Source of the DNA: Candidatus Zipacnadum vermilionense
Lineage (GTDB): Bacteria > Armatimonadota > Zipacnadia > Zipacnadales > Zipacnadaceae
DNA length: 64,000 nt
Direction of reading: 5' to 3'
Assembly (NCBI GenBank): GCA_029821755.1
Contig: JALGSV010000004.1
Span: 310,001-374,000 of the forward strand
Part shown: piece after piece, positions 1-64,000 of the stretch
Position numbering within the stretch: the stretch's first letter is position 1
Layout: each line of letters opens with the position of its first letter
Position numbers and translations under genes: made by a program
Notes under the pieces: model-generated
The model's input: the letters and a program-made list of their open reading frames with translations, nothing else
The model's database searches: none
Told to the model about the DNA's origin: nothing

Positions 1-2
1 TC

Positions 3-1364
3 GAGCGCGAGACCTATCTGCACATGATCCAGGGCAACAACCACGCGCACTATGACGACGACTCGGGGAGCGTGGTGATCTGGGGCAAGGGCCGGATCAT
101 CTCCGACGACTTCGGCTACTACATCCCCCAGCGCACCGAGCACAGCATGGTCGAGTCGCCGCTGGCCGGCGGCGTTATGCGCGTTACCGACTTCGCGCCC
201 GCCGAGCGGCTGGACTACGTCCGGGGGGTACAGGGCGGCTGGACCCGTCAGATCGCCTTCGTCAAGGACCCCGACCCGCTGGGACCCAACTACTTCGTGA
301 TCAACGACACACTGCAAGCCCCGGCCCCCGCCACCTGGAGACTCTACCTGCTGGCCAACAACGTCACCACCGGACCGCACGGGGCGCTGGTGGAGGGCAC
401 GGAAGACGTAGATACCGACATCTTCTTCGCCTTGCCAGCACAGGTCCCCCTCCAGACAGTACCGGCAACCCACACGGCCAATGCGGGGCTGAGCCCGGAG
501 GGGGGGCAGGTGCGGCTGGAGATGACCCAGATCGGCCTGGTTGCCTCCACGGAGCGCGAGAAGGTCTTCAACGTAGTGGTCTACCCCCGGCTCAAGAACG
601 AGGCGCTGCCGACCTTCCTGGCGATTGCCGAGGGCCGCGGAGTGAAGCTGGAGACCCCGGCAGGGACGGAATACGTCTTCCTGAGCAACGAGCCGTTCAC
701 CTACAAGGAAGGCGACGTGGAGTTCACCGGGACAGTGGGAGCGGTGCAGATTCGCGCCGGCCAGCCCCACCTCAGCCTGGGGGCCCCCGGCAAGCTATCC
801 GCTCTGGGCAAGACCTTGGAGGAGGGAACGGTCACCACCGCCGCGGGGAATCTCTTGCCGATAGGCGACCTGGAGGACGGCAAGCTCACCGGCTGGGTAG
901 CGGACACCCGGCAGTACAACGCCGTGGCGCAGGTCTTCGAGGGCAACCCCGCTCCCAACGACCCCGACCACCAGGGCAAGTTCTGCCTGGCGGTGCAGAT
1001 CAGAACCACCAGCGGCATGTCCTGGACCCAGCAGCCCGTGTACATTGACCCCACCAAGACCTACAAGTGCAGCTTCAAATACTACACGCCCAACAACATG
1101 ACGCTCCAGTACGGCGGGTACGGCAACGACCTTCAGGGCCAAGCCAAAGACGACACAGGGCGCGTGTGGGATTGGAGAGCGTACATCAAGGGGCCGACCG
1201 ACAAATGGCAGGAGACGGAGACGACTATCGGCCCCCCCGGATCGGGGGCGAAATCCACTTGGCTCCCCGGCATGTTCGGGGCGGGATTCGGGTTCAGGAT
1301 CACCGGTGACGAGAACCTGACGGTCTATGTGGATGACCTGAGGTTCGAGGAGGTCAATTCGTAA
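3..1364 (+). CDS. Heparinase II/III-like protein, C-terminal part, with a C-terminal CBM-like beta-sandwich domain (5' end outside window)
   Basis: Frame is open upstream of the first ATG (E-R-E-T-Y-L-H-M). 'DYVRGVQGGWTRQIAFVKDPDPLGPNYFVINDT' parallels 'DYVRGRMAPGAYCAEGMNFEGVHHSGFTREIIFVKSPQPGGIEYAVLRDT' in the heparinase-like CDS at 44950-48219. Confidence 0.75.
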   Translation, partial: ERETYLHMIQGNNHAHYDDDSGSVVIWGKGRIISDDFGYYIPQRTEHSMVESPLAGGVMRVTDFAPAERLDYVRGVQGGWTRQIAFVKDPDPLGPNYFVINDTLQAPAPATWRLYLLANNVTTGPHGALVEGTEDVDTDIFFALPAQVPLQTVPATHTANAGLSPEGGQVRLEMTQIGLVASTEREKVFNVVVYPRLKNEALPTFLAIAEGRGVKLETPAGTEYVFLSNEPFTYKEGDVEFTGTVGAVQIRAGQPHLSLGAPGKLSALGKTLEEGTVTTAAGNLLPIGDLEDGKLTGWVADTRQYNAVAQVFEGNPAPNDPDHQGKFCLAVQIRTTSGMSWTQQPVYIDPTKTYKCSFKYYTPNNMTLQYGGYGNDLQGQAKDDTGRVWDWRAYIKGPTDKWQETETTIGPPGSGAKSTWLPGMFGAGFGFRITGDENLTVYVDDLRFEEVNS

Positions 1365-1422
1365 GGAGGGGCCGCGATGAGCGGCGGTCACGAAGTGACC
1401 GACGGGAGGCCGGCCCCCGACC
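1365..1422 (-). repeat. Palindromic repeat family 2, copy A
   Basis: Reverse complement reads GGGGGCCGGCCTCCCGTCGGTCACTTCGTGACCGCCGCTCATCGCGGCCCCTCC; shares ends with copies B and C but has a different central hairpin. Confidence 0.6.
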
Positions 1423-1525
1423 AAGCGCCCGGCGCCGCCTCAAAACCGTAGCCAATCACCGCCGGCCTGGGGTCCGCCTGCAGGGACCTTCCCCCAAAGC
1501 AGTGCGGCGGCGGATTGTAGCACGC

Positions 1526-1581
1526 GGGGGCCAGCCTCCTGCCCCACGACTCCGTCGCGGGTCACTCGACGCGGCCCCTCC
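1526..1581 (+). repeat. Palindromic repeat family 2, copy B
   Basis: GGGGGCCAGCCTCCTGCCCCACGACTCCGTCGCGGGTCACTCGACGCGGCCCCTCC, aligns with 49233-49291. Confidence 0.6.
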
Positions 1582-1590
1582 ATCAGAAGC

Positions 1591-1619
1591 TTGTGCCTTG
1601 CCCCGGCTTGCAGTACAAT
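1591..1619 (+). promoter_or_regulatory. Sigma70-like promoter for the Gfo/Idh/MocA gene at 1693
   Basis: TTGTGC - 17 bp - TACAAT. Confidence 0.5.
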
Positions 1620-1692
1620 TCGCGCTGTTGCGACGAGCGCCGCCAGGCGGCGCTCGTTTGCTGACACCATTCCATGAAACGAGGTTCAGGTA

Positions 1693-2706
1693 ATGCCCGC
1701 CAAGCTGAAAGAAGTTCGCTGCGCACTGATCGGGTACGGAGGCGCCTTCAACATGGGCAAGCTCCATGGCGATCAGATCAATGCCGTCCCTGGTATGCGC
1801 ATCACCGCCGCCTGCGACATTGACCCTAAGCGCGCGCAGCAGGCCGCCGAGGATTTCCCCGGCATCGCCACCTACACCGAGGTCAAGGCCTTGCTCAAGG
1901 ACCCCAACGTCGATCTCTGCGTCATCATTCTCCCCCACAACCTGCACGCCCCGGTGGCTCTGCAGTGCCTCAAGGCCGGCAAGCACGTCGTCCTCGAGAA
2001 GCCGATGTGCCTCTCCACCGCCGAGGCTAAAGCCATGATCACGCTGGCCAAGAAGAACGACCTCATGGTGACCGTCTACCACAACCGCCGGCACGACGGC
2101 GACTTCAAGGCGCTGCGCCAAGCCATCGCCGACGGCCTGCTGGGCGAGGTCTTCGAGATCGAGATGTGGGGCGGCGGCTACGGCGCGCCGGGCAAGTGGT
2201 GGCGCTCGAAGAAGGAGGTCTCCGGCGGGGCTTTCTACGACTGGGGCGCGCACTATCTCGACTGGCTGCTCAACCTCATCCCTGCGCCGGTGGTGAACGT
2301 CAACGGCTACTTCCACAAGCTGGTGTGGAAGCAGTCCACCAATGAGGACCACGTCCAGGCCGTTGTCCGCTTCGGCAACGGCGCCGCGGCAAACGTGCAG
2401 TTCTCCAGCATCGCCCACCATTCCCTGCCGCGCTGGCGGGTACTGGGCACCAAGGGCGCCGTTGTCTCTGGCGAGAAGGGCTTCGACTACTACACCGAGC
2501 ACGAGGGCGTCAAGGTGCAGGGCCTGATCCGCTACGGCGAGGGCACCTGGCAGGACTACTACCCGAACATTGGGGCGCACCTGATGAAGGGCGCGGACCT
2601 GGACGTCAAGCCGGAGCAGGCCGCCCGCGTCATCGCCATCATGGAGGCCGCGGAGAAATCCAGCAAGTCGGGCAAGGCGGAGACGCTGCCTGCCTGGCTG
2701 GGCTGA
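1693..2706 (+). CDS. Gfo/Idh/MocA family oxidoreductase
   Basis: N-terminal Rossmann 'CALIGYGGAFNMGKLHGDQI', 'GKHVVLEKPM', 'VYHNRRHDGDF'. Confidence 0.92.
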   Translation: MPAKLKEVRCALIGYGGAFNMGKLHGDQINAVPGMRITAACDIDPKRAQQAAEDFPGIATYTEVKALLKDPNVDLCVIILPHNLHAPVALQCLKAGKHVVLEKPMCLSTAEAKAMITLAKKNDLMVTVYHNRRHDGDFKALRQAIADGLLGEVFEIEMWGGGYGAPGKWWRSKKEVSGGAFYDWGAHYLDWLLNLIPAPVVNVNGYFHKLVWKQSTNEDHVQAVVRFGNGAAANVQFSSIAHHSLPRWRVLGTKGAVVSGEKGFDYYTEHEGVKVQGLIRYGEGTWQDYYPNIGAHLMKGADLDVKPEQAARVIAIMEAAEKSSKSGKAETLPAWLG

Positions 2707-2739
2707 GCAGCGGGTCAACGACAGCTGAACGACGGCTCG

Positions 2740-2765
2740 GGGGCGGGGGCAGGCGCCTCCGCCCC
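2740..2765 (+). terminator. Hairpin terminator after the 1693-2706 gene
   Basis: GGGGCGGGGGC-aggc-GCCTCCGCCCC followed by GTTTG. Confidence 0.5.
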
Positions 2766-2796
2766 GTTTGCTTGCGCACACCGGGAGGTGACACGT

Positions 2797-3963
2797 ATGG
2801 GTGTCCGAGAGCTGCCCATACGGGCGGTTACAAAGGGGCAGCGGCATCACTTCTTTGGGTACTACGATAAGTCGCCATGGGACGATGCGATGGAAAGGGT
2901 GCTGGGCTTGGAGGTGGGGTTCATGGACCGCCCCCCCACAGGGAGGGACGTCGCGGTCATCGGGGTCATGGACGTGGCCCGGGATTACACCTGGCAGCCG
3001 GTGGCCGAGACGCGGGCGTGGTGCTGGCAACAAGGGGCGATGCTGCGCTGGTTGCCGGGGAGCGGGGACCGGGAGATCATCTACAACGACCTGCAGGAGG
3101 GGCAGTTCGTCGCAGTCATCCACGACCTGACGACGGACACCAAGCGGATCTTGCCGCGGCCGGTGTACGCACTCACCCCGGACGGGCGCGCGGCGGTGAC
3201 GGTCAACTTCACGCGGCTGGACCACTTCTACGCCGGGTACGGGTACGCCGGCGGGCCGGAAGACGGGCAACTGGAGAACCCCGCCCCTGACGACGAGGGC
3301 GTCTGGTGGATGGACCTGACGACCGGGCAGTCGCGGCTGGTGGTGTCGCTGGCGGAGCTGGCGGCCTACCGGTCCCACCCGCGCATGGCGGGACGGCCGC
3401 GCTACCTCAACCACCTGCAGTTCAACTCGGCCGGGACCCGGTTCATCATGCTTGATCGGTGGATGGCGGACCTCGGCCACCTGACCCGGCTGTACACCGC
3501 CGGCCCCGACGGACCCGACCTCTACCTGCTGGCCGATGACGACCTGGTGTCACACTTCGACTGGTGCGGAGCGGAGAAGGTGCTGGCCTGGGCGCGGACG
3601 CCCGAGTTAGGCGAACACTACCTGCTCTTCACCGACCAGAGCGAAGAGGTGGAGGTGGTCGGGGCCGGGGTTCTAGATCAGGACGGCCACTGTTCCTACT
3701 CCCCCGATCGGCGCTGGCTGCTCACCGACACCTACCCGGACTGTGAGGAGAAACGGACGCTGATCCTGTACGAACTCGCGAGCGGCCGGCGGCACAACGT
3801 GGGCCGGCTCTACTCGCCGGCGCCAGCCAGCGATGACCTGCGCTGCGACCTGCACCCCCGCTGGAGCCCCGACGGCCGGCAGGTATGCTTTGACTCGATC
3901 CACGAGGGCAGCCGGCAAATGTACGTGATGGACGTCTCTGCCGTAGTCGTCGCTGCTAGTTGA
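2797..3963 (+). CDS. Beta-propeller (TolB/oligogalacturonate-lyase-like) protein of the 'HHFFGYYDKSPWD' type
   Basis: ATG at 2797 preceded by GGGAGGTG; 'GQRHHFFGYYDKSPWD', 'SYSPDRRWLLTDTYPD', 'LHPRWSPDGRQVCFDSIHEG'. Confidence 0.7.
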   Translation: MGVRELPIRAVTKGQRHHFFGYYDKSPWDDAMERVLGLEVGFMDRPPTGRDVAVIGVMDVARDYTWQPVAETRAWCWQQGAMLRWLPGSGDREIIYNDLQEGQFVAVIHDLTTDTKRILPRPVYALTPDGRAAVTVNFTRLDHFYAGYGYAGGPEDGQLENPAPDDEGVWWMDLTTGQSRLVVSLAELAAYRSHPRMAGRPRYLNHLQFNSAGTRFIMLDRWMADLGHLTRLYTAGPDGPDLYLLADDDLVSHFDWCGAEKVLAWARTPELGEHYLLFTDQSEEVEVVGAGVLDQDGHCSYSPDRRWLLTDTYPDCEEKRTLILYELASGRRHNVGRLYSPAPASDDLRCDLHPRWSPDGRQVCFDSIHEGSRQMYVMDVSAVVVAAS

Positions 3964-4052
3964 GACAGGCACCACCGCCCAGGGGAGAGACCGTTGCGGA
4001 GTCTGGGAGGAGGCGCACTGAATAAGCAGCGGCGACTGGCGTATGACGAACT

Positions 4053-4077
4053 GGGGAACGGGACGGACCCGTTCCCC
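4053..4077. terminator. Bidirectional hairpin between convergent genes
   Basis: GGGGAACGGG-acgga-CCCGTTCCCC perfect 10-bp stem. Confidence 0.55.
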
Positions 4078-4105
4078 CTTCCGCGCTCACCAATCGCCCT
4101 CTGCC

Positions 4106-6463
4106 CTACTGGCCTGCCCGGAACTCCACGTCCACCAGGTCCTTCCCCGACGTGCAGATGACGCGGTGTAGTTGCAGATTAGTCACGCCTGCCGGAGCGC
4201 CCCCGGGGACCCAGACGCGGACGCTGAGCAGTGGTTCGATCATCTCCGCTACCCACTTCGGGTCCGCCTCTCCCCTATCGTCCAGGTACGCGAACCCGTC
4301 CGCCCCGTTGGGCATCTTCGCGGCGCCGGGCGTCCCGGAGTTCATGTTACACTGCAGCAACGCAGCCCGGGCGGGTGGTTGGGCGTTGTTAAGGAGCACC
4401 GTATCTGCGGTCGAGCCCGCTTGGTTCACCCAGAAGAGATTGTTCATGATGAGCAGGTTAGCGTCGGCGCCGTCCCCTGCGGTCTCGACCCGGGCGGTTA
4501 TGTTGGAGTTGACGGGAAGCAGTAGACCCGTCAACAGGGCAAATGAGCCCCGGAAACCGTCGGCGCCTACCAGGGGGTGTTCCAGCGAGGTCTTGTAGGA
4601 GAACCGAGTGGCGTCGATGGCCATCATGCCGGTGTCGTTGAGCAGGATGGCCTGGCCGGCGTCACCGGAGATCTCATGGTAGACGCTGCGCACCACCAGC
4701 CGCCCACCCTTCTCAACAGCGTAGTCGGCCTGGGCGGTCCCGGTGGCGCCGCACAACACGGAGACCTGGCTGGGCACGTGCTCGGCGTCTTGCACCAAAG
4801 GTCCGCCGACCACCTTCACCCACGTCTGGCACTCGGTGGCCCCCTGCAGATTGCGGAGCATCACGTCGCTACGCTCCAGACCGTTGACGAGGATGCCTGT
4901 GGGGCGCATCGTCGGATTGAAGCCGGTAGCGTTGAGTTGGTCGGCGAAGATGCGCCCGCCTGGTTGGTCGGCCTTGTCCACCAGGAGGCAATTGCCACGC
5001 TGGGCCTGAAGGGACAGGTCGCGGACCGTCGCTACTGAGGGGCCAACCAGGCGCAGAAGGGTCCCGCCCTCCGGCCCCGTCCACTGCAGGACGGTCGCCG
5101 TCTCCGCCGCGCCGTCGCCGATCAACTGCACGTCGCAGCCCGCGGGGATGGTGAGGGTCTGGTCAATGCTGTAGATGCCCTTGGCAATGTGCACGACCGG
5201 ACGCTGTCCCTGCAGAGCCGCGGCGGAGTCAAGCGCGGCCTGAATCGTCGCCGCGTCCGCCCCGACGGCGATCTCGAAAACCTGCCGCTCTCTAGAGGGC
5301 GGGCAGGGCGGCAGCATCGGCAGCTCGCTGCTGATGGTCGCCGGATCCACAACCGTATCGTCGTTGATGCGCAGGAAACGCCCCGTTTCACTCACCGGAT
5401 CTTCCACCGTGTAAGTGTTGCCTACGAAGGTCTGATTGCCCCAGGTCATGCCCACCACCGGCCCCTCCTGCTCCGGGCGCGACTTGATAACGTTGTTCCC
5501 CACGAAGTACGGCCCGCCGTTCCCCAGGCGAATCGCCCACGGCCCCGTCGGCTCGATGATGCGGTTCCCGGTGATGGAGGTGGCAGAGCCCCAGGTGTGG
5601 CCGCCCGAGAAATCGAGGAAGCAGTTGGACCCGATGGAGGTATTGTTGATGAAGGACATGGTCATCAGGTTCGCGGTCCCGATGTCCGCGTTCTTCGAGC
5701 GCAGGAACAGGTTCTGGTAGGCGTGGAAGTTGCCAGCATTGTTGTACATACCGTAGCCGCAATCCTCAAACCGGCAGTACCACGCCCAGATGTCGAGAGC
5801 GTTGTAGTTGGTGGGCACGATGCCCTTCTCCGAGCAGCGCAAGAACTGGCAACGCAGCACCGCGTTCTCCGCCTGCCCGAAGGCGCCGACAATGCCCATC
5901 ACCAGCCCCATCTTCACGTCCTGGAAGACCATGTCCGAGGTCTCGTTGTAGGTCGAGAACGCCGGCCCGTAGCCGAGAGCCACTGCCGCTTTGCCCTGCC
6001 CGTCAAGGGTCAGGCGGCTGATCTTGGAATACCAGGCGTCGTAGGTGAACATGGTCCCATCGGCGGGGCCATCCCACTTCAGGATGGTGGTAGCGGGATC
6101 CTCGCCGATAACCGTTATGCCCATGCCCTCCGTGTGGGCTTGGCGGATTGTGCTGACGGTATTGGTGAGGCGATACGTGCCGGCGGGGAAGTACAAGACG
6201 CAGGAGTCCTGGTGGAAGCGCAGTTCATCGAGGCCGCGCTGAATGGCGGCCGTGTCGTCGGCCACGCCGTCCCCCACCGCACCGTAGTCGGCCTTGACGT
6301 CCTTCCAGGAGGCGTAGGGGCCGTTGAACTCCTCCGCAAAGGCCTGGGAGGCAGCCGCGGCAGTAGGCGCGGGAGTCGGACCCGGGGCGGCCTGGGCGAG
6401 GCAACCGGCGAGGAGAAGGCAGAGACAGAGTAGAGTCCAGGTAGAGACGCTGCGCATAGCCAA
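4106..6463 (-). CDS. Pectate lyase superfamily / right-handed beta-helix lipoprotein
   Basis: Lipobox-like signal 'LLCLCLLLAGCLAQ'; 'DVKADYGAVGDGVADDTAAIQRGLDEL' followed by beta-helix-like repeats. Confidence 0.82.
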   Translation of the reverse strand: MAMRSVSTWTLLCLCLLLAGCLAQAAPGPTPAPTAAAASQAFAEEFNGPYASWKDVKADYGAVGDGVADDTAAIQRGLDELRFHQDSCVLYFPAGTYRLTNTVSTIRQAHTEGMGITVIGEDPATTILKWDGPADGTMFTYDAWYSKISRLTLDGQGKAAVALGYGPAFSTYNETSDMVFQDVKMGLVMGIVGAFGQAENAVLRCQFLRCSEKGIVPTNYNALDIWAWYCRFEDCGYGMYNNAGNFHAYQNLFLRSKNADIGTANLMTMSFINNTSIGSNCFLDFSGGHTWGSATSITGNRIIEPTGPWAIRLGNGGPYFVGNNVIKSRPEQEGPVVGMTWGNQTFVGNTYTVEDPVSETGRFLRINDDTVVDPATISSELPMLPPCPPSRERQVFEIAVGADAATIQAALDSAAALQGQRPVVHIAKGIYSIDQTLTIPAGCDVQLIGDGAAETATVLQWTGPEGGTLLRLVGPSVATVRDLSLQAQRGNCLLVDKADQPGGRIFADQLNATGFNPTMRPTGILVNGLERSDVMLRNLQGATECQTWVKVVGGPLVQDAEHVPSQVSVLCGATGTAQADYAVEKGGRLVVRSVYHEISGDAGQAILLNDTGMMAIDATRFSYKTSLEHPLVGADGFRGSFALLTGLLLPVNSNITARVETAGDGADANLLIMNNLFWVNQAGSTADTVLLNNAQPPARAALLQCNMNSGTPGAAKMPNGADGFAYLDDRGEADPKWVAEMIEPLLSVRVWVPGGAPAGVTNLQLHRVICTSGKDLVDVEFRAGQ

Positions 6464-6493
6464 TCACTCCTGCGATTCGGGATGGGATACTGC

Positions 6494-8572
6494 TCAACTC
6501 AACTGCGAATGAAACACCCGGCCCTCCCCCTCATAGGCACCTGCGCGCCAGGGGAGGTTCCACTGCATGTGCTGATCGACGTACACGTCGCGGCGGCCGT
6601 TGATCGTGATCGCCAGCCCCGTCATCTCCCACGGCGACAGGTCCCCCTCGTCCCCCTGCACGGGGAGTACTTCGACGGAGACCGGGGGCGGATCATCCCC
6701 CTCGAAAGGCACCAGCATCGTCGCAAACAACCAATTCCCGGTCTGGCGGTGCGTATAGGTCAGATGGTCCGGGTTCTCGTAGTCCTTTACGGGCCAGGGA
6801 TGGGGCTCCATCGCGCCCTGCCCGGCGGCGCCGGGGACGGGAAGGATGAGCAGGTTCCCGCCCTCGCCGTGGGTGACCAGGCGGCCGTCGGGGTGGAGAG
6901 TGTGCGGGACGTTGAGGTGAAAGTGGAGCTGGTAGTCGTGCTCGGCCTCGCCGGGGGCGGTGAAGCGGTCAAGCATGATCCAGTACTGGCCGCGCAGGTA
7001 GAAGAGCTTGCGGCGGACGGCGGTGACCTTGTCAGGGAGGCGGAAGTAGCCCTCGTGGACGCCGCTGAAGTAAGCGAAATCGCGCTCAGCGCGCCAGTCG
7101 TCCACGGTAGGAGTGATGGTGGCGCCCAGGAGGAACTCGGAGACCACCGGGACCTGGTCCTGGCCGTCGACGGTGGCGACGTTGTGGGCGGCGCTGCTTA
7201 CGCGCCACATGCGGGCCTGCGGGTCGTAGGCGGGATCCAGCGAGGGGCCGTACCAGTTGTCCACCAGGATCCGGCGGCCACGGGCGTATAGCTCGAAGCC
7301 GAGGCGGTCGGCGTGCTGGTGGCTCGTGACGCGGGGGCCGACGGGACCGGCGACGAGAGCGAGGTAGTCGGCGCGGCGGGACCAGTCCTGGCGCATGACG
7401 TACAGGCCGCTGCGGCGCAGACAGGTGTCGGGAGCGGGCGGGGCGACGGCGGGGACGCGGTGGTAGGCCGGGAGCAAGTTGCGGCCCTCTTCCGACAGGA
7501 GGCCGTAGGGGGGTTGCCAGTCCGGGGAGAGGGTCTCGGCGACCCACTTGGCCTCGGGGAGGCAGAACTGCGCGGCGTAGCGGCGCAGTTGGGTGAGAGC
7601 TGCGGTTTCCCGCGGAACCGCCCGCAAGTCGCGCCGAGACCATTGGCCTCGGGCGATGAAGCCGGCCGAGACGCGGGTATCATCACCGAAGACCGGGTAG
7701 CCGCCGTCGGGGGCGATCAGGTGCCACCCGGCGTCGGCCATGACGCGGAGCTTGGCGCGGGTCGCCTCGCGGACGACCAGCCCGTTCATCTCCGCGAAGT
7801 GAGCCCAGCGGAGCAGGTTCCCCGCCGCGAAGAGGCTGTAGCCGGGAGCGCCCTCCCTGCTCCAGCCGTCGTCCTCGAAGAGGATGTCGACCTCGCGGTC
7901 CAGGTAGTCCGTCCCGAGCGCGCGGAAGCGAGCGACACCGATGAACTCAGGGAAGCACACGCCGAGGGTGAAGAAGCCCAGGAAGGTGTGGGCCCACCAA
8001 TTGTGACCCGTGGTACCGAGAGTGGTCTCCGTCCAGGCGCGGGCCTCGGCCCACTCCTTGCCGGCCTTGGTCAAGAGCCACGCGAAGAACGGAGCAAGGT
8101 CGGAGTCGGCGCACTCGTCGAGGGGGAACAGGTAGCGGATCAGATCCACCACGGAGTGCACGACACCCCAGTAGCCCTCGTCCCAGCGGTCGCTGTAGTC
8201 CAGCACCTTCTCGGCCATCGCGTGGCACCGCTCCGGGGTGGCCGCGAGGATAATCGTCTCCGCCCCGAGGTGGTGGTACGTATCCGAGTGGTTGACTACC
8301 AGCGGCTTCCCGCGGACCTTTTCCCAACGCCGCCCTGCGGCCTCTACCTCCTCCGCCGAGGCTCCGGCGCGCAGCTCGGCAACATAGGCCCGGGTATACC
8401 CCAGTCGTGGCGTCTCCCGTTCGCGCAGGTGTCGGATCAGACCCAGCGCCGCTTCGGTAGAACGCCCCTCTCGGGAGGCGGCGGCGAAATCTGTCTCCGC
8501 CAAGTCCGGGCGGGACCAGTCCACCTGTCCGCAAAGGAATTGGGCAACTTGGTGCAGGCGGTCTTCGGACAT
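6494..8572 (-). CDS. Heparinase II/III family protein
   Basis: Start chosen at MSEDRLHQ (upstream CAGGAGAG); 'TSHQHADRLGFELYARGRRILVDN' C-terminal heparinase-type motif; paralogue of 9927-11975. Confidence 0.8.
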   Translation of the reverse strand: MSEDRLHQVAQFLCGQVDWSRPDLAETDFAAASREGRSTEAALGLIRHLRERETPRLGYTRAYVAELRAGASAEEVEAAGRRWEKVRGKPLVVNHSDTYHHLGAETIILAATPERCHAMAEKVLDYSDRWDEGYWGVVHSVVDLIRYLFPLDECADSDLAPFFAWLLTKAGKEWAEARAWTETTLGTTGHNWWAHTFLGFFTLGVCFPEFIGVARFRALGTDYLDREVDILFEDDGWSREGAPGYSLFAAGNLLRWAHFAEMNGLVVREATRAKLRVMADAGWHLIAPDGGYPVFGDDTRVSAGFIARGQWSRRDLRAVPRETAALTQLRRYAAQFCLPEAKWVAETLSPDWQPPYGLLSEEGRNLLPAYHRVPAVAPPAPDTCLRRSGLYVMRQDWSRRADYLALVAGPVGPRVTSHQHADRLGFELYARGRRILVDNWYGPSLDPAYDPQARMWRVSSAAHNVATVDGQDQVPVVSEFLLGATITPTVDDWRAERDFAYFSGVHEGYFRLPDKVTAVRRKLFYLRGQYWIMLDRFTAPGEAEHDYQLHFHLNVPHTLHPDGRLVTHGEGGNLLILPVPGAAGQGAMEPHPWPVKDYENPDHLTYTHRQTGNWLFATMLVPFEGDDPPPVSVEVLPVQGDEGDLSPWEMTGLAITINGRRDVYVDQHMQWNLPWRAGAYEGEGRVFHSQLS

Positions 8573-8612
8573 GATACTCTCCTGGCAGGTAGGGTCGCGC
8601 CAAGCGGCGCGT

Positions 8613-9914
8613 TCATCCGCAGTCCTCATTCGGTATCTCGCCGGAATCCCGGATCTCCCCCAAGCCCGCTTCCAGGATGCCGTCGGTCCCCGGCGCCAGT
8701 TGCGCCGGGAGGTGATACTCCCAGTAGCTGTCCACCTCATAGCCCCCCTCGGGGATCATGCGGGTCGAGGGGAGGTACGCCCGGCAGCCATCAGTGTAGC
8801 CCAGGGGGAAGGTCACGCCCCGGTCGTACTCGGCCAGGATGAGGTTGCCCAGATCGGATACCACCTCCGCCTCCACCCCGATTAGCCGGAGGCCCCGGCC
8901 CAATTGCAGGGCGTGCAGGTCCATCTCGACGTGCGTCCGGAGCGCGCCGCGCCGGTTGAGCCGCCGCAGCATCTCCTCGGCCCACGCGCGCCGGGCCTCG
9001 CGCTCCGAGGGGTCGTGGGCGTCCCGTTCCAGGTCCGACCGCACCGGCAGCGCGTCAAAGGGAAAACGCAGCGTACGGCGGGCCAGGCGCAAGTCCGGCT
9101 CGACCTCCACCAGCCCCTCCTCAGCAACGTTGATGACCGCTTCCGCTATCTCGTGCCCCGCCTCCTCCATCTCCTCCCAGGTACCCGGTCGCCAACGCTC
9201 CTCCCCCTCCGCCACCTGCCGTGGCTTTGTGTCGCCCCCCGCGCCCTGCAGGAACAACGCCCCCTCCGTCTGGAAGTGCTCATTCAGGAGGCGCATGGCC
9301 GCCCCTGGGTAGTCGGCGGAGATGTCCAGGCTGTAGATCATCGACGGGTGACAGGAGGCCGAGAACAGCAGCGAAACCACCTGGCCGTCCGCACCCCGCA
9401 GAAGACAAATAGGGACAGTGTTGCAGATAGTCCCCGCGCGGCACGGCGCCCACTGGGCCCGACCCAGGGCGTCCGGTTTGCGGCGGCTGACGGGGACAGC
9501 GGTTCGACCCGCGCCCGCCCACAGGCTGACCTCCTGCGTCTGCTCCGCGGCCTGGCAGGCGGCGCTGACGTAGCCCTCCTCTATCTCGTCCATGTACTCC
9601 GAGTCCGGCGCGCCGGAGTAGGCCCAGCGGGTCAGGCGAGGGCCGGCGTGCGTGTGGCTGACGTTGAGCAGGATACGGCCGGCGGGCAGGTCCAGCCGCC
9701 GGCCGATCGCCCCCTTGAAACGATCCACGTGCCGCCGCTCGAAGAACAGCAGATCAGCGCCAAGGATCAGCGATTGCTCGCCCTCGTGCCTGAGATACAG
9801 CGCGCGGACGTACAGGTCATCGTGGATGCTGGTGATGCCGCCTTGCTGCCCGAGGCCCTCCATGGGCAGACCCAGAGGCGGGGTGACCTTGGCTTGACCG
9901 AAGCCTGCGAACAT
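8613..9914 (-). CDS. Neutral/alkaline ceramidase-like protein
   Basis: 'FGQAKVTPPLGLPMEGLG', 'ILGADLLFFERRHVDRFK', 'NVSHTHAGP', 'SASCHPSMIYSLDISADYPGAAM'. Confidence 0.8.
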   Translation of the reverse strand: MFAGFGQAKVTPPLGLPMEGLGQQGGITSIHDDLYVRALYLRHEGEQSLILGADLLFFERRHVDRFKGAIGRRLDLPAGRILLNVSHTHAGPRLTRWAYSGAPDSEYMDEIEEGYVSAACQAAEQTQEVSLWAGAGRTAVPVSRRKPDALGRAQWAPCRAGTICNTVPICLLRGADGQVVSLLFSASCHPSMIYSLDISADYPGAAMRLLNEHFQTEGALFLQGAGGDTKPRQVAEGEERWRPGTWEEMEEAGHEIAEAVINVAEEGLVEVEPDLRLARRTLRFPFDALPVRSDLERDAHDPSEREARRAWAEEMLRRLNRRGALRTHVEMDLHALQLGRGLRLIGVEAEVVSDLGNLILAEYDRGVTFPLGYTDGCRAYLPSTRMIPEGGYEVDSYWEYHLPAQLAPGTDGILEAGLGEIRDSGEIPNEDCG

Positions 9915-9926
9915 GGACCTTCCTCC

Positions 9927-11975
9927 CTAGTCGTGGCACGCAGAATGGAACAGGCGCCCGCTGCCGCGGCAGTCTTCGCACTGCCAGGGCAAGTTCCACT
10001 GCGTGTGAACATCTACATAAACGTCCGCACGACCGTCTAGGGTGACCTCGAGACCGGTGACTTCCCAGGGGGAGACCGTGCGTCCGTCGGCCACCACTGG
10101 CAACAGACGCGCGCTCACCTCCGGCAAGGCCTGCTCTCCGAAGGGCACCAGCACCGTAACCAACAGCCCATGCCCGCACGCGGCCTGGGTGTAGACAAGC
10201 TGCTCCGGCGCGGGGTAGCCCTCCAGCGGGTAGGGGCAGGGCTCCAGGCTGACCTCGCCACTCGCCCCGACCACCGGCAGGAACAGCAGGTTGCCGCCCT
10301 CGCCCTCCGTGATGACGCAGCCCTCCTCTGCCAGGCGGCAAGACGCGCCCACCTGGAAGTGCTGGCGATAGGTGTGCTCGTCCTCCTCGTTCCCCGCCGT
10401 GAAGCGATCCACCAGAATCCAGTAGTCGCCGCGCAGATAGAAGAGCTTGCGCCGGGTGCCGCTGACCTTCTTGTCTAGGCGCTCATAGCCCTCGTGCACA
10501 CCGGAGAAGTAGGCGTAGCTGGGCTCCGAGACCCAGGCGTCGACGGTCGGCAACACCACCTGCCCGAAGCGGTAAGTGCTGCGAATGAGCACGTTGTCCT
10601 CACCGTCGACGGTGGTGGCCGAATGGGAGGGCGTGGTCACGCGCCAGCGTCGTCGGGGGTTGGCGTAGTCCACATCCGGGCCCTTGCCGTTGCCGATCAG
10701 AAGGGCACGCCCCCGAGCGCACAGCTTCAGGTCGAAGATGGCGCTATGCCCGTGGCTCGAGACCACGGTTCCGTGCGGGGAGGCCTCGATCGCCGCGTAG
10801 TCGGCCGCTGTCGTCCAATCGCTGCGCATAGCGTAGTAGCCGGAGGCCGCCAGGCAGGTGTCCACCGTCGCCGGCCGGCGTGTCTCCAGCGCCTCATAGG
10901 CCGGCTGCAGGTCCTCCCCCACCGAGGGGTAGTTTAGCGTTTCCACAAGCATCTTGCCGAACCCCGAGGGGCGGCCGGGGTCCATGTGCTCGGCCAGGTA
11001 CTTCGCCTCCGGCACGTCCAGTAGCGCGGCCAACGAACGACCCCGCTCGAAGAGGTGCGCCCCGAGGCTGAAGCAGTCGCCAAAGGCGGGGTAGTTTCCG
11101 TCCGGCTGCAGCAACTTCCACTCCACCTCCCCCATCAGCCGCAATCTCTCGTAGAAGTCCGCGCTGAAGCTCAGACCGTTGGCCTCCGCCAGGCGTACCG
11201 CGTCTAGGAAGAGGTCGGTGGTGCCGAGGTGATATGCCACCGAGCACTCCCGCGTCATCCCGTCGGGGAAGATCAGGACGCGCATCTCTCGCTCGAACCA
11301 GTCGGGGTAGAAGGCCTGGAACTGGGCAAAGCCCTTGAACTCCGGAAAGAGGAAGCCGGCTTTCCACATCCCACCGAATTGGGCTACCCACCAGTTATGG
11401 CCATCGCTGCCGTGGGAGTGCTCGTTCCAGCGCCGGGCCCACTCCCACTCTCGTTCCATCTGCGCCGCGAGAGAACCGAATAGGGGCAAGATCGCCTCGT
11501 CGGAGCATTCCTCTAACGGCCAGACGGCCTGCAGATAGCGAACCAGATTGATCACGGTATGGATCGCGCCCTGGCCCCAGGTTTCGCGCGACTCGGCCAC
11601 CAGCCGGCCGTAGGCCTCGAAGTCCTCAGTCCTTCCCGCCACCTGGAGTACCTCGGGACGCGCGGCGAGGAGCGTCCCCCGCCCGTCCGGCCAGTCCCCC
11701 CCGAGGAAGGCGACGGGCAGCAGGTCGTCCAGCGTCCGGCGCGCCTGCTCCCGGAAGGCTGGTGTGGCCTGCGCGCGGAGTTGGCGCACATAGTCTGCGC
11801 TGTAACCGAGGAAGGGCTGCTCCCGCTCGCGCAGGTATCGCATCAGGCCCAGCGCCGCGGCCGCCACCTCGCCCGCCCGGAAGGCTTCGGCACAGGGCGT
11901 GGTGGCCAGGCCGGGACAGTCCCAGTCCACCTGGGCGCAGACGATCGCCGCTACTTGCTGCATGAGGTCGTCCAT
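9927..11975 (-). CDS. Heparinase II/III family protein (paralogue of 6494-8572)
   Basis: 'YAYFSGVHEGYERLDKKVSGTRRKLFYLRGDYWILVDRFTAG' matches 'FAYFSGVHEGYFRLPDKVTAVRRKLFYLRGQYWIMLDRFTAP'. Confidence 0.8.
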   Translation of the reverse strand: MDDLMQQVAAIVCAQVDWDCPGLATTPCAEAFRAGEVAAAALGLMRYLREREQPFLGYSADYVRQLRAQATPAFREQARRTLDDLLPVAFLGGDWPDGRGTLLAARPEVLQVAGRTEDFEAYGRLVAESRETWGQGAIHTVINLVRYLQAVWPLEECSDEAILPLFGSLAAQMEREWEWARRWNEHSHGSDGHNWWVAQFGGMWKAGFLFPEFKGFAQFQAFYPDWFEREMRVLIFPDGMTRECSVAYHLGTTDLFLDAVRLAEANGLSFSADFYERLRLMGEVEWKLLQPDGNYPAFGDCFSLGAHLFERGRSLAALLDVPEAKYLAEHMDPGRPSGFGKMLVETLNYPSVGEDLQPAYEALETRRPATVDTCLAASGYYAMRSDWTTAADYAAIEASPHGTVVSSHGHSAIFDLKLCARGRALLIGNGKGPDVDYANPRRRWRVTTPSHSATTVDGEDNVLIRSTYRFGQVVLPTVDAWVSEPSYAYFSGVHEGYERLDKKVSGTRRKLFYLRGDYWILVDRFTAGNEEDEHTYRQHFQVGASCRLAEEGCVITEGEGGNLLFLPVVGASGEVSLEPCPYPLEGYPAPEQLVYTQAACGHGLLVTVLVPFGEQALPEVSARLLPVVADGRTVSPWEVTGLEVTLDGRADVYVDVHTQWNLPWQCEDCRGSGRLFHSACHD

Positions 11976-11988
11976 GATGCCGTGGGCC

Positions 11989-14900
11989 TCACTTGGCGCG
12001 AACGAGCTTCACGGTCACGGACGGCCCCTCCTGCTCGAGTAGGTCCTCCTGGCCCTCCGCCACTTGCCAGCCGGCAGGTAGCGCCAGCAGCCGCGAGGCT
12101 GGGCTTCCGTTCAGACAAGTCAGTGTCCCGGTCTGCCCGTCCAATACTACCTCCGTCGGCCCACCGGCGATTCTGATTCCCTCAGCCTCCACGCCCTCCT
12201 CGCCCCAGCTTGTCAGGCTCACCTGTTCTCCACGTCGGGTGACGTAGGAGTCCACGCCAAGGGTCAGGGTGAGGTCGCCCAGCCGTATCACCGTAGTCTC
12301 TCCCTCGTACTCGACGGAGCAAGGGTCGGGCCTCTCCCCCTTGCGGAAAGGTAGCAATATCATGCGCATCGGCGAGCTGGTGCGCACCCGCAGGATGTCC
12401 TGGCGCTCCTCGTAGGGGCGTCCGACGGCCTTCTGGAACTGACTGGTCTCGAGGCTCTGGTTCCAGTTGTTGGCCCAGTTGCCCAGCGCCATCTCGGAGG
12501 GGGCGGCGCAGTCGGTGTACAGGTCCCAGTCAATGAGCCACTGGCCCGTGAACTGTAGCTGACTGAGGCCCTGCGGCAGCGGCGCCGGAGTGCCGGTGGA
12601 GGGTAGCTCCTGCTTCGTCTTATCCTGGCGGTCGTAGAGGCGCTCGACCGGGGTCACCGCGCCCCCGGGGGTGGTGACTGGGCCCTCGGCCATTAGGTTG
12701 AGGGTGGAGATCATCGGCTTGCCCTCATTGTCCGGGCCCGGGAAGGCGTCCTCGATGATTATCACCGGGGTCTCCGGGACCGGGGACAAGAGCCGGACCG
12801 TACGCCGCCATTGAGTGTCGGGGTTGCCCTGCCAGTGGAAGGTAGCGGTGGAGGAGGCGCTCTCGGCGAAGGACAGGAAGGGCGTGTGGTCGGTGTCCCA
12901 CCAACTGGCCATGCCGCCGCCGCCCGCGGGGAGGTCGAGCGGAGTGTTGTCCGCCGTCCAGGGGCGATTCAAGGCGCTCTCGGGCAGGGCGATGCTGTGC
13001 ATCATTCCTCCCGCGACGCGCGGGTAGTAGATGGGACCCCAGTCGAGCGAGAGCGGGGCGCCCAGGGCATAGATCACCACCGTGCCGTTGTCGTTGTGGC
13101 GATGGTCGCTGAGGGTGGTGCCGTTCACGAAGTAGACCGCGGTCTCGTTGGGAGTATCCCAGGCGGAGCGCAGCACACTCATCCAGCCGGGGAAGTCGGC
13201 GCTCTCCAGGGCCGGCGTCTGGCTGGGGAGGGTGGAGTCAATCTTCAGATAGGTACTGCCGATGAACCCGCTGGAGGGCGAGCCCATGGCCTGCCAGGCG
13301 CCCATCAAACGGGCGCTGAGCGCCGGGTCGCTCGGGGCGAAGGCAGTGCCCAATTGGCCGGGGCGGGTGGAGTACTCGGTGGAGCCATCACCCACGGCGA
13401 TGATCTTGCGCAAACCGCCGAAGCGCAGGTCGGGCGGAGTCATTAGTTGCATCTCCCACTCCGCGTAGCGCTTGAGGACCGGGTCGGTGGCGCACAGGTC
13501 CACGACCTTGGCCATCTGCAGTTGCTGGATCAGGTTGAGGATGGGGCTCATGGAGGCGCCGGTGTAGTGGGCGCTGGCCGTGCAGGCACCGGTCTCGGCG
13601 ACGTAGGAGTGCAGTTGCCGGACGGTGTCCTGCTTGACCTCCTCCACGTGGGGCTTGAGCAGGGGGTGCTGGGCGAGGAAGGCCGTGTAGGCATAACGCG
13701 TGCCCAGCCACATGGAGGACATGTTCGCGGGCCCCCAGTTCATCCCGCAGTTCGGCTGCATCGGCGACAGGTCGTTGTTCCACAGGAGCACCCCGTACAG
13801 AGCCGCGGTCTGCTTGAGGCGCTGCTTGTCGGCGGCGGAGACCACGTCAGAGGCCAGGAGTTGGTCGAACCACATGAGCGCGGAGCCGATGCCCAAGCAG
13901 CCCATGAAGTAGTGCGTCTCGTGGCGGTAGATGCCCTGGCCGTTGACCAAGGTTTCGAGGAACATCTGGCCCCAGTCGAGCGTGGACTGGACGGCCTTCT
14001 GGGCGACGGCGGCGGTGGGAGTACGCCAGAAGTCAAGCATGCCCCTGAAGTAGGGGTCGCCCTGGTAGAGCGTATTGTACAGGGTCTTCTGCCCCTGGGC
14101 GGCCTCCTCCTGCAGTTGGGCGGCCAGCCGCTGCGACACCTCTGGTTTCACGTAGAGACTCCCGTAGCCGGCGGGCGGGTCGGGGAAGTCGGCGGGGAAG
14201 CGGTAGATGGTGTTCAGATTAACCCCGCCGTGCAGGTTCATCTGCCGGTTGATGCCCTGCAGCTCTCGCACCGGCGCCAGGTCGGTGCCCCGCTTGCCCA
14301 GGAAGATCCCCCAGTCGAAGCGCATGTGGGTGCTGTAGAACTGGGTGGGCATGAGCCGCTGGAACTTGACCTGTAGCCCGGCGATCTTCATGCCGTTCTC
14401 GGTGCGGGTGTCGATACTCACGCCGCTCAGCCCGGGGTTGATAAGGCGGGAGGCACGCCCGGCGAAGATGCCGAAGAGGTTATCGTAGCCGCCCCGTGCA
14501 GTGGAGTAGAGCTGCCAGTAGTAGCCAGTGCTCACGCCCCAGGGATCCCAATGGGACATGTAGGGGTAAGTGGTCCCGCTCCAGCGATCCGGGGCCGCCG
14601 GGGCATAGTTGAGATCCACCAGGGCGTCGTGCCGTTGGTTGCCGAAGGTCTCGTAACGGTAGACTGCACCGTCTTCTTCATGGCCGGCCTCGGGGGAGGA
14701 GGCGTGGTGACCCCGGTACTGCGCCCGAGTAGGGTTGAGGCCCTCGGTGATGTTGACGCGATAGGCGATGTCCACCTCGCACTCTTCCTCGAAGAGAATC
14801 GAGGGCTGTCCGGCCTGCACCTCGATGATGACACTGTACGGCCCCTCCCCGGCCGGAATGACCTCCGGCATGCGCTGCCCGCGCAGTTCGCCACGGTCGA

Positions 14901-15477
14901 AGACGTAAGAGACCTTCACGCGCGCCACCAGCGGGCCTTTCTCCAGCCATTCGACGGCCATGGACTTGGCGGGGCGGTCCATGTAATTCGGGCCGACCGC
15001 TGTCCAGGTCCCGTCTCGATAGCGCAGCCCTTGAATCGGCGCTGGGGTCTGGGTCAAGTCGGTTGCGGGCTTAGGCACCCGCAGGCCGATCATCCCGTTG
15101 GTAATCTCCCAGTGGTCCGCCTCTACGGCGATGGCTACCGGCTCCGGACAGGCCGCAGGCCTGCCCGGATTGAGCGCAAAGCTCCGACTGTCACCGGCCG
15201 GCAGGCTGGTACGCACCGCCAGCTGGCCGTTGGCCATGATTTGGAGAGGCACAGGCTTGCCTTCACCGTCGGTCAGCGCCGCGTTGGTCGCCGTAACACC
15301 CGCCGGCAAGTCCAGATACACGATCTGGTCGGAATGCGCCACGCCAAAGCGCTCCTCCAGCTCCCACGAAGCCAGCGACCCCGCAGGTGCGGCCTGGATG
15401 GCGGACAGAGAAAGCGCGCAGAGAAACACGGCGGCCGAGAGCAGCAAGAGGGTCTGGTGTCGCGGTAGGTATGCCAT
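11989..15477 (-). CDS. Large secreted heparinase II/III-like protein
   Basis: Signal peptide 'LLLLSAAVFLCALSLSAIQAAPA' from MAYLPRHQ (ATG 15477); 'LSDHRHNDNGTVVIYALGAPLSLDWGP' motif. Confidence 0.72.
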   Translation of the reverse strand: MAYLPRHQTLLLLSAAVFLCALSLSAIQAAPAGSLASWELEERFGVAHSDQIVYLDLPAGVTATNAALTDGEGKPVPLQIMANGQLAVRTSLPAGDSRSFALNPGRPAACPEPVAIAVEADHWEITNGMIGLRVPKPATDLTQTPAPIQGLRYRDGTWTAVGPNYMDRPAKSMAVEWLEKGPLVARVKVSYVFDRGELRGQRMPEVIPAGEGPYSVIIEVQAGQPSILFEEECEVDIAYRVNITEGLNPTRAQYRGHHASSPEAGHEEDGAVYRYETFGNQRHDALVDLNYAPAAPDRWSGTTYPYMSHWDPWGVSTGYYWQLYSTARGGYDNLFGIFAGRASRLINPGLSGVSIDTRTENGMKIAGLQVKFQRLMPTQFYSTHMRFDWGIFLGKRGTDLAPVRELQGINRQMNLHGGVNLNTIYRFPADFPDPPAGYGSLYVKPEVSQRLAAQLQEEAAQGQKTLYNTLYQGDPYFRGMLDFWRTPTAAVAQKAVQSTLDWGQMFLETLVNGQGIYRHETHYFMGCLGIGSALMWFDQLLASDVVSAADKQRLKQTAALYGVLLWNNDLSPMQPNCGMNWGPANMSSMWLGTRYAYTAFLAQHPLLKPHVEEVKQDTVRQLHSYVAETGACTASAHYTGASMSPILNLIQQLQMAKVVDLCATDPVLKRYAEWEMQLMTPPDLRFGGLRKIIAVGDGSTEYSTRPGQLGTAFAPSDPALSARLMGAWQAMGSPSSGFIGSTYLKIDSTLPSQTPALESADFPGWMSVLRSAWDTPNETAVYFVNGTTLSDHRHNDNGTVVIYALGAPLSLDWGPIYYPRVAGGMMHSIALPESALNRPWTADNTPLDLPAGGGGMASWWDTDHTPFLSFAESASSTATFHWQGNPDTQWRRTVRLLSPVPETPVIIIEDAFPGPDNEGKPMISTLNLMAEGPVTTPGGAVTPVERLYDRQDKTKQELPSTGTPAPLPQGLSQLQFTGQWLIDWDLYTDCAAPSEMALGNWANNWNQSLETSQFQKAVGRPYEERQDILRVRTSSPMRMILLPFRKGERPDPCSVEYEGETTVIRLGDLTLTLGVDSYVTRRGEQVSLTSWGEEGVEAEGIRIAGGPTEVVLDGQTGTLTCLNGSPASRLLALPAGWQVAEGQEDLLEQEGPSVTVKLVRAK

Positions 15478-15676
15478 CGGTGTAGGGTCCTCCGTTGCCT
15501 GAATGCTCACTGGTACGGGCGAGTATTCATTTCCCCACGTACGCGCGGAAGTCCTACTTCGGGTCCGGGGGCCGGAGGGGCGCAAGCAATCGCCCCCGCT
15601 GGGCAGGTAATCCCCGCGCTACGACGAACCTGCCCCCGTTCGGACCGTCGACATCTCGCTCTCGGGAGGTTCCGAT

Positions 15677-16909
15677 ATGCCCGCAAAGATGACCGCCGCT
15701 GAGAAGCACCAGCAGCGCCGACTGGCCTGGTTTCGCCAGGCCCGCTTTGGGATGTTCATCCATTGGGGACTCTACGCCCAAATGGGCCGACATGAATGGG
15801 CCATGCAGAACGAGCACTGGCCCCTGCACGAGTACGAGAAGCTCGCGCCTACCTGGCACCCCAAGCCCGGCGCGGCCCGCGAGTGGGCCAAACTCGCCGC
15901 CGATTCCGGCTGCCGCTACATGGTGATGACCACCAAACACCATGAAGGCTTCTGCCTGTTCAATTCCGCACTCACCGACTACAACGCGGTCCAACTGGGC
16001 CCGAAGCGAGACCTGGTCGCCGAGTACGTGGACGCTTGCCACGAGTTCGGCCTGCGGATGGGGTTCTACTACTCCCTGATGGACTGGCACCATCCCGACG
16101 GGATGCGGTGCAAGCGGAGCGAGCCCGCTCGCCGGCGGTTCGTGGACTACATCCACGGCCAGCTGCGAGAGCTGCTCACCAACTACGGGAAGGTCGACGT
16201 CATATGGTACGACGTCTCCTATCCGCTGGACGCCGCGGGGTGGGAGTCGGAGAAGATGAACCAGATGGTGCTGGAGCTGCAGCCGGACATCATCATCAAC
16301 AACCGCAATCAGCTGCCCGGAGATTTCGGCACTCCCGAGGAGCACATCCGCGCCGAGGAGCGCATGTGGGAGGCGTGCATGACCACCAACGGGTCGTGGG
16401 GCTATGCGCCTATCGGCCAGCAGTGGCGGACGGCGGGGGAGGCCGTGGATATGCTCCGCACCTGCGCGGCCGGCGGGGGGAACCTACTGCTCAACCTTGG
16501 CCCCGCACCCGACGGGAGCCTGCCGGCCCCGGGCAAGCGCCTGTTCAAGCAAGTGGGCAAGTGGCTCACCCAGAATGGCGCAGCTGTCTACGAGGCCACC
16601 GACCCCGTGCCGCCGATTCAGCCTTTCACCGGCGGCTGCACCGCCCAGGGCAACACACTCTACTTCCACTGCCGGCGCTGGCCGGGGACGAAGCTGGTCA
16701 TCGGGGGAATCGCGAACAAGGTCAAGTCCGTGCGTTTCCTGGGCGGGGCCAAGGTCAAGTTCACCCAGACCCCCGATCAGCTCTTCCTGCGAGGTCTGCC
16801 CGAGAAGGCCCCCGACCCGCTGGCGACCGTCTTCGCGATCGAATTGGACGGTAAGCCGAAGGGCCGCGGCAGTCATATGACCCTCCCGCAGCCCAAGACG
16901 CTGAGGTGA
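15677..16909 (+). CDS. Alpha-L-fucosidase (GH29)
   Basis: 'RFGMFIHWGLYAQMGRHEW', 'MTTKHHEGFCLFNSALTDYN', 'DVIWYDVSYP', 'GNLLLNLGPAPDGSLP'. Confidence 0.93.
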   Translation: MPAKMTAAEKHQQRRLAWFRQARFGMFIHWGLYAQMGRHEWAMQNEHWPLHEYEKLAPTWHPKPGAAREWAKLAADSGCRYMVMTTKHHEGFCLFNSALTDYNAVQLGPKRDLVAEYVDACHEFGLRMGFYYSLMDWHHPDGMRCKRSEPARRRFVDYIHGQLRELLTNYGKVDVIWYDVSYPLDAAGWESEKMNQMVLELQPDIIINNRNQLPGDFGTPEEHIRAEERMWEACMTTNGSWGYAPIGQQWRTAGEAVDMLRTCAAGGGNLLLNLGPAPDGSLPAPGKRLFKQVGKWLTQNGAAVYEATDPVPPIQPFTGGCTAQGNTLYFHCRRWPGTKLVIGGIANKVKSVRFLGGAKVKFTQTPDQLFLRGLPEKAPDPLATVFAIELDGKPKGRGSHMTLPQPKTLR

Positions 16910-16938
16910 CAGCGCGTGCGGAAGAGGCTCGCCGCTCC

Positions 16939-17093
16939 GTAGGGGCGGATATTTCGCGGAGGCCGTATCTCCGCGAAATATCCGCCCGCGGTTGCGCGAG
17001 TCCTCACGGACAGGGCCGGCGCGCCCCGGTCGGTTCCCGGCGGCCGCGGGCGGATGTTGTTGGGCGAGTACGCCCGCCAACATTCGCCCCTAC
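16939..17093. repeat. Composite two-hairpin palindromic element (repeat family 1)
   Basis: GTAGGGGCGG...; perfect 19-bp stem 16943-16961/16969-16987; second 19-nt stem with 3 mismatches 17048-17066/17071-17089; ends CGCCCCTAC. Confidence 0.8.
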
Positions 17094-17139
17094 GAGAGGC
17101 CGACCCGTTCTGTGCATAAACCGATAGGAGGAGTCCGTG

Positions 17140-18174
17140 ATGTGCAAGTATGGTTCTGGTACCCATAAACCCCTACGGATGGGGATGGTCGGCCTGCACT
17201 TTGGCCGCTACATCATCCGCGACAGCGTACCCAATGACGGCCAGGGCCTGATACACGTCACCCGTGTCTGTGACCTGCTCCCCGAGCGCCTGGCGCAGTT
17301 CCCGGAGATCCCTGGCACCGCCCGCATGGATGATCTGCTCGAGGACCCCGACCTTGACGTCATCGGCCTCTTCACCGGCCCGGTCAACCGGGCCAAGCTT
17401 ATCGAGCGGTGTCTGGAGGCGGGCAAGGACGTCATGACCACCAAGCCCTTCGAGCTGGACGCCGAGGAGGCCCTCCGCGTGCTCCACAAGGCCCGCGACA
17501 TGGGCCGCGTCGTGCATATGAACTCGCCCAACGCCCGGCCCCAGTCCGACCTGCAGAAGCTGCTGGACCTCCTCAAGGAGGGCGTCCTGGGCACCCCCAC
17601 GCTGGCCGTCAGTACCGTCTGGGTGTACTACGGCCCCACCGAACCGGACGGCACTTGGTACGACGACCAAGCGCTGTGCCCCATCGCCCCCATCTTCCGC
17701 CTCGGTATCTACCCCCTCAATAACCTCTCGCAGATCTTCGGGCCGGCCCAGTCCGTGGTGGCCCAGAGCACCCGCGTGGAGACCAAGCGCCCCACCGCCG
17801 ACAACGGCGCGATGTCTATCGTCTACGAGTCCGGCGCCATCGCCACCATGGCCGCCTCCTTCGTGGTGGGCGGCAAGGACCACTATCGCAACTCCATCAC
17901 CCTGTGCGGCACCAAGGGCGTGGCCTACCTCAACGTCGGCCCCCGACCACGGGTCGACCGCCCGGCCCCGCAACTGGTCCTGTCCACCGAGGATCGGCTG
18001 GAGGAGTTTGAGCTGTCCACTGGCTCCGGCGACTACGACTGGGAATTCTTGTATGAGCGGGTGACGGGGAAGGTGGCCCAGGATGTGACCACCCCGGAGC
18101 AGATCGCACAGAGCATCAGAATCGTGGATGCGATGCGCCGAGCCGAGGTATCCGGAAAGGTGGAGGAGGTCTGA
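17140..18174 (+). CDS. Gfo/Idh/MocA family oxidoreductase
   Basis: 'LRMGMVGLHFGRYIIRDSV', 'RCLEAGKDVMTTKPFELDAEEA'; AGGAGG upstream of ATG 17140. Confidence 0.85.
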   Translation: MCKYGSGTHKPLRMGMVGLHFGRYIIRDSVPNDGQGLIHVTRVCDLLPERLAQFPEIPGTARMDDLLEDPDLDVIGLFTGPVNRAKLIERCLEAGKDVMTTKPFELDAEEALRVLHKARDMGRVVHMNSPNARPQSDLQKLLDLLKEGVLGTPTLAVSTVWVYYGPTEPDGTWYDDQALCPIAPIFRLGIYPLNNLSQIFGPAQSVVAQSTRVETKRPTADNGAMSIVYESGAIATMAASFVVGGKDHYRNSITLCGTKGVAYLNVGPRPRVDRPAPQLVLSTEDRLEEFELSTGSGDYDWEFLYERVTGKVAQDVTTPEQIAQSIRIVDAMRRAEVSGKVEEV

Positions 18175-18224
18175 CTATAAGTGGCAGGGGCGGGAAAGCC
18201 CATACCACAGAACACATGTACATC

Positions 18225-18248
18225 GGGGCGGGCTGAAAAGCCCGCCCC
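18225..18248. terminator. GAAA-loop hairpin between convergent genes
   Basis: GGGGCGGGCT-GAAA-AGCCCGCCCC. Confidence 0.55.
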
Positions 18249-18265
18249 TCGCGTGTGTCTGGACT

Positions 18266-18904
18266 CTACGCCCGCAGCGTCTGCACCAAATGCCAGGCCA
18301 GCACCGCGTGCCCGATCAGATTCGGGTGCACCGGCTCCGGACAAAGCGTCTCGGGACTGTGGGCAGCGATGATCTCCTGCCCAATCTCCTGGGTGCGGAT
18401 CAGGGGGGCGCCGAACTGAGCGGCGAGCTTCGCCACCGTTTGCTGGTAGCGAGGTAACAAGTCCCAGCCGCGAACGCCGTTCTCGTCCATCTGGTCGCGT
18501 GTGGTGAACAGGAAGGGCTCCAGCAGAATCAGCCGACAATCGGTCTCTTCCACAGCCCGCTGCAACAGGCTCTCGTAGCGCACGGCAAACTCCTGCGACC
18601 CCACTTCCGCCCGACCGCCGACGTACTGATAGCAGTCGTTGATCCCTACCAGCACCGACAGCCACGTCGGGTGCAGGTCTAGCACCTCCGCCTGCCAGCG
18701 GTTCTCCAGTTCCACAGTGGTATCCCCGCCGATGCCGCGGTTGAAGTACGTCACCTGCAGCGTCGGCGCCTGGGCCAAGATCAGGCCCTGGGTAATGGCT
18801 GCATAGCCCGTCCCCTGCGGCGTTCCCTCGTCCCTCCTCCCGCAGTCGGTAATGCTATCGCCCATGAAAACAAAGCGATCTCCGTCTTTCAACGCAAAAG
18901 GCAT
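18266..18904 (-). CDS. SGNH/GDSL hydrolase family protein
   Basis: 'FVFMGDSITDCGRR', 'LSVLVGINDCYQY', 'PEPVHPNLIGHAVLA'. Confidence 0.9.
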   Translation of the reverse strand: MPFALKDGDRFVFMGDSITDCGRRDEGTPQGTGYAAITQGLILAQAPTLQVTYFNRGIGGDTTVELENRWQAEVLDLHPTWLSVLVGINDCYQYVGGRAEVGSQEFAVRYESLLQRAVEETDCRLILLEPFLFTTRDQMDENGVRGWDLLPRYQQTVAKLAAQFGAPLIRTQEIGQEIIAAHSPETLCPEPVHPNLIGHAVLAWHLVQTLRA

Positions 18905-19143
18905 AGTGAGTGATGGCTCCCTGGGGAAAAGACTTCATACTTGAGACCTCAGACTTCAAACCCCAGGCCAGTAACGGGAGGCTGGCGCCGCAGGTCTGGT
19001 GGGATTCTCCGGGCAGCCGGAAATGTCCTGCGCGCCCGGCCGGGGTCCCCAGTCTGAGGTCTGAGGTCTCCCCTCTCCCTCTCTTGCCACGGGGTCTCTC
19101 ACCAGAGAGGGGGCAAGGGGTGGAGCTCCTGTGTTCTCCGCCC

Positions 19144-20106
19144 TCACCAATCCCGTTGTGGCTGGACCACTCCTTGCCGCAGCAGGTAGTCGTACGCCGA
19201 CAGCGCGGCCTTCGCGCCATCGCCGGCGGCGATGATGATCTGCTTGTGCGGGGTGCTGGCCACGTCTCCCGCCGCGAAGATCCCCGGCACGCTGGTCGCG
19301 GCGTGGCAATCCACCGCGATCTCCTTCCACTCGTTCAACTCCACCAAATCGCCGAGCCACTCGGTATTGGGGATCAGGCCAATCTCAATGAATACGCCCT
19401 GCACTGGGATTTCTCGCTGCTCACCGGTCGCCCCCGAGGCCACCACCACCGACTCCACCTGCTGCTGCCCGCGGATCTCCACCACCTCGTGCTGCAGCAG
19501 CCAGGCCGTGTTCGGCGCCCGCTCCGCCTGTTCCATCAGCACCTGGTCCGCCGGCCACCGATCCTGCACCTCTATAATTGTCACCTCGCTGGCCACCTTG
19601 CTCAGTGAGAGCGCGGCTTCTATCCCCGAATTCCCCCCTCCCACCACCAGCACCGGCACCCCCCGGAAGAAGGGCCCGTCGCAAGTGGCGCAGTAGCTCA
19701 CCCCCCGCCCCACCAAGTCCTTCTCCCCCGGCACCCCCAGCCTGCGCGAGTGCTTGCCGGTCGAGATGATGATGGTGCGCGAGTTGAGCACTTCCCCGTC
19801 GCTAGTAACGACGTGGAAGTGGTCGCCCTCCGCCGCCAGGCTCTTGACCACAGCGCCTAGGCGGGTGGTGATGGGGAAGTGTTCAACCTGTTCGTGGAAC
19901 TTCTGCGCCAACTCCGTGCCCGAAATGTACTCGAACCCCATGTAGTTGGCGATGTCGGCAGTCAGGTTGGTCTGGCCGCCAATGTCCATGGTGACCATGA
20001 TCACGTCGAGCTGCTTGCGGGCAGCATAAACCGCCGCCGTCAGGCCGGCCGGCCCGGCTCCGATGATGACCACGTCGTATAGATGCACCTGCTGCTCCGA
20101 TGACAT
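19144..20106 (-). CDS. trxB: FAD-dependent thioredoxin reductase / AhpF-like NAD(P)H oxidoreductase
   Basis: 'DVVIIGAGPAGLTAAVYAARK', redox motif 'CATCDGPFF', 'VVGGGNSGIEAAL', 'GIFAAGDV'. Confidence 0.9.
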   Translation of the reverse strand: MSSEQQVHLYDVVIIGAGPAGLTAAVYAARKQLDVIMVTMDIGGQTNLTADIANYMGFEYISGTELAQKFHEQVEHFPITTRLGAVVKSLAAEGDHFHVVTSDGEVLNSRTIIISTGKHSRRLGVPGEKDLVGRGVSYCATCDGPFFRGVPVLVVGGGNSGIEAALSLSKVASEVTIIEVQDRWPADQVLMEQAERAPNTAWLLQHEVVEIRGQQQVESVVVASGATGEQREIPVQGVFIEIGLIPNTEWLGDLVELNEWKEIAVDCHAATSVPGIFAAGDVASTPHKQIIIAAGDGAKAALSAYDYLLRQGVVQPQRDW

Positions 20107-20339
20107 GCTGTCTTGTAGTCGTGGGGAAGGTCTGGATGGTTCAGTGCGAGGGGCCGTCCTCGACGCGAGTAGTTAATAAACACTTAACACAGGCGCAACA
20201 CGGGCATAACATCCCGCTAGTAGTATGGAGCTTGCCGGAAGGGGCGGATGGGGTCGTGCAGTTGACCTCGCGCCGGGCGAACTGATCTTAACCTGAGCAA
20301 GCGCCCGTTTCCGTCTAGCGGCGCGCAGGAGGACACGAG

Positions 20340-20522
20340 ATGACCGTACGGTCTGGCACGAGCGTTCACGAGGACATCCGGGACTATTGGAGCAAGCTGG
20401 TACGCAAAACTGTCGAGGAGACCGGCGTCCACCGCAAGAAGCTGAGCTTGCCCCTCGGAGCAAAGCTACCGCCAGAACGCAGCAGCGTCACCCGCTGTGC
20501 GCCGGCTTCTCACGGTAGTTGA
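20340..20522 (+). CDS. Small hypothetical protein (60 aa)
   Basis: ATG preceded by AGGAGG with good spacing (ggaggacacgagATG); no recognised domain. Confidence 0.35.
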   Translation: MTVRSGTSVHEDIRDYWSKLVRKTVEETGVHRKKLSLPLGAKLPPERSSVTRCAPASHGS

Positions 20523-20566
20523 CGCCTCCGACCTGCTGGCACCGGCGCCCCACGGGGGGCCCTCCC

Positions 20567-21304
20567 CTACACCACCTCCACGCTCCCCGCCTCACACAAC
20601 GGATTGGTCCGGGCCGCGAACGAGAACAGATAGGGGTAGAACCGCTTGAGGTGAATCATGTACTCCAGCCACTGCGTCAGCAACCGTCCGTAGGCCCGCT
20701 CGCAATCCCCGGCCAGATGCTCCAGGTCGCTCGCGGGCAGGTCCTCCAGCGACTCGCGCGCCGCTAGTTCCTCCTCCAGGTGGGAAACGGCCCAGAGCAG
20801 GTCGGTGAACTGTTCATGCTCCAGCAGCGCGGGATTCTCCAGCAGGCGAATCATGAGGTCCCGCTCTCCGGCCAGGAGCTTGCGCAAGGGTGCCAGTCGG
20901 GCGGGATCGGCCTGGAGCTTGAACTTGGCGCCCTGGACCCAGCGAATGGTCTCCCGCATCTGCCCCTCCTCCCACGCCGTGTCCTCCCCCAGGCGCGCTG
21001 ACACCTCCTCGTGGTTGACAACCATGCAGGTAAGTTGCTTGAGCAAGGGCCGCCCGCACGCGCTGAAGAAGGTCCCGATGACCATGTTGAGTTTGTGCCG
21101 CCGGCTCTGCTTCTCCCGTTTGCCGAGGAGCTTATCCACCACGAAGTAGAGCAGCGCCACTTCCAGGGGAAGAAAGGCCAGGTCAAGCAAGGTGTAGAAG
21201 TACACGTCCGCGTGGCGATGGAACAGCAAGTGGTTGACGACGTCCAGTCCGGCCCAAATTAGCACCAGGACCAGGACGAACAGCGCGGTGTCACGTTTGC
21301 TCAT
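20567..21304 (-). CDS. Hypothetical membrane-anchored protein
   Basis: N-terminal TM segments 'ALFVLVLVLIWAGLDVVNHLLF' and 'LLDLAFLPLEVALLYFVV', then helical soluble region ending 'HLKRFYPYLFSFAARTNP'. Confidence 0.65.
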   Translation of the reverse strand: MSKRDTALFVLVLVLIWAGLDVVNHLLFHRHADVYFYTLLDLAFLPLEVALLYFVVDKLLGKREKQSRRHKLNMVIGTFFSACGRPLLKQLTCMVVNHEEVSARLGEDTAWEEGQMRETIRWVQGAKFKLQADPARLAPLRKLLAGERDLMIRLLENPALLEHEQFTDLLWAVSHLEEELAARESLEDLPASDLEHLAGDCERAYGRLLTQWLEYMIHLKRFYPYLFSFAARTNPLCEAGSVEVV

Positions 21305-21322
21305 ATCGTCAGCATGCCTCGC

Positions 21323-22174
21323 TTAGACGAATTCGTCAAGGAGTGTTTCGGCATCTTGCGGGGCACGGAAGCGGAGCGCGGGTGGCTCACCGGCGACCCC
21401 GGGCATGTCGTCGGTAAAGACGGGGCGCTCACCGCGGTGGATCACGCCTAGCGGAATCCGCACATCCCATTCCTCCGCCTTGGCCAGCGCCGCCGCGCGG
21501 TCGGTCGGGTCGTAATCCTCACCCAGCTTGTAGATCCGCTGCTCGTACCAGTCGTCGGTGTTCAAGCGGTTGAAGGTAACGCAAGGCTGCAGCACGTCAA
21601 TCAATGCCAGACCCCGGTGATCCATGCCCTGGGCGATCAGCCCCGCCAAGTGGTTAAAGTCCCGCGCATAGCCCCGCGCCACGAACGGCGCTCGCATCAA
21701 CACCGCCAGCGCCAACGGGTTGAAGCGCTGGTCGTGCGGCCCGGTGGGCTGAGTTCTAGTGACGAAGCTCTCCTCGCTGGTCGGGGAGGCCTGCCCCTTG
21801 GTCAGGCCGTACACCTGGTTGTCGTGCACGAGCACCGTAATGTCCGGGTTGCGGCGCAGGGCATGCAGGAAGTGGTTGCCCCCCTCGCCGTAGCAGTCGC
21901 CGTCGCCGGTGGTGACCAGCACGGTCAGGTCCGGCCGCACCGCCTTAGCCGCCGTCGCCGGAGGGATCGCCCGCCCGTGCAGTCCGTTGAAGTAATTGCA
22001 CTTCAGGTACTGGGGGAGCTTCGCCGCCTGCCCGATGCCGGAAAAGAGCGCGATCTGCCAGGGCTCGCGCCCCGTGGCGACCATCGCCATCTTCACCGCC
22101 TGCAGGACCCCGAAGTTCCCGCAGTGCGGGCACCACGCGGCCGGTTGCGATTTGTAGTCAGCAAGGGTAGGCAT
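21323..22174 (-). CDS. korB: 2-oxoacid:ferredoxin oxidoreductase beta subunit
   Basis: 'WCPHCGNFGVLQAVKMA', TPP motif 'GDGDCYGEGGNHFLHALRRN', 'VYGLTKGQASPTS'. Confidence 0.92.
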   Translation of the reverse strand: MPTLADYKSQPAAWCPHCGNFGVLQAVKMAMVATGREPWQIALFSGIGQAAKLPQYLKCNYFNGLHGRAIPPATAAKAVRPDLTVLVTTGDGDCYGEGGNHFLHALRRNPDITVLVHDNQVYGLTKGQASPTSEESFVTRTQPTGPHDQRFNPLALAVLMRAPFVARGYARDFNHLAGLIAQGMDHRGLALIDVLQPCVTFNRLNTDDWYEQRIYKLGEDYDPTDRAAALAKAEEWDVRIPLGVIHRGERPVFTDDMPGVAGEPPALRFRAPQDAETLLDEFV

Positions 22175-22199
22175 AGGTACTCTAGTGGCAAAGCGCAAC

Positions 22200-23894
22200 T
22201 TATAGACCAGTCGCCTCCACTATCTCTCTCGGGCTAAACGGTCGCCCGTCGTACTTACTCACGAGATCATCGGCCTGGATCCCGGTCTCCCGCCGGATCA
22301 ACTCCCGGAACTGGCCGGTGGCGTTGTTCTCCACCACGACGCTGCGTTGGGCTGACCGCATCGCCGCGGCCACCGGTTCCGTCGGGAAGGGCCAGAGCTG
22401 GGAACAGTGGAGGGTAGACACCGGAAGCCCATCATAGCGAAGGAGGTCAGCCGCCTCGGCGATGCAGCCTCGCGTGGAGCCCCATCCCAGCAGCAGCAAG
22501 TCGGGCCCCACATCTCCCTCCAGCAGCGGAGGGACGATCTCCTCGCGCATCCCCGCATACTTCCGCCGCCGCTTCTCTACCATGGCCCGCCGAGTCTCCG
22601 CGTCCTCCACAATATGCCCGTGTGCGTCGTGTTCGTCGCTGTCTACCTCCACCACCACGCCAGGCGTACCCGGCACGGCCCGCGGCGAGACCCCCGACTC
22701 GGTCACCCGATACCGTGCATAGGAGTACCCCTCCCCTATCTCCTCCGCCGTGGCCAGGTGCCGCTCGATCTCCAGCCCGGACAAATCAAAGCGCGGCGAG
22801 GTCATGGTCATGTCGCCCAGGTACTGGTCGAAGAGCACCAGCGCGGGCGTCTGGTACTTGTCGGCGAGATTGAGGGCCCGGAAGGTCAGGTAGAAGGCTT
22901 CCTCGGGGTTGCCGGGTGCGAAGACAAAGCGCGGGAATTCCCCATGCCCGGCGTGCAGGGCGAACCACAACTCTCCCTGCTCGGTGCGAGTAGGCAGGCC
23001 CGTCGCCGGACCCGGCCGCATCCCCAACCCCACCACAATCGGCGTCTCCGTTATCCCCGCGAGCGACAGCCCCTCGGCCATCAGCGCGAATCCTCCCCCT
23101 GAAGTCGCGGTCATGGCGCGCGCCCCCGCGTACGCCGCCCCCAGGCACAGGTTGATCGCCGCAATCTCATCCTCTGCCTGCTCGACCACTATCCCGAACT
23201 GTGCTGCGTGCTGAGCGAAGTAATTGAGGATCCCGGTCGAGGGGGTCATCGGATAGGCCGAGTAGAACTGCACCCCGGCGGCAATCCCGGCCAAGGCCAT
23301 GGCCTCAGTGCCCCCGAGCAGCAACTTGCCGTGCGGGGGAAGAGAGGGGGGCGAACGGCTCAGCCGTTCGGCGTAGTGCTGCTGCACATAGTCCGCCCCA
23401 GCTTGCGCGGCCTGCTGGTTGCCGGCCACCACCTCCGGACCCTTGCGGCCAAAGGTATCCGCCAGCAGCCCCAGGTACGTCTCCAGCGGGTGCCCGGCCA
23501 CGGCCAGGGCGGCTCCCGCCGCGACCGTGTTGCTGTATATCGCGGCCCCCGCCCCCTCCGCCAGCCCCCGGAAGGGTATGAGCAGCGTCCCCGGGGACGC
23601 CTCCGCCGCCTCGCCCTCGGCCAGGATCACCCCGCCCTCCGCCAACGCCCCGCGATGCTCCTCCTTCGTCCGTCGGTCCAGGGCCACCAGGAGGTCTACC
23701 TCCCCGCGAATCGCCTGCCGCGACTCGTCGGTGACGCGGATCTGGTGGAAGTTATGCCCCCCACGGATGCGGGACATGTAGTCCTGGCTGGTGAAGACGT
23801 GGTAGCCGTCGCGGTGGAACACCCGCCCGAGCGCCGTGCCGGTAGTGTCCACACCCATCCCCGCTTCCCCGCCTAGTCGGAGGTTGAAGTCCAT
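22200..23894 (-). CDS. korA: 2-oxoacid:acceptor oxidoreductase gamma-alpha fusion subunit
   Basis: 'RLGGEAGMGVDTTGTALGRVFHRDGYHVF', 'SRIRGGHNFHQIRV', 'YPMTPSTGILNYFA', 'EDEIAAINLCLGAAYAGARAMTATSGGGFALM'. Confidence 0.93.
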   Translation of the reverse strand: MDFNLRLGGEAGMGVDTTGTALGRVFHRDGYHVFTSQDYMSRIRGGHNFHQIRVTDESRQAIRGEVDLLVALDRRTKEEHRGALAEGGVILAEGEAAEASPGTLLIPFRGLAEGAGAAIYSNTVAAGAALAVAGHPLETYLGLLADTFGRKGPEVVAGNQQAAQAGADYVQQHYAERLSRSPPSLPPHGKLLLGGTEAMALAGIAAGVQFYSAYPMTPSTGILNYFAQHAAQFGIVVEQAEDEIAAINLCLGAAYAGARAMTATSGGGFALMAEGLSLAGITETPIVVGLGMRPGPATGLPTRTEQGELWFALHAGHGEFPRFVFAPGNPEEAFYLTFRALNLADKYQTPALVLFDQYLGDMTMTSPRFDLSGLEIERHLATAEEIGEGYSYARYRVTESGVSPRAVPGTPGVVVEVDSDEHDAHGHIVEDAETRRAMVEKRRRKYAGMREEIVPPLLEGDVGPDLLLLGWGSTRGCIAEAADLLRYDGLPVSTLHCSQLWPFPTEPVAAAMRSAQRSVVVENNATGQFRELIRRETGIQADDLVSKYDGRPFSPREIVEATGL

Positions 23895-24034
23895 GATCAA
23901 GGAGAGATTCCCCGAGAAGCTGATGTAGGAACCGGAGCGGCGTCGGACTTCGGCAGAGCGGTAAGTCTCAGGGCGCCCCTGGTATTGCCTGCGAGATCAC
24001 GAAACGCCGCCCGGCCCCTGACGGAAGCCTCCGT

Positions 24035-24144
24035 GTAGGGGCGCGTTTTGCGTAGCGTAGCGGAGCAACACACGCCCGCTCGCTAACCGAACGCATGCTG
24101 GACGGGCGGCTGTCGCGGTGCGGATGCCGCGAAAGCCGCCCCTA
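24035..24144. repeat. Composite two-hairpin palindromic element (repeat family 1)
   Basis: Starts GTAGGGGCG, has internal GGGCGGCTGTCGCGG/CCGCGAAAGCCGCCC hairpin, ends CGCCCCTAG; same architecture as 16939-17093. Confidence 0.65.
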
Positions 24145-24188
24145 GGGGAGCACCGGCGAAACACCGATGCCCCCAGGAGAAGCCGCCT

Positions 24189-24785
24189 CTACCTCGCCGC
24201 CGCCAACCGGGCGGCCACGTCGTCCCAGTTGACCGCGTGCTGAAAGAACCCGGCGGTGAAGTCACTGCGGCGGTTCTGGTACTGCAGGTAGTAAGCGTGC
24301 TCCCACACATCCAGCACCAGCACCGGCGTGACGCCCCACATGGCCAGGTTCTGGTGTTTCTCCGCCTGCAGGATCACTAGGCTCTGGCCCTGCGGCTCCC
24401 AGGCGAGTATCCCCCACCCGGAGCCCTGCACGGAGTTGGTGGCCGCCAGGAACTGGGCCTTGCAGGTGTCGACCGAGCCGAAGTCCTTGACGATCTGGGC
24501 CGCCAAGTCTCCGCTGGGAGCGCCGCCGCCCCCCGGCTTCATATTGGCCCAGAACAGGCTGTGGAGCAGGTGTCCACTGTAGTTGAAGGCCCGGGCGTCG
24601 CACAACCCGCGGATGGCTGCGAAGTCGCCTGACTTCTGCGCCGCCTTCACCTTCTCCTCCGCGTCATTGAGCGTATTGACGTAGGCCTGGTGGTGCTTGT
24701 CGTGGTGCAGGTGCAGTGTCTCGGCGCTCAGGAACGGCTCCAAGGAGTCGTACGCGTAGGGCAATTCCGGCAACATGGATGGCAT
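24189..24785 (-). CDS. Superoxide dismutase (Fe/Mn family)
   Basis: 'LHLHHDKHHQAYVNTLN', 'FNYSGHLLHSLFWANM', 'LVLDVWEHAYYLQYQNRRSDF'. Confidence 0.95.
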   Translation of the reverse strand: MPSMLPELPYAYDSLEPFLSAETLHLHHDKHHQAYVNTLNDAEEKVKAAQKSGDFAAIRGLCDARAFNYSGHLLHSLFWANMKPGGGGAPSGDLAAQIVKDFGSVDTCKAQFLAATNSVQGSGWGILAWEPQGQSLVILQAEKHQNLAMWGVTPVLVLDVWEHAYYLQYQNRRSDFTAGFFQHAVNWDDVAARLAAAR

Positions 24786-24924
24786 GTTGACATCTCCTTC
24801 TCTGGGGGCATGAATTGGGCGCTTCTTGGAGAGCGGCGGCGGCGCCGCTGTGCAGCATTTCCCACCGGGCCGCTCCGGCCCACGCGCTGCTCACGACCGA
24901 CTCCCGGCGAGTCGTTATCTAGAC

Positions 24925-25166
24925 CGCCTCACGCGATCGCCAGGTCCACCTCAACGGTCATGCCCTCATAGGGCAAGCCCTTGTTCTTGCAGGCCCGGGC
25001 GATCTCCATGCCCATACAGTTGCCCAGGACGACCAGCACGCCCATGGGCGCGATCATCGCCAGGTCGTGCCCCCCCAGCGGGCGGCACGACGGCACTTAC
25101 CTTGTGCCCCATGGTCTTCCCGACGAAGAAGGTCGGCCCGACGTTCACTGACCTGCTCGTCCACTT
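24925..25166 (-). pseudogene. Decayed OsmC-family paralogue (frameshifted and 3'-truncated)
   Basis: MAKWTSRSVNVGPTFFVGKTMGHKVSAVVPPA then, in another frame after a G run, LGGHDLAMIAPMGVLVVLGNCMGMEIARACKNKGLPYEGMTVEVDLAIA*; parallels the intact OsmC upstream. Confidence 0.75.
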
Positions 25167-25185
25167 GGCCATCTTCGCTGTCTTC

Positions 25186-25590
25186 CTATCCCTCCGCGAT
25201 GATCGTCTCGACCTTGGCGCCGTTGATGAGCGTGTTATGCACATTGCACAGCGGCTCCGCCGCCAGGATCGCCCGCTTCGTCGCTTCGTCCGCCGACCCC
25301 GGCATGTGTACGGTGACCGTGAAGTTGTCGAGTCGGTGCACCGTCTCCTCCAGATCGGCGGAAACCTCCACGACCAACCCCTCATAGGCGATTCCCTTGT
25401 TCTTGCAGACCAGGACGATGACGGTCCCCAGACAGTTGCCCAGTGCCCCTAGCAGCGCCTCAACGGGCGTCATGGCGGCATCGCTCCCGCCCATAGGTTG
25501 GGGGATGTCGCAGAACATCCTGTGCCCGCGCGTCTCGGCACAGAAAGCCGCGCCTCCGGTACTGAGTGACTTGGTAGTTACGGTTGCCAT
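25186..25590 (-). CDS. OsmC family protein
   Basis: 'MTPVEALLGALGNCLGTVIVLVCKNKGIAYEGLVVEVSADLEE...AEPLCNVHNTLINGAKVET'. Confidence 0.85.
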   Translation of the reverse strand: MATVTTKSLSTGGAAFCAETRGHRMFCDIPQPMGGSDAAMTPVEALLGALGNCLGTVIVLVCKNKGIAYEGLVVEVSADLEETVHRLDNFTVTVHMPGSADEATKRAILAAEPLCNVHNTLINGAKVETIIAEG

Positions 25591-25776
25591 GGATACGTAC
25601 TCCTTGAGATTGTTCCTAAAGTTACCTCTCCGCGAGGAGAGGGTACGTTGGGGGGTTTCGGAGAAACCCCGTTTGCGGCTTGCGACTATTCAGTTATGGG
25701 TCAGCGTTCCGTTCTTGTGGGTTGCGACTGCGTACTGAGGGCACCCATTCACCCCCCTTTTGCCTCCTGGGCCCTC

Positions 25777-26790
25777 TCACCTCCGCCCCTCGCCCGCCAG
25801 GCACAATCCCGCCCGCGGCAGCCCGCCGCTTGCCTCCAGCAGCCGCGCCATGCGTTTGCAGTTGACCACGAGGCAGACCATCAACACTTGGATCGCGACC
25901 TTTGCCAGCCCCCAGTAGCGTGCCTGCCGCAAACCGTGATACTGCTTCTGCTCCACGAACTTGCGCTCAATCTTGGGCCGCTCGCGTTGACTTTTCCGAT
26001 TGGCTTGACCCAGGACCCGGGGACTTGTGCGGTTATGCCTGAGGTGAGGCTGGAGCGCTGGCCCTGCTCTCGCAGCCTCTGGTGGTTCTCGTCGGTGTCG
26101 TAGCCCTTAGCCGCCGTCACCTCCCGGGCCTGGAGATCCACCAGCGGTGCAAGAACCTGGCTATCGGCCACGTTCCCCGGCGTGATCGCCACCGCCGTAA
26201 TCAGTTCGCTATCGCCGTCGGTAGCCAGGTGCTCTCTGTAGCCGTAGAAGCTCTCCGTGGCGCATACGTCCAAAACGGGCGTCGGGGTCCGGCGAGCCCG
26301 GTGCCGGGGCCGCAGGCGTTTCCGGTGGGGGTGAGGGCAAGCGGAACAAATCCACTTTAGGCGCCAGATGGGTGGCGCCCAGGAGGCGCAGCCAGTCATG
26401 CACCAGCCCGGCTTCCCGCGCCTGCTGGGCGATCCGGTTGAAAATCTCCTGGAACTTGTCAGTTCCCAACCGGCTGCGGAAGCGGCACAGGGCGGTGTGA
26501 TCGGGGCCGGTCTCTTCCGGCTGGGAGCCCCACTAACTACTTCAGGCCAGGTGCAGGTTGACCTGATCTTCGACTTGACGGTCGGAGAGGTCGTAGAGGA
26601 ACTGGAGGAAGACCACTTTGAACAGCACCAGCGGGTCCCAGGAGGGGCGGCCGTTGTCCGGGCAGTAGCAGTCGCTTACCAGTTCGGTGACCAAGCCCAA
26701 GTCTACGGCGCCCGCGATCCTGCGCAGCAGGTGGTCCGAGGGCACCAGACGCTCATGAATCAGTCCGAAGAAGCTGGTTGGGCGGCTGTG
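25777..26790 (-). pseudogene. IS1182/IS5-like transposase remnant with in-frame stops and frameshifts
   Basis: 'FFGLIHERLVPSDHLLRRIAGAVDL..DNGRPSWDPLVLFKVVFLQFLYDLSDRQVEDQVNLHLA*SS*' then 'GPDHTALCRFRSRLGTDKFQEIFNRIAQQAREAGLV', 'YGYREHLATDGDSELITAVAITPGNVADSQVL', 'ERPKIERKFVEQKQYHGLRQARYWGLAKVAIQVLMVCLVVNCKRMARLL'. Confidence 0.85.
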
Positions 26791-26981
26791 CTGTCCTTGC
26801 GTGCGGCCCTCCCCGTCAACGGAACTCCCACGTTAACGCGGCCATTATATCCCCGCCCCTCCCCCTGTCAAGTCAAGGGGGTCTTGCAGCAGTCTCACTC
26901 CTTGGGAAGCTAGACACTCGTGGGTGGGTGACGACCAGGGAACGAGAAACGTTCAGTAGACCTCCAGCCCTGCCCAAATGC

Positions 26982-27034
26982 ACAGGGGCCGGACGTCCCC
27001 GCGCGCCTAGCGCCGGGGACCATCCGGCCCCTGT
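26982..27034. terminator. Long interrupted inverted repeat at the 3' side of the URO-D-like gene
   Basis: ACAGGGGCCGGA.GTCCCCG...CGGGGAC.TCCGGCCCCTGT. Confidence 0.45.
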
Positions 27035-27057
27035 CTACCTACCCTGCCCTTCTCGGC

Positions 27058-28299
27058 TCAGCCTGCCGCCTCCTCCACCTCCTCTCGGGCAATCCGGTAC
27101 CACCGGTCGAAGCGCTCCGGCTCGCCCCGGCAGGTGTGGGTGTCCTTGAGGATGATCTCTACGATGCAGCCCCTGGCGATGTCCAGCGTTTCGCGGATAT
27201 CCCGCCGAACCAGGTCCTCGTTGAAGGTCTCCATCGCGATCCGAGCCGGATTGGGCTTCCAGGAGAAGATGTAGTCCCCGCCCAGACGCTCGGCGGAGAT
27301 CTGGCGGTCGCACCAGGGGCTGATGGAGATGCGGCGCAGGCGCGGGATGGTCATCACATGGTCGAACCGGTCGTGCAGCGGCTCGCAGCAGCCGTAACAG
27401 TTGAGCCCAAAGCGCTCCTGGATGGGTTTCTGATACGGCAGGATGAACTCGTTGAACATGCGCGGGGAGATGGCGGTGGTCTCCTGGCTCTCGGTGAAGC
27501 CCCACATGTCCTCAGGGCGCACGCGCGTCCTGTCGTAGCCCTCCGCCGGCAGTTCCTCCGTGAACCCGAAGCCTCCCGAGCCCACATAGTCGTTGCCGTT
27601 GTTCAGACTGAGCAGCCCCTGCGCCTGCAGCGAGTCCAGCCATTGCAGCTTGGCGTCGCGGAACCACGCCATCGCCTCATGTACCCACTCCGGCCGCTCC
27701 AACATATCCACCATGATCTGCTCTAGCCCCCGCAGTTCGCTGAAGGCCATCACCGAGCTCAGCGTCCACCAGTGGGAGCTACGCAGTTGCACGTCCAGAA
27801 TCCCGTTGAAGACATCCTGGGCCTCTTCCAGTCGCCGCTGCGAGGCGTCCCAGTCCACGGTGGTCGTGGGTACCTGCAGCTTGGCCAGGTCGGCGGGGTC
27901 CTTGAGTGGCGCATCCCATACAGCCGACCCGCGCGCCGTGTCCTCGGTCCGGTGGTAGACCGGCGCCAGACCATACCCGGTCTGTTCCAGCACGTACCCC
28001 ACCGACAGGCGGTTGTCCATCACCTCATCGTCGGCGAAATGCTCCCAGATGTACAGCCGGTTGCGCAGGTCCATCTCCCAGGCGCGGGCGGTCTCATCGG
28101 TGCAGACCGGCTGCAACTCCGGCTGCTGGTTGATCTCCACCCACGACCCCTCCGGCGAGCAGAACAGCATCGCCTTCCCCGGCTGCAGCGCATTATGGCG
28201 GTACCACTCCTGGCGGCGGTGGGCCATCTCCGGCGAAGCGGCCACCTCGGCTACGCGTCTGGCCAGGTCACGGATTATCTGCAAATCTTGAGCGTTCAT
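27058..28299 (-). CDS. URO-D-like (uroporphyrinogen decarboxylase superfamily) protein
   Basis: 'FGLNCYGCCEPLHDRFDHVMTIPRLRRISISPWCD', 'ILKDTHTCRGEPERF' typical of a URO-D-like subfamily. Confidence 0.75.
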   Translation of the reverse strand: MNAQDLQIIRDLARRVAEVAASPEMAHRRQEWYRHNALQPGKAMLFCSPEGSWVEINQQPELQPVCTDETARAWEMDLRNRLYIWEHFADDEVMDNRLSVGYVLEQTGYGLAPVYHRTEDTARGSAVWDAPLKDPADLAKLQVPTTTVDWDASQRRLEEAQDVFNGILDVQLRSSHWWTLSSVMAFSELRGLEQIMVDMLERPEWVHEAMAWFRDAKLQWLDSLQAQGLLSLNNGNDYVGSGGFGFTEELPAEGYDRTRVRPEDMWGFTESQETTAISPRMFNEFILPYQKPIQERFGLNCYGCCEPLHDRFDHVMTIPRLRRISISPWCDRQISAERLGGDYIFSWKPNPARIAMETFNEDLVRRDIRETLDIARGCIVEIILKDTHTCRGEPERFDRWYRIAREEVEEAAG

Positions 28300-28490
28300 G
28301 GTTGACTACCTCCTCGCGGGGAAGATTCGCCACGGAGCGGAGGACACCTGCCCGCGGAAGGGATGGGAGAAGGTATGCCGCGAGGAGGGCACGAAGAAGC
28401 GCTGCGGGAACCTATGCCCTGCCCCGTGCCCGGAGCACGGCATGGCATGTAGACAACTGCCGTTGAGCTTCTTTCCGCAGGAGGGTCACT

Positions 28491-30686
28491 ATGCTCTACG
28501 AAACCATTATCTCCAAACTAGGCTCCCGGATGTCCCTCAACTTTCGGCCCCAGGAGCAGGCCGTATACTACTCCCCATTGGGACGCTACTACGATGGGCC
28601 CATGGACCTAGCCCTGGGCGTGACCGTGGACGGCGAGACTCGCTGCCTGCCCTTCACCAAGCAGCATGAGCACTTTGCCGAGCTCGAGCAGCACCTGACC
28701 ATGACCTCGGTGCTCTACCGCGCCACTTGGCGCGAGAAAGGCCTGCGCCTGGAGGCGGAGTTCATCTCCCCGTGCTATCCCCAGGACGAGCAACTCACGA
28801 CCGCCCCGGTCATCTACCTACGCCTGTCGGTGCTACCCTTCGGCCAGACACCGGAGTCGCAGCGGAGCGGGCCGGTGGAGGTGCTCTGCCGGATGACCTG
28901 GGACGCGAAAGCGGCCGGGGTAACGCAGATGGAGGCCGAGGCCGACGCCACCACCATCCGCCGCCGGATGACCATCGACCTTAGCCGCACCGAAATCGGC
29001 ACCCAGTCTTTCTTTATGCCTGCCCTGGAGCCGCTGCAGATGGTCCTGCACTGCGAGGACCTCCTCACCGCCGAGGCCCCCTCCGTAACCACCAACACTG
29101 ACGGCTTCACCTTCTCCCTCTACTGCGGCGAGGACGAGGCCTGGATCACCTGGGTGTCGCACACCCCTGACCCCATCCTGGAAGTCCAGGGCGATAGCAC
29201 GCCCTTCAAGTACACGCAGTTCTTCGCCTCCGCCGCGGAGGTCCTCGCTTGGGCCACTGAGCAGCGCGAGGAGATCCTCCGCCGCACCAGCTTCTTCGAC
29301 GCCCTCTTCACCGAGGCCAGCCTCACCGCCGCCGAAAAGGACTTGCACGCCTTTGGCTTCCAGTCCTACCTCGCCAACTCCTGGTGGACACTACGCCCGG
29401 ACGGGCGGGACTGGTACAGCGTCTGGGAGGGCTGCTGCCTGTTCCACTCTACCGTGGACGTGGAGTACAACATGGCCCCCTTCTACCTGCTCTTCTGGCC
29501 GAAGCTCTTGGAGCTGGAAGTAGACGCCTGGGCCGATTTTGCGCTCGCCCACCCCGACGTCACCGGCAAGTACCTCAGCCATGACATCGGCATCCGCCAT
29601 CAAGTCAGCGTCCAGGCGTACGAACACGCCATGGAGATCGAGGAGAACTGCAACTACCTCCTCATGCTCCACGCCCTCTGGCGCGTCACCGACGACGATG
29701 CCCCCGTCCGCCGCCACTGGTCTTTGGTGCGCGATTTGACTACCTTCCTGCACGACTCGGATAAGAACGGCAACGGCTTCCCCCAGGTCGGCGTAGCCAA
29801 CACCATCGACGACGCCTCCCCGGCAGTGCAATTCTCCCACGAGCAGACCTACCTCGCGGTCAAGACCGCCGCCGCCTGCCGCGCGGTGGCGATAATGGCC
29901 GAGCAGATGGAGGACACTCCCGTCGCCGAGGAGTGCGAGGCCCAGATCGCCCTCATCGACCACACCATGCAGCGCGAGGCCTGGCTGGGTGACCACTACG
30001 CCGTCTGCATTGACCAGGGCGTGGCGGGAGTCGCGGACCCGTGGAATCCGGGGGGCACGCTGGAGGCGGAGGTCCTGGAGGAGGGCGGTCGCATCGTGGG
30101 CTGGGACGCCTACACCCTCTACACTTCCCTCGGCCTCCTGACCCTCCAGATGACCGGCGCTCCCCTGCCCCTGGGCCAAGTGGAGCGTCTCCGGGAGGAT
30201 ATCGTTCGCTCCGCGCAGGAGTCTCTCGGCCCCTACGGCTGCTTTCACTCCAGCGCCGACCACTCCAACGAGTGGGTCTCCATGAACCTCCACCGCGATT
30301 TCGTCGCGGCCTACTTCGGCCTGGACCTCATCACTCCCCACACCGGCCTGTACTGGAACTTCGAGCTGCACAACAACTCCCTGTCGGGCCGGGGCGGCTG
30401 TTTCACCGACACCTACGGCGGCAACTTCCTGCACTACTACCCCCGCGGTTTGACCAGCGTCGGGATGCTGGCGGCCCTCGGCGGAGTGCGCTTCGACCGA
30501 GTAGCGGGCACGCTGCAACTGGCCCCCGCTCGCCTGCCCCTGCGGATACCGCTGGTGCAACTGACCGACTGGCCCGCCATGCGCGTCCCCTGGCTCACGG
30601 CCGAAGGCGGCCAGGACGGCCCGGCCCTGGAGATCAGCAATCCCGACCTACTCCAAGGTACTGACTGGAGGGAGGGGGAGCCCTGA
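28491..30686 (+). CDS. Glycoside hydrolase-like (alpha/alpha)6 barrel protein
   Basis: 'WYSVWEGCCLFHSTVDVEYNMAPFYLLFWP', 'MEIEENCNYLLMLHALWRVT', 'GFPQVGVANTIDDASPAVQFSHEQTYLAVKTAAACRAVA'; GGAGGG upstream of ATG. Confidence 0.6.
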   Translation: MLYETIISKLGSRMSLNFRPQEQAVYYSPLGRYYDGPMDLALGVTVDGETRCLPFTKQHEHFAELEQHLTMTSVLYRATWREKGLRLEAEFISPCYPQDEQLTTAPVIYLRLSVLPFGQTPESQRSGPVEVLCRMTWDAKAAGVTQMEAEADATTIRRRMTIDLSRTEIGTQSFFMPALEPLQMVLHCEDLLTAEAPSVTTNTDGFTFSLYCGEDEAWITWVSHTPDPILEVQGDSTPFKYTQFFASAAEVLAWATEQREEILRRTSFFDALFTEASLTAAEKDLHAFGFQSYLANSWWTLRPDGRDWYSVWEGCCLFHSTVDVEYNMAPFYLLFWPKLLELEVDAWADFALAHPDVTGKYLSHDIGIRHQVSVQAYEHAMEIEENCNYLLMLHALWRVTDDDAPVRRHWSLVRDLTTFLHDSDKNGNGFPQVGVANTIDDASPAVQFSHEQTYLAVKTAAACRAVAIMAEQMEDTPVAEECEAQIALIDHTMQREAWLGDHYAVCIDQGVAGVADPWNPGGTLEAEVLEEGGRIVGWDAYTLYTSLGLLTLQMTGAPLPLGQVERLREDIVRSAQESLGPYGCFHSSADHSNEWVSMNLHRDFVAAYFGLDLITPHTGLYWNFELHNNSLSGRGGCFTDTYGGNFLHYYPRGLTSVGMLAALGGVRFDRVAGTLQLAPARLPLRIPLVQLTDWPAMRVPWLTAEGGQDGPALEISNPDLLQGTDWREGEP

Positions 30687-30692
30687 CCGACA

Positions 30693-30750
30693 GCTCTCGT
30701 AGGGGCGGATGTTGCGGCGTGGGCGCCGCAACATCCGCCCCTACGAGAGC
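30693..30750. repeat. Perfect 27-bp hairpin (repeat family 1)
   Basis: GCTCTCGTAGGGGCGGATGTTGCGGCG-tggg-CGCCGCAACATCCGCCCCTACGAGAGC. Confidence 0.9.
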
Positions 30751-30791
30751 CGAGCACAGTTCATCACAAACTCTCCAAGGATCCCACCGCC

Positions 30792-32204
30792 ATGCCGACC
30801 TCCCGCCCTAACCTCCTCTTCCTCCTAGCCGACGACCTTGGCTACGGCGACCTGAGCGCCTTCAACGGCGGCCTTTCCGACACGCCCACGCTCGACGCGC
30901 TGGTGCAGGAAGGCGTCTGCTTCACCCAGCAGTACTGCGCCTCGCCGGTCTGCAACCCCTCCCGGGCCTGCCTGCTGACCGGACGCTATCCGCACCGGAC
31001 CGGCTCGATCGATACCCTCGAATGGTGGGGCCTGGAGCGCCTGTCCCTGCGCGAGCGGACCCTGGCGGAGATGCTCCAGGCGGCCGGCTACGCCACCGGA
31101 CTGGTGGGCAAGTGGCACCTGGGCGCCTTTGACCCCCGCTACCACCCCCTCCGGCGCGGCTTCGACGAGACCGTCTGCTTCCGCGGCGGGATGCACGACT
31201 ACTACCAGTGGCGGGTGGAATGGGGCGAGACCGCCCGCCGCACTGACGGCCGCTACCTCACCGACCTGTGGACCGAGGAGGCCGTCCAGTTCCTGGAACG
31301 CCACCAGCGGGAGCCCTTCTTCCTCCACGTCACCTACAACGCCCCCCACACCCCGCTCCAGGCCCCCGAGGAGGACATCGCCCCCTTCCGCGACAAGCCA
31401 GGCCTCTCCCGCGCCGTGTCCACGCTCTACGGCATGATTCACCGCATGGATGTTGGCATCGGGCGAATCCTAGAGACGCTGGACCGCTTGGGGCTACGCG
31501 ACAACACTATCGTCGTTTTCACCAGCGACAATGGCCCCCAGTTCGGTGGCGCGGGCGAGGACTGCCTGGACCGCTTCAACTGCAACTTCCGGGGGGCCAA
31601 GGGGCACACCTACGAAGGGGGTATCCGCGTGCCGTTGGTGGCGCGCTGGCCGGACGGCCTGCCGCAGCGCCGCGAGGTCCACGACATGGCCCACTTCGCC
31701 GACTGGCTGCCCACGTTCCTGGAGATGACCGGCGTGCCCCTTCCCGCCGACCACCTCCCGCTCGACGGCGTCAGCCTCCTCCCCGCCCTCCGCGGCGAAA
31801 CAGGCCGGACCGTTACCAAGCGCTGCTGGCAGTGGAACCGCTACGAGCCGGTCTACGAGTGCAACGTCGCTATCCGGGACGGGGACTGGAAGCTGGTGCG
31901 CCCCTGGCTGGAGGGCACCGGTCCCGACATCGTCTGCGGCCAATGGCTCTGGGTCTCCATGTACGGCCCCGAACACTTCCTGCACAACGGCCTCATCCCA
32001 CGTCCCTATCCGCCGCGCACGCTGGGAGCGCCCCGCCCGCCGGAGCTGTACAATCTGCGCGACGACCCCTATGAGGAGCACGACCTCGTGGCCCAGCGCC
32101 CCGATCTCGCCCTCCGCCTGCAAACGGAGTTGGAGAACTGGGCCGACGAGGTGGAGAGAGACCGGCGCGAGACGCCGGAATACGCGGAAAGCCTCACCCC
32201 CTAG
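30792..32204 (+). CDS. Sulfatase (Cys-type, formylglycine-dependent)
   Basis: 'LFLLADDLGYGDLSAF', maturation motif 'CNPSRACLLTGRYPHRTG', 'GKWHLG', 'FTSDNGPQFG'. Confidence 0.93.
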   Translation: MPTSRPNLLFLLADDLGYGDLSAFNGGLSDTPTLDALVQEGVCFTQQYCASPVCNPSRACLLTGRYPHRTGSIDTLEWWGLERLSLRERTLAEMLQAAGYATGLVGKWHLGAFDPRYHPLRRGFDETVCFRGGMHDYYQWRVEWGETARRTDGRYLTDLWTEEAVQFLERHQREPFFLHVTYNAPHTPLQAPEEDIAPFRDKPGLSRAVSTLYGMIHRMDVGIGRILETLDRLGLRDNTIVVFTSDNGPQFGGAGEDCLDRFNCNFRGAKGHTYEGGIRVPLVARWPDGLPQRREVHDMAHFADWLPTFLEMTGVPLPADHLPLDGVSLLPALRGETGRTVTKRCWQWNRYEPVYECNVAIRDGDWKLVRPWLEGTGPDIVCGQWLWVSMYGPEHFLHNGLIPRPYPPRTLGAPRPPELYNLRDDPYEEHDLVAQRPDLALRLQTELENWADEVERDRRETPEYAESLTP

Positions 32205-32259
32205 CCCCATCTCCTTCCAGGAGAGGGGGACCAAACTGCTGAGCTCTGGAGGTGCACAG

Positions 32260-33771
32260 ATGTCCTTTTCGTTCCACCAACAGGGCGGCCATGCCGCCCT
32301 CCTTTACGACGATCAGGAGATCCTGGCGCTGGACCGCATGATCACCTACCACGGCGGTCCCTGGTGGGTGCAGCACCAGGTAATGGTCCCCGGCGGGGAG
32401 CCGGAGGTGGCCTACTTGCCCATCTTCGCCTTCTACGGCTACCATCACGCGGTCACCGAGGTAGACTACGAGGCCACGGCCGGCGAGGATAGCCTGACCC
32501 TCAAGCTCATCCCCACCCGCACACTCGCCGGTACCGAGGTGCTCGACCACGTCCGGGAGACCTGCACCTTTACCGTGCGCCTGGAGCAGGGCCGCTTCGT
32601 CTGGGACCAGCGGCTGGATCTCGAGATCATGGCGGATCTCGACACCGCCGTCCTGTACCAGCAGGCCGCCTTGCGTGTCTACCGCTTCCCTCACCAGGAC
32701 GGCCGTCCCGGTATCTTCTACCAGTTCGCCGACCCACAGCCGGTCTGGGCCTCCGGTCCGGCGGTGCCCATGACCCACGACTGGCAGTGGCAATTCGAGC
32801 CCCGCGTGGGTCCCGACGCCTTCCGGCAGCACTGGCGGCGGCGGTGGGTGAACATCGTCTTGCAGAACCTCGACGGCTCCTATTCTTGGTCCAACTTGAA
32901 CAAGACCAAGTGGGCCAACCTCACCATGGACAATCGCCGCGCCCGCCCCTGTCACCCGCAGGGCTACCTCTACCTGCTCAAGGAGAACGGCGAGGCCCTG
33001 GAGTACAAGTGCGATGTCACCTCCCACTACCACCACGTCTGCGAGTGGGGCATGGACTTCCACTTCTGGTGCGACCTGGCCCCCTCCATGCAGGGGACGG
33101 TCCTGCCCGCTGGCACCAAGCTCACCGCCACCACCACCGTGCGGCTCGTCGGGCCGGAGGTGACGCAACCGATTCTGACTCAGGCCACCGAGCTGCGCCT
33201 GACCGAGAAGGAGTTCGCCCAGGCCAACCTTCCCGCCTACGAGGAGCCGGAGAACACCTTCGCCGTCTCCGCCCTGGAGCGCCTGGACGCCCAGTGCTGG
33301 AGACCGACCAGTGAGGGCTGCCGCTGGGAGACCACCGGCGCCCACCACGGCGACGGCGGCTGCCTAGTCATTCACAACAGCTACAGCAACGTTGGCGTCT
33401 GGGAGCAGACCGACCTGGGTCCGCAGCAATGGGGCAATCCCTTCTTAGCCGGCGCTCGTTACCGGCTCACCGCCTGGGTCCGGGTCGAAGACGGCGACTT
33501 CGACACTTCGGGCGGCCCGGAGGTCGGCGCGGAATTCCTGCAGTCCAACGGCCCGGCCTACGCTTCCACCAAGCAGTGGGTAGACGGCGGCTGGAGCCCC
33601 TCCTTGCTTCGCCTCGACCAGCCCCACCCCAACCTGAGCGGCTGGCACCACCTAGAGCTGGTCACTCCCCCCTGCCCCAGCTTCGCCATCCAGGGTAAGC
33701 TCAAGCTCCGCCTGATCGGCCGAGGCAGCGCCTACTTCTCCAACGTGCGCTGGGAGATGGTGCAGGACTAG
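32260..33771 (+). CDS. Hypothetical protein, beta-sandwich-rich
   Basis: Start MSFSFHQQGG (GGAGG upstream); no confidently recognised family. Confidence 0.6.
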   Translation: MSFSFHQQGGHAALLYDDQEILALDRMITYHGGPWWVQHQVMVPGGEPEVAYLPIFAFYGYHHAVTEVDYEATAGEDSLTLKLIPTRTLAGTEVLDHVRETCTFTVRLEQGRFVWDQRLDLEIMADLDTAVLYQQAALRVYRFPHQDGRPGIFYQFADPQPVWASGPAVPMTHDWQWQFEPRVGPDAFRQHWRRRWVNIVLQNLDGSYSWSNLNKTKWANLTMDNRRARPCHPQGYLYLLKENGEALEYKCDVTSHYHHVCEWGMDFHFWCDLAPSMQGTVLPAGTKLTATTTVRLVGPEVTQPILTQATELRLTEKEFAQANLPAYEEPENTFAVSALERLDAQCWRPTSEGCRWETTGAHHGDGGCLVIHNSYSNVGVWEQTDLGPQQWGNPFLAGARYRLTAWVRVEDGDFDTSGGPEVGAEFLQSNGPAYASTKQWVDGGWSPSLLRLDQPHPNLSGWHHLELVTPPCPSFAIQGKLKLRLIGRGSAYFSNVRWEMVQD

Positions 33772-33828
33772 AGGCTGCTCGCCCTGGCAGAGATAACCGT
33801 GCGACGTTCCGATCGGGGGAACCATCCT

Positions 33829-34962
33829 ATGACCCATAAACAGCGCTTCCTTACTGCCATGACCGGGGGTATCCCCGACCGCGTGCCTTGCGCGCCGGAC
33901 TTCTCCAACATGATTCCCTGCCGGCGCACGGGCCGGCCCTTTTGGGACCTCTATCTGCACAACGACCCGCCCCTCTGGCGCGCCTACCTCGACGCCGCCC
34001 GCTACTTCGGTATTGACGCCTGGCTCATGTATGGCAGTCTCGCCTTCGAGCCCCCTCCGGACGTCGAGTCCACCACCGAGACGGTCAGCCACACCGGGGA
34101 GCGAATCGTCACCCGCACCACCCTCCGCATCCCGAAAGGCGACCTGTGGAGCGAGACCACCTACTACCGCGCCGACCCACCCACTGAGACCCGCAAGCTC
34201 ATCAAGAACCTCGAGCAGGACCTCCCCAAGCTGGAGTACCTCCTCGCCCCGCCGGAACGCTACGACCGCGGAGACTGGGACGCGCAGCGGGAGGCCGTCG
34301 GCGACCTCGGTATCTTCGGCCCTACCGTCGGCCTCCCCGGCCTGCAAGTGGCCAGCGATTGGTTCGACGGTAACCTTGCCGCCGCTACCTACGCCATGAT
34401 GGACTACCCGGCCCTTTCCGATCGCCTCATGGAGTGCTACCACGAGCAGTGCCGCCGCCACCTGGAGTTCTATCTTCGCGAGGAACCGGACTTCGTATTG
34501 CTGGGCGCCTCCGGACTGCTGACGCTGCAATCCCCCGCGCTCTTTCGCCGCTGGTCCCTCCCGGCGGTAGCCGAGTTCACCCGCGCCCTGAAGGCAGCAG
34601 GCCTCCCCAGTATGCTCCACTCCTGCGGCAAGGAGCGCCTCCTGGTCGACGATTTCGTCGAGCACACCGACCTGGATTGCGTCAATCCTCTGGAGATGGC
34701 CCCCATGGGCGACTGCGACCTCGCCGAGGTCAAGCGCGCCGTCGGCGACCGCATTTCCCTCATGGGCAATCTGCACACCACCAAGACCATGTTGCACGGA
34801 ACCCTCGATGACGTGGAGGAGGCCGCGCTCGAGACCCTCACCGCCGCTAAAGCCGGCGGCGGCTTCATCATGTCCACCGGCGACCAATGCGCCCGCGATA
34901 CCCCCGACGAGAGCCTCTTCCGCCTGGTCGAGGTCACCAGCCGGGAGGGGAGGTACCAGTAG
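33829..34962 (+). CDS. URO-D-like methyltransferase family protein
   Basis: 'MTHKQRFLTAMTGGIPDRVPCAPDFSNMIP', 'LPSMLHSCGKERLLVDDF', 'INPLEMAPMGDCDLAEVKRAVGDRISLMGNLHTT' pattern (N for I in this copy). Confidence 0.85.
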   Translation: MTHKQRFLTAMTGGIPDRVPCAPDFSNMIPCRRTGRPFWDLYLHNDPPLWRAYLDAARYFGIDAWLMYGSLAFEPPPDVESTTETVSHTGERIVTRTTLRIPKGDLWSETTYYRADPPTETRKLIKNLEQDLPKLEYLLAPPERYDRGDWDAQREAVGDLGIFGPTVGLPGLQVASDWFDGNLAAATYAMMDYPALSDRLMECYHEQCRRHLEFYLREEPDFVLLGASGLLTLQSPALFRRWSLPAVAEFTRALKAAGLPSMLHSCGKERLLVDDFVEHTDLDCVNPLEMAPMGDCDLAEVKRAVGDRISLMGNLHTTKTMLHGTLDDVEEAALETLTAAKAGGGFIMSTGDQCARDTPDESLFRLVEVTSREGRYQ

Positions 34963-35098
34963 GGACCGCTTACGCAGGTCACGCTGGCTGTGCGGAATTC
35001 GCCCCGCAACCGCCTGCCAAGGCCTATCCGCTCCCTGGCCGCTCTGCTCCCCCTCTCCTGCAGGGAGAGGCGGCAGGGGGTGAGGCCTTCCCTCGCCC

Positions 35099-35126
35099 TT
35101 GACATCCTCCTCCAATCCGCTATGCT
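35099..35126 (+). promoter_or_regulatory. Sigma70-like promoter upstream of giant GreA
   Basis: TTGACA - 16 bp - TATGCT. Confidence 0.55.
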
Positions 35127-35189
35127 TGAGCTACGCCGGACGGTACGCCGCCCGGCGTTATCCTGCAACCGAAGGAATGACGTGCCGCC

Positions 35190-37877
35190 GTGGATGAATG
35201 GCTCTCGCAACTGGATGAATTGACCTCCGCAGCCCCGCCCCCAGAGCAGTTTCCGGACCTGATGCTGCAGATAGGGGCGCTCACAGAGGCGGCCGCCGAC
35301 CTCGACGCCGCCCTGGAGGAGGCCGAGCGCCGCGTGGATGCGGCCCCGGAGGTGCTGCTGCTCCGCTATGCTCGGGCGCGGCTGCAAGAGCGCGCGGGGA
35401 TGGCGCAGGCAGCGCGCAGCTATGCGCGAGTCGCCCGGGACCTGGCCGCGGTCGAGCAGTGGCCTGCGGCTCATGAGTTGGTCCGCCATGCTCTACGCCT
35501 CGCCGGCGATCCCGAACTTGTCCCCCTGCTCTTTCACACCGGCGCCCACCTCCGCGACGAAGCCGCGGCCCAGGAGGATCTGACCCTCGCCGCCCATATT
35601 GCCCCCCAGAATCCGCAGGTGCTCTGGGCCCAGGCTCAGGCCGCGCTGGCTGAGGGCAAGTCCGACCGCGCCGGCGAGTTGCTCCTGCGGGCCCTGCGTG
35701 GGTTCGTCGAGACCGCCAACGCCGCCCAGGCCGAGGACGTCCTCCTCGCCGCTCTCGACGACCCCTCGGCCGCCCTGGCCCACCACCTGCTCGAGTTGCT
35801 GCCGGTGATGGCGAATAAGGGCCTGGTGCCGCTGGCCGAGGTCACCCTTGACCTGCTGGAGCCCGTGGTCGACAAGTTCCACCTCGCCCCGGGCCTGGTC
35901 CGCGCCCTCGAGCAGACGCTCACGCATGCCGCTCAGTCGCCCCCTTCCCTCCGGGAGCGCTACCTGGCCGCCGTCGCCCATCTACGCGGAGACGCTCAGG
36001 CCGTCAACGCCGCCGCCCACGAGACCGGCCTTTCCGACCCCGACAAGCCCTTCGCCGAGGCCCTCCCCGCCTTCCAGGCCGCGCTAAGCTTCGCCCGTGG
36101 CGCCCTGGTCAAGCATCGGACCTGGGGCGTGGGCAAGATCGTCGGCGTCAGCGAGGCGGGCCTAGTGATTGACTTCCCCGAGCACCGGCGGCAGGCCATG
36201 GCCCGCAGCATGGCCCGACGCAGTCTGCGGCCCGTCTCGCCGCACTCCCTGGAGGCCATCATCTACCTGCGCGGCAAAGCCCTGCGCGAGAAGGCCAAGC
36301 AGGATCCTGTGGCACTGCTCCTGCGCGTGATTGATGAGGTCGGCGGAAAGGCCGCCATGCCGGATTTCAAGCAGTGGCTGGCGGGGCCTATCATCCCCGA
36401 TAGGTCCTGGTCCGCCTGGTGGAAGGGTGCCCGGGAGGCCGCGGCCCAAGACTCGCGCATCGACCCTAGTCACGCCTTTGCCGGCGACTACCGCCGCGCC
36501 GCGGGGGGCAAGAAAGCCGTCGTCCGCCTGCCGATGCTCAAACGCGCTGACGGCCTGGGCGCCTCAGCCCGCATGGTCCAGCGCCTGCTCAGCCAACATC
36601 CGGAGATGGCCGAGGCCGCCCGCGAGAAATACGGCCCGGTCCTGGCGGACTGGGCCGAGCGCGACGAGAGCCCGGAAGGCCGCCTGCCGGCAGCGCTGCT
36701 CCTGGGCAACTGGTACCCCGACGACCGCGGCCGCTGGGCCACCCTGGTGGCGCGGCTGATGGTCGAATCCCGCGCCCTCAACCTCCTCCACACGGCCGTG
36801 GATCAGCAGGCCGCTCTGGACCTGGTCGCAGACAGCGACGACCCCACGGACGCCGTTATCATGGCACTCGGCTCGCGCTTTGCCTCTGTGCGGGAGGCGG
36901 CGCGTGAGCGCCTCGCCGCCCTGGGAGAGGCGCTGATGGACCTGCTCTGGACCTACCTGCAATCTGAGCAGGCTCCCGTCCCTGTCCAGGTGGAGATCAT
37001 CCGCCTGGCCCTGGACCAGCGGGCGCGCTGGGAGGCTACGCGCGATCCCTGGGTGGTCATGCTGGCGGCGCTGGATACCCTCGCCCAGGCCAAGACCACG
37101 CGGGACATCACCGCCGTGGCCAACATGCTGCGCCCGGAGGGGACACTGGCCGGCCTGCTCCGTACTCGTCCTTGCCCGTCCGACCGGAAGCACAACCTGG
37201 AATCCTCCTTGCTCACCCTGGCGCACTACCATCGGCGCGCCGGGGTAGTCCGGGACTGCCTCGCCGCCACCGGCCACGACCAGTATGCGCCCAACCTCGA
37301 ACCGCCGAAACCCGTCGCCGACAACCATCGGCTCATCCCCGAGCGCAATCCCAAGGTTATCATCATGACGCGGGAGACGTACGAGTCGAAGGTGGAGCGA
37401 CGGGAGCAATTGCGGCGGGAGTTGGCGACGGAGATTCCGCACCTGATCGCCGCAGCGCGGGAGCTGGGGGACCTGAGCGAGAACGCCGACTACCACGCCG
37501 CCCGCGAGCGCCAGGGCTTGGCCGCCGCCGAGGCACGTTCCCTCGACGCACTGGTAGACCACGCTCGCATCCTCGAGGACCTCCCTATCCTCGGCGACCG
37601 CGTCACCGCTGGGACCGAGGTCGTGCTCCGCGAGACCGCCACTGGCACTGAGCGCACCGTTTGGATCCTGGGCCAGGACGACAGCTACCGCGGCCCGGAG
37701 GTCATCAACTATCGTGCCTCGATCGGCCAGGCCCTCCTGGAGCACAAGCCCGGCAACCAGGTAACGGTAGAAAGCGAGCGGGGGCCAGTCATCTATGAGG
37801 TGCTCTCCGTCCGCAAACGCCTCCCGGAGATCAATAGACCCGGCCCCGCCGGGCGGCGGGGAATGTTCACGGATTGA
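35190..37877 (+). CDS. greA: Giant GreA: C-terminal transcription elongation factor GreA/GreB fused to long helical-repeat N-terminal region
   Basis: C-terminal 'MTRETYESKVERREQLRRELATEIPHLIAAARELGDLSENADYHAARERQG'; central 'FARGALVKHRTWGVGKIVGVSEAGLVIDF'; GTG start. Confidence 0.85.
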   Translation: MDEWLSQLDELTSAAPPPEQFPDLMLQIGALTEAAADLDAALEEAERRVDAAPEVLLLRYARARLQERAGMAQAARSYARVARDLAAVEQWPAAHELVRHALRLAGDPELVPLLFHTGAHLRDEAAAQEDLTLAAHIAPQNPQVLWAQAQAALAEGKSDRAGELLLRALRGFVETANAAQAEDVLLAALDDPSAALAHHLLELLPVMANKGLVPLAEVTLDLLEPVVDKFHLAPGLVRALEQTLTHAAQSPPSLRERYLAAVAHLRGDAQAVNAAAHETGLSDPDKPFAEALPAFQAALSFARGALVKHRTWGVGKIVGVSEAGLVIDFPEHRRQAMARSMARRSLRPVSPHSLEAIIYLRGKALREKAKQDPVALLLRVIDEVGGKAAMPDFKQWLAGPIIPDRSWSAWWKGAREAAAQDSRIDPSHAFAGDYRRAAGGKKAVVRLPMLKRADGLGASARMVQRLLSQHPEMAEAAREKYGPVLADWAERDESPEGRLPAALLLGNWYPDDRGRWATLVARLMVESRALNLLHTAVDQQAALDLVADSDDPTDAVIMALGSRFASVREAARERLAALGEALMDLLWTYLQSEQAPVPVQVEIIRLALDQRARWEATRDPWVVMLAALDTLAQAKTTRDITAVANMLRPEGTLAGLLRTRPCPSDRKHNLESSLLTLAHYHRRAGVVRDCLAATGHDQYAPNLEPPKPVADNHRLIPERNPKVIIMTRETYESKVERREQLRRELATEIPHLIAAARELGDLSENADYHAARERQGLAAAEARSLDALVDHARILEDLPILGDRVTAGTEVVLRETATGTERTVWILGQDDSYRGPEVINYRASIGQALLEHKPGNQVTVESERGPVIYEVLSVRKRLPEINRPGPAGRRGMFTD

Positions 37878-37940
37878 GGTCGCTCTCGGTGGCGCCACCG
37901 TCTCGCTGGCCCGAGTGCGGGATGCATCATCGCGATCCGC

Positions 37941-37969
37941 TTGACGTGAGGCCTCCCCTTGGCTATACT
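37941..37969 (+). promoter_or_regulatory. Sigma70-like promoter of tRNA-Leu(GAG)
   Basis: TTGACG - 17 bp - TATACT, about 10 bp before the tRNA. Confidence 0.7.
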
Positions 37970-37979
37970 CCGCATTGAT

Positions 37980-38067
37980 GCCGAGGTGGTGGAATTGGCA
38001 GACACGCTAGCTTGAGGGGCTAGTGACCGCAAGGTTCGTGCGGGTTCGAGTCCCGCCCTCGGCACCA
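37980..38067 (+). tRNA. tRNA-Leu(GAG)
   Basis: Class II tRNA with long variable arm, anticodon loop cttgagg, encoded CCA. Confidence 0.95.
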
Positions 38068-38174
38068 AACAACACCAGCCACAACGGCAGGCACCGCGAC
38101 AGCCTGGCCGGGCCTAGGCCGTTGCGCCTGTATCCGGGCCTGTTGTTGGGCCTACTGCTGGCCTGTAGTATCCC

Positions 38175-38250
38175 GGGCGGTTAGCTCAGCTGGCAGAGCG
38201 CATCCTTCACACGGATGAGGTCAGAAGTTCAAGTCTTCTACCGCCCACCA
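38175..38250 (+). tRNA. tRNA-Val(CAC)
   Basis: GGGCGGT...ACCGCCC acceptor, loop ttcacac, encoded CCA. Confidence 0.93.
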
Positions 38251-38276
38251 TCGCTTCCCCGGCAAGCCGGAACCGG

Positions 38277-38305
38277 TTGCGCCCCGGATGCGTCTCGTGT
38301 ATAAT
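38277..38305 (+). promoter_or_regulatory. Sigma70-like promoter of tRNA-Gly(CCC)
   Basis: TTGCGC - 17 bp - TATAAT. Confidence 0.7.
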
Positions 38306-38330
38306 ACAGCTGTCGGCGGGATCCACACGA

Positions 38331-38405
38331 GCGGGAATAGCTCAGTGGTAGAGCACCAGCTTCCCAAGCTGGGTGTCGTGGGTTCGATCCCCATTTCCCG
38401 CTCCA
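38331..38405 (+). tRNA. tRNA-Gly(CCC)
   Basis: GCGGGAA...TTCCCGC acceptor, loop ttcccaa, encoded CCA. Confidence 0.94.
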
Positions 38406-38448
38406 AATTTGTCTAACCCCCCGGGCTCAGCCCCGCGGGGCGCATTGA

Positions 38449-38524
38449 GCGGAAGTAGCTCAGTTGGTAGAGCGCCTCCTTGCCAAGGAGAAGGTCGAGG
38501 GTTCGAATCCCTTCTTCCGCTCCA
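38449..38524 (+). tRNA. tRNA-Gly(GCC)
   Basis: GCGGAAG...CTTCCGC acceptor, loop ttgccaa, encoded CCA. Confidence 0.94.
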
Positions 38525-38573
38525 AAGTTTACCCGGGCGAGACGGGCACAGGCCTGGCTCGCCTTTTGCATAT

Positions 38574-38620
38574 GTAGGGGCGGTTTCTGTGGCTTCTGAG
38601 TCGCAACAGACGCCCGTTCG
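38574..38620. repeat. Solo/degenerate family 1 element
   Basis: GTAGGGGCGGTTTCTGTGGCTTCTGAGTCGCAACAGACGCCCGTTCG, resembles the left half of 24035-24144. Confidence 0.45.
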
Positions 38621-38742
38621 TTGACCCAGCGGCGTACTAACCCGGACAGCGCCGACAACCAAACCGTTTCGTAGGGCGGGGGCGACTACCCCCACCGTTC
38701 CCTCGCGGAGTCTGATCAGTCCGCGGCCCTCTCCAGTAGAGG

Positions 38743-38772
38743 TTGACATGGGGGCGTGCGCGGTTCTATTCC
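38743..38772 (+). promoter_or_regulatory. Sigma70-like promoter of tRNA-Cys
   Basis: TTGACA - 18 bp - TATTCC. Confidence 0.5.
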
Positions 38773-38792
38773 GTGCCCTACACCAATTCGGA

Positions 38793-38868
38793 GGCGGCAT
38801 AGCCAAGTGGCTAAGGCGACGGTCTGCAAAATCGTTATTCGCCGGTTCGATTCCGGCTGCCGCCTCCA
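38793..38868 (+). tRNA. tRNA-Cys(GCA)
   Basis: GGCGGCA...TGCCGCC acceptor, loop ctgcaaa, encoded CCA. Confidence 0.93.
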
Positions 38869-39013
38869 CCATACGCCTTCGCAAGTGGCAGGTGAGGGTC
38901 TCCGTATCCTCTCGACCAGCCATACCCGACTCTCCGCCATTTATCGTTTATCAATTCCCTAGCTCCTCCCTTTTCTCGTCCCATCCATCTTGAGCTTTCT
39001 GTGAGGTGACGAA

Positions 39014-39802
39014 ATGGCCGAGGACACTGCATCCCCATCCGGCACGCCACAAGAGGAGCCCGACCTCAACATCTCGTCTGAGGACCTGGCGGCCGAGACT
39101 CCCTCACCCGCTGCCGCCGCCCCTCCCCCGCCCGTTCCTGAACAGCGGCCATCGGCCGCGCCCGCCGGCCCGCCGGTTCCAGAGACGCCTCCCCCCGCCT
39201 ACCAACCGCCGGCGCCCGTGGTAGCGGCACCGGTGCCGGTCGCTGTACCGACTCCCGTCGCCGATGAGCAGCCCCCGGCCGCCGCCGTGCCGCAGCCCGT
39301 CGCGACCCCGGTCCAGCCGGCGGCGCAGCCGGCCGCGACGCCGCCGGCCCCCACCCCAGTCATGGCCGACGACCAGTGGTACACCACCAGCGCCGGCCAG
39401 GTCTACGGCCCCTACAGCGCCGCCGACCTCCACGCCTGGCTGCAGAGCGGCCAGCTCTCCTGGGACACCCAGGCCAGCCGCGGCGAGGGGGACACCTGGC
39501 GGCCGTTGAGTCAGATCGCCGAACTTAACCCCGCACCGGCCTCCGCCGCCCCGGTCGGGGCGGCGGCCGCTACCCCCGGGCAGAAAGACAAGACCATTGC
39601 CGGCATCCTGGGCATCCTGCTCGGCGGGGCTGGCGGACATCACTGGTACCTGGGGAACTACTTGCTGGCGGTCTTGTACCTGCTGTTCTTCTGGACCGGC
39701 CTGCCTTCTGTGCTCGGCCTGGTGGAAGGCATCATCTACCTGACGGCGCCCGACGACAGATTCCAACGCAACTACAAGAATTGGTTCCTCTCCGGCCCGT
39801 AA
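39014..39802 (+). CDS. GYF-like domain + TM2 domain membrane protein with Pro/Ala-rich N-terminus
   Basis: 'QWYTTSAGQVYGPYSAADLHAWLQSGQLSWDT'; TM2 'KTIAGILGILLGGAGGHHWYLGNYLLAVLYLLFFWTGLPSVLGLVEGIIYL'. Confidence 0.88.
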   Translation: MAEDTASPSGTPQEEPDLNISSEDLAAETPSPAAAAPPPPVPEQRPSAAPAGPPVPETPPPAYQPPAPVVAAPVPVAVPTPVADEQPPAAAVPQPVATPVQPAAQPAATPPAPTPVMADDQWYTTSAGQVYGPYSAADLHAWLQSGQLSWDTQASRGEGDTWRPLSQIAELNPAPASAAPVGAAAATPGQKDKTIAGILGILLGGAGGHHWYLGNYLLAVLYLLFFWTGLPSVLGLVEGIIYLTAPDDRFQRNYKNWFLSGP

Positions 39803-39837
39803 GCGCCTGGGCGGAAGCGAGAACCAGCAGCAACTAC

Positions 39838-39870
39838 AACGGCGGAGGGCGCGCTAGCCCTCCGCCGTTT
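39838..39870 (+). terminator. Rho-independent-like hairpin after the GYF/TM2 gene
   Basis: AACGGCGGAGGGC-gcgcta-GCCCTCCGCCGTT. Confidence 0.7.
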
Positions 39871-39896
39871 GACTCCGGTCAGAAGAACTGCAACAT

Positions 39897-39984
39897 GCCG
39901 GGGTGGTGGAAAGGCAGACACAGCGGACTTAAAATCCGCTGGGGAGAAATCCCCGTGTGGGTTCGAATCCCACCCCCGGCACCA
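39897..39984 (+). tRNA. tRNA-Leu(TAA)
   Basis: Class II tRNA, loop cttaaaa, encoded CCA. Confidence 0.95.
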
Positions 39985-40058
39985 GGATACGGCAGGCCCA
40001 ACAACAGGCGCAGAGGCAGGCGCAGAAACAGGCATAACGACATCCGGAGAGGGACGGG

Positions 40059-41291
40059 TCAGTGCCCGGCGAAGGGCCTGTGCTTCCCCACCTTCCCCCG
40101 CAGCCCCGCCTTCCCGTGCTCCTGGTAGTATTGGAGGCTTTCCACCAGCGCGTCGATGTTCTTCCAGGGCGTGCCGGGGCAGATGCTACTGGTCGCGCCC
40201 AGCGCCAGACTGGCGTCGGCGCTGTTCTCCACCAGCCAGTCTACCTCCCGCCGCACGTCCTCCGGCGTGCCCTGGACCAGGGTCGTCGTCACCGACGCCC
40301 CCACGATCAGCACCAGCGGCTCTCCCGCGCGCGTGGTCATCCGCGCGATCGCCGGGTAGTCCATGCCGTCCTCGTACTGGAAGCCCTGGAACCCCGCAAA
40401 ACCAGTCTCCAGCAGCCAGGGGATCAGCGGATTCACGTTCCCATCGCAGTGATACAGCAGCCGAATCCCCCGCTCCACCAGCGGCTGCAGCGCCCGCGCG
40501 TAGTGCGGCAGGTAGCGCTCCTCCATCGATTCCATGCTCGCCAGCGTCCCCCGCGAGTCCGTGATGTCGTGATCCACCCGCACCATCGGCGGGTATCCCT
40601 CCGCCAGCATCACCTCAGCCAGGGCCGCATTGTGCAGGACCGCATAGTCGGCCTCCAGCCGGAAGCTGCGCTCGGCAGCCTCCGGGTACAGGGCGTAGAA
40701 CATGAAGTAGTTCTCGTACCCGTAGTCGCCGTAGCGCAAAGTGGGCTTGGCCTGCGGCTGGATATAGGGCGCGGCAGCGATCTCCGGCCCAAGACGGGCC
40801 CGGAGCGCCTCCATCTGCACGACAAACTGCTCTCGTAGTCCGGGGGCAGCGCCGTCAAACCCAGCGATGCGTTCTTCCAGGTCCGGCCAGACGTGCCGTT
40901 CCAGGTGCTCGCAGACCGCCTCCGGCGAGTCAATCACTATCCCGTCCCGCACCAAGGGCCCCAGCGACCGCTCTACCCGCCAGCCGTCGCGTCTCATGGC
41001 GGGGTCCTGGGTAAGGAACTGGTCGCAGAAGGCGGTGCCGATGGCCTGGTACTGCCGCGCCACAAACCCCTCCGGATCGGACCAGTAGCGCCCCTCCTCC
41101 TCCTCCAGCAACCGCTCGGTCCACCCGGTGTCCATGACATTCAGAATCCACGAGGGCAGGCCGTCCGTGGGGGACTGGCGGCGGGATAGCCAAGTGTTGA
41201 CGAGGGCGAGGCGCGAACTGGACACCGCGGAGGTGGGCCGGATGCTTGCGGCTTCGCCTACGGGCGCCGTCCCCGCCTGCGGATTCTCCAC
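40059..41291 (-). CDS. URO-D-like protein
   Basis: 'GIRLLYHCDGNVNPLIPWLLETGFAGFQGFQ', 'ALGATSSICPGTPWKNIDALVESLQ'; GTG start overlaps upstream stop. Confidence 0.8.
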   Translation of the reverse strand: MENPQAGTAPVGEAASIRPTSAVSSSRLALVNTWLSRRQSPTDGLPSWILNVMDTGWTERLLEEEEGRYWSDPEGFVARQYQAIGTAFCDQFLTQDPAMRRDGWRVERSLGPLVRDGIVIDSPEAVCEHLERHVWPDLEERIAGFDGAAPGLREQFVVQMEALRARLGPEIAAAPYIQPQAKPTLRYGDYGYENYFMFYALYPEAAERSFRLEADYAVLHNAALAEVMLAEGYPPMVRVDHDITDSRGTLASMESMEERYLPHYARALQPLVERGIRLLYHCDGNVNPLIPWLLETGFAGFQGFQYEDGMDYPAIARMTTRAGEPLVLIVGASVTTTLVQGTPEDVRREVDWLVENSADASLALGATSSICPGTPWKNIDALVESLQYYQEHGKAGLRGKVGKHRPFAGH

Positions 41292-42553
41292 TACTCTTCT
41301 CCTCCGTAAGCTGCCGCCAGAGCCGCGCGGTGGTCGAACATCTCTTCGATGGGCCCCAGTTGCGCCTCCAACTTCCCTGGCGGCTCGTAGGTATCGAGAT
41401 TCTCCCCGTCGGCGAAGCCCCGCAGCAGCTCCACCATGTACAGGAAGTTGCGCAGGGGCACGTCCGGCGGCGTGCCGTGGTCCACGGTAGGAATGTAGCC
41501 GCCGTACTTGCGGGCCACCCGGTAGCGCTTGACCACTTCCGCCCACACCCGCTCCTTGGTGAAGCGCAGTTCCCGCTTGTCGATCCCGCCCTCGATGGTC
41601 AGCATCGGGTACTGCCGCAGGTACATCTCGGGATCATTCCCCGCCGCGATCTCCATCGGCTCTATCCCCATGATTCCCTCCGGGTACATCACCTCCAGAA
41701 TCTGCCCGTTGTACCCGTCCGAGTCCATGGCAAAGCACGCCACGCCCTTCTCGCGGAAGAACTCGTGCAGCCGCTTGTAGTGAGGGAGCATGAACTCGCG
41801 GATGTGTTGGGGGGAGATCATCGAGGCGTGCTTGTAGGCCATGTCCTCGGACATGACCACCCGGTCCACCCGGATGGTGGAGAACGGCGCTTGGCAGATC
41901 TCCATGAGGAACCAAGTCCAATACTCCATCATCTCATGCACCAACCGGGGCTGGTCGTGGAACATTATCGACAGCCCCTCGAACCCACACCAATCGCGCG
42001 CCGTCCAGTACAGTCCGGGGACCGAGGTCCCCACCGGCGCGTCGGTGGTCCGGCAGTACTCCACCAGATCGCGCCAGCCTTGGCCGGGGCGGTAGTGCCG
42101 GTAACTGTCGGGGTTCAGCGTATCGGGCACCGCTTCCCCCTGGTCCGACTCCGTACGCTCGGGGGTGTGCGGGTCGAAGCGTTCCTTCATCTTTTCGAAG
42201 TCGGCCGGCGTTTTGACCGGGAATTCCAAGTACCGCCGGGTGGCAAAGCCCGCGGTCGGCTGGTTGATGGCGTCCAGGCGTGTCACACCCCAGGAGTCGC
42301 GCCAGACGCGAGTGTTGCCCCGAATCTCGATGGTCTCCTCAGGAAAGGCCGGCAGAGGACCGAAGTACATCTTGCCGATACCGCAACCCGGGTCGCCGCC
42401 GGTAAACTCCCCGAAATGGTCCATCTGCTCCTGCGACAATCCCTGCTTGCACCAGGCGGCAAAGGTAGAAGCCCGCGGTCCTCCGAACCGGTACGGCATT
42501 CGATCAGGCTGTTGGTGTCGATAGATCGCCAGCACACGCTCCCGGTGAGTCAT
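41291..42553 (-). CDS. URO-D-like protein
   Basis: '[25 protein letters not shown]', '[27 protein letters not shown]', '[27 protein letters not shown]'. Confidence 0.85.
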
Positions 42554-42781
42554 AAATCTCGTCCTTTCCGTGCGGTCGGGGTTCCCGGAGGGATTCTCCA
42601 ACCCCGAAGCGGGAACCTCTGCCCGCCGCGCCTAGCGCCCCCCGTCATCCCGGGTAGGACTTTCCCGATAGACGTTGAAGTATCTCTCATCAAACACCGC
42701 GCCAACGTGGAACTCTCCACACTACTCATCCGTCCAACTCGCATAAATGTGTGAAGACGTATCTCTGAAGGAGGTCCATCC

Positions 42782-44836
42782 GTGAAACGAACCGCCCTAT
42801 GTCTTCTTGCCTTGCTTGCACTAGCCGCGCTGGGAGCGCAGGCCGCCGACCTGCCGCTGTCCCGCGTGGTGCTCTTCTCCACCGGCGTCGGCTATTTCCA
42901 GCACGACGGCACCGTGGAGGGAGACGCTACCGTATCCCTGTCCTTTCGCGTGGAGCAAATCAACGACATCCTCAAGTCTCTGGTCCTGATGGACCACAAC
43001 GGCGGCACCATCGCGCCCGTCACCTACGCGCCGCGCGAGCCGCTCTCCAAGTCCCTGCAAGCCTTCTCGATCAACCTGGGCGATAACCCCTCACTGTACG
43101 ACCTGCTCCTGCGCCTACGCGGCGCCGAGGCCATCGTGAGCATGGGTCGCGACAGTGTCCGCGGGCTCATCCTGGGCGTTGAGTCGCAGGAGGTCACGGT
43201 CAAGGACACCACCGAGAACCTCAAGTACGCCAACTTGCTCACCGGGGGCGGCCTCAGAAGCCTCCCCCTCAACAAGGTTACCGCCGTCAAGCTCACTGAC
43301 GCTAAGGTCAACAGTGAGCTCTCGGCGGCCCTGGCCGCTATAGCTGCCAGCCGTGACATCGCCAAGCGCCAGGTCGACCTCAACTTTACCGGCACGGGCA
43401 AGCGCGAGGTCAGCGCCGCTTACCTGCTCGAGACCCCTGTCTGGAAGACCACCTATCGCCTGGTCGTCGACGACGAGCAGCCCTATCTGCAAGGCTGGGC
43501 TATCGTAGAGAACACCACCGACAGCGACTGGGAGAACGTGAGCATGGCCCTGGTCTCGGGCCGACCGGTGAGCTTCACCCAGGACCTGTACGAGCCGCTC
43601 TATGCTTACCGGCCCAATATCCCGGTCGCCTTGCCCATCCCCGTCGGGCCTCGTATCGCCGAGGGTTCCCTGGAGCCCGACGAGAGGGGCAACATGTTAG
43701 CCGACTACGCGCGGGCGGAGGCGCGCGAAGAGACGGCCAAGGCCTCTATGCGGGCGGCGCCGCCGCCGGCCCCCGCGTTGGCTGCAGCCTCCTTTGGCGG
43801 AGGGCGTGGCGGTGCGATGGACCGCACCGCACTGGGCGAGTCTGGCGTCACGGCCGGCGCCACCGGCGAGAAGGTCGGGGAGCTGTTCTCCTACAACATC
43901 GACCAGCCGGTCAACATCGGGCGGCAGCGGTCCGCAATGATCCCCATCATCGTCACCGACAAGATCGGCGGCGAGAAGGTGGACCTGTACAACGCCCAGA
44001 CCAACGCCAAGCACCCGCTGAACGCGTTCCGACTCAAGAACACCTCCGGTGCCCACCTCATGGGCGGCGCCCTCACCGTCTTTGACGGCGGCGTCTACGC
44101 CGGCGACGCGCTGATTGACGACCTCAGCGTGGGCGATGAGCGCCTCATCACCTACGCCCTGGACCTGGGTACGGAGATCGCCACCGAACGCGAGAATGCG
44201 AGCACCGAGATCTCCCTGATCATCGACAAGGGCGTGCTGCAGGCCAAGCGCCGCAACGCCCTGACCATGACCTATACCGTCAAGAATCGCACCGAGCAGC
44301 CGCGCACGGTCCTGGTCGAGCAGCCGAAGATGCAGGGCTGGGACCTGATTGAGCCGGCCAAACCGGAGGAGGAGACCGCCAGCTACTACCGGCTGAAGGT
44401 CGCGGTGGCCCCCGGCGGCGCCGAGAAGCTCGTGGTCAAGTTCGAGCAGCCGGTCGTCGAGTTCGTCGCCTTGGTCAATCCGGACCAGGCCCCCAAGATC
44501 ACCATGTTCTTACAGTCAAAGGTGATCAGCCCCGAAGTCAAGGCGGCGCTACAGGAGATCGTCAAGCGCCGCGCGGCGATCGCCGACGTGCAGTACCAGC
44601 GCCAGTTGAAAGAGGCGCGCCTGGTTGAGATTGCCAAGGAGCAGGAGCGCATCCGCCAGAACATGGCGCAACTGGAGAAGAACTCCGACCTGTACAAGAA
44701 GTACGTGGAGAAGCTGACCACCCAGGAGGACGAGTTCGACGCCACCCGGGTCGACATCGCCAAGCTCCAGGACCAGCAGAAGCAGCTCGAGGACGATCTG
44801 GACAACTACATCCGCGGGCTGAACATCGGGGCTTAG
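42782..44836 (+). CDS. DUF4139 domain-containing secreted protein
   Basis: Signal peptide; 'VVLFSTGVGYFQHDGTVEGDATVSLSFRVEQINDILKSLVLMD', 'AYLLETPVWKTTYRLVVDD', C-terminal coiled coil; GTG start with GGAGG. Confidence 0.85.
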   Translation: MKRTALCLLALLALAALGAQAADLPLSRVVLFSTGVGYFQHDGTVEGDATVSLSFRVEQINDILKSLVLMDHNGGTIAPVTYAPREPLSKSLQAFSINLGDNPSLYDLLLRLRGAEAIVSMGRDSVRGLILGVESQEVTVKDTTENLKYANLLTGGGLRSLPLNKVTAVKLTDAKVNSELSAALAAIAASRDIAKRQVDLNFTGTGKREVSAAYLLETPVWKTTYRLVVDDEQPYLQGWAIVENTTDSDWENVSMALVSGRPVSFTQDLYEPLYAYRPNIPVALPIPVGPRIAEGSLEPDERGNMLADYARAEAREETAKASMRAAPPPAPALAAASFGGGRGGAMDRTALGESGVTAGATGEKVGELFSYNIDQPVNIGRQRSAMIPIIVTDKIGGEKVDLYNAQTNAKHPLNAFRLKNTSGAHLMGGALTVFDGGVYAGDALIDDLSVGDERLITYALDLGTEIATERENASTEISLIIDKGVLQAKRRNALTMTYTVKNRTEQPRTVLVEQPKMQGWDLIEPAKPEEETASYYRLKVAVAPGGAEKLVVKFEQPVVEFVALVNPDQAPKITMFLQSKVISPEVKAALQEIVKRRAAIADVQYQRQLKEARLVEIAKEQERIRQNMAQLEKNSDLYKKYVEKLTTQEDEFDATRVDIAKLQDQQKQLEDDLDNYIRGLNIGA

Positions 44837-44863
44837 CCCCTGCACCCCTCGGAAGGGAACCAC

Positions 44864-44897
44864 GGGCCGGACGGGGAATCCCCCCCCCGTTCGGCCC
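44864..44897 (+). terminator. Hairpin terminator after DUF4139 gene
   Basis: GGGCCGGACGGGG-...-CCCCGTTCGGCCC followed by TTT. Confidence 0.6.
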
Positions 44898-44949
44898 TTT
44901 GCTGTGCGCCCGTTTGGCAACCGTTCTGCTATCCCCCAGGAGGCCCCTC

Positions 44950-47900
44950 ATGCTCTTCATAGACCAGGGAATCAATGACGCCTGGATACTGCCTCAGCAC
45001 GTGACTCCGACCGGCCCGGGGCTTTTCACCATTGCACTCCGCGAACCGCTCGGCCAAGACTGGGACGCGCAGATCGTCCGCTACCCCCTCCCCGAAGTCG
45101 AGCCGGGTAGCCCCGTAGACGTCGCGTGCGCGGGGGCGAGTGTCCCCAGCCAGTGGGACGGCGACCTGTTGGCCTTGCGCGTGGACGGCCTCCGCGCCGG
45201 GGAGGAGCGCGTGTTCGAGGTCGCCCTGGGCGAGGCTACCCCCTCCACCACCTCCGGCGTCAGCGTCACCGAGACCCCGGACGCGGTGCTGGTAGACAAC
45301 GGAGCCATGTCTCTGCGCCTGCCGGCCTCCGCGGACACCGACCTCACCTGTCCCCTCCCCGGCGCGCTACTGGCTGTGCGTCGCGGCCAAGGCCCGTGGC
45401 TTGGTCAGGGCCGCCTGGAGACCAACCTCCCCTGCACCGCCTTGACCACCCGGGTGACCGAGTCCGGCTCGCTCTGGACAACCGTGGAGGTCACCTACAC
45501 TTTCGCCGCGGGAGACGCAGAGGACGTCTGTTCGCCCTGCTACTGCGTTCAGTTCCGCATCCAGCCCGACGCCGAATACGTGCAGGTCCGCGAGACCAGC
45601 ACCCTCCCCGTCCGCCTCTGGCCCCAGCCCCGTCCCTATCGGGAGATTGGCAGCCTGGGCGGCTCCCACTGGGCCCAGCCGCTGGAGAAGCTCGCCCTGC
45701 CCTGCCTGCGCCCCTGGCCCACGAGCAACTTCATCTTCGACCTGCGTGCCGGCTGGGACCCCGACCGCTTGATCACCCACTCCACGGCCTCCTGGGAGCT
45801 TATGGATCTCCCCCTCGCCTCCCCGGTCCTCAAGACCTACACCGCCATGCGGGCATCCAATCCCTTCATGGACGGCGGCTGGTTAGGCGTTTATGCCACC
45901 GGCGAGGACCTCGTCGGCGTAGCCTCCCTTGATATCGCTCACTGGGGGGTACCGGATGAGACCCTCCACCCCGCCCACCGCACCGCCGGCGCCAGCGAGG
46001 AAGTCATCCTCCTGGACGGTGCCCAGGAGGGCACCTTCCTCAAGTTCCCTGTCGAGAATATCAAGCGTCGCTGGCTGCTGGCCGTGGCCCCCGCCGCCGC
46101 GGCTGCCGCCTTGCAGCCCCTGGACCCTTCCGATCCGCCTCCGTCCCCAGACGGCCCCCGCCGCCAGGCCCCTGACCCCACCTTCTCCCTCTGGCGTCTA
46201 CGCCGCTGCCAGGGCGACCTGCGCCTCGACAAGGTGAAGGACTGGATTCTCGACTGGCCCGAAGGCCCCCAGACCCATCCCCGCGTCCTGTGCAACGCTG
46301 CCGACCTCTCGGCGATCCGCGAGAAGATCCGCTCCGTCCCCGAGCTGCTGGCCAACTACGAGGCCACCCAGCAGTGGCGTAGCGCCGACCGGTACGTCAT
46401 GACCGGGGAGGCCTCCGGCCTGGCTGCGATTGAGGAGACCACCCACGGGCGGGAGATCGTCGAGACCCTCCTGGCCCAGGGCTACACCGCGCCCAACTAC
46501 TGCATCGCCCTGGCCCGCCCCTTGCGCCGCTACGCCCTGGCTTGCGACGTCCAATGGGACTCCTTCACCGCCGAGGAGCGCCGCGAGGCCCGCCGGGTCT
46601 GCGCCTTGGCCGCCTATATTCTCAGCGACGGCGACTGGTGGCAGTACGCCCTCACCCCCGCCCAGACCACCTACCTGCCCAACTTCAATACTGACGTCTT
46701 CTGCTGCGCCGGCCTCATCGGACTAGTCCTCGCTGACCACCCCTGTTCCGGCGCCTGGGTGCAGTTCCTGGTGGACCGGCTGGAGCTAGACCTGGAGTAC
46801 CACCTGCGCCTGGATGGCGGCGGGGAGGAGAACGTCGGCAACTACCTCATCTCCACCTGGGGCCAACTGCTCACCCCTGCCCTCTGGGGCCTCCGCCATT
46901 GCGGGATTAAGGACTACTCCGACGACCCCCGCGTCCGCGCCGGAGCCCGCTTCCTGCTCAGGGCCCTCGGTCCACCCGACCCCCGCGACGGCGGGCGGCG
47001 CCAGATGCCTCCCATCGGCCACCATCCCGGCGCCCGCAAGTCGCCTTTCCTGTTCGCCTGGCTCGCCGCTTTCGTCAAGGACAGCGACCCCAGCCTCGCT
47101 GCCAATCTCATGTGGGCCTGGCGCCAGGTCGGCTCCCCCGTCGCCAATTTTTATGACCACTCGGGCATCACCGCTAACCCGCTCACCCGTCACTATCTCT
47201 TCCACGACCCGACCATTCCCGAGGTTGCCCCGCGCATGGAGAGCCACGAGCTACCGTACGTCGGGGCCGTCCTGCGCAGCCACGACCGCAGCGGCCAGGG
47301 CAGCTATCTCTTCCTCAAGGCCGGCCGTGTCCATTCGCACCATGAGGACGACGAGGGCTCCCTGCACTGGTTCGCCCGCGGGGTGCCTCTGGCCGTCGAC
47401 GGCCTGCCGCTGATGAACGTCCAAGTGTCCCGGCTGCACAACGTGGTCTCCTTCGAGCCGCCGGGCCAGCCGACCATGGTCGTAGAGCACTTCGCGGTTA
47501 CCCCCGGTGCCGACTACGTCCGGGGCCGCATGGCTCCCGGGGCCTATTGCGCCGAAGGCATGAACTTCGAGGGCGTACACCACAGCGGCTTCACCCGCGA
47601 GATCATCTTCGTCAAATCCCCGCAGCCCGGCGGCATCGAGTACGCCGTGCTCCGCGACACTTGCGCCGGTCCCGACGCCCCTCAGTGGAACCTGGACGTC
47701 CTCTCCCGCAAGCCCCGCCTGCTCGCCCCCGGCCACGTCTGGTTCCCCGGCCACCCGGAGTTGGACATGGGCCTGGAGGTGTTCATGTTCGAACCCACGG
47801 CCCCGCAGATCACCTTCGAGTCTGGTCCCCTCCAAGAGAACCTCCTCACGACCGAGGGCCGCGCCAAGCTGAAAGCCGGGGATATCGACTGGACAATCAT

Positions 47901-48219
47901 CGAGCACTGGCTCATGCACGTCCCTGCCGCCCCCGGCGCGACCTTCACCACCGTCCTGTTCCCGCGCCGCCCGGCGGAGCTGACCCCCGAGGTGGAATAC
48001 CTGCCGCGGGAGCAAGTTCTACGCGTCGTGCACCCGGAGGGCCAGGACCTCCTCTTCTTGCGCACTAACCCCGGGCTCCAGGTCAGCCTCGACGGGGTCG
48101 TGTTGCAGGGCCGCGCCGGGCTCGCGCGCAAGATCGATGACGAGTATATCCTCCACGCGCTCGACGCCGAGCGCATGGAATTCGCCGACTGGGCCACCAG
48201 CCGCATACTGATCGCCTAG
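44950..48219 (+). CDS. Heparinase II/III-like protein
   Basis: 'GRVHSHHEDDEGSLHWFARGVPLAVDG'; long alpha-helical central region; start MLFIDQG. Confidence 0.75.
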   Translation: MLFIDQGINDAWILPQHVTPTGPGLFTIALREPLGQDWDAQIVRYPLPEVEPGSPVDVACAGASVPSQWDGDLLALRVDGLRAGEERVFEVALGEATPSTTSGVSVTETPDAVLVDNGAMSLRLPASADTDLTCPLPGALLAVRRGQGPWLGQGRLETNLPCTALTTRVTESGSLWTTVEVTYTFAAGDAEDVCSPCYCVQFRIQPDAEYVQVRETSTLPVRLWPQPRPYREIGSLGGSHWAQPLEKLALPCLRPWPTSNFIFDLRAGWDPDRLITHSTASWELMDLPLASPVLKTYTAMRASNPFMDGGWLGVYATGEDLVGVASLDIAHWGVPDETLHPAHRTAGASEEVILLDGAQEGTFLKFPVENIKRRWLLAVAPAAAAAALQPLDPSDPPPSPDGPRRQAPDPTFSLWRLRRCQGDLRLDKVKDWILDWPEGPQTHPRVLCNAADLSAIREKIRSVPELLANYEATQQWRSADRYVMTGEASGLAAIEETTHGREIVETLLAQGYTAPNYCIALARPLRRYALACDVQWDSFTAEERREARRVCALAAYILSDGDWWQYALTPAQTTYLPNFNTDVFCCAGLIGLVLADHPCSGAWVQFLVDRLELDLEYHLRLDGGGEENVGNYLISTWGQLLTPALWGLRHCGIKDYSDDPRVRAGARFLLRALGPPDPRDGGRRQMPPIGHHPGARKSPFLFAWLAAFVKDSDPSLAANLMWAWRQVGSPVANFYDHSGITANPLTRHYLFHDPTIPEVAPRMESHELPYVGAVLRSHDRSGQGSYLFLKAGRVHSHHEDDEGSLHWFARGVPLAVDGLPLMNVQVSRLHNVVSFEPPGQPTMVVEHFAVTPGADYVRGRMAPGAYCAEGMNFEGVHHSGFTREIIFVKSPQPGGIEYAVLRDTCAGPDAPQWNLDVLSRKPRLLAPGHVWFPGHPELDMGLEVFMFEPTAPQITFESGPLQENLLTTEGRAKLKAGDIDWTIIEHWLMHVPAAPGATFTTVLFPRRPAELTPEVEYLPREQVLRVVHPEGQDLLFLRTNPGLQVSLDGVVLQGRAGLARKIDDEYILHALDAERMEFADWATSRILIA

Positions 48220-48220
48220 C

Positions 48221-48270
48221 GGAAGGGCCGCGATGAGCTGCGCAGCGAAGCTGGCTGAGCGAATCCGGCC
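48221..48270 (-). repeat. Degenerate palindromic repeat family 2, copy D
   Basis: GGAAGGGCCGCGATGAGCTGCGCAGCGAAGCTGG... immediately after the stop codon, like copy A. Confidence 0.4.
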
Positions 48271-48346
48271 CGCTCCAGGGAGGCCTCCCCCTCCCTCACG
48301 TCGAAACACGGCCCCGTCAGCATCTCGAACTCGTGGAGGACCCCTC

Positions 48347-49231
48347 GTGAAATTCGGAACTCAGCTCAGTTCGCTCGGGAAGCTCGACCGCCCTGCCGCA
48401 CTGGACTATGGCAAGTCTCTGGGCTGTCAGGGGCTGGAAGTAGACTTGCCCGTCGCCAACATCAACTCCGGCAAGGTCGCCCTGGAGGCGCTCCTGGAGG
48501 AAGCGGACGCCATGCGGGCCGACTTCGAGGCCGTCGGCATGGACTTCATCTCCCTGACGCCCGGTCTGCTGCTCCTACACGCCGAGACCCCTGACGTGGT
48601 CCTGGCCACCTGTAAGGTAGCCCAGACCCTCGACGTCCGCAGCATTCGCATGTTTTCCGCCCCCCACGTCCGTTGGGGCGGCCCCAACTCGGTCCTCCCT
48701 CCCTTAATGGCCGACTGTGACGGCACGCGCTCCGGCGCCTACTGGCTCCAGCGCAACCGCGACGAGTTGGCTCGCCTGGTCGAGTTGTCCGAGGGCTACG
48801 ACGTGCGCTTCTCCTTCGAGCTGCACCACGGCTACGCCATCAACTCGGCGAGCGGCGCCCTGCGCCTGATGGACCAGTTCCCCCCCGACCGAGTCGGCAT
48901 CCTCATGGACCCCGGCAACATGTGCTTCGAGGGCAACGAGGGCTGGCGCAACTCGGTGGAGCTGATGGGGCCATACCTGGACTACATCCACTGCAAGAAC
49001 GGCCGTTGGGATCAAGCGGAGGACGGCAGCTGGAAGCAGGGCTGGGACAGCCTGGAACGTGGCATCGCCGATTTCCCTGAGCTGGTCACCGCCCTTAAGG
49101 ACAAGGGTTTTCAGGGGTACCTGAGCATAGAGGACCTCCGCGGCGGCCTGAGCGTAGAGGAAAAGGTCGGCCGAGGCATTGCCTACCTCAAGTCGCTGAG
49201 CGAGTCCGACGAACGCGTCATGCCCTCCTAG
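48347..49231 (+). CDS. Sugar phosphate isomerase/epimerase (AP endonuclease 2-type TIM barrel)
   Basis: 'FGTQLSSLGKLDRPAALDYGKSLGCQGLEVDLP', 'VRFSFELHHGYAINS', 'ILMDPGNMCFEGNEGW', 'GFQGYLSIEDLRGG'; GTG start. Confidence 0.85.
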   Translation: MKFGTQLSSLGKLDRPAALDYGKSLGCQGLEVDLPVANINSGKVALEALLEEADAMRADFEAVGMDFISLTPGLLLLHAETPDVVLATCKVAQTLDVRSIRMFSAPHVRWGGPNSVLPPLMADCDGTRSGAYWLQRNRDELARLVELSEGYDVRFSFELHHGYAINSASGALRLMDQFPPDRVGILMDPGNMCFEGNEGWRNSVELMGPYLDYIHCKNGRWDQAEDGSWKQGWDSLERGIADFPELVTALKDKGFQGYLSIEDLRGGLSVEEKVGRGIAYLKSLSESDERVMPS

Positions 49232-49232
49232 T

Positions 49233-49291
49233 GGAGGGGCCGGCCTCCCGTCCCGCGACTATCGTCGCGGGCCGCTCGACACGGCCCCTCC
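49233..49291 (+). repeat. Palindromic repeat family 2, copy C
   Basis: GGAGGGGCCGGCCTCCCGTCCCGCGACTATCGTCGCGGGCCGCTCGACACGGCCCCTCC. Confidence 0.65.
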
Positions 49292-49332
49292 GCGAGAGGG
49301 CCCCTCTAACATCTCATCACGGAGAAGCACTC

Positions 49333-50346
49333 ATGCCCAACAACAAGATCACCGTCGGACTAGTCGGATGCGGCGGCGCCGGACGCAGCATTCACATGCG
49401 CCTGCTCAGCAAACACGCCGACCTCTACGAGGTCGACTGCTGCGCTGATGCCGTGCCGGAAGCCGCCGGCAAGCTCGCCTCGGATTTCGGCCTGCGAGTC
49501 ATGTCCAGCGTCGAGGAGCTAGTCACCGACCCGCAGGTGGAGCTGGTTGTCATCGCCACCAAGCCGCCCGCGACCCACCGCGACATCGCGGTGATGGCAC
49601 TCGCTGCGAGCAAGCACGTCGTCGTGGAGAAGCCCATGGCCGGCACCGACGCCGAATGTGCCGAGATGGTTGCTGCCGCCGAGTCCGCCGGACGCCTGCT
49701 GGCGGTGCACCACAACCGCCGCTGGGACGTAGACTTCCTCACCGCTCGTCATGTGCTGGAGTCGGGCGTCCTCGGCGAGCCCCGCCTGGTCCGCAACGAG
49801 TACACCGCCGGGTTCGAGGGTTCGCCCTACGACTGGGGCATCCACATCATCGATCAGACCATGGCCCTCAGCCTCGGCCAGCCCTTCGTTGAGATGACCG
49901 CCACCTTCTCCCACCCCCATCCCGAGGACCCCGGCGAGAGCGAGGGCTTCTTCACCGCCCGCCTGCGCACCGCCGACGGTGTGCTGCATGACATGTCCAT
50001 GCTCCCGCCCGCCGACGGCAGCACTTTCCTCCCCGGCCGCATGGCCTACCGCTTCATGCTGGCCGGCACCGAGGGCGTGATCTACCAGCAGTGGTGCCAG
50101 CGCCCTGAAGACGCCTGCATGAAAGACTTCTCCCTCAAGTCCCTCCAGCCGGGCTCGGGGATGGCCGCGCTGCCCTTCATGGCCACCGACCTGTGCATCC
50201 CGGACTTCTACCAGATGCTCCACGTGGCCCTCCGCGAGGATGGCCCCCTCCCAGTCAGCGGGCGCGAGGGTCGCCGCGCCGTCCGCGCCTGGGAGTTGCT
50301 CTGCCAGGCCGCCTGCGAAGGGCGCACGCTCGCCATCAACCTGTAG
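49333..50346 (+). CDS. Gfo/Idh/MocA family oxidoreductase
   Basis: 'VGLVGCGGAGRSIHMRLL', 'SKHVVVEKPMAGTDAEC', 'VHHNRRWDVDF'. Confidence 0.92.
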   Translation: MPNNKITVGLVGCGGAGRSIHMRLLSKHADLYEVDCCADAVPEAAGKLASDFGLRVMSSVEELVTDPQVELVVIATKPPATHRDIAVMALAASKHVVVEKPMAGTDAECAEMVAAAESAGRLLAVHHNRRWDVDFLTARHVLESGVLGEPRLVRNEYTAGFEGSPYDWGIHIIDQTMALSLGQPFVEMTATFSHPHPEDPGESEGFFTARLRTADGVLHDMSMLPPADGSTFLPGRMAYRFMLAGTEGVIYQQWCQRPEDACMKDFSLKSLQPGSGMAALPFMATDLCIPDFYQMLHVALREDGPLPVSGREGRRAVRAWELLCQAACEGRTLAINL

Positions 50347-50414
50347 GGAAGGAAGCAATCGGCCGTTTGTGGGACGCGAGGCGTCCTGCACTGCGTCGGA
50401 AGGAGCCCCCGTCC

Positions 50415-53400
50415 ATGCCCAACAACCGACCGCTCTCCGTGCTGACCTTAGCCTGCCTCGCTCTCTTTGCCTGCCCGGCTATGGCCCAGGTCACCACTGA
50501 CCACTGGCCCGGTTTCCGCGGCGACGGCTCCGGAATCTCCCCCAGCCCCGGCCTCCCGGTCCACTGGACCGCCACCGACAACGTGGCCTGGAAGGTTGAA
50601 GTCCCCGGCGATGGCTACTCCTCCCCCATCATCTGGGGTACCCGCCTCTTCCTCACGGCCGGGATGGACAAGACCCGCATTGTCCTCTGCTACGACGCCG
50701 ACACCGGCGCGCTGCTCTGGCAGAAGGCGCTGGAACTCCCCGCCCTCCCCAGGCTCTACGGCGACACCGGCCACGCCCCCTCCACCCCCGTCACCGACGG
50801 CCGGCGCGTCTACGCCTTCTTCGAGGGCCTCGGCCTGGTGGCTCTCGACCTGGACGGCAACCTCCTGTGGACCACGCCCCTCGGCCCCTTCAATAACATG
50901 CACAGCGAGGCCAGCTCGCCGGTTCTCTACAAAGACTCCGTCCTGCTCTGCTGCGACCAGCAGGCGGAGGGTTTCCTCGCCGCCTTCGACGCCGCTACTG
51001 GCGTGGAGCGCTGGCGCACCCCGCGCAACCTGGGCTCCCACTGGTCTACGCCGCTGCTTATACACTACCAGGGCAAGCCGCAGGTCGTGATCGGCGCCAA
51101 GACCGTTGTCTCCTACGACCCGGACAGCGGCCAGGAGTTGTGGTCCTGCCGCGGCCTGAGCCCCAACGTCGTCCCCAGCCCCGTCTTCGGCAACGACCTC
51201 GTCTGGGCCAGTTCCGGCCGCAATGGCCCCGCCATGGCCCTGGACCCCGGCCTGGCCGGCGACGTTAGCGACACCGCCGTCCGCATGTACTACCCCGTCG
51301 GCGGCCCCTACGTCCCCTCCCCGCTACTCTACCCGCTGCTCATGCTCCCTGGCGATAACGGCCACGTTCGCTTCCTCAGCCCTCGCGGAGAGGTGGTGGC
51401 GGAATTGCGGCTCAAGGGCCACTTCTTCGCCTCCCCCCTCGGCGCCGAGCAGCGGATCTATTGGACCAGCCAGTCTGGTGACACCTACGTCCTCGACGCA
51501 AGCGGCCTAACCTCGCCCCGCTATGAGGCCAAGGTTCTCGCCGTCAACAGCCTGGGCGAGAAGTGCCAGGCCTCTCCGGCGGTCGCGCGAGGGAGGCTGT
51601 ACCTGCGCACCGAGCAGCACTTGTACTGCCTCGCCGGCGCGGACGCCGCAACCGATCCCGTCGCGCCCCCCGTCCCCGCCGCCAGCTTCAGGGAACTCAG
51701 AGAGCGCTACGCCCAACACCCCGCCGCCACCGGGCCTGACGTGGCTGTGCGCATCCAGGTCGTGGAGGCCATGGCTCCGCTACCGGACCCCCAGGCCGTC
51801 CCCTTCCTGCTGGAGGCCACGCTTAAGGACCCGCACTGGGACGTTTGCGAGGCAGCGGCCAAGGCGCTGGGCCGCCAGGGCGACGGCGCGATTCCCGGGC
51901 TGCGCTCGCTGGTGGCGGATCGCCGTCCCTTCATCCGCATCATCGCCGCGCAAGAACTCGGCCAGTTGACCGCCGCGGCCGCGGTCCCTGAGTTGGTCAA
52001 GGAACTCCAGGAGGCCGACGCGCTCTCGCGCCTGGCCGCCCTGCAAGCCCTGGGCGAGATCACCCGCGCCCACCCGGAGCAGACCGGTGACACCGTGCCC
52101 GCTCTTCTGGCCGCACTTCAGGACCCCGAGGCGATCGTCCGCGCCGGTGCCGTCGTGGCCCTCGGTCGCGCCCCGATTCCGCCCGGCGACCTGCGCGGTG
52201 CTGCCGTGCGCGCCCTGCTCGACGCCCTGACCGACCACAGCCCCCTCGTCACCGCGACGGCGCAGCGCGTCCTGGCCGGACCGTATCAGGTACCCCAGGA
52301 GGTCATCATGCAGGACGTGGTTCTCTACGGCGCCCAGCGCCCAGCGGCGGTGGTAGAACACCTCACCGCCGGTCCGGTGCGACTCAAATTCCAGGACGGT
52401 GAGCTGCGCTATCTCTACGTCGGCGACCGCGAGATCGTCCGCCGTGTCTACTTCGCCGTGCGCGACTCGCGGTGGGACACGGTCATGCCCGAGTTCACGC
52501 GCACCGAAGTTGAGCGCACCGATGGCGGCTTCCGCCTCAACTTCGCGGCCCGCTCCCGCAACGACATCACCGACTACACCTGGACCGGAGAGATTCTCGG
52601 CACCGCCGACGGGAAGATCACCTTCCGCGTCTCCGGCGCCGCAGGCTCCGACTTCGACTCGCCCCGCGTCGGCCTCAACGTCCTCTTCGGCAGCGATTCC
52701 CTCGCCGGTCTCCCTTACGAGACCACGGACGCCGCTGGCCAGACCACGCCCGGCGTCTTCCCGGTCCCCGTCTCCCCAAGCCTACTGACCGGCAAGTGGA
52801 CGCGCCTGGCCTACCAAACCGATACCGGCCTGCAGATCGCGTGCCAAGTCACCGGTGCCGACTTCGGCATGGAGGATCAGCGCAACTTCGGCGACAGCAG
52901 CTACAAGGCCTACAGCGCCCTGCCCTACAAGTACCCCCGTATCCCCCAGGACGAGAACCAGGAGGAGGTGCTGGAGCTGTCCGTGACCGGACCGACCCCG
53001 GCCGCTCCCAGTCCCGGCCCCGTCCGAGTGCTCGTGCGCGCGGCCCGGCCGGATCGCGTCTTCCCCCGTCTGACGCCTCCGCCAGACGCCGCCGAAATCG
53101 CCGACTTCCTCCAGATCAACGGCAAGCCCGACGACTACCGCGCCGCCCGCGCCCTCACCATGCCCTTCAACCCCGCGGCTCACATGCCGGACGAAGACAC
53201 CTTCATGGAGAACCTCACGGCACTGACCGCGCAGGTGGCGTCCGTGCGGGCGATCGCGCCCCAGGCGACCGTGAAAGTCGGCCCGATCAACTTCGATTCC
53301 CCCTACCCGCGCCCGGCCCCGGACGCACGGCGGCAGGGCCGCTTCGCCGCTGCCTGGGCCGCCGCGGCGTACCTGGAGTTGGTCCAAGCCGGCGTGCGCG

Positions 53401-53756
53401 AGGCTTCCTTCAGCGCTGGCCCCGCCTCCCAGCCAGTACTCGAGGCCCTCGCCGCCCAGGCCGGTAGCCCCGCCCTTGCTACGCAGCTCTTCGGCCTGTC
53501 ACCCTCCCCGGTTCGAGCCGGGGCTGCCCTGGTCGGGGGCGAACAACGCCTCTGGCTCATCAACCAGACCCCCGACCCGCAGACGGTCCTGGTCGGTGGC
53601 CTGGGCGCCTTGGCGCAGGCGCCCCTCCGGCGCTTCCTTGGCACGGAACCGCTGGCCTCTCCGATCGAGGCCACCGCGACCGTCGCTCGCGAGGTTTTGT
53701 GCCTGGAATTGGAGCCCTACGAGGTCTGTGAGGTGAATCTGGGCCAGCGCCCGTGA
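50415..53756 (+). CDS. PQQ-like beta-propeller + HEAT repeats + C-terminal D-apionate lactonase (ApnL)-like domain
   Basis: Signal peptide; 'DHWPGFRGDGSGISPSPGLPVHWTATDNVAWKVEVPGDGYSSPIIWG'; HEAT 'IRIIAAQELGQLTAAAAVPELVKELQEADALSRLAALQALGEI'; ApnL-like 'YTWTGEILGTADGKITFRVSG' and 'FGMEDQRNFGDSSYKAYSALP'. Confidence 0.8.
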   Translation: MPNNRPLSVLTLACLALFACPAMAQVTTDHWPGFRGDGSGISPSPGLPVHWTATDNVAWKVEVPGDGYSSPIIWGTRLFLTAGMDKTRIVLCYDADTGALLWQKALELPALPRLYGDTGHAPSTPVTDGRRVYAFFEGLGLVALDLDGNLLWTTPLGPFNNMHSEASSPVLYKDSVLLCCDQQAEGFLAAFDAATGVERWRTPRNLGSHWSTPLLIHYQGKPQVVIGAKTVVSYDPDSGQELWSCRGLSPNVVPSPVFGNDLVWASSGRNGPAMALDPGLAGDVSDTAVRMYYPVGGPYVPSPLLYPLLMLPGDNGHVRFLSPRGEVVAELRLKGHFFASPLGAEQRIYWTSQSGDTYVLDASGLTSPRYEAKVLAVNSLGEKCQASPAVARGRLYLRTEQHLYCLAGADAATDPVAPPVPAASFRELRERYAQHPAATGPDVAVRIQVVEAMAPLPDPQAVPFLLEATLKDPHWDVCEAAAKALGRQGDGAIPGLRSLVADRRPFIRIIAAQELGQLTAAAAVPELVKELQEADALSRLAALQALGEITRAHPEQTGDTVPALLAALQDPEAIVRAGAVVALGRAPIPPGDLRGAAVRALLDALTDHSPLVTATAQRVLAGPYQVPQEVIMQDVVLYGAQRPAAVVEHLTAGPVRLKFQDGELRYLYVGDREIVRRVYFAVRDSRWDTVMPEFTRTEVERTDGGFRLNFAARSRNDITDYTWTGEILGTADGKITFRVSGAAGSDFDSPRVGLNVLFGSDSLAGLPYETTDAAGQTTPGVFPVPVSPSLLTGKWTRLAYQTDTGLQIACQVTGADFGMEDQRNFGDSSYKAYSALPYKYPRIPQDENQEEVLELSVTGPTPAAPSPGPVRVLVRAARPDRVFPRLTPPPDAAEIADFLQINGKPDDYRAARALTMPFNPAAHMPDEDTFMENLTALTAQVASVRAIAPQATVKVGPINFDSPYPRPAPDARRQGRFAAAWAAAAYLELVQAGVREASFSAGPASQPVLEALAAQAGSPALATQLFGLSPSPVRAGAALVGGEQRLWLINQTPDPQTVLVGGLGALAQAPLRRFLGTEPLASPIEATATVAREVLCLELEPYEVCEVNLGQRP

Positions 53757-53765
53757 GGTACCATC

Positions 53766-54455
53766 ATGCCCGGAATCAATGACATCAAGCAGGATTACGT
53801 GACCGCAGAGACCCTCGACGCGGAACTGGACCGTTGGATGACCGAGGTCGCGCCCTACCAATGGCGACCCGTCCCGCCGCTCACTCCGGCGAACGCGGCG
53901 TTGCTGGTCGTGGACATGAACCGCCCCTTCGTGGAGCCCGGCTGCCTCCTCACCGTCCCCAGCGCTCAGGCGATCATTCCCCGCCTGGCGGCCTCGATCG
54001 CCGCCTTTCGCCAGGCCGGACGCCCCGTGCTGTGGTTGGTCCAGGGCCATCACTCCCTCGAGCACGACCGCGGCGCTCACCTGGCCGGCTGGTGGCCCAC
54101 CATGATCCAGGCCGGCACCGACGACGTCGCCATGGGCACCGGTCTGGAGCCGCTTCCCGCTGAGAAGATCATTCTCAAGCGCCGCTACAGTGGCTTCTAC
54201 CAGACCGACCTGGAGCTGACCCTGCGCTGTCTGGGAGTAACGGAGGTGGTCCTCGGGGGCGTCCTCACCAACGTCTGCCCCTACGCCACCGCCGTGGACG
54301 CCTTCATGCGCGACCTCTCTGTCTACTACCTCGCCGACGGCACCGCCGCCTTCAACCGCGACTTGCACGTGTACGGCCTGCGCACCATTGCCGCCTGGTG
54401 TGGCGCGGTGGTGACAGTAGGAGAGGTCTGCAGGTGGATGGAAGGCGGGGACTGA
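53766..54455 (+). CDS. Isochorismatase-family cysteine hydrolase
   Basis: 'ALLVVDMNRPFVEPG', 'IILKRRYSGFYQTDLE', 'VVLGGVLTNVCPYATAVDAFMRD' (D-K-C triad). Confidence 0.9.
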   Translation: MPGINDIKQDYVTAETLDAELDRWMTEVAPYQWRPVPPLTPANAALLVVDMNRPFVEPGCLLTVPSAQAIIPRLAASIAAFRQAGRPVLWLVQGHHSLEHDRGAHLAGWWPTMIQAGTDDVAMGTGLEPLPAEKIILKRRYSGFYQTDLELTLRCLGVTEVVLGGVLTNVCPYATAVDAFMRDLSVYYLADGTAAFNRDLHVYGLRTIAAWCGAVVTVGEVCRWMEGGD

Positions 54456-55294
54456 TGCTGGCGATCCGCACCATGACCGCTACCGACGTGCCGCTGGGGA
54501 TGGCCCTCAAGCGCGAGGCCGGCTGGAACCAGACCGAGGCCGACTGGCGACGCTTCCTGGCCCTGGAGCCCACCGGCTGCTTTGTGGCCGAATACGCCGG
54601 CGCGCCCTGCGGCACCACCACCACCTGCGTCCTGGGCGAGGTCGCCTGGATTGCCATGGTCCTGGTCTCCGCAGCGATGCGCGGCAAAGGCATCGGCACG
54701 GCGCTGATGGCCCACGCGCTGGCCTACCTTGACGCCCGCCGTGTCCCGTCCGTCCGCCTCGACGCCACACCCGCCGGCCGCCCGCTTTACGAGAAGCTGG
54801 GCTTTGTGGCCGAGTACGAGGTAGTGCGGTGGAGCGGGGAGCCGGAGATCGCGATCGAGGAAGCTCGGGCGCAGCCTTACGGGAAGGACTACCTGGCGCC
54901 GCTGGCGACCCTTGACCGACGGGCCACCGGCGCCGATCGTACCCGGCTTCTCGCCGCCCTGGCCCGGGAGTGGCCGGAGGCCGCCTGGCTGACCACCGAC
55001 CGTGGCGAGCTTACCGCCTACCTGATGGCTCGCGCCGGCGAGCGCGCCGTCGAAATCGGCCCTTGCATCACCGACCGCGCGGGCGACGGCCGTGCCCTGC
55101 TTACCCCCGCTCTCGCCCTCCGCCGCGGACAGGCGGTCATGGTGGACGTCCCTCGTGACAATCACCCGGCCACCGCCCTGGTGCAAGCCGCCGGTCTCAC
55201 CGAGCAGCGCGCCTTCACTCGCATGTGCCGCGGCAAACCCGTCTGCGACCATCCGGAGATGATCTGGGCCTCCTCAGGTGCCGAGAAGGGCTGA
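54455..55294 (+). CDS. GNAT family N-acetyltransferase
   Basis: 'AWIAMVLVSAAMRGKGIGTALMAHALAYLDARRVPSVRLDATPAGRPLYEKLGF'; ATG overlaps upstream TGA. Confidence 0.9.
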   Translation: MLAIRTMTATDVPLGMALKREAGWNQTEADWRRFLALEPTGCFVAEYAGAPCGTTTTCVLGEVAWIAMVLVSAAMRGKGIGTALMAHALAYLDARRVPSVRLDATPAGRPLYEKLGFVAEYEVVRWSGEPEIAIEEARAQPYGKDYLAPLATLDRRATGADRTRLLAALAREWPEAAWLTTDRGELTAYLMARAGERAVEIGPCITDRAGDGRALLTPALALRRGQAVMVDVPRDNHPATALVQAAGLTEQRAFTRMCRGKPVCDHPEMIWASSGAEKG

Positions 55295-55298
55295 GGCG

Positions 55299-55514
55299 TC
55301 AGCCGGCCACCGGCTTCCCCCCTCGCCGCTTGCCGACAGCCGCTGTCCCCACTATGATCCCCAGGCCCGCCACCACGCCGATGATCGGCCTCAACCAGCC
55401 AGGCATCGCCGTCCCCTCACCACTCACTGCCCCTCCGGTCAGGTCGCCGAATATGGAATATCTGACTGAAGGGGCCTGCGAAAGCGACCGGTCAGCCATG
55501 TGCTCCATCTCCAT
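55299..55514 (-). CDS. Small single-TM protein (71 aa)
   Basis: AGGGAGG upstream of ATG; C-terminal TM 'GWLRPIIGVVAGLGIIVGTAAVGKRRGG'. Confidence 0.5.
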   Translation of the reverse strand: MEMEHMADRSLSQAPSVRYSIFGDLTGGAVSGEGTAMPGWLRPIIGVVAGLGIIVGTAAVGKRRGGKPVAG

Positions 55515-55626
55515 GGCGAACCTCCCTGGCGGCGGGCCTCCCAGGTCACCGGATCCCGCTACCGAAGCGCGAGGTTAGATATCCCACTCGTTGTCAGACC
55601 GCCCGCGCCCTACAGAGGGGGCACTC

Positions 55627-57570
55627 CTACGCAGACCTTCCCCCTCCCGCGAACCTCGGCATTCCCGCCAGCCGCCGCATGACTACCTCCGCCAGAGCGG
55701 TCCGGTCCGCCCTCACGTAGAGGGGAAGATGCTCCACCGGGTACTCCTGCTCCGCCAGCCACTGCGGCCCGCTCAGGGACCCGCCGCCCCACGGGTCCAG
55801 CCACTCTCCCTCCGGCAGATAGACTCTGCGGCGCGACTCGAGCGTGATCACCGGCGCGACCAGCAGGCTCTCCCCCACCAGAAACTGGTCGTAGATCGGG
55901 TAAGTCTCCGCGTCGCCCGGCCACTGTAGGAACAGCGGACGTACCATCGGCTGGCCCTCGGCTACCGCCCGGTCGGCCAGGGCGTCCCAATAGCCGGCGA
56001 GGTCTTCATGCAGGCAGGTGTACTCGCGGGCGAGGTCGACCGTATTGCGGTCGTAGTTCCAGGGGGCCCAGGAGAACTGCATAATCGGCAGTAGGGCGCA
56101 GGCCTGGGTCCAGCGCAGGAACATAGCCGCGCCGGGGAGGGCCAGGTCTGCTTCGCGGGTGCTGATGCGGCCGCCGATCATGTCGGGGATGAGGAAGGGG
56201 TAGCCCAGCAGGCCCTGGGTCAGCCCCAGCGCCAATACGGCCCCCAGGCCGTTGTTGAGCCCCCAAACGGAATCCTTGCCGCCCTCCCGCGCCATTATCC
56301 CGCTGGCCTGGGTCAACCACTCCGTGCGGGTCTCAACCAGGTCGTAGAAATGGTCGTGGAAGAACTGTACATACAGGTCGCAATACCTGGCAGGCGTAGT
56401 AAGCAGGTGGAAACCGCGGTCGGCGCCGGTGGGCTGGTAGCGCAGGTCGCCGCCGTCCATCTTGAAGCCGTCAAAGCCGTGCTCGTCCCTCAGGCGGCGC
56501 AGGCGAGTGGCGTACTCGTCCGCCGCCGCCGGATTGGAGAAGTCCACCAGCCCGGCCGGGCCGTGCCACCAGCGCATCATCGCCGGCCGCCGTCGGGTGG
56601 CATCCATCACCATGTACCCGGTGTCGTATTCCTCGGAGAAGGTCGCGGTGTCCTCATTGACAAAGGGGCAGGTCCACAGCGTAGCGTGGTACCCGAGGGC
56701 ATGAATCTCGTCCACCATACCGGTGGGGTCGGGGAACTTGCTGCGGTCGAAGCGCAGGTCGCCGTGGCCGGTCTCCCAGCGCTCGTCCACCTGCACGACA
56801 TGGCAGGGGAAGTCGTAGCGCCGAATGTCACGGGCCAAATGGAGGGTCTGTTCCTGGGTGATGGAGTGACCGTACTGGGTCCAGGTGCTGAAGATGGGCC
56901 GAGTGAAGGACTCGCGACCCGGCCGGCGGCGGGGCGCGCCGAGCAGGGAGATGGCAGTCCGGCGGGTCTGCTCGATATCGCTGCCTGCGATCAGGTGAAA
57001 GCGGCTCTGCATCGTGTCGACGACGCCCCAGGAGATCAAGCCGCTGTCGCCGGTGTTGAACTCCAGGCGCATCGTCTCGCGAGTGGGCACCAACAGCCCC
57101 AGGCCGGAGGAGGTCAGCCACAGGGGAGAGCGGGTATTGGAGGCGGAGCAAGGGTCGAGCGTGATCTCACCGGTCTCCAGGGGCCAGAACATCGGCTCAT
57201 GGTGGCCGAAGCCGTACCAGTGTCCCGCGGGAGCCAGGGCGAGGGTCTGCTGCAGCGCCTGGCCCGGTGAGTTTTCCGTGACGCTCCAGAGAACGGTCAG
57301 CAGGTCACCGGCCAGCTCCAAGTCCACCGCACACTCCACGCCACCGCCCGTACGGACCACCAGGCGAGCGACGCCTGCCGCAAGGTCGTGGCTAACGATC
57401 TCCTCCAGGGAATCCCAGCGTCCGGCGCGACGCAGGGCAAAAGGCGCTTGGTCAGGCCTGCCGACAAGCCCGGGCTCGCCCAGCAGCCTCCCCTCTCGCC
57501 ACAGACGCAGGGCGAAGGGGCGGTCGGTGATCTCGAGACGGCAGGAGCCGGAGCTAACGGTCAAAGGCAT
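55627..57570 (-). CDS. Glycoside hydrolase family 31 (alpha-glucosidase/xylosidase-like)
   Basis: 'FDGFKMDGGD', 'PFLIPDMIGG', 'FLRWTQACALLPIMQFSWAPW', 'EGQPMVRPLFLQWPGDAETYPIYDQFLVGESLLVAPV'; start MPLTVSSG. Confidence 0.9.
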   Translation of the reverse strand: MPLTVSSGSCRLEITDRPFALRLWREGRLLGEPGLVGRPDQAPFALRRAGRWDSLEEIVSHDLAAGVARLVVRTGGGVECAVDLELAGDLLTVLWSVTENSPGQALQQTLALAPAGHWYGFGHHEPMFWPLETGEITLDPCSASNTRSPLWLTSSGLGLLVPTRETMRLEFNTGDSGLISWGVVDTMQSRFHLIAGSDIEQTRRTAISLLGAPRRRPGRESFTRPIFSTWTQYGHSITQEQTLHLARDIRRYDFPCHVVQVDERWETGHGDLRFDRSKFPDPTGMVDEIHALGYHATLWTCPFVNEDTATFSEEYDTGYMVMDATRRRPAMMRWWHGPAGLVDFSNPAAADEYATRLRRLRDEHGFDGFKMDGGDLRYQPTGADRGFHLLTTPARYCDLYVQFFHDHFYDLVETRTEWLTQASGIMAREGGKDSVWGLNNGLGAVLALGLTQGLLGYPFLIPDMIGGRISTREADLALPGAAMFLRWTQACALLPIMQFSWAPWNYDRNTVDLAREYTCLHEDLAGYWDALADRAVAEGQPMVRPLFLQWPGDAETYPIYDQFLVGESLLVAPVITLESRRRVYLPEGEWLDPWGGGSLSGPQWLAEQEYPVEHLPLYVRADRTALAEVVMRRLAGMPRFAGGGRSA

Positions 57571-57696
57571 CGCGGACGAAACCTCCCTGAGATGGTGCGG
57601 TGCCGCGGTAGTTCCCGGCCCCGCGAGGCGACACCTCCACAGGGCCGAGAAGAGGTCCTGACGCCAGGTAGCGGGAATCTCGGCGAGGTGAATGCC

Positions 57697-59274
57697 ATGC
57701 GCCGATGTCGACTTATCGCTGCGCTCAGCGCCCTGCTTTGGGCGGGAACGCTGGGCCACTCCCTCGCTGACAAGGAGCCGCTGAAGATGCCGCTACAAGC
57801 CGATTACACTGTAGACATTGCCGCCGCCGGGAAGCCGGGGCAGTTTGCGCTGGAGGCCCCCGCGGCGGGGACGGCGACGGTCCTGGTGCGGGGGCTGTCG
57901 CTGGGTGGGTTTGTGGAGGTCAAGGTCAACGGCGGTGCCCCGGCCGGGCTGGAGTTGCTGGCCACCGGGGGGCTGCTGCAGGGCCACGCCGACAGCGCGC
58001 TGGTCACCGCCCAGTTGAAGGCCGGAATGAACGAGGTCACGGTCGCCGAGAGCGACGGGGCACAGGTGGTGCACGTGCCGGGCACTCAGCATTGGTTCGG
58101 CGCCGCAACCGAGGCGGGCGGCCGGCCGGTGTTCTCCCTGGACCTGCAGCAACTGCTGACCGTGGAGAAGGAGTACTCGGTCAACGTGTACTATGGGCCG
58201 GAGTGGGACCATTTCCTGTGGTTCAGCGGGCGCTGGGACCGGTACTACGGGGAGGTGTACGCCAGCGCGGCCCGGAAGGTCTGCGGGAGTACCGGGGCTG
58301 GGGCGGCGACGCTAGCCTATACGCTCGAGTATCCGGAGCGCAATCTGGTGATGCCTACCAGCATCACGCTGGAACCGGAGCCGATGACCGGGGCCTATAC
58401 GCTGCGCGTGCGGCAGGTGCTGCGAGCGGTGGGCGAGCCGAGCTGGGGGGACAACCTGGAGTTCCTGCACGTGGTCATCAACCCCACCTACGGGCTGGAC
58501 TGGCAGGACGGCGTGCCTGATTACACCTGGTACCGGAGCCAGCGAGAGGACGCCCCGGATGCGCTGCCAGGGACTCATACCGGCATGTGCCGTTTTGACG
58601 ACAACTCGGCGCGGACCTACCCCTACCACTCCAGCACCACCGATCCCACCAAGGTGACCATGGCCGGGCAGCACCACACCGGGGCCGCCGAGCCCCTGGA
58701 GGCTGTTAACACCATCGGCGGCTTCTTCACCAAGACGGGCGTGGGTTCGTGCGGATGGGTGTTCCACCAGTACAAAGCCTCCTGGCGCCAGGATGCAAGC
58801 CCGCTGCATGGCCACTGCGGGGACGGGGCGGACAACCACTTCCTGCTCTTCTGGAATGAGCTGTTCACACCACTGGGGATGAAAGCCGGCGACGAGCTGG
58901 AGGTGGAGTACAGCCTGACCATGCTGCCCAGTGAGGTGCTGCGGGAGGACATCGAGGACCTCAACGAGGCGGACCTGTTCCACTTCGGCAAGGAGAAGGA
59001 GCAGAAGTCGGAGATCACCGGCTGGGTGGGCACCAAACAGGCGGTGGGCTTGCGGCGCAGCGACGGATCGCTGATCTTGCTGGGGATCGGGCGGGAGCCA
59101 GGGCGGCTGCCGGTGCCGACGGGTACGCAGGCGCAAGCGCGCCGCATCTGCCGCTCCTTCGACTTGATCCGGCCGCAGGTGCAGGACCTGCAGATCACCG
59201 AGGGATCGGTGGAGGTCAAGCCGAGGTGGGTCACGATCGTGGACTGCGGCTCGGCGTTGCGGTGGCCCAAGTAG
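57697..59274 (+). CDS. Secreted hypothetical protein
   Basis: Signal peptide 'LIAALSALLWAGTLGHSLA'; no recognised catalytic family; divergent from GH31. Confidence 0.65.
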   Translation: MRRCRLIAALSALLWAGTLGHSLADKEPLKMPLQADYTVDIAAAGKPGQFALEAPAAGTATVLVRGLSLGGFVEVKVNGGAPAGLELLATGGLLQGHADSALVTAQLKAGMNEVTVAESDGAQVVHVPGTQHWFGAATEAGGRPVFSLDLQQLLTVEKEYSVNVYYGPEWDHFLWFSGRWDRYYGEVYASAARKVCGSTGAGAATLAYTLEYPERNLVMPTSITLEPEPMTGAYTLRVRQVLRAVGEPSWGDNLEFLHVVINPTYGLDWQDGVPDYTWYRSQREDAPDALPGTHTGMCRFDDNSARTYPYHSSTTDPTKVTMAGQHHTGAAEPLEAVNTIGGFFTKTGVGSCGWVFHQYKASWRQDASPLHGHCGDGADNHFLLFWNELFTPLGMKAGDELEVEYSLTMLPSEVLREDIEDLNEADLFHFGKEKEQKSEITGWVGTKQAVGLRRSDGSLILLGIGREPGRLPVPTGTQAQARRICRSFDLIRPQVQDLQITEGSVEVKPRWVTIVDCGSALRWPK

Positions 59275-59529
59275 AGGAGCCTCACCCCCCTGTCCCCCTC
59301 TCCCTCGTTTCGCTCGGGAGGAGGGGGGCCCTCGGAAGGGAGATCGCTCCGGGGAACGAGGTGGCGGGGAGCTGTCGCACGAGGCGTGGTTGGCCGGAGA
59401 GACAGAGACCACTTGAGCGCAGGAGAAGGGCGGGATTGCCCGCCCCACGCGGAGGGGAGCCAGGCCACCGCCACCCTGCACCGGCGAGACGTCGGTGCCA
59501 TCGGGAGAGAGGCCTTGCCGCGCAGACCC

Positions 59530-61560
59530 TCAGCGGAACAATATCACCGCGACGTCCTCCGGAGCCAGGGGAGCGTCCCCGGAGAGACGTCCGGCGGGAG
59601 TCTCGATGGTGGTGAGGGACTTCCCAGGCCAGGAGAGGGATAGCTCCTGGGGCTCGGAGGTCGGGTTCCATACGGCTACGGCGCAGCCGGCCTCGGACTC
59701 AAAGGCCCGTGCTACCAGCGCGGGATTAGTTATCTCTAGCGGCTCGGTTTCGAGAAATCTCCCCCGCAGCAGGATTGCCGCGTGTTTGCGGCGGAGGCGG
59801 TTGAGGGCGGCGAGGCGCGCCACGAAGGCGGGGGCTAGGTCGGTGAGAACCTCGCATTGCTGGCGCGGGGCGAGGAAGAAGCGGTAGCCCATGACGAAGG
59901 AGTAATGGAGTTGCTCGTAGTTCTCCCGCGCCATGTACTGGGTGCAGAGGATGTCCTCGGGAAAGGTGTAGCGGTACATCTCCCCAAAGTGTTGATCCCC
60001 GTAGAAGAATCCCAAACCGAAGGGTAACGTGAAGTCGTAGTACTGGAGGATCACATCGGCGATGTACTCTCCGCCGAGGGCGAGGTCCTCACTCTTGGCC
60101 TTGACCAGGTCGCGGGCTTGGCGCGATAGCTCGGTCTTGCCCGGGCCGCAGGAGAAGGCAGGGCTAGGATGACCGTGGCGCTCGTCGAAGCAGAGGAAGG
60201 AACTGGGACCGCCGGCGACCTGATCGAGGAAGACGCAGTCTACACCCCAGTCCAGGCCGCGCTGTACGCAGCGGAGCACCTGCCTTTGCCAGGGCTCGGT
60301 GGCGATGCAGGCGTTGATGAGCTGGAAACGCTCGTTCATGCCGATGATCGAGCCGTGGCTGGGCCAGGTGAAGATGTCTACGAAGGGATTGCCGTAGGGA
60401 CCCTTGATGGCGCAGAACTCGCCGTGCTGGGCGTAGAACTCGGAGTTCGGGGACATCTGGATGAAGTGGAAGTACAGGACCATCCGATAGCCATCGCTCT
60501 GCACGCGGCGGAAGTTCTCCACCAGCGCAGCCTCCCCGCCGAGGCGGTCGCTAGCGAGGAAGTCGGGCAGCATGTTGTCGTGGCCACCGTGGGACCAGCC
60601 GGTGAGCTTGACGACGTCGATGTCACCGGTGCGGGCGGCGGCGGCGATCTCGCCGATCTGGTCGTAGCGGAATTTGACCCGCCCATGCTGGTGCATCATC
60701 ACCACGTCCTGCATGGCCGGCATGTCCCGGACCCAGGCGGGCTTGGAGCGAGAATGGTCCTGGTAGGTGTCGCAGAAAGCGCGGTAGCGGCGGGCGTCGC
60801 GGCGCCAGAGGTCGGCGTGCACGGCCACCACGAAGGGGGCGCTCTGCCAGGTCTCGCCGGGGGCAACAAAGGGATACTTGATGAAGCCGAGCGAGAGGGA
60901 ATCCTCCTCGGACGTGGGCCCAAAGTTGAGGACGGTGTTGGTGGCAGTCGTCTGGAGGGAGGAGTCGTGGGAACCGACGTAGAGGCTGCCAGAGGCGCCA
61001 TACAGGCCGAGCCACTGCATCGAAGCGCGGCCGGGGTAGAAGTCGCGCAGGAAGTTGAAGCGCACACCGCGGACCGGCTGGGCGTTGCGGTCGGCGAGGT
61101 TGCGAAGGGGATCGGAGATGCGGCGACCGGCGGACTCGGGGTAGAGTAGGAAGGCGGCGTCCGGATCGTCACCGAGGTTGCCCAGACCGCCAATCAGGGG
61201 GAACCAGAGCTCGGCGAGGCGCGGGGCAGAGCGGTTGGTGAGACTCGCGGTGAAGGTCAGCTCCTCACCGGAGAGGGTCACCTGGTAGCTCAACTCGGCG
61301 TCCACCGGTCCGCCCTGGAAGTCGACCAGGGAGGAGTAAGTGACCATCAGAGTGTTACCGTCCCGCCGAATCTCCGGGGGGGATTGCTCGGAGGCGCGGA
61401 TGGGGGTCTCCGGGTCATCGTCGGTGGGGTAGATGAGTTGCCAGAGATCGAGACCGGCTTGGGTCACATATTCGCAACCGGTACGGAGGTTGCGCAAGGA
61501 GGCGAGATTGCCGCGCTCATCAAGGGACAGGCTGACGAAGTCGTTGCGGAGTTGGGCCAT
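59530..61560 (-). CDS. DUF6259-like glycosidase-fold protein
   Basis: 'MAQLRNDFVSLSLDERGNLASLRN', 'DVVKLTGWSHGGHDNMLPDF', 'YRMVLYFHFIQM', 'LDWGVDCVFLDQVAGG'. Confidence 0.7.
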   Translation of the reverse strand: MAQLRNDFVSLSLDERGNLASLRNLRTGCEYVTQAGLDLWQLIYPTDDDPETPIRASEQSPPEIRRDGNTLMVTYSSLVDFQGGPVDAELSYQVTLSGEELTFTASLTNRSAPRLAELWFPLIGGLGNLGDDPDAAFLLYPESAGRRISDPLRNLADRNAQPVRGVRFNFLRDFYPGRASMQWLGLYGASGSLYVGSHDSSLQTTATNTVLNFGPTSEEDSLSLGFIKYPFVAPGETWQSAPFVVAVHADLWRRDARRYRAFCDTYQDHSRSKPAWVRDMPAMQDVVMMHQHGRVKFRYDQIGEIAAAARTGDIDVVKLTGWSHGGHDNMLPDFLASDRLGGEAALVENFRRVQSDGYRMVLYFHFIQMSPNSEFYAQHGEFCAIKGPYGNPFVDIFTWPSHGSIIGMNERFQLINACIATEPWQRQVLRCVQRGLDWGVDCVFLDQVAGGPSSFLCFDERHGHPSPAFSCGPGKTELSRQARDLVKAKSEDLALGGEYIADVILQYYDFTLPFGLGFFYGDQHFGEMYRYTFPEDILCTQYMARENYEQLHYSFVMGYRFFLAPRQQCEVLTDLAPAFVARLAALNRLRRKHAAILLRGRFLETEPLEITNPALVARAFESEAGCAVAVWNPTSEPQELSLSWPGKSLTTIETPAGRLSGDAPLAPEDVAVILFR

Positions 61561-61567
61561 CACGGGC

Positions 61568-62704
61568 TCACCTTGCCGACGGAGGACTAGGCAAGCGGTA
61601 GTGTTCCCAGGCGAGCGGGCTAGTGTACAGCGCCAGGCGCGACACCCGCACCGCCTCCAGCGGCTCCACCGACAAGCGCAGCCTGCTTTCCTTGCCCAGG
61701 CGTTCCGCCCAACGCCCCCGCAGCGGCACCAGGGCCTGAGACCGCTCCCGCGCGGCAGGGAATACCCCCGCCCACTCCGTGCCTCTCTCCCCGACCAGCC
61801 GCACCCGCAGCGGCCCGCCCTGGTACTCCATCCGTAGGGCCAAGGCGGCGGCACCTGCGGGGGCGGGGACAGTCAGCGGGCCGGCTCCGGCGGTTTCTCC
61901 TACCAGAGAAAGCGGCTCCTCCACCGTCCGCCCTACCCAGGCGGTGTAGAGGTCCTGGCCGACGGTGCTGAGCAAGCGATAGCCGATCCCCTCCGGCGGG
62001 GCGGCGAAGGAAAAGGACAGGGAACTGGTCACCAGATGCAGCCGCCCCTGTTCATCCCGGGCGTGTGCGTTGCGGTGCCAGTGGCCGGTGAGGGTATAGG
62101 CCAGGTAGTGGCCGTCGAAGCAGGTGAGCAGGTCGGCGGCGTTGTCTACCTGATTCGACGAGGGGAGCAGGGGGAAGTGGCACATCACCAAGAGGGGCTG
62201 CCCGGGCGGCAAGGTCGCCAACTTCCCGCGCAGCCATTGGAGCTGCTCCACGGACATGTGGCCCTCGTGCTGCAGCTTGTCGTCCCTGAAGTACACCCCG
62301 TCCACCGCCACCAGCACCCACCCACCCAGTCGTTGTGTATAGTAGTTAGGATGCCCTAGGAATCGCACAAAGCGCGCGTCATACTCCCCCGGGCCCGGCG
62401 GGCCCTCGTGGTTGCCGGGGCAGGCGTACAAGGGCACGCGCAGGTCCTGGCGGACCGCCATCCAGTGCTCGTACTGGTTGATCGAGCCGTCGTTGGTCAG
62501 GTCCCCGGGGAAGAGCACGAACTGCGGCTGCAGTTCGTTGACCTGCTCAACAGCCCAGCGGAAGTCGTCGAAGGGGTCGTTGTCGCCCTTCTGGGTATCG
62601 GAGATGACAGCATAGAACAGGGGCGGCTGGGCGGCAGCCGCGGCGAGCAGGCCGAAGAGTAGGAGAGAGACCAGAGCCGTGCGGAGCAGGGGAAGGCGGG
62701 TCAT
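61568..62704 (-). CDS. Secreted metallophosphoesterase (copy 1)
   Basis: 'FYAVISDTQKGDNDPFDDFRWAVEQVNEL', 'LFPGDLTNDG', 'YACPGNHEGP', 'VMCHFPLLP', 'YTLTGHWHRN'. Confidence 0.88.
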   Translation of the reverse strand: MTRLPLLRTALVSLLLFGLLAAAAAQPPLFYAVISDTQKGDNDPFDDFRWAVEQVNELQPQFVLFPGDLTNDGSINQYEHWMAVRQDLRVPLYACPGNHEGPPGPGEYDARFVRFLGHPNYYTQRLGGWVLVAVDGVYFRDDKLQHEGHMSVEQLQWLRGKLATLPPGQPLLVMCHFPLLPSSNQVDNAADLLTCFDGHYLAYTLTGHWHRNAHARDEQGRLHLVTSSLSFSFAAPPEGIGYRLLSTVGQDLYTAWVGRTVEEPLSLVGETAGAGPLTVPAPAGAAALALRMEYQGGPLRVRLVGERGTEWAGVFPAARERSQALVPLRGRWAERLGKESRLRLSVEPLEAVRVSRLALYTSPLAWEHYRLPSPPSAR

Positions 62705-62748
62705 AAGAGAGGGCCTCCTTGGGTGTCGATTGGGCGCGCTGTCGGCTG

Positions 62749-62928
62749 CTACTCCTCGCGGGCGACCTCGTGCATCAGGTCCCGGAGGGCCGGGTAGGTG
62801 GCCAGGTAATGGCTATGGAGACCGGGTTGGGTCACGTACGCGCAGCCAGTGCGGAGGTTGCGCAGGGAGGCGAGATTACCGCGGGCGTCGAGGGACAGGG
62901 AGACGAAGCTGTTGTGCAGTTGGGCCAT
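62749..62928 (-). pseudogene. Truncated DUF6259-like N-terminus fused to an unrelated 22-aa tail (59-aa ORF)
   Basis: MAQLHNSFVSLSLDARGNLASLRNLRTGCAYVTQPGLHSHYLATYPALRDLMHEVAREE*; first ~37 aa match 59530-61560 N-terminus. Confidence 0.7.
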
Positions 62929-62935
62929 CGTGGGC

Positions 62936-64000
62936 TCACCTTGCCGACGGAGGACTAGGCAAGCGGTAGTGTTCCCAGGCGAGCGGGCTAGTGTACAGCG
63001 CCAGGCGCGACACCCGCACCGCCTCCAACGGCTCCACCGACAGGTGCAGCTTGCCCTCCTTCCCCAGCCGCTCGGCCCAGCGCGCGCGCAGCGGCACCAG
63101 CGCCTGCGTACTCTCCGGCGCCGCAGGGAACACCCCGGCCCAGTTCGCCCCCTTATCCCCCACTATCCGCACCCGCAGCGGCCCGCCCTGATATTCCAGC
63201 CGCACAGCCAGTGCCTTCGCGCCCGCGGGAGCCGCTACGGTCAGCGGCCCCGCCCCATCCGTCTCCCCCACCAAGGACAGCGGCTCCTCCACCGGCCGGC
63301 CGATCCAGGCGGTGTACAGGTCGTACCCTACCGTGCTGATGAGCCGGTAGCCGATCGGCGCGGCGTCGGACGAGAACGACAGCGCGCCGGTGATCAGGTG
63401 CAGACGGCCTTGCTGGTCCACGGCATGTTCGTTCTTGTGCCAGTGACCCGTTACCGTGTAGACCAGGTAGTTGGGGGTGAAGCAGTCCAGCAGCTCTGCA
63501 CCGTTCGCCAGGCTCCTCCACTGGGGCAGGACGGGGAAGTGGCAGATCACGAGGATCGGCCTGGCGGCCGGTAGCCGCGCCAGCTCTGCCCGGAGCCAGG
63601 TGAGTTGCTCCGGGCTGAGGGCGCCCTCGTGCTCGTTCTTGCCGTTGATGAAGTGGACGCCATCCAGCGCAAAGAGCTGCCAGCCACCCAGTTGCCGCCC
63701 GTAGTAGGTGGGCAGCCCCGTGTACTGCAGGAAGCGCGCGCGGAACTCAGCGCGTGCGCACCCATCGCCCTCGTGATTGCCCGGACAGGCGTACAGTGGC
63801 ACCTGCAGGTCCTGGCGCACGGCCGACCAGTGCTCGTACTGGTTGACGCTGCCGCCACTGGTCAGGTCCCCGGGAAACAGCACGAATTGCGGCTGCAGTT
63901 CGTTGACCTGCTCAACAGCCCAGCGAAAATCATCGTAGGGATCATTGTTTTGTTTCTGGGTATCGGAGATGACCGCATAGAAGAGGGGCGGCGGCTGGGC
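62936..64000 (-). CDS. Secreted metallophosphoesterase (copy 2), 5' end outside window
   Basis: Frame open to the window edge; 'AVISDTQK.NNDPYDDFRWAVEQVNELQPQFVLFPGDLTSGG', 'YACPGNHEGDG', 'YTVTGHWHKN'. Confidence 0.88.
   Translation of the reverse strand, partial: AQPPPLFYAVISDTQKQNNDPYDDFRWAVEQVNELQPQFVLFPGDLTSGGSVNQYEHWSAVRQDLQVPLYACPGNHEGDGCARAEFRARFLQYTGLPTYYGRQLGGWQLFALDGVHFINGKNEHEGALSPEQLTWLRAELARLPAARPILVICHFPVLPQWRSLANGAELLDCFTPNYLVYTVTGHWHKNEHAVDQQGRLHLITGALSFSSDAAPIGYRLISTVGYDLYTAWIGRPVEEPLSLVGETDGAGPLTVAAPAGAKALAVRLEYQGGPLRVRIVGDKGANWAGVFPAAPESTQALVPLRARWAERLGKEGKLHLSVEPLEAVRVSRLALYTSPLAWEHYRLPSPPSAR

Follow-up and report, generated by a model that had tools for sequence, protein, structure and literature searches.

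A propeller/HEAT protein fused to a short ApnL-like module with a reduced barrel, found in three bacterial phyla

A Single ORF Encodes a Three-Module Protein

The ORF at positions 50415–53756 of the window (the whole 64,000-nt stretch of DNA that was analyzed) encodes one protein in which a PQQ-like propeller and HEAT repeats are followed by an ApnL-like C-terminal module. Because the same rare three-part design is found in two other bacterial phyla, this fusion is a real, uncharacterized architecture and not a sequencing accident. Our verdict is that the novelty lies in a short barrel and a new architecture within a known family, not in a new kind of system. The reading frame, on the + strand, is open throughout its 1113 codons, from an ATG at 50415 to a stop at 53754–53756, and contains the following features:

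50415–53756, + strand: whole fused ORF; 1113 aa, ATG behind AAGGAG; colinear homologues L075 and L112
50415–50486, + strand: signal-peptide-like N terminus MPNNRPLSVLTLACLALFACPAMA; putative cleavage after AMA, read by eye; similar leaders in L075 and L112
50496–51635, + strand: PQQ_2/BamB-like β-propeller, residues about 28–407; Pfam, with PQQ dehydrogenases and BamB as PDB sequence matches
51729–52274, + strand: HEAT repeats, residues about 439–620; Pfam HEAT_2, HEAT, and HEAT_PBS, with alphaRep and HEAT chains in the PDB
52297–52310, + strand: internal AGGAGG-TCATC-ATG on the C-terminal module border; AGGAGG 52297–52302, ATG 52308, spacing 5
52308–53753, + strand: short ApnL-like module, 482 aa; NCBIfam NF049900, short clade in the tree, AlphaFold2 model
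52353–53060, + strand: predicted N-terminal β-supersandwich, module residues 16–251; AlphaFold2 model, like the GH97, GH101, and LacZ sandwiches
52869–52913, + strand: MEDQRNFGDSSYKAY motif; module E189, D190, R192, D196, S198, and K200, identical in every short and full-length form compared (alignment)
53151–53453, + strand: remnant of a (β/α)8 barrel, strands 6–8 only, with conserved H292, D295, E301, R341, and W350; AlphaFold2 models of short and full-length forms, alignment
53469–53747, + strand: predicted C-terminal β-sandwich; AlphaFold2 model, like GH79, GH30, and GH44

Within the first 620 residues, Pfam PQQ_2 scores 75.7 bits (E 5.5e-21, gathering threshold 27.6) and HEAT_2 scores 78.9 bits (E 3.7e-22, gathering threshold 27.7). 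The last 482 residues match no model in the Pfam copy used, and neither do the ApnL-like proteins that we scanned, but the NCBIfam ApnL model (NF049900) aligns its positions 3–230 of 595 with ORF residues 635–859 (E 1.6e-42). These Pfam and NCBIfam matches bear out the first-pass annotation, which had described a PQQ-propeller/HEAT protein fused to an ApnL-like domain. The propeller resembles PQQ_2/BamB-like proteins (PF13360) over residues 28–407, and more weakly PQQ dehydrogenases and BamB; models for PQQ-dependent dehydrogenases give weak, partial matches confined to residues 28–204 and far under the family cut-offs. The propellers of these relatives match this part only, whereas that of the window protein continues into HEAT repeats and the ApnL-like module.

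Two colinear fusions were found elsewhere. The first (L075), in a Planctomycetota MAG (JABMSA010000574.1), is 47% identical to the window protein over its whole length and shares the junction VPxEVIMxDxxLYGxQR, while the other (L112), in genome G1065, which shares its phylum with the Lentisphaeria MAG, is 48% identical in the PQQ/HEAT part and 45% in the module. This combination had been singled out beforehand as unfamiliar; it is indeed unusual but, as these homologues show, not unique to the genome. All three proteins start with a hydrophobic leader of the signal-peptide type which, judged by eye, indicates that the ORF product is probably exported. A literature search for the ApnL lactonase or for a PQQ+HEAT+ApnL-like architecture returned nothing in the collection searched.

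The Short Module Has Lost Five of Eight Barrel Strands

The extent of the reduction can be seen by comparing AlphaFold2 models of the window module (pLDDT 86, pTM 0.87) and of a full-length relative, L013 (pLDDT 91). In the L013 model, a supersandwich is followed by a barrel with all eight strands (residues 262–266, 289–295, 318–325, 347–354, 380–385, 404–409, 444–449, and 502–507) and then by a C-terminal sandwich. The module is predicted to have the same supersandwich and C-terminal sandwich but, where the full-length relative has all eight barrel strands, only strands 6–8 (282–287, 321–328, and 365–369), the missing stretch corresponding to L013 residues 264–382. The best PDB structure matches of the L013 model are GH30 enzymes, while those of the module are GH97, GH101, and LacZ-type sandwiches and GH79/GH30-type C-terminal parts; we take the domain covered by each match from aligned lengths and known folds. 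Resemblance to these glycoside hydrolases is thus at the fold level only, with identities of only 7–16%: in the full-length relative the barrel and the C-terminal sandwich are like GH30, and in the short form the supersandwich is like GH97 and GH101, the short-form barrel differing by being cut to strands 6–8. One further full-length-type relative (L104, 622–3378, genome G616) has a 919-aa open frame with a YYETTGW motif, which may reflect an extra domain or upstream read-through.

Short forms like that of the window make up one clade in the tree, apart from the full-length forms, with a support of 100/100. They were found in Armatimonadota other than the window genome, itself a member of this phylum, and in Planctomycetota, Lentisphaeria, Acidobacteriota (including Solibacter), and a MAG labeled Aminicenantes; they represent a distinct ApnL-like subfamily present in at least four phyla. 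In the contig search, a single-sequence query gave no match and an alignment query recovered the short forms. Among the genomes listed for the same genus, family, and order, the phylum profile found no match, and the single sequence gave one weak local hit, in G024. Among the stand-alone short forms, three (L068, L076, and L080) have signal-peptide-like leaders, as read by eye, and the others, in other genomes, are leaderless.

Most Residues Conserved in Both Forms Lie in the Supersandwich

Alignment of the short and full-length groups revealed 32 columns conserved at 90% or more in both, 26 of them within the supersandwich or in the linker behind it. They include (module numbering) R34, R52, R120, E189, D190, Q191, R192, N193, D196, S198, K200, H292, D295, E301, R341, and W350, and the same residues, Q191 and N193 aside, served to place the module in a broad ApnL superfamily, since it retains all of them. 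E189, D190, R192, D196, K200, and R341 are present in all short forms and H292 in 93%. By comparison, the deleted stretch (L013 264–382) holds a single column, a glycine, conserved at this level among full-length members. The short subfamily retains nearly every polar residue that the wider family conserves, and most of these residues belong to the N-terminal supersandwich. Two barrel glutamates of many full-length members (FTELN and YYETTGW) are absent from the short forms, in which the glutamate adjoining the motif (L013 E189), invariant in full-length forms, is variable. We rejected the idea of a decayed pseudogene because stand-alone copies from different phyla are strictly conserved.

Our best explanation, to which we give even chances when taken as a whole, is one exported three-module protein, a scaffold carrying a minimized ApnL-family carbohydrate domain that acts on a sugar lactone or related substrate. 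A Sec-type leader would take the protein out of the cytoplasm, where the BamB-like propeller and HEAT solenoid could provide a scaffold or docking surface for the C-terminal module. The putative ligand or active site, which we deduce from conservation, would be a GH97/LacZ-type supersandwich with the invariant E-D-Q-R-N-x-x-D-x-S-x-K, together with the surviving barrel residues H292, D295, E301, and R341. If its chemistry is of the lactonase type, the module would most likely hydrolyze a product of oxidoreductases encoded by neighboring genes, either a sugar lactone or a related derivative of a sugar acid. The loss of both barrel glutamates and the variability of the L013 E189 equivalent appear to count against this explanation.

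The loss of both barrel glutamates, together with that of barrel strands 1–5, is what one would expect if the short module were a noncatalytic pseudoenzyme that, minus five strands and the glutamates, only binds carbohydrate for a scaffold or sensor protein, and its attachment to two binding or scaffold modules fits this possibility. The strict retention of charged residues across several phyla and the presence of stand-alone short genes beside metabolic genes (FAH and SDR) are more enzyme-like, and we hold the pseudoenzyme to be possible but clearly less probable than the exported scaffold with a lactone-directed domain. No more than tentatively, we consider that the short subfamily is a working enzyme, with an active site mainly in the supersandwich and a barrel down to three strands. 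If true, the catalytic center of the whole ApnL family would lie outside the first five strands of the GH30-like barrel, and an exported scaffold–enzyme fusion would be common to three phyla. A conserved natural half-barrel subfamily indicates the function-bearing part of the fold and offers a small testable construct, and the fusion connects carbohydrate chemistry, probably extracytoplasmic, with the propeller/HEAT scaffolds that are widespread in these groups.

Gene Neighborhood

In the window, the ORF is surrounded by genes for an AP_endonuc_2 protein (48233), a Gfo/Idh/MocA protein (49231), an isochorismatase-type hydrolase (53766), and a GH31 protein (55627). Elsewhere, aldo/keto reductases are encoded beside L112 and L113, the latter also having an AP_endonuc_2 gene, and the neighbors of L115 are of the mandelate-racemase and Gfo/Idh/MocA types. 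Although neighboring genes vary between genomes, they fit sugar oxidation or sugar-acid use, which is context and not proof. In two genomes of one genus (L066 in G057, L067 in G067), a stand-alone short ApnL gene lies near FAH-hydrolase and SDR genes (both present at L067), a context that suggests a sugar-acid pathway.

Two further window ORFs are worth recording. The first (44950–48219, + strand), with a likely start at ATG 44950 behind AGGAGG-N6, encodes about 1090 aa that match no Pfam model; the middle of this protein (HPRVLCNAADLSAIREKIRS) looks to be of the heparinase/alginate-lyase type. The second (57388–59274, + strand), scanned from 57559 to 59274, has no Pfam match and lies between the GH31 gene (55627–57759, − strand) and a gene for a DUF6259 protein (59530–61854, − strand), in a region that looks devoted to carbohydrate use.

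An Internal Shine–Dalgarno Sequence at the Module Border

The first-pass annotation had pointed to AGGAGG-TCATC-ATG as a strong Shine–Dalgarno (SD) sequence inside the long ORF, and we confirmed that it sits at the module border. A strong SD and ATG exactly on a domain border exceeds chance, because the pattern is enriched at both scales: the genome has 304 AGGAGG-N4–7-ATG sites vs. 175 in the backward control, and the window has 12 AGGAGG-N3–9-ATG sites vs. 3.8 expected (0 of 100 shuffles reached 12). Since 5 of the 11 other window sites open ORFs of more than 300 codons, the 52308 site is on a par with nearby sites that are probably true starts.

Were ATG 52308 used, the same mRNA would also yield a second, leaderless, and cytosolic lactonase-like module, that is, dual products in dual locations. 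This reading, which we regard as unlikely, draws on a site (AGGAGGT-N4-ATG) that is among the strongest SDs in the window and exactly at the border, on the similar GAGGTG-ATA-ATG (GAGGTG-N3-ATG) at the same place in the Planctomycetota fusion, and on the leaderless stand-alone short forms of other genomes. However, the L112 fusion reads ...SPRGDDRLLYG at the border and lacks a start codon there, its closest ATG being some 15 codons upstream and preceded by a weak GGAG, and the nearest stand-alone relatives (L068, L076, and L080) have leaders. Moreover, the SD core is a consequence of the conserved peptide E-V-I-M, and its presence in L075 is therefore not independent evidence: with the core on Glu-Val codons, conservation at this level does not distinguish selection for a start from conservation of the peptide. 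Between the fossil and active start sites envisaged earlier, the partial conservation, with L075 keeping a similar site and L112 having no border start codon, makes a fossil or incidental site seem likelier than a used start. We accordingly judge that the SD–ATG either survives from a formerly separate gene or simply results from the Glu-Val-Ile-Met codons.

Relation of the Module to ApnL

By itself, the module scores 151 bits against NF049900 (E 4e-44), far under the curated cut-off of 750 bits, and its best stretch covers only positions 3–230 of the 595-position model. Those full-length ApnL-like relatives from the same phylum that were scored likewise fall below 750 bits. Alignment with such proteins shows that a midsection is absent from the window module, and a PDB sequence search with the module gave no match. 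Judged against the full-length relatives, the module shares with ApnL the N-terminal supersandwich with MEDQRN-x-x-D-x-S-x-K, the last three barrel strands, and the C-terminal sandwich, but it lacks barrel strands 1–5, lies behind PQQ and HEAT parts, and belongs to a protein with a leader. The HMM search proposed at the outset therefore upholds ApnL homology for the C-terminal part and not its identity as a D-apionate lactonase. Similarly, of the ApnL pattern read earlier over both halves, the N-terminal 230 positions score well, while the C-terminal part is homologous but misses five of eight barrel strands. That a genuine D-apionate lactonase was joined to the scaffold is very improbable: the ApnL match extends across the N-terminal 225 residues of the module, but the score, the barrel deletion, and the separate clade all speak against it, and we rejected it on the first two counts.

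Origin of the Fusion

Among 41 relatives and 18 short-form genomes, in which propellers are common, propeller and HEAT repeats occur as a clean single unit in the fusions only, other matches being to a propeller or HEAT alone; a G019 stretch with five internal stops was left out of this count. In Solibacter (L080), a separate propeller gene (4460–5893) lies directly upstream of a leader-bearing short ApnL gene (5905–7383), and this pair is an unfused counterpart of the window architecture, without HEAT. The C-terminal tree does not place the modules of the three fusions together, but a single origin is not rejected (p-AU 0.104). The earlier suggestion that two genes fused, if taken to mean a recent event peculiar to this genome, is contradicted by the two independent fused homologues in other phyla, and we rejected it. 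A wrong assembly base at a lost stop codon that joined two operon genes is scarcely credible and in practice excluded, because, although a single change immediately ahead of the SD, such as CAG to TAG, would split the two parts, the full-length architecture is likewise open in two independent assemblies from other phyla. As a side observation, PQQ_2-type propeller paralogues are numerous across the order, in G000 and its relatives, with up to nine matches per genome.
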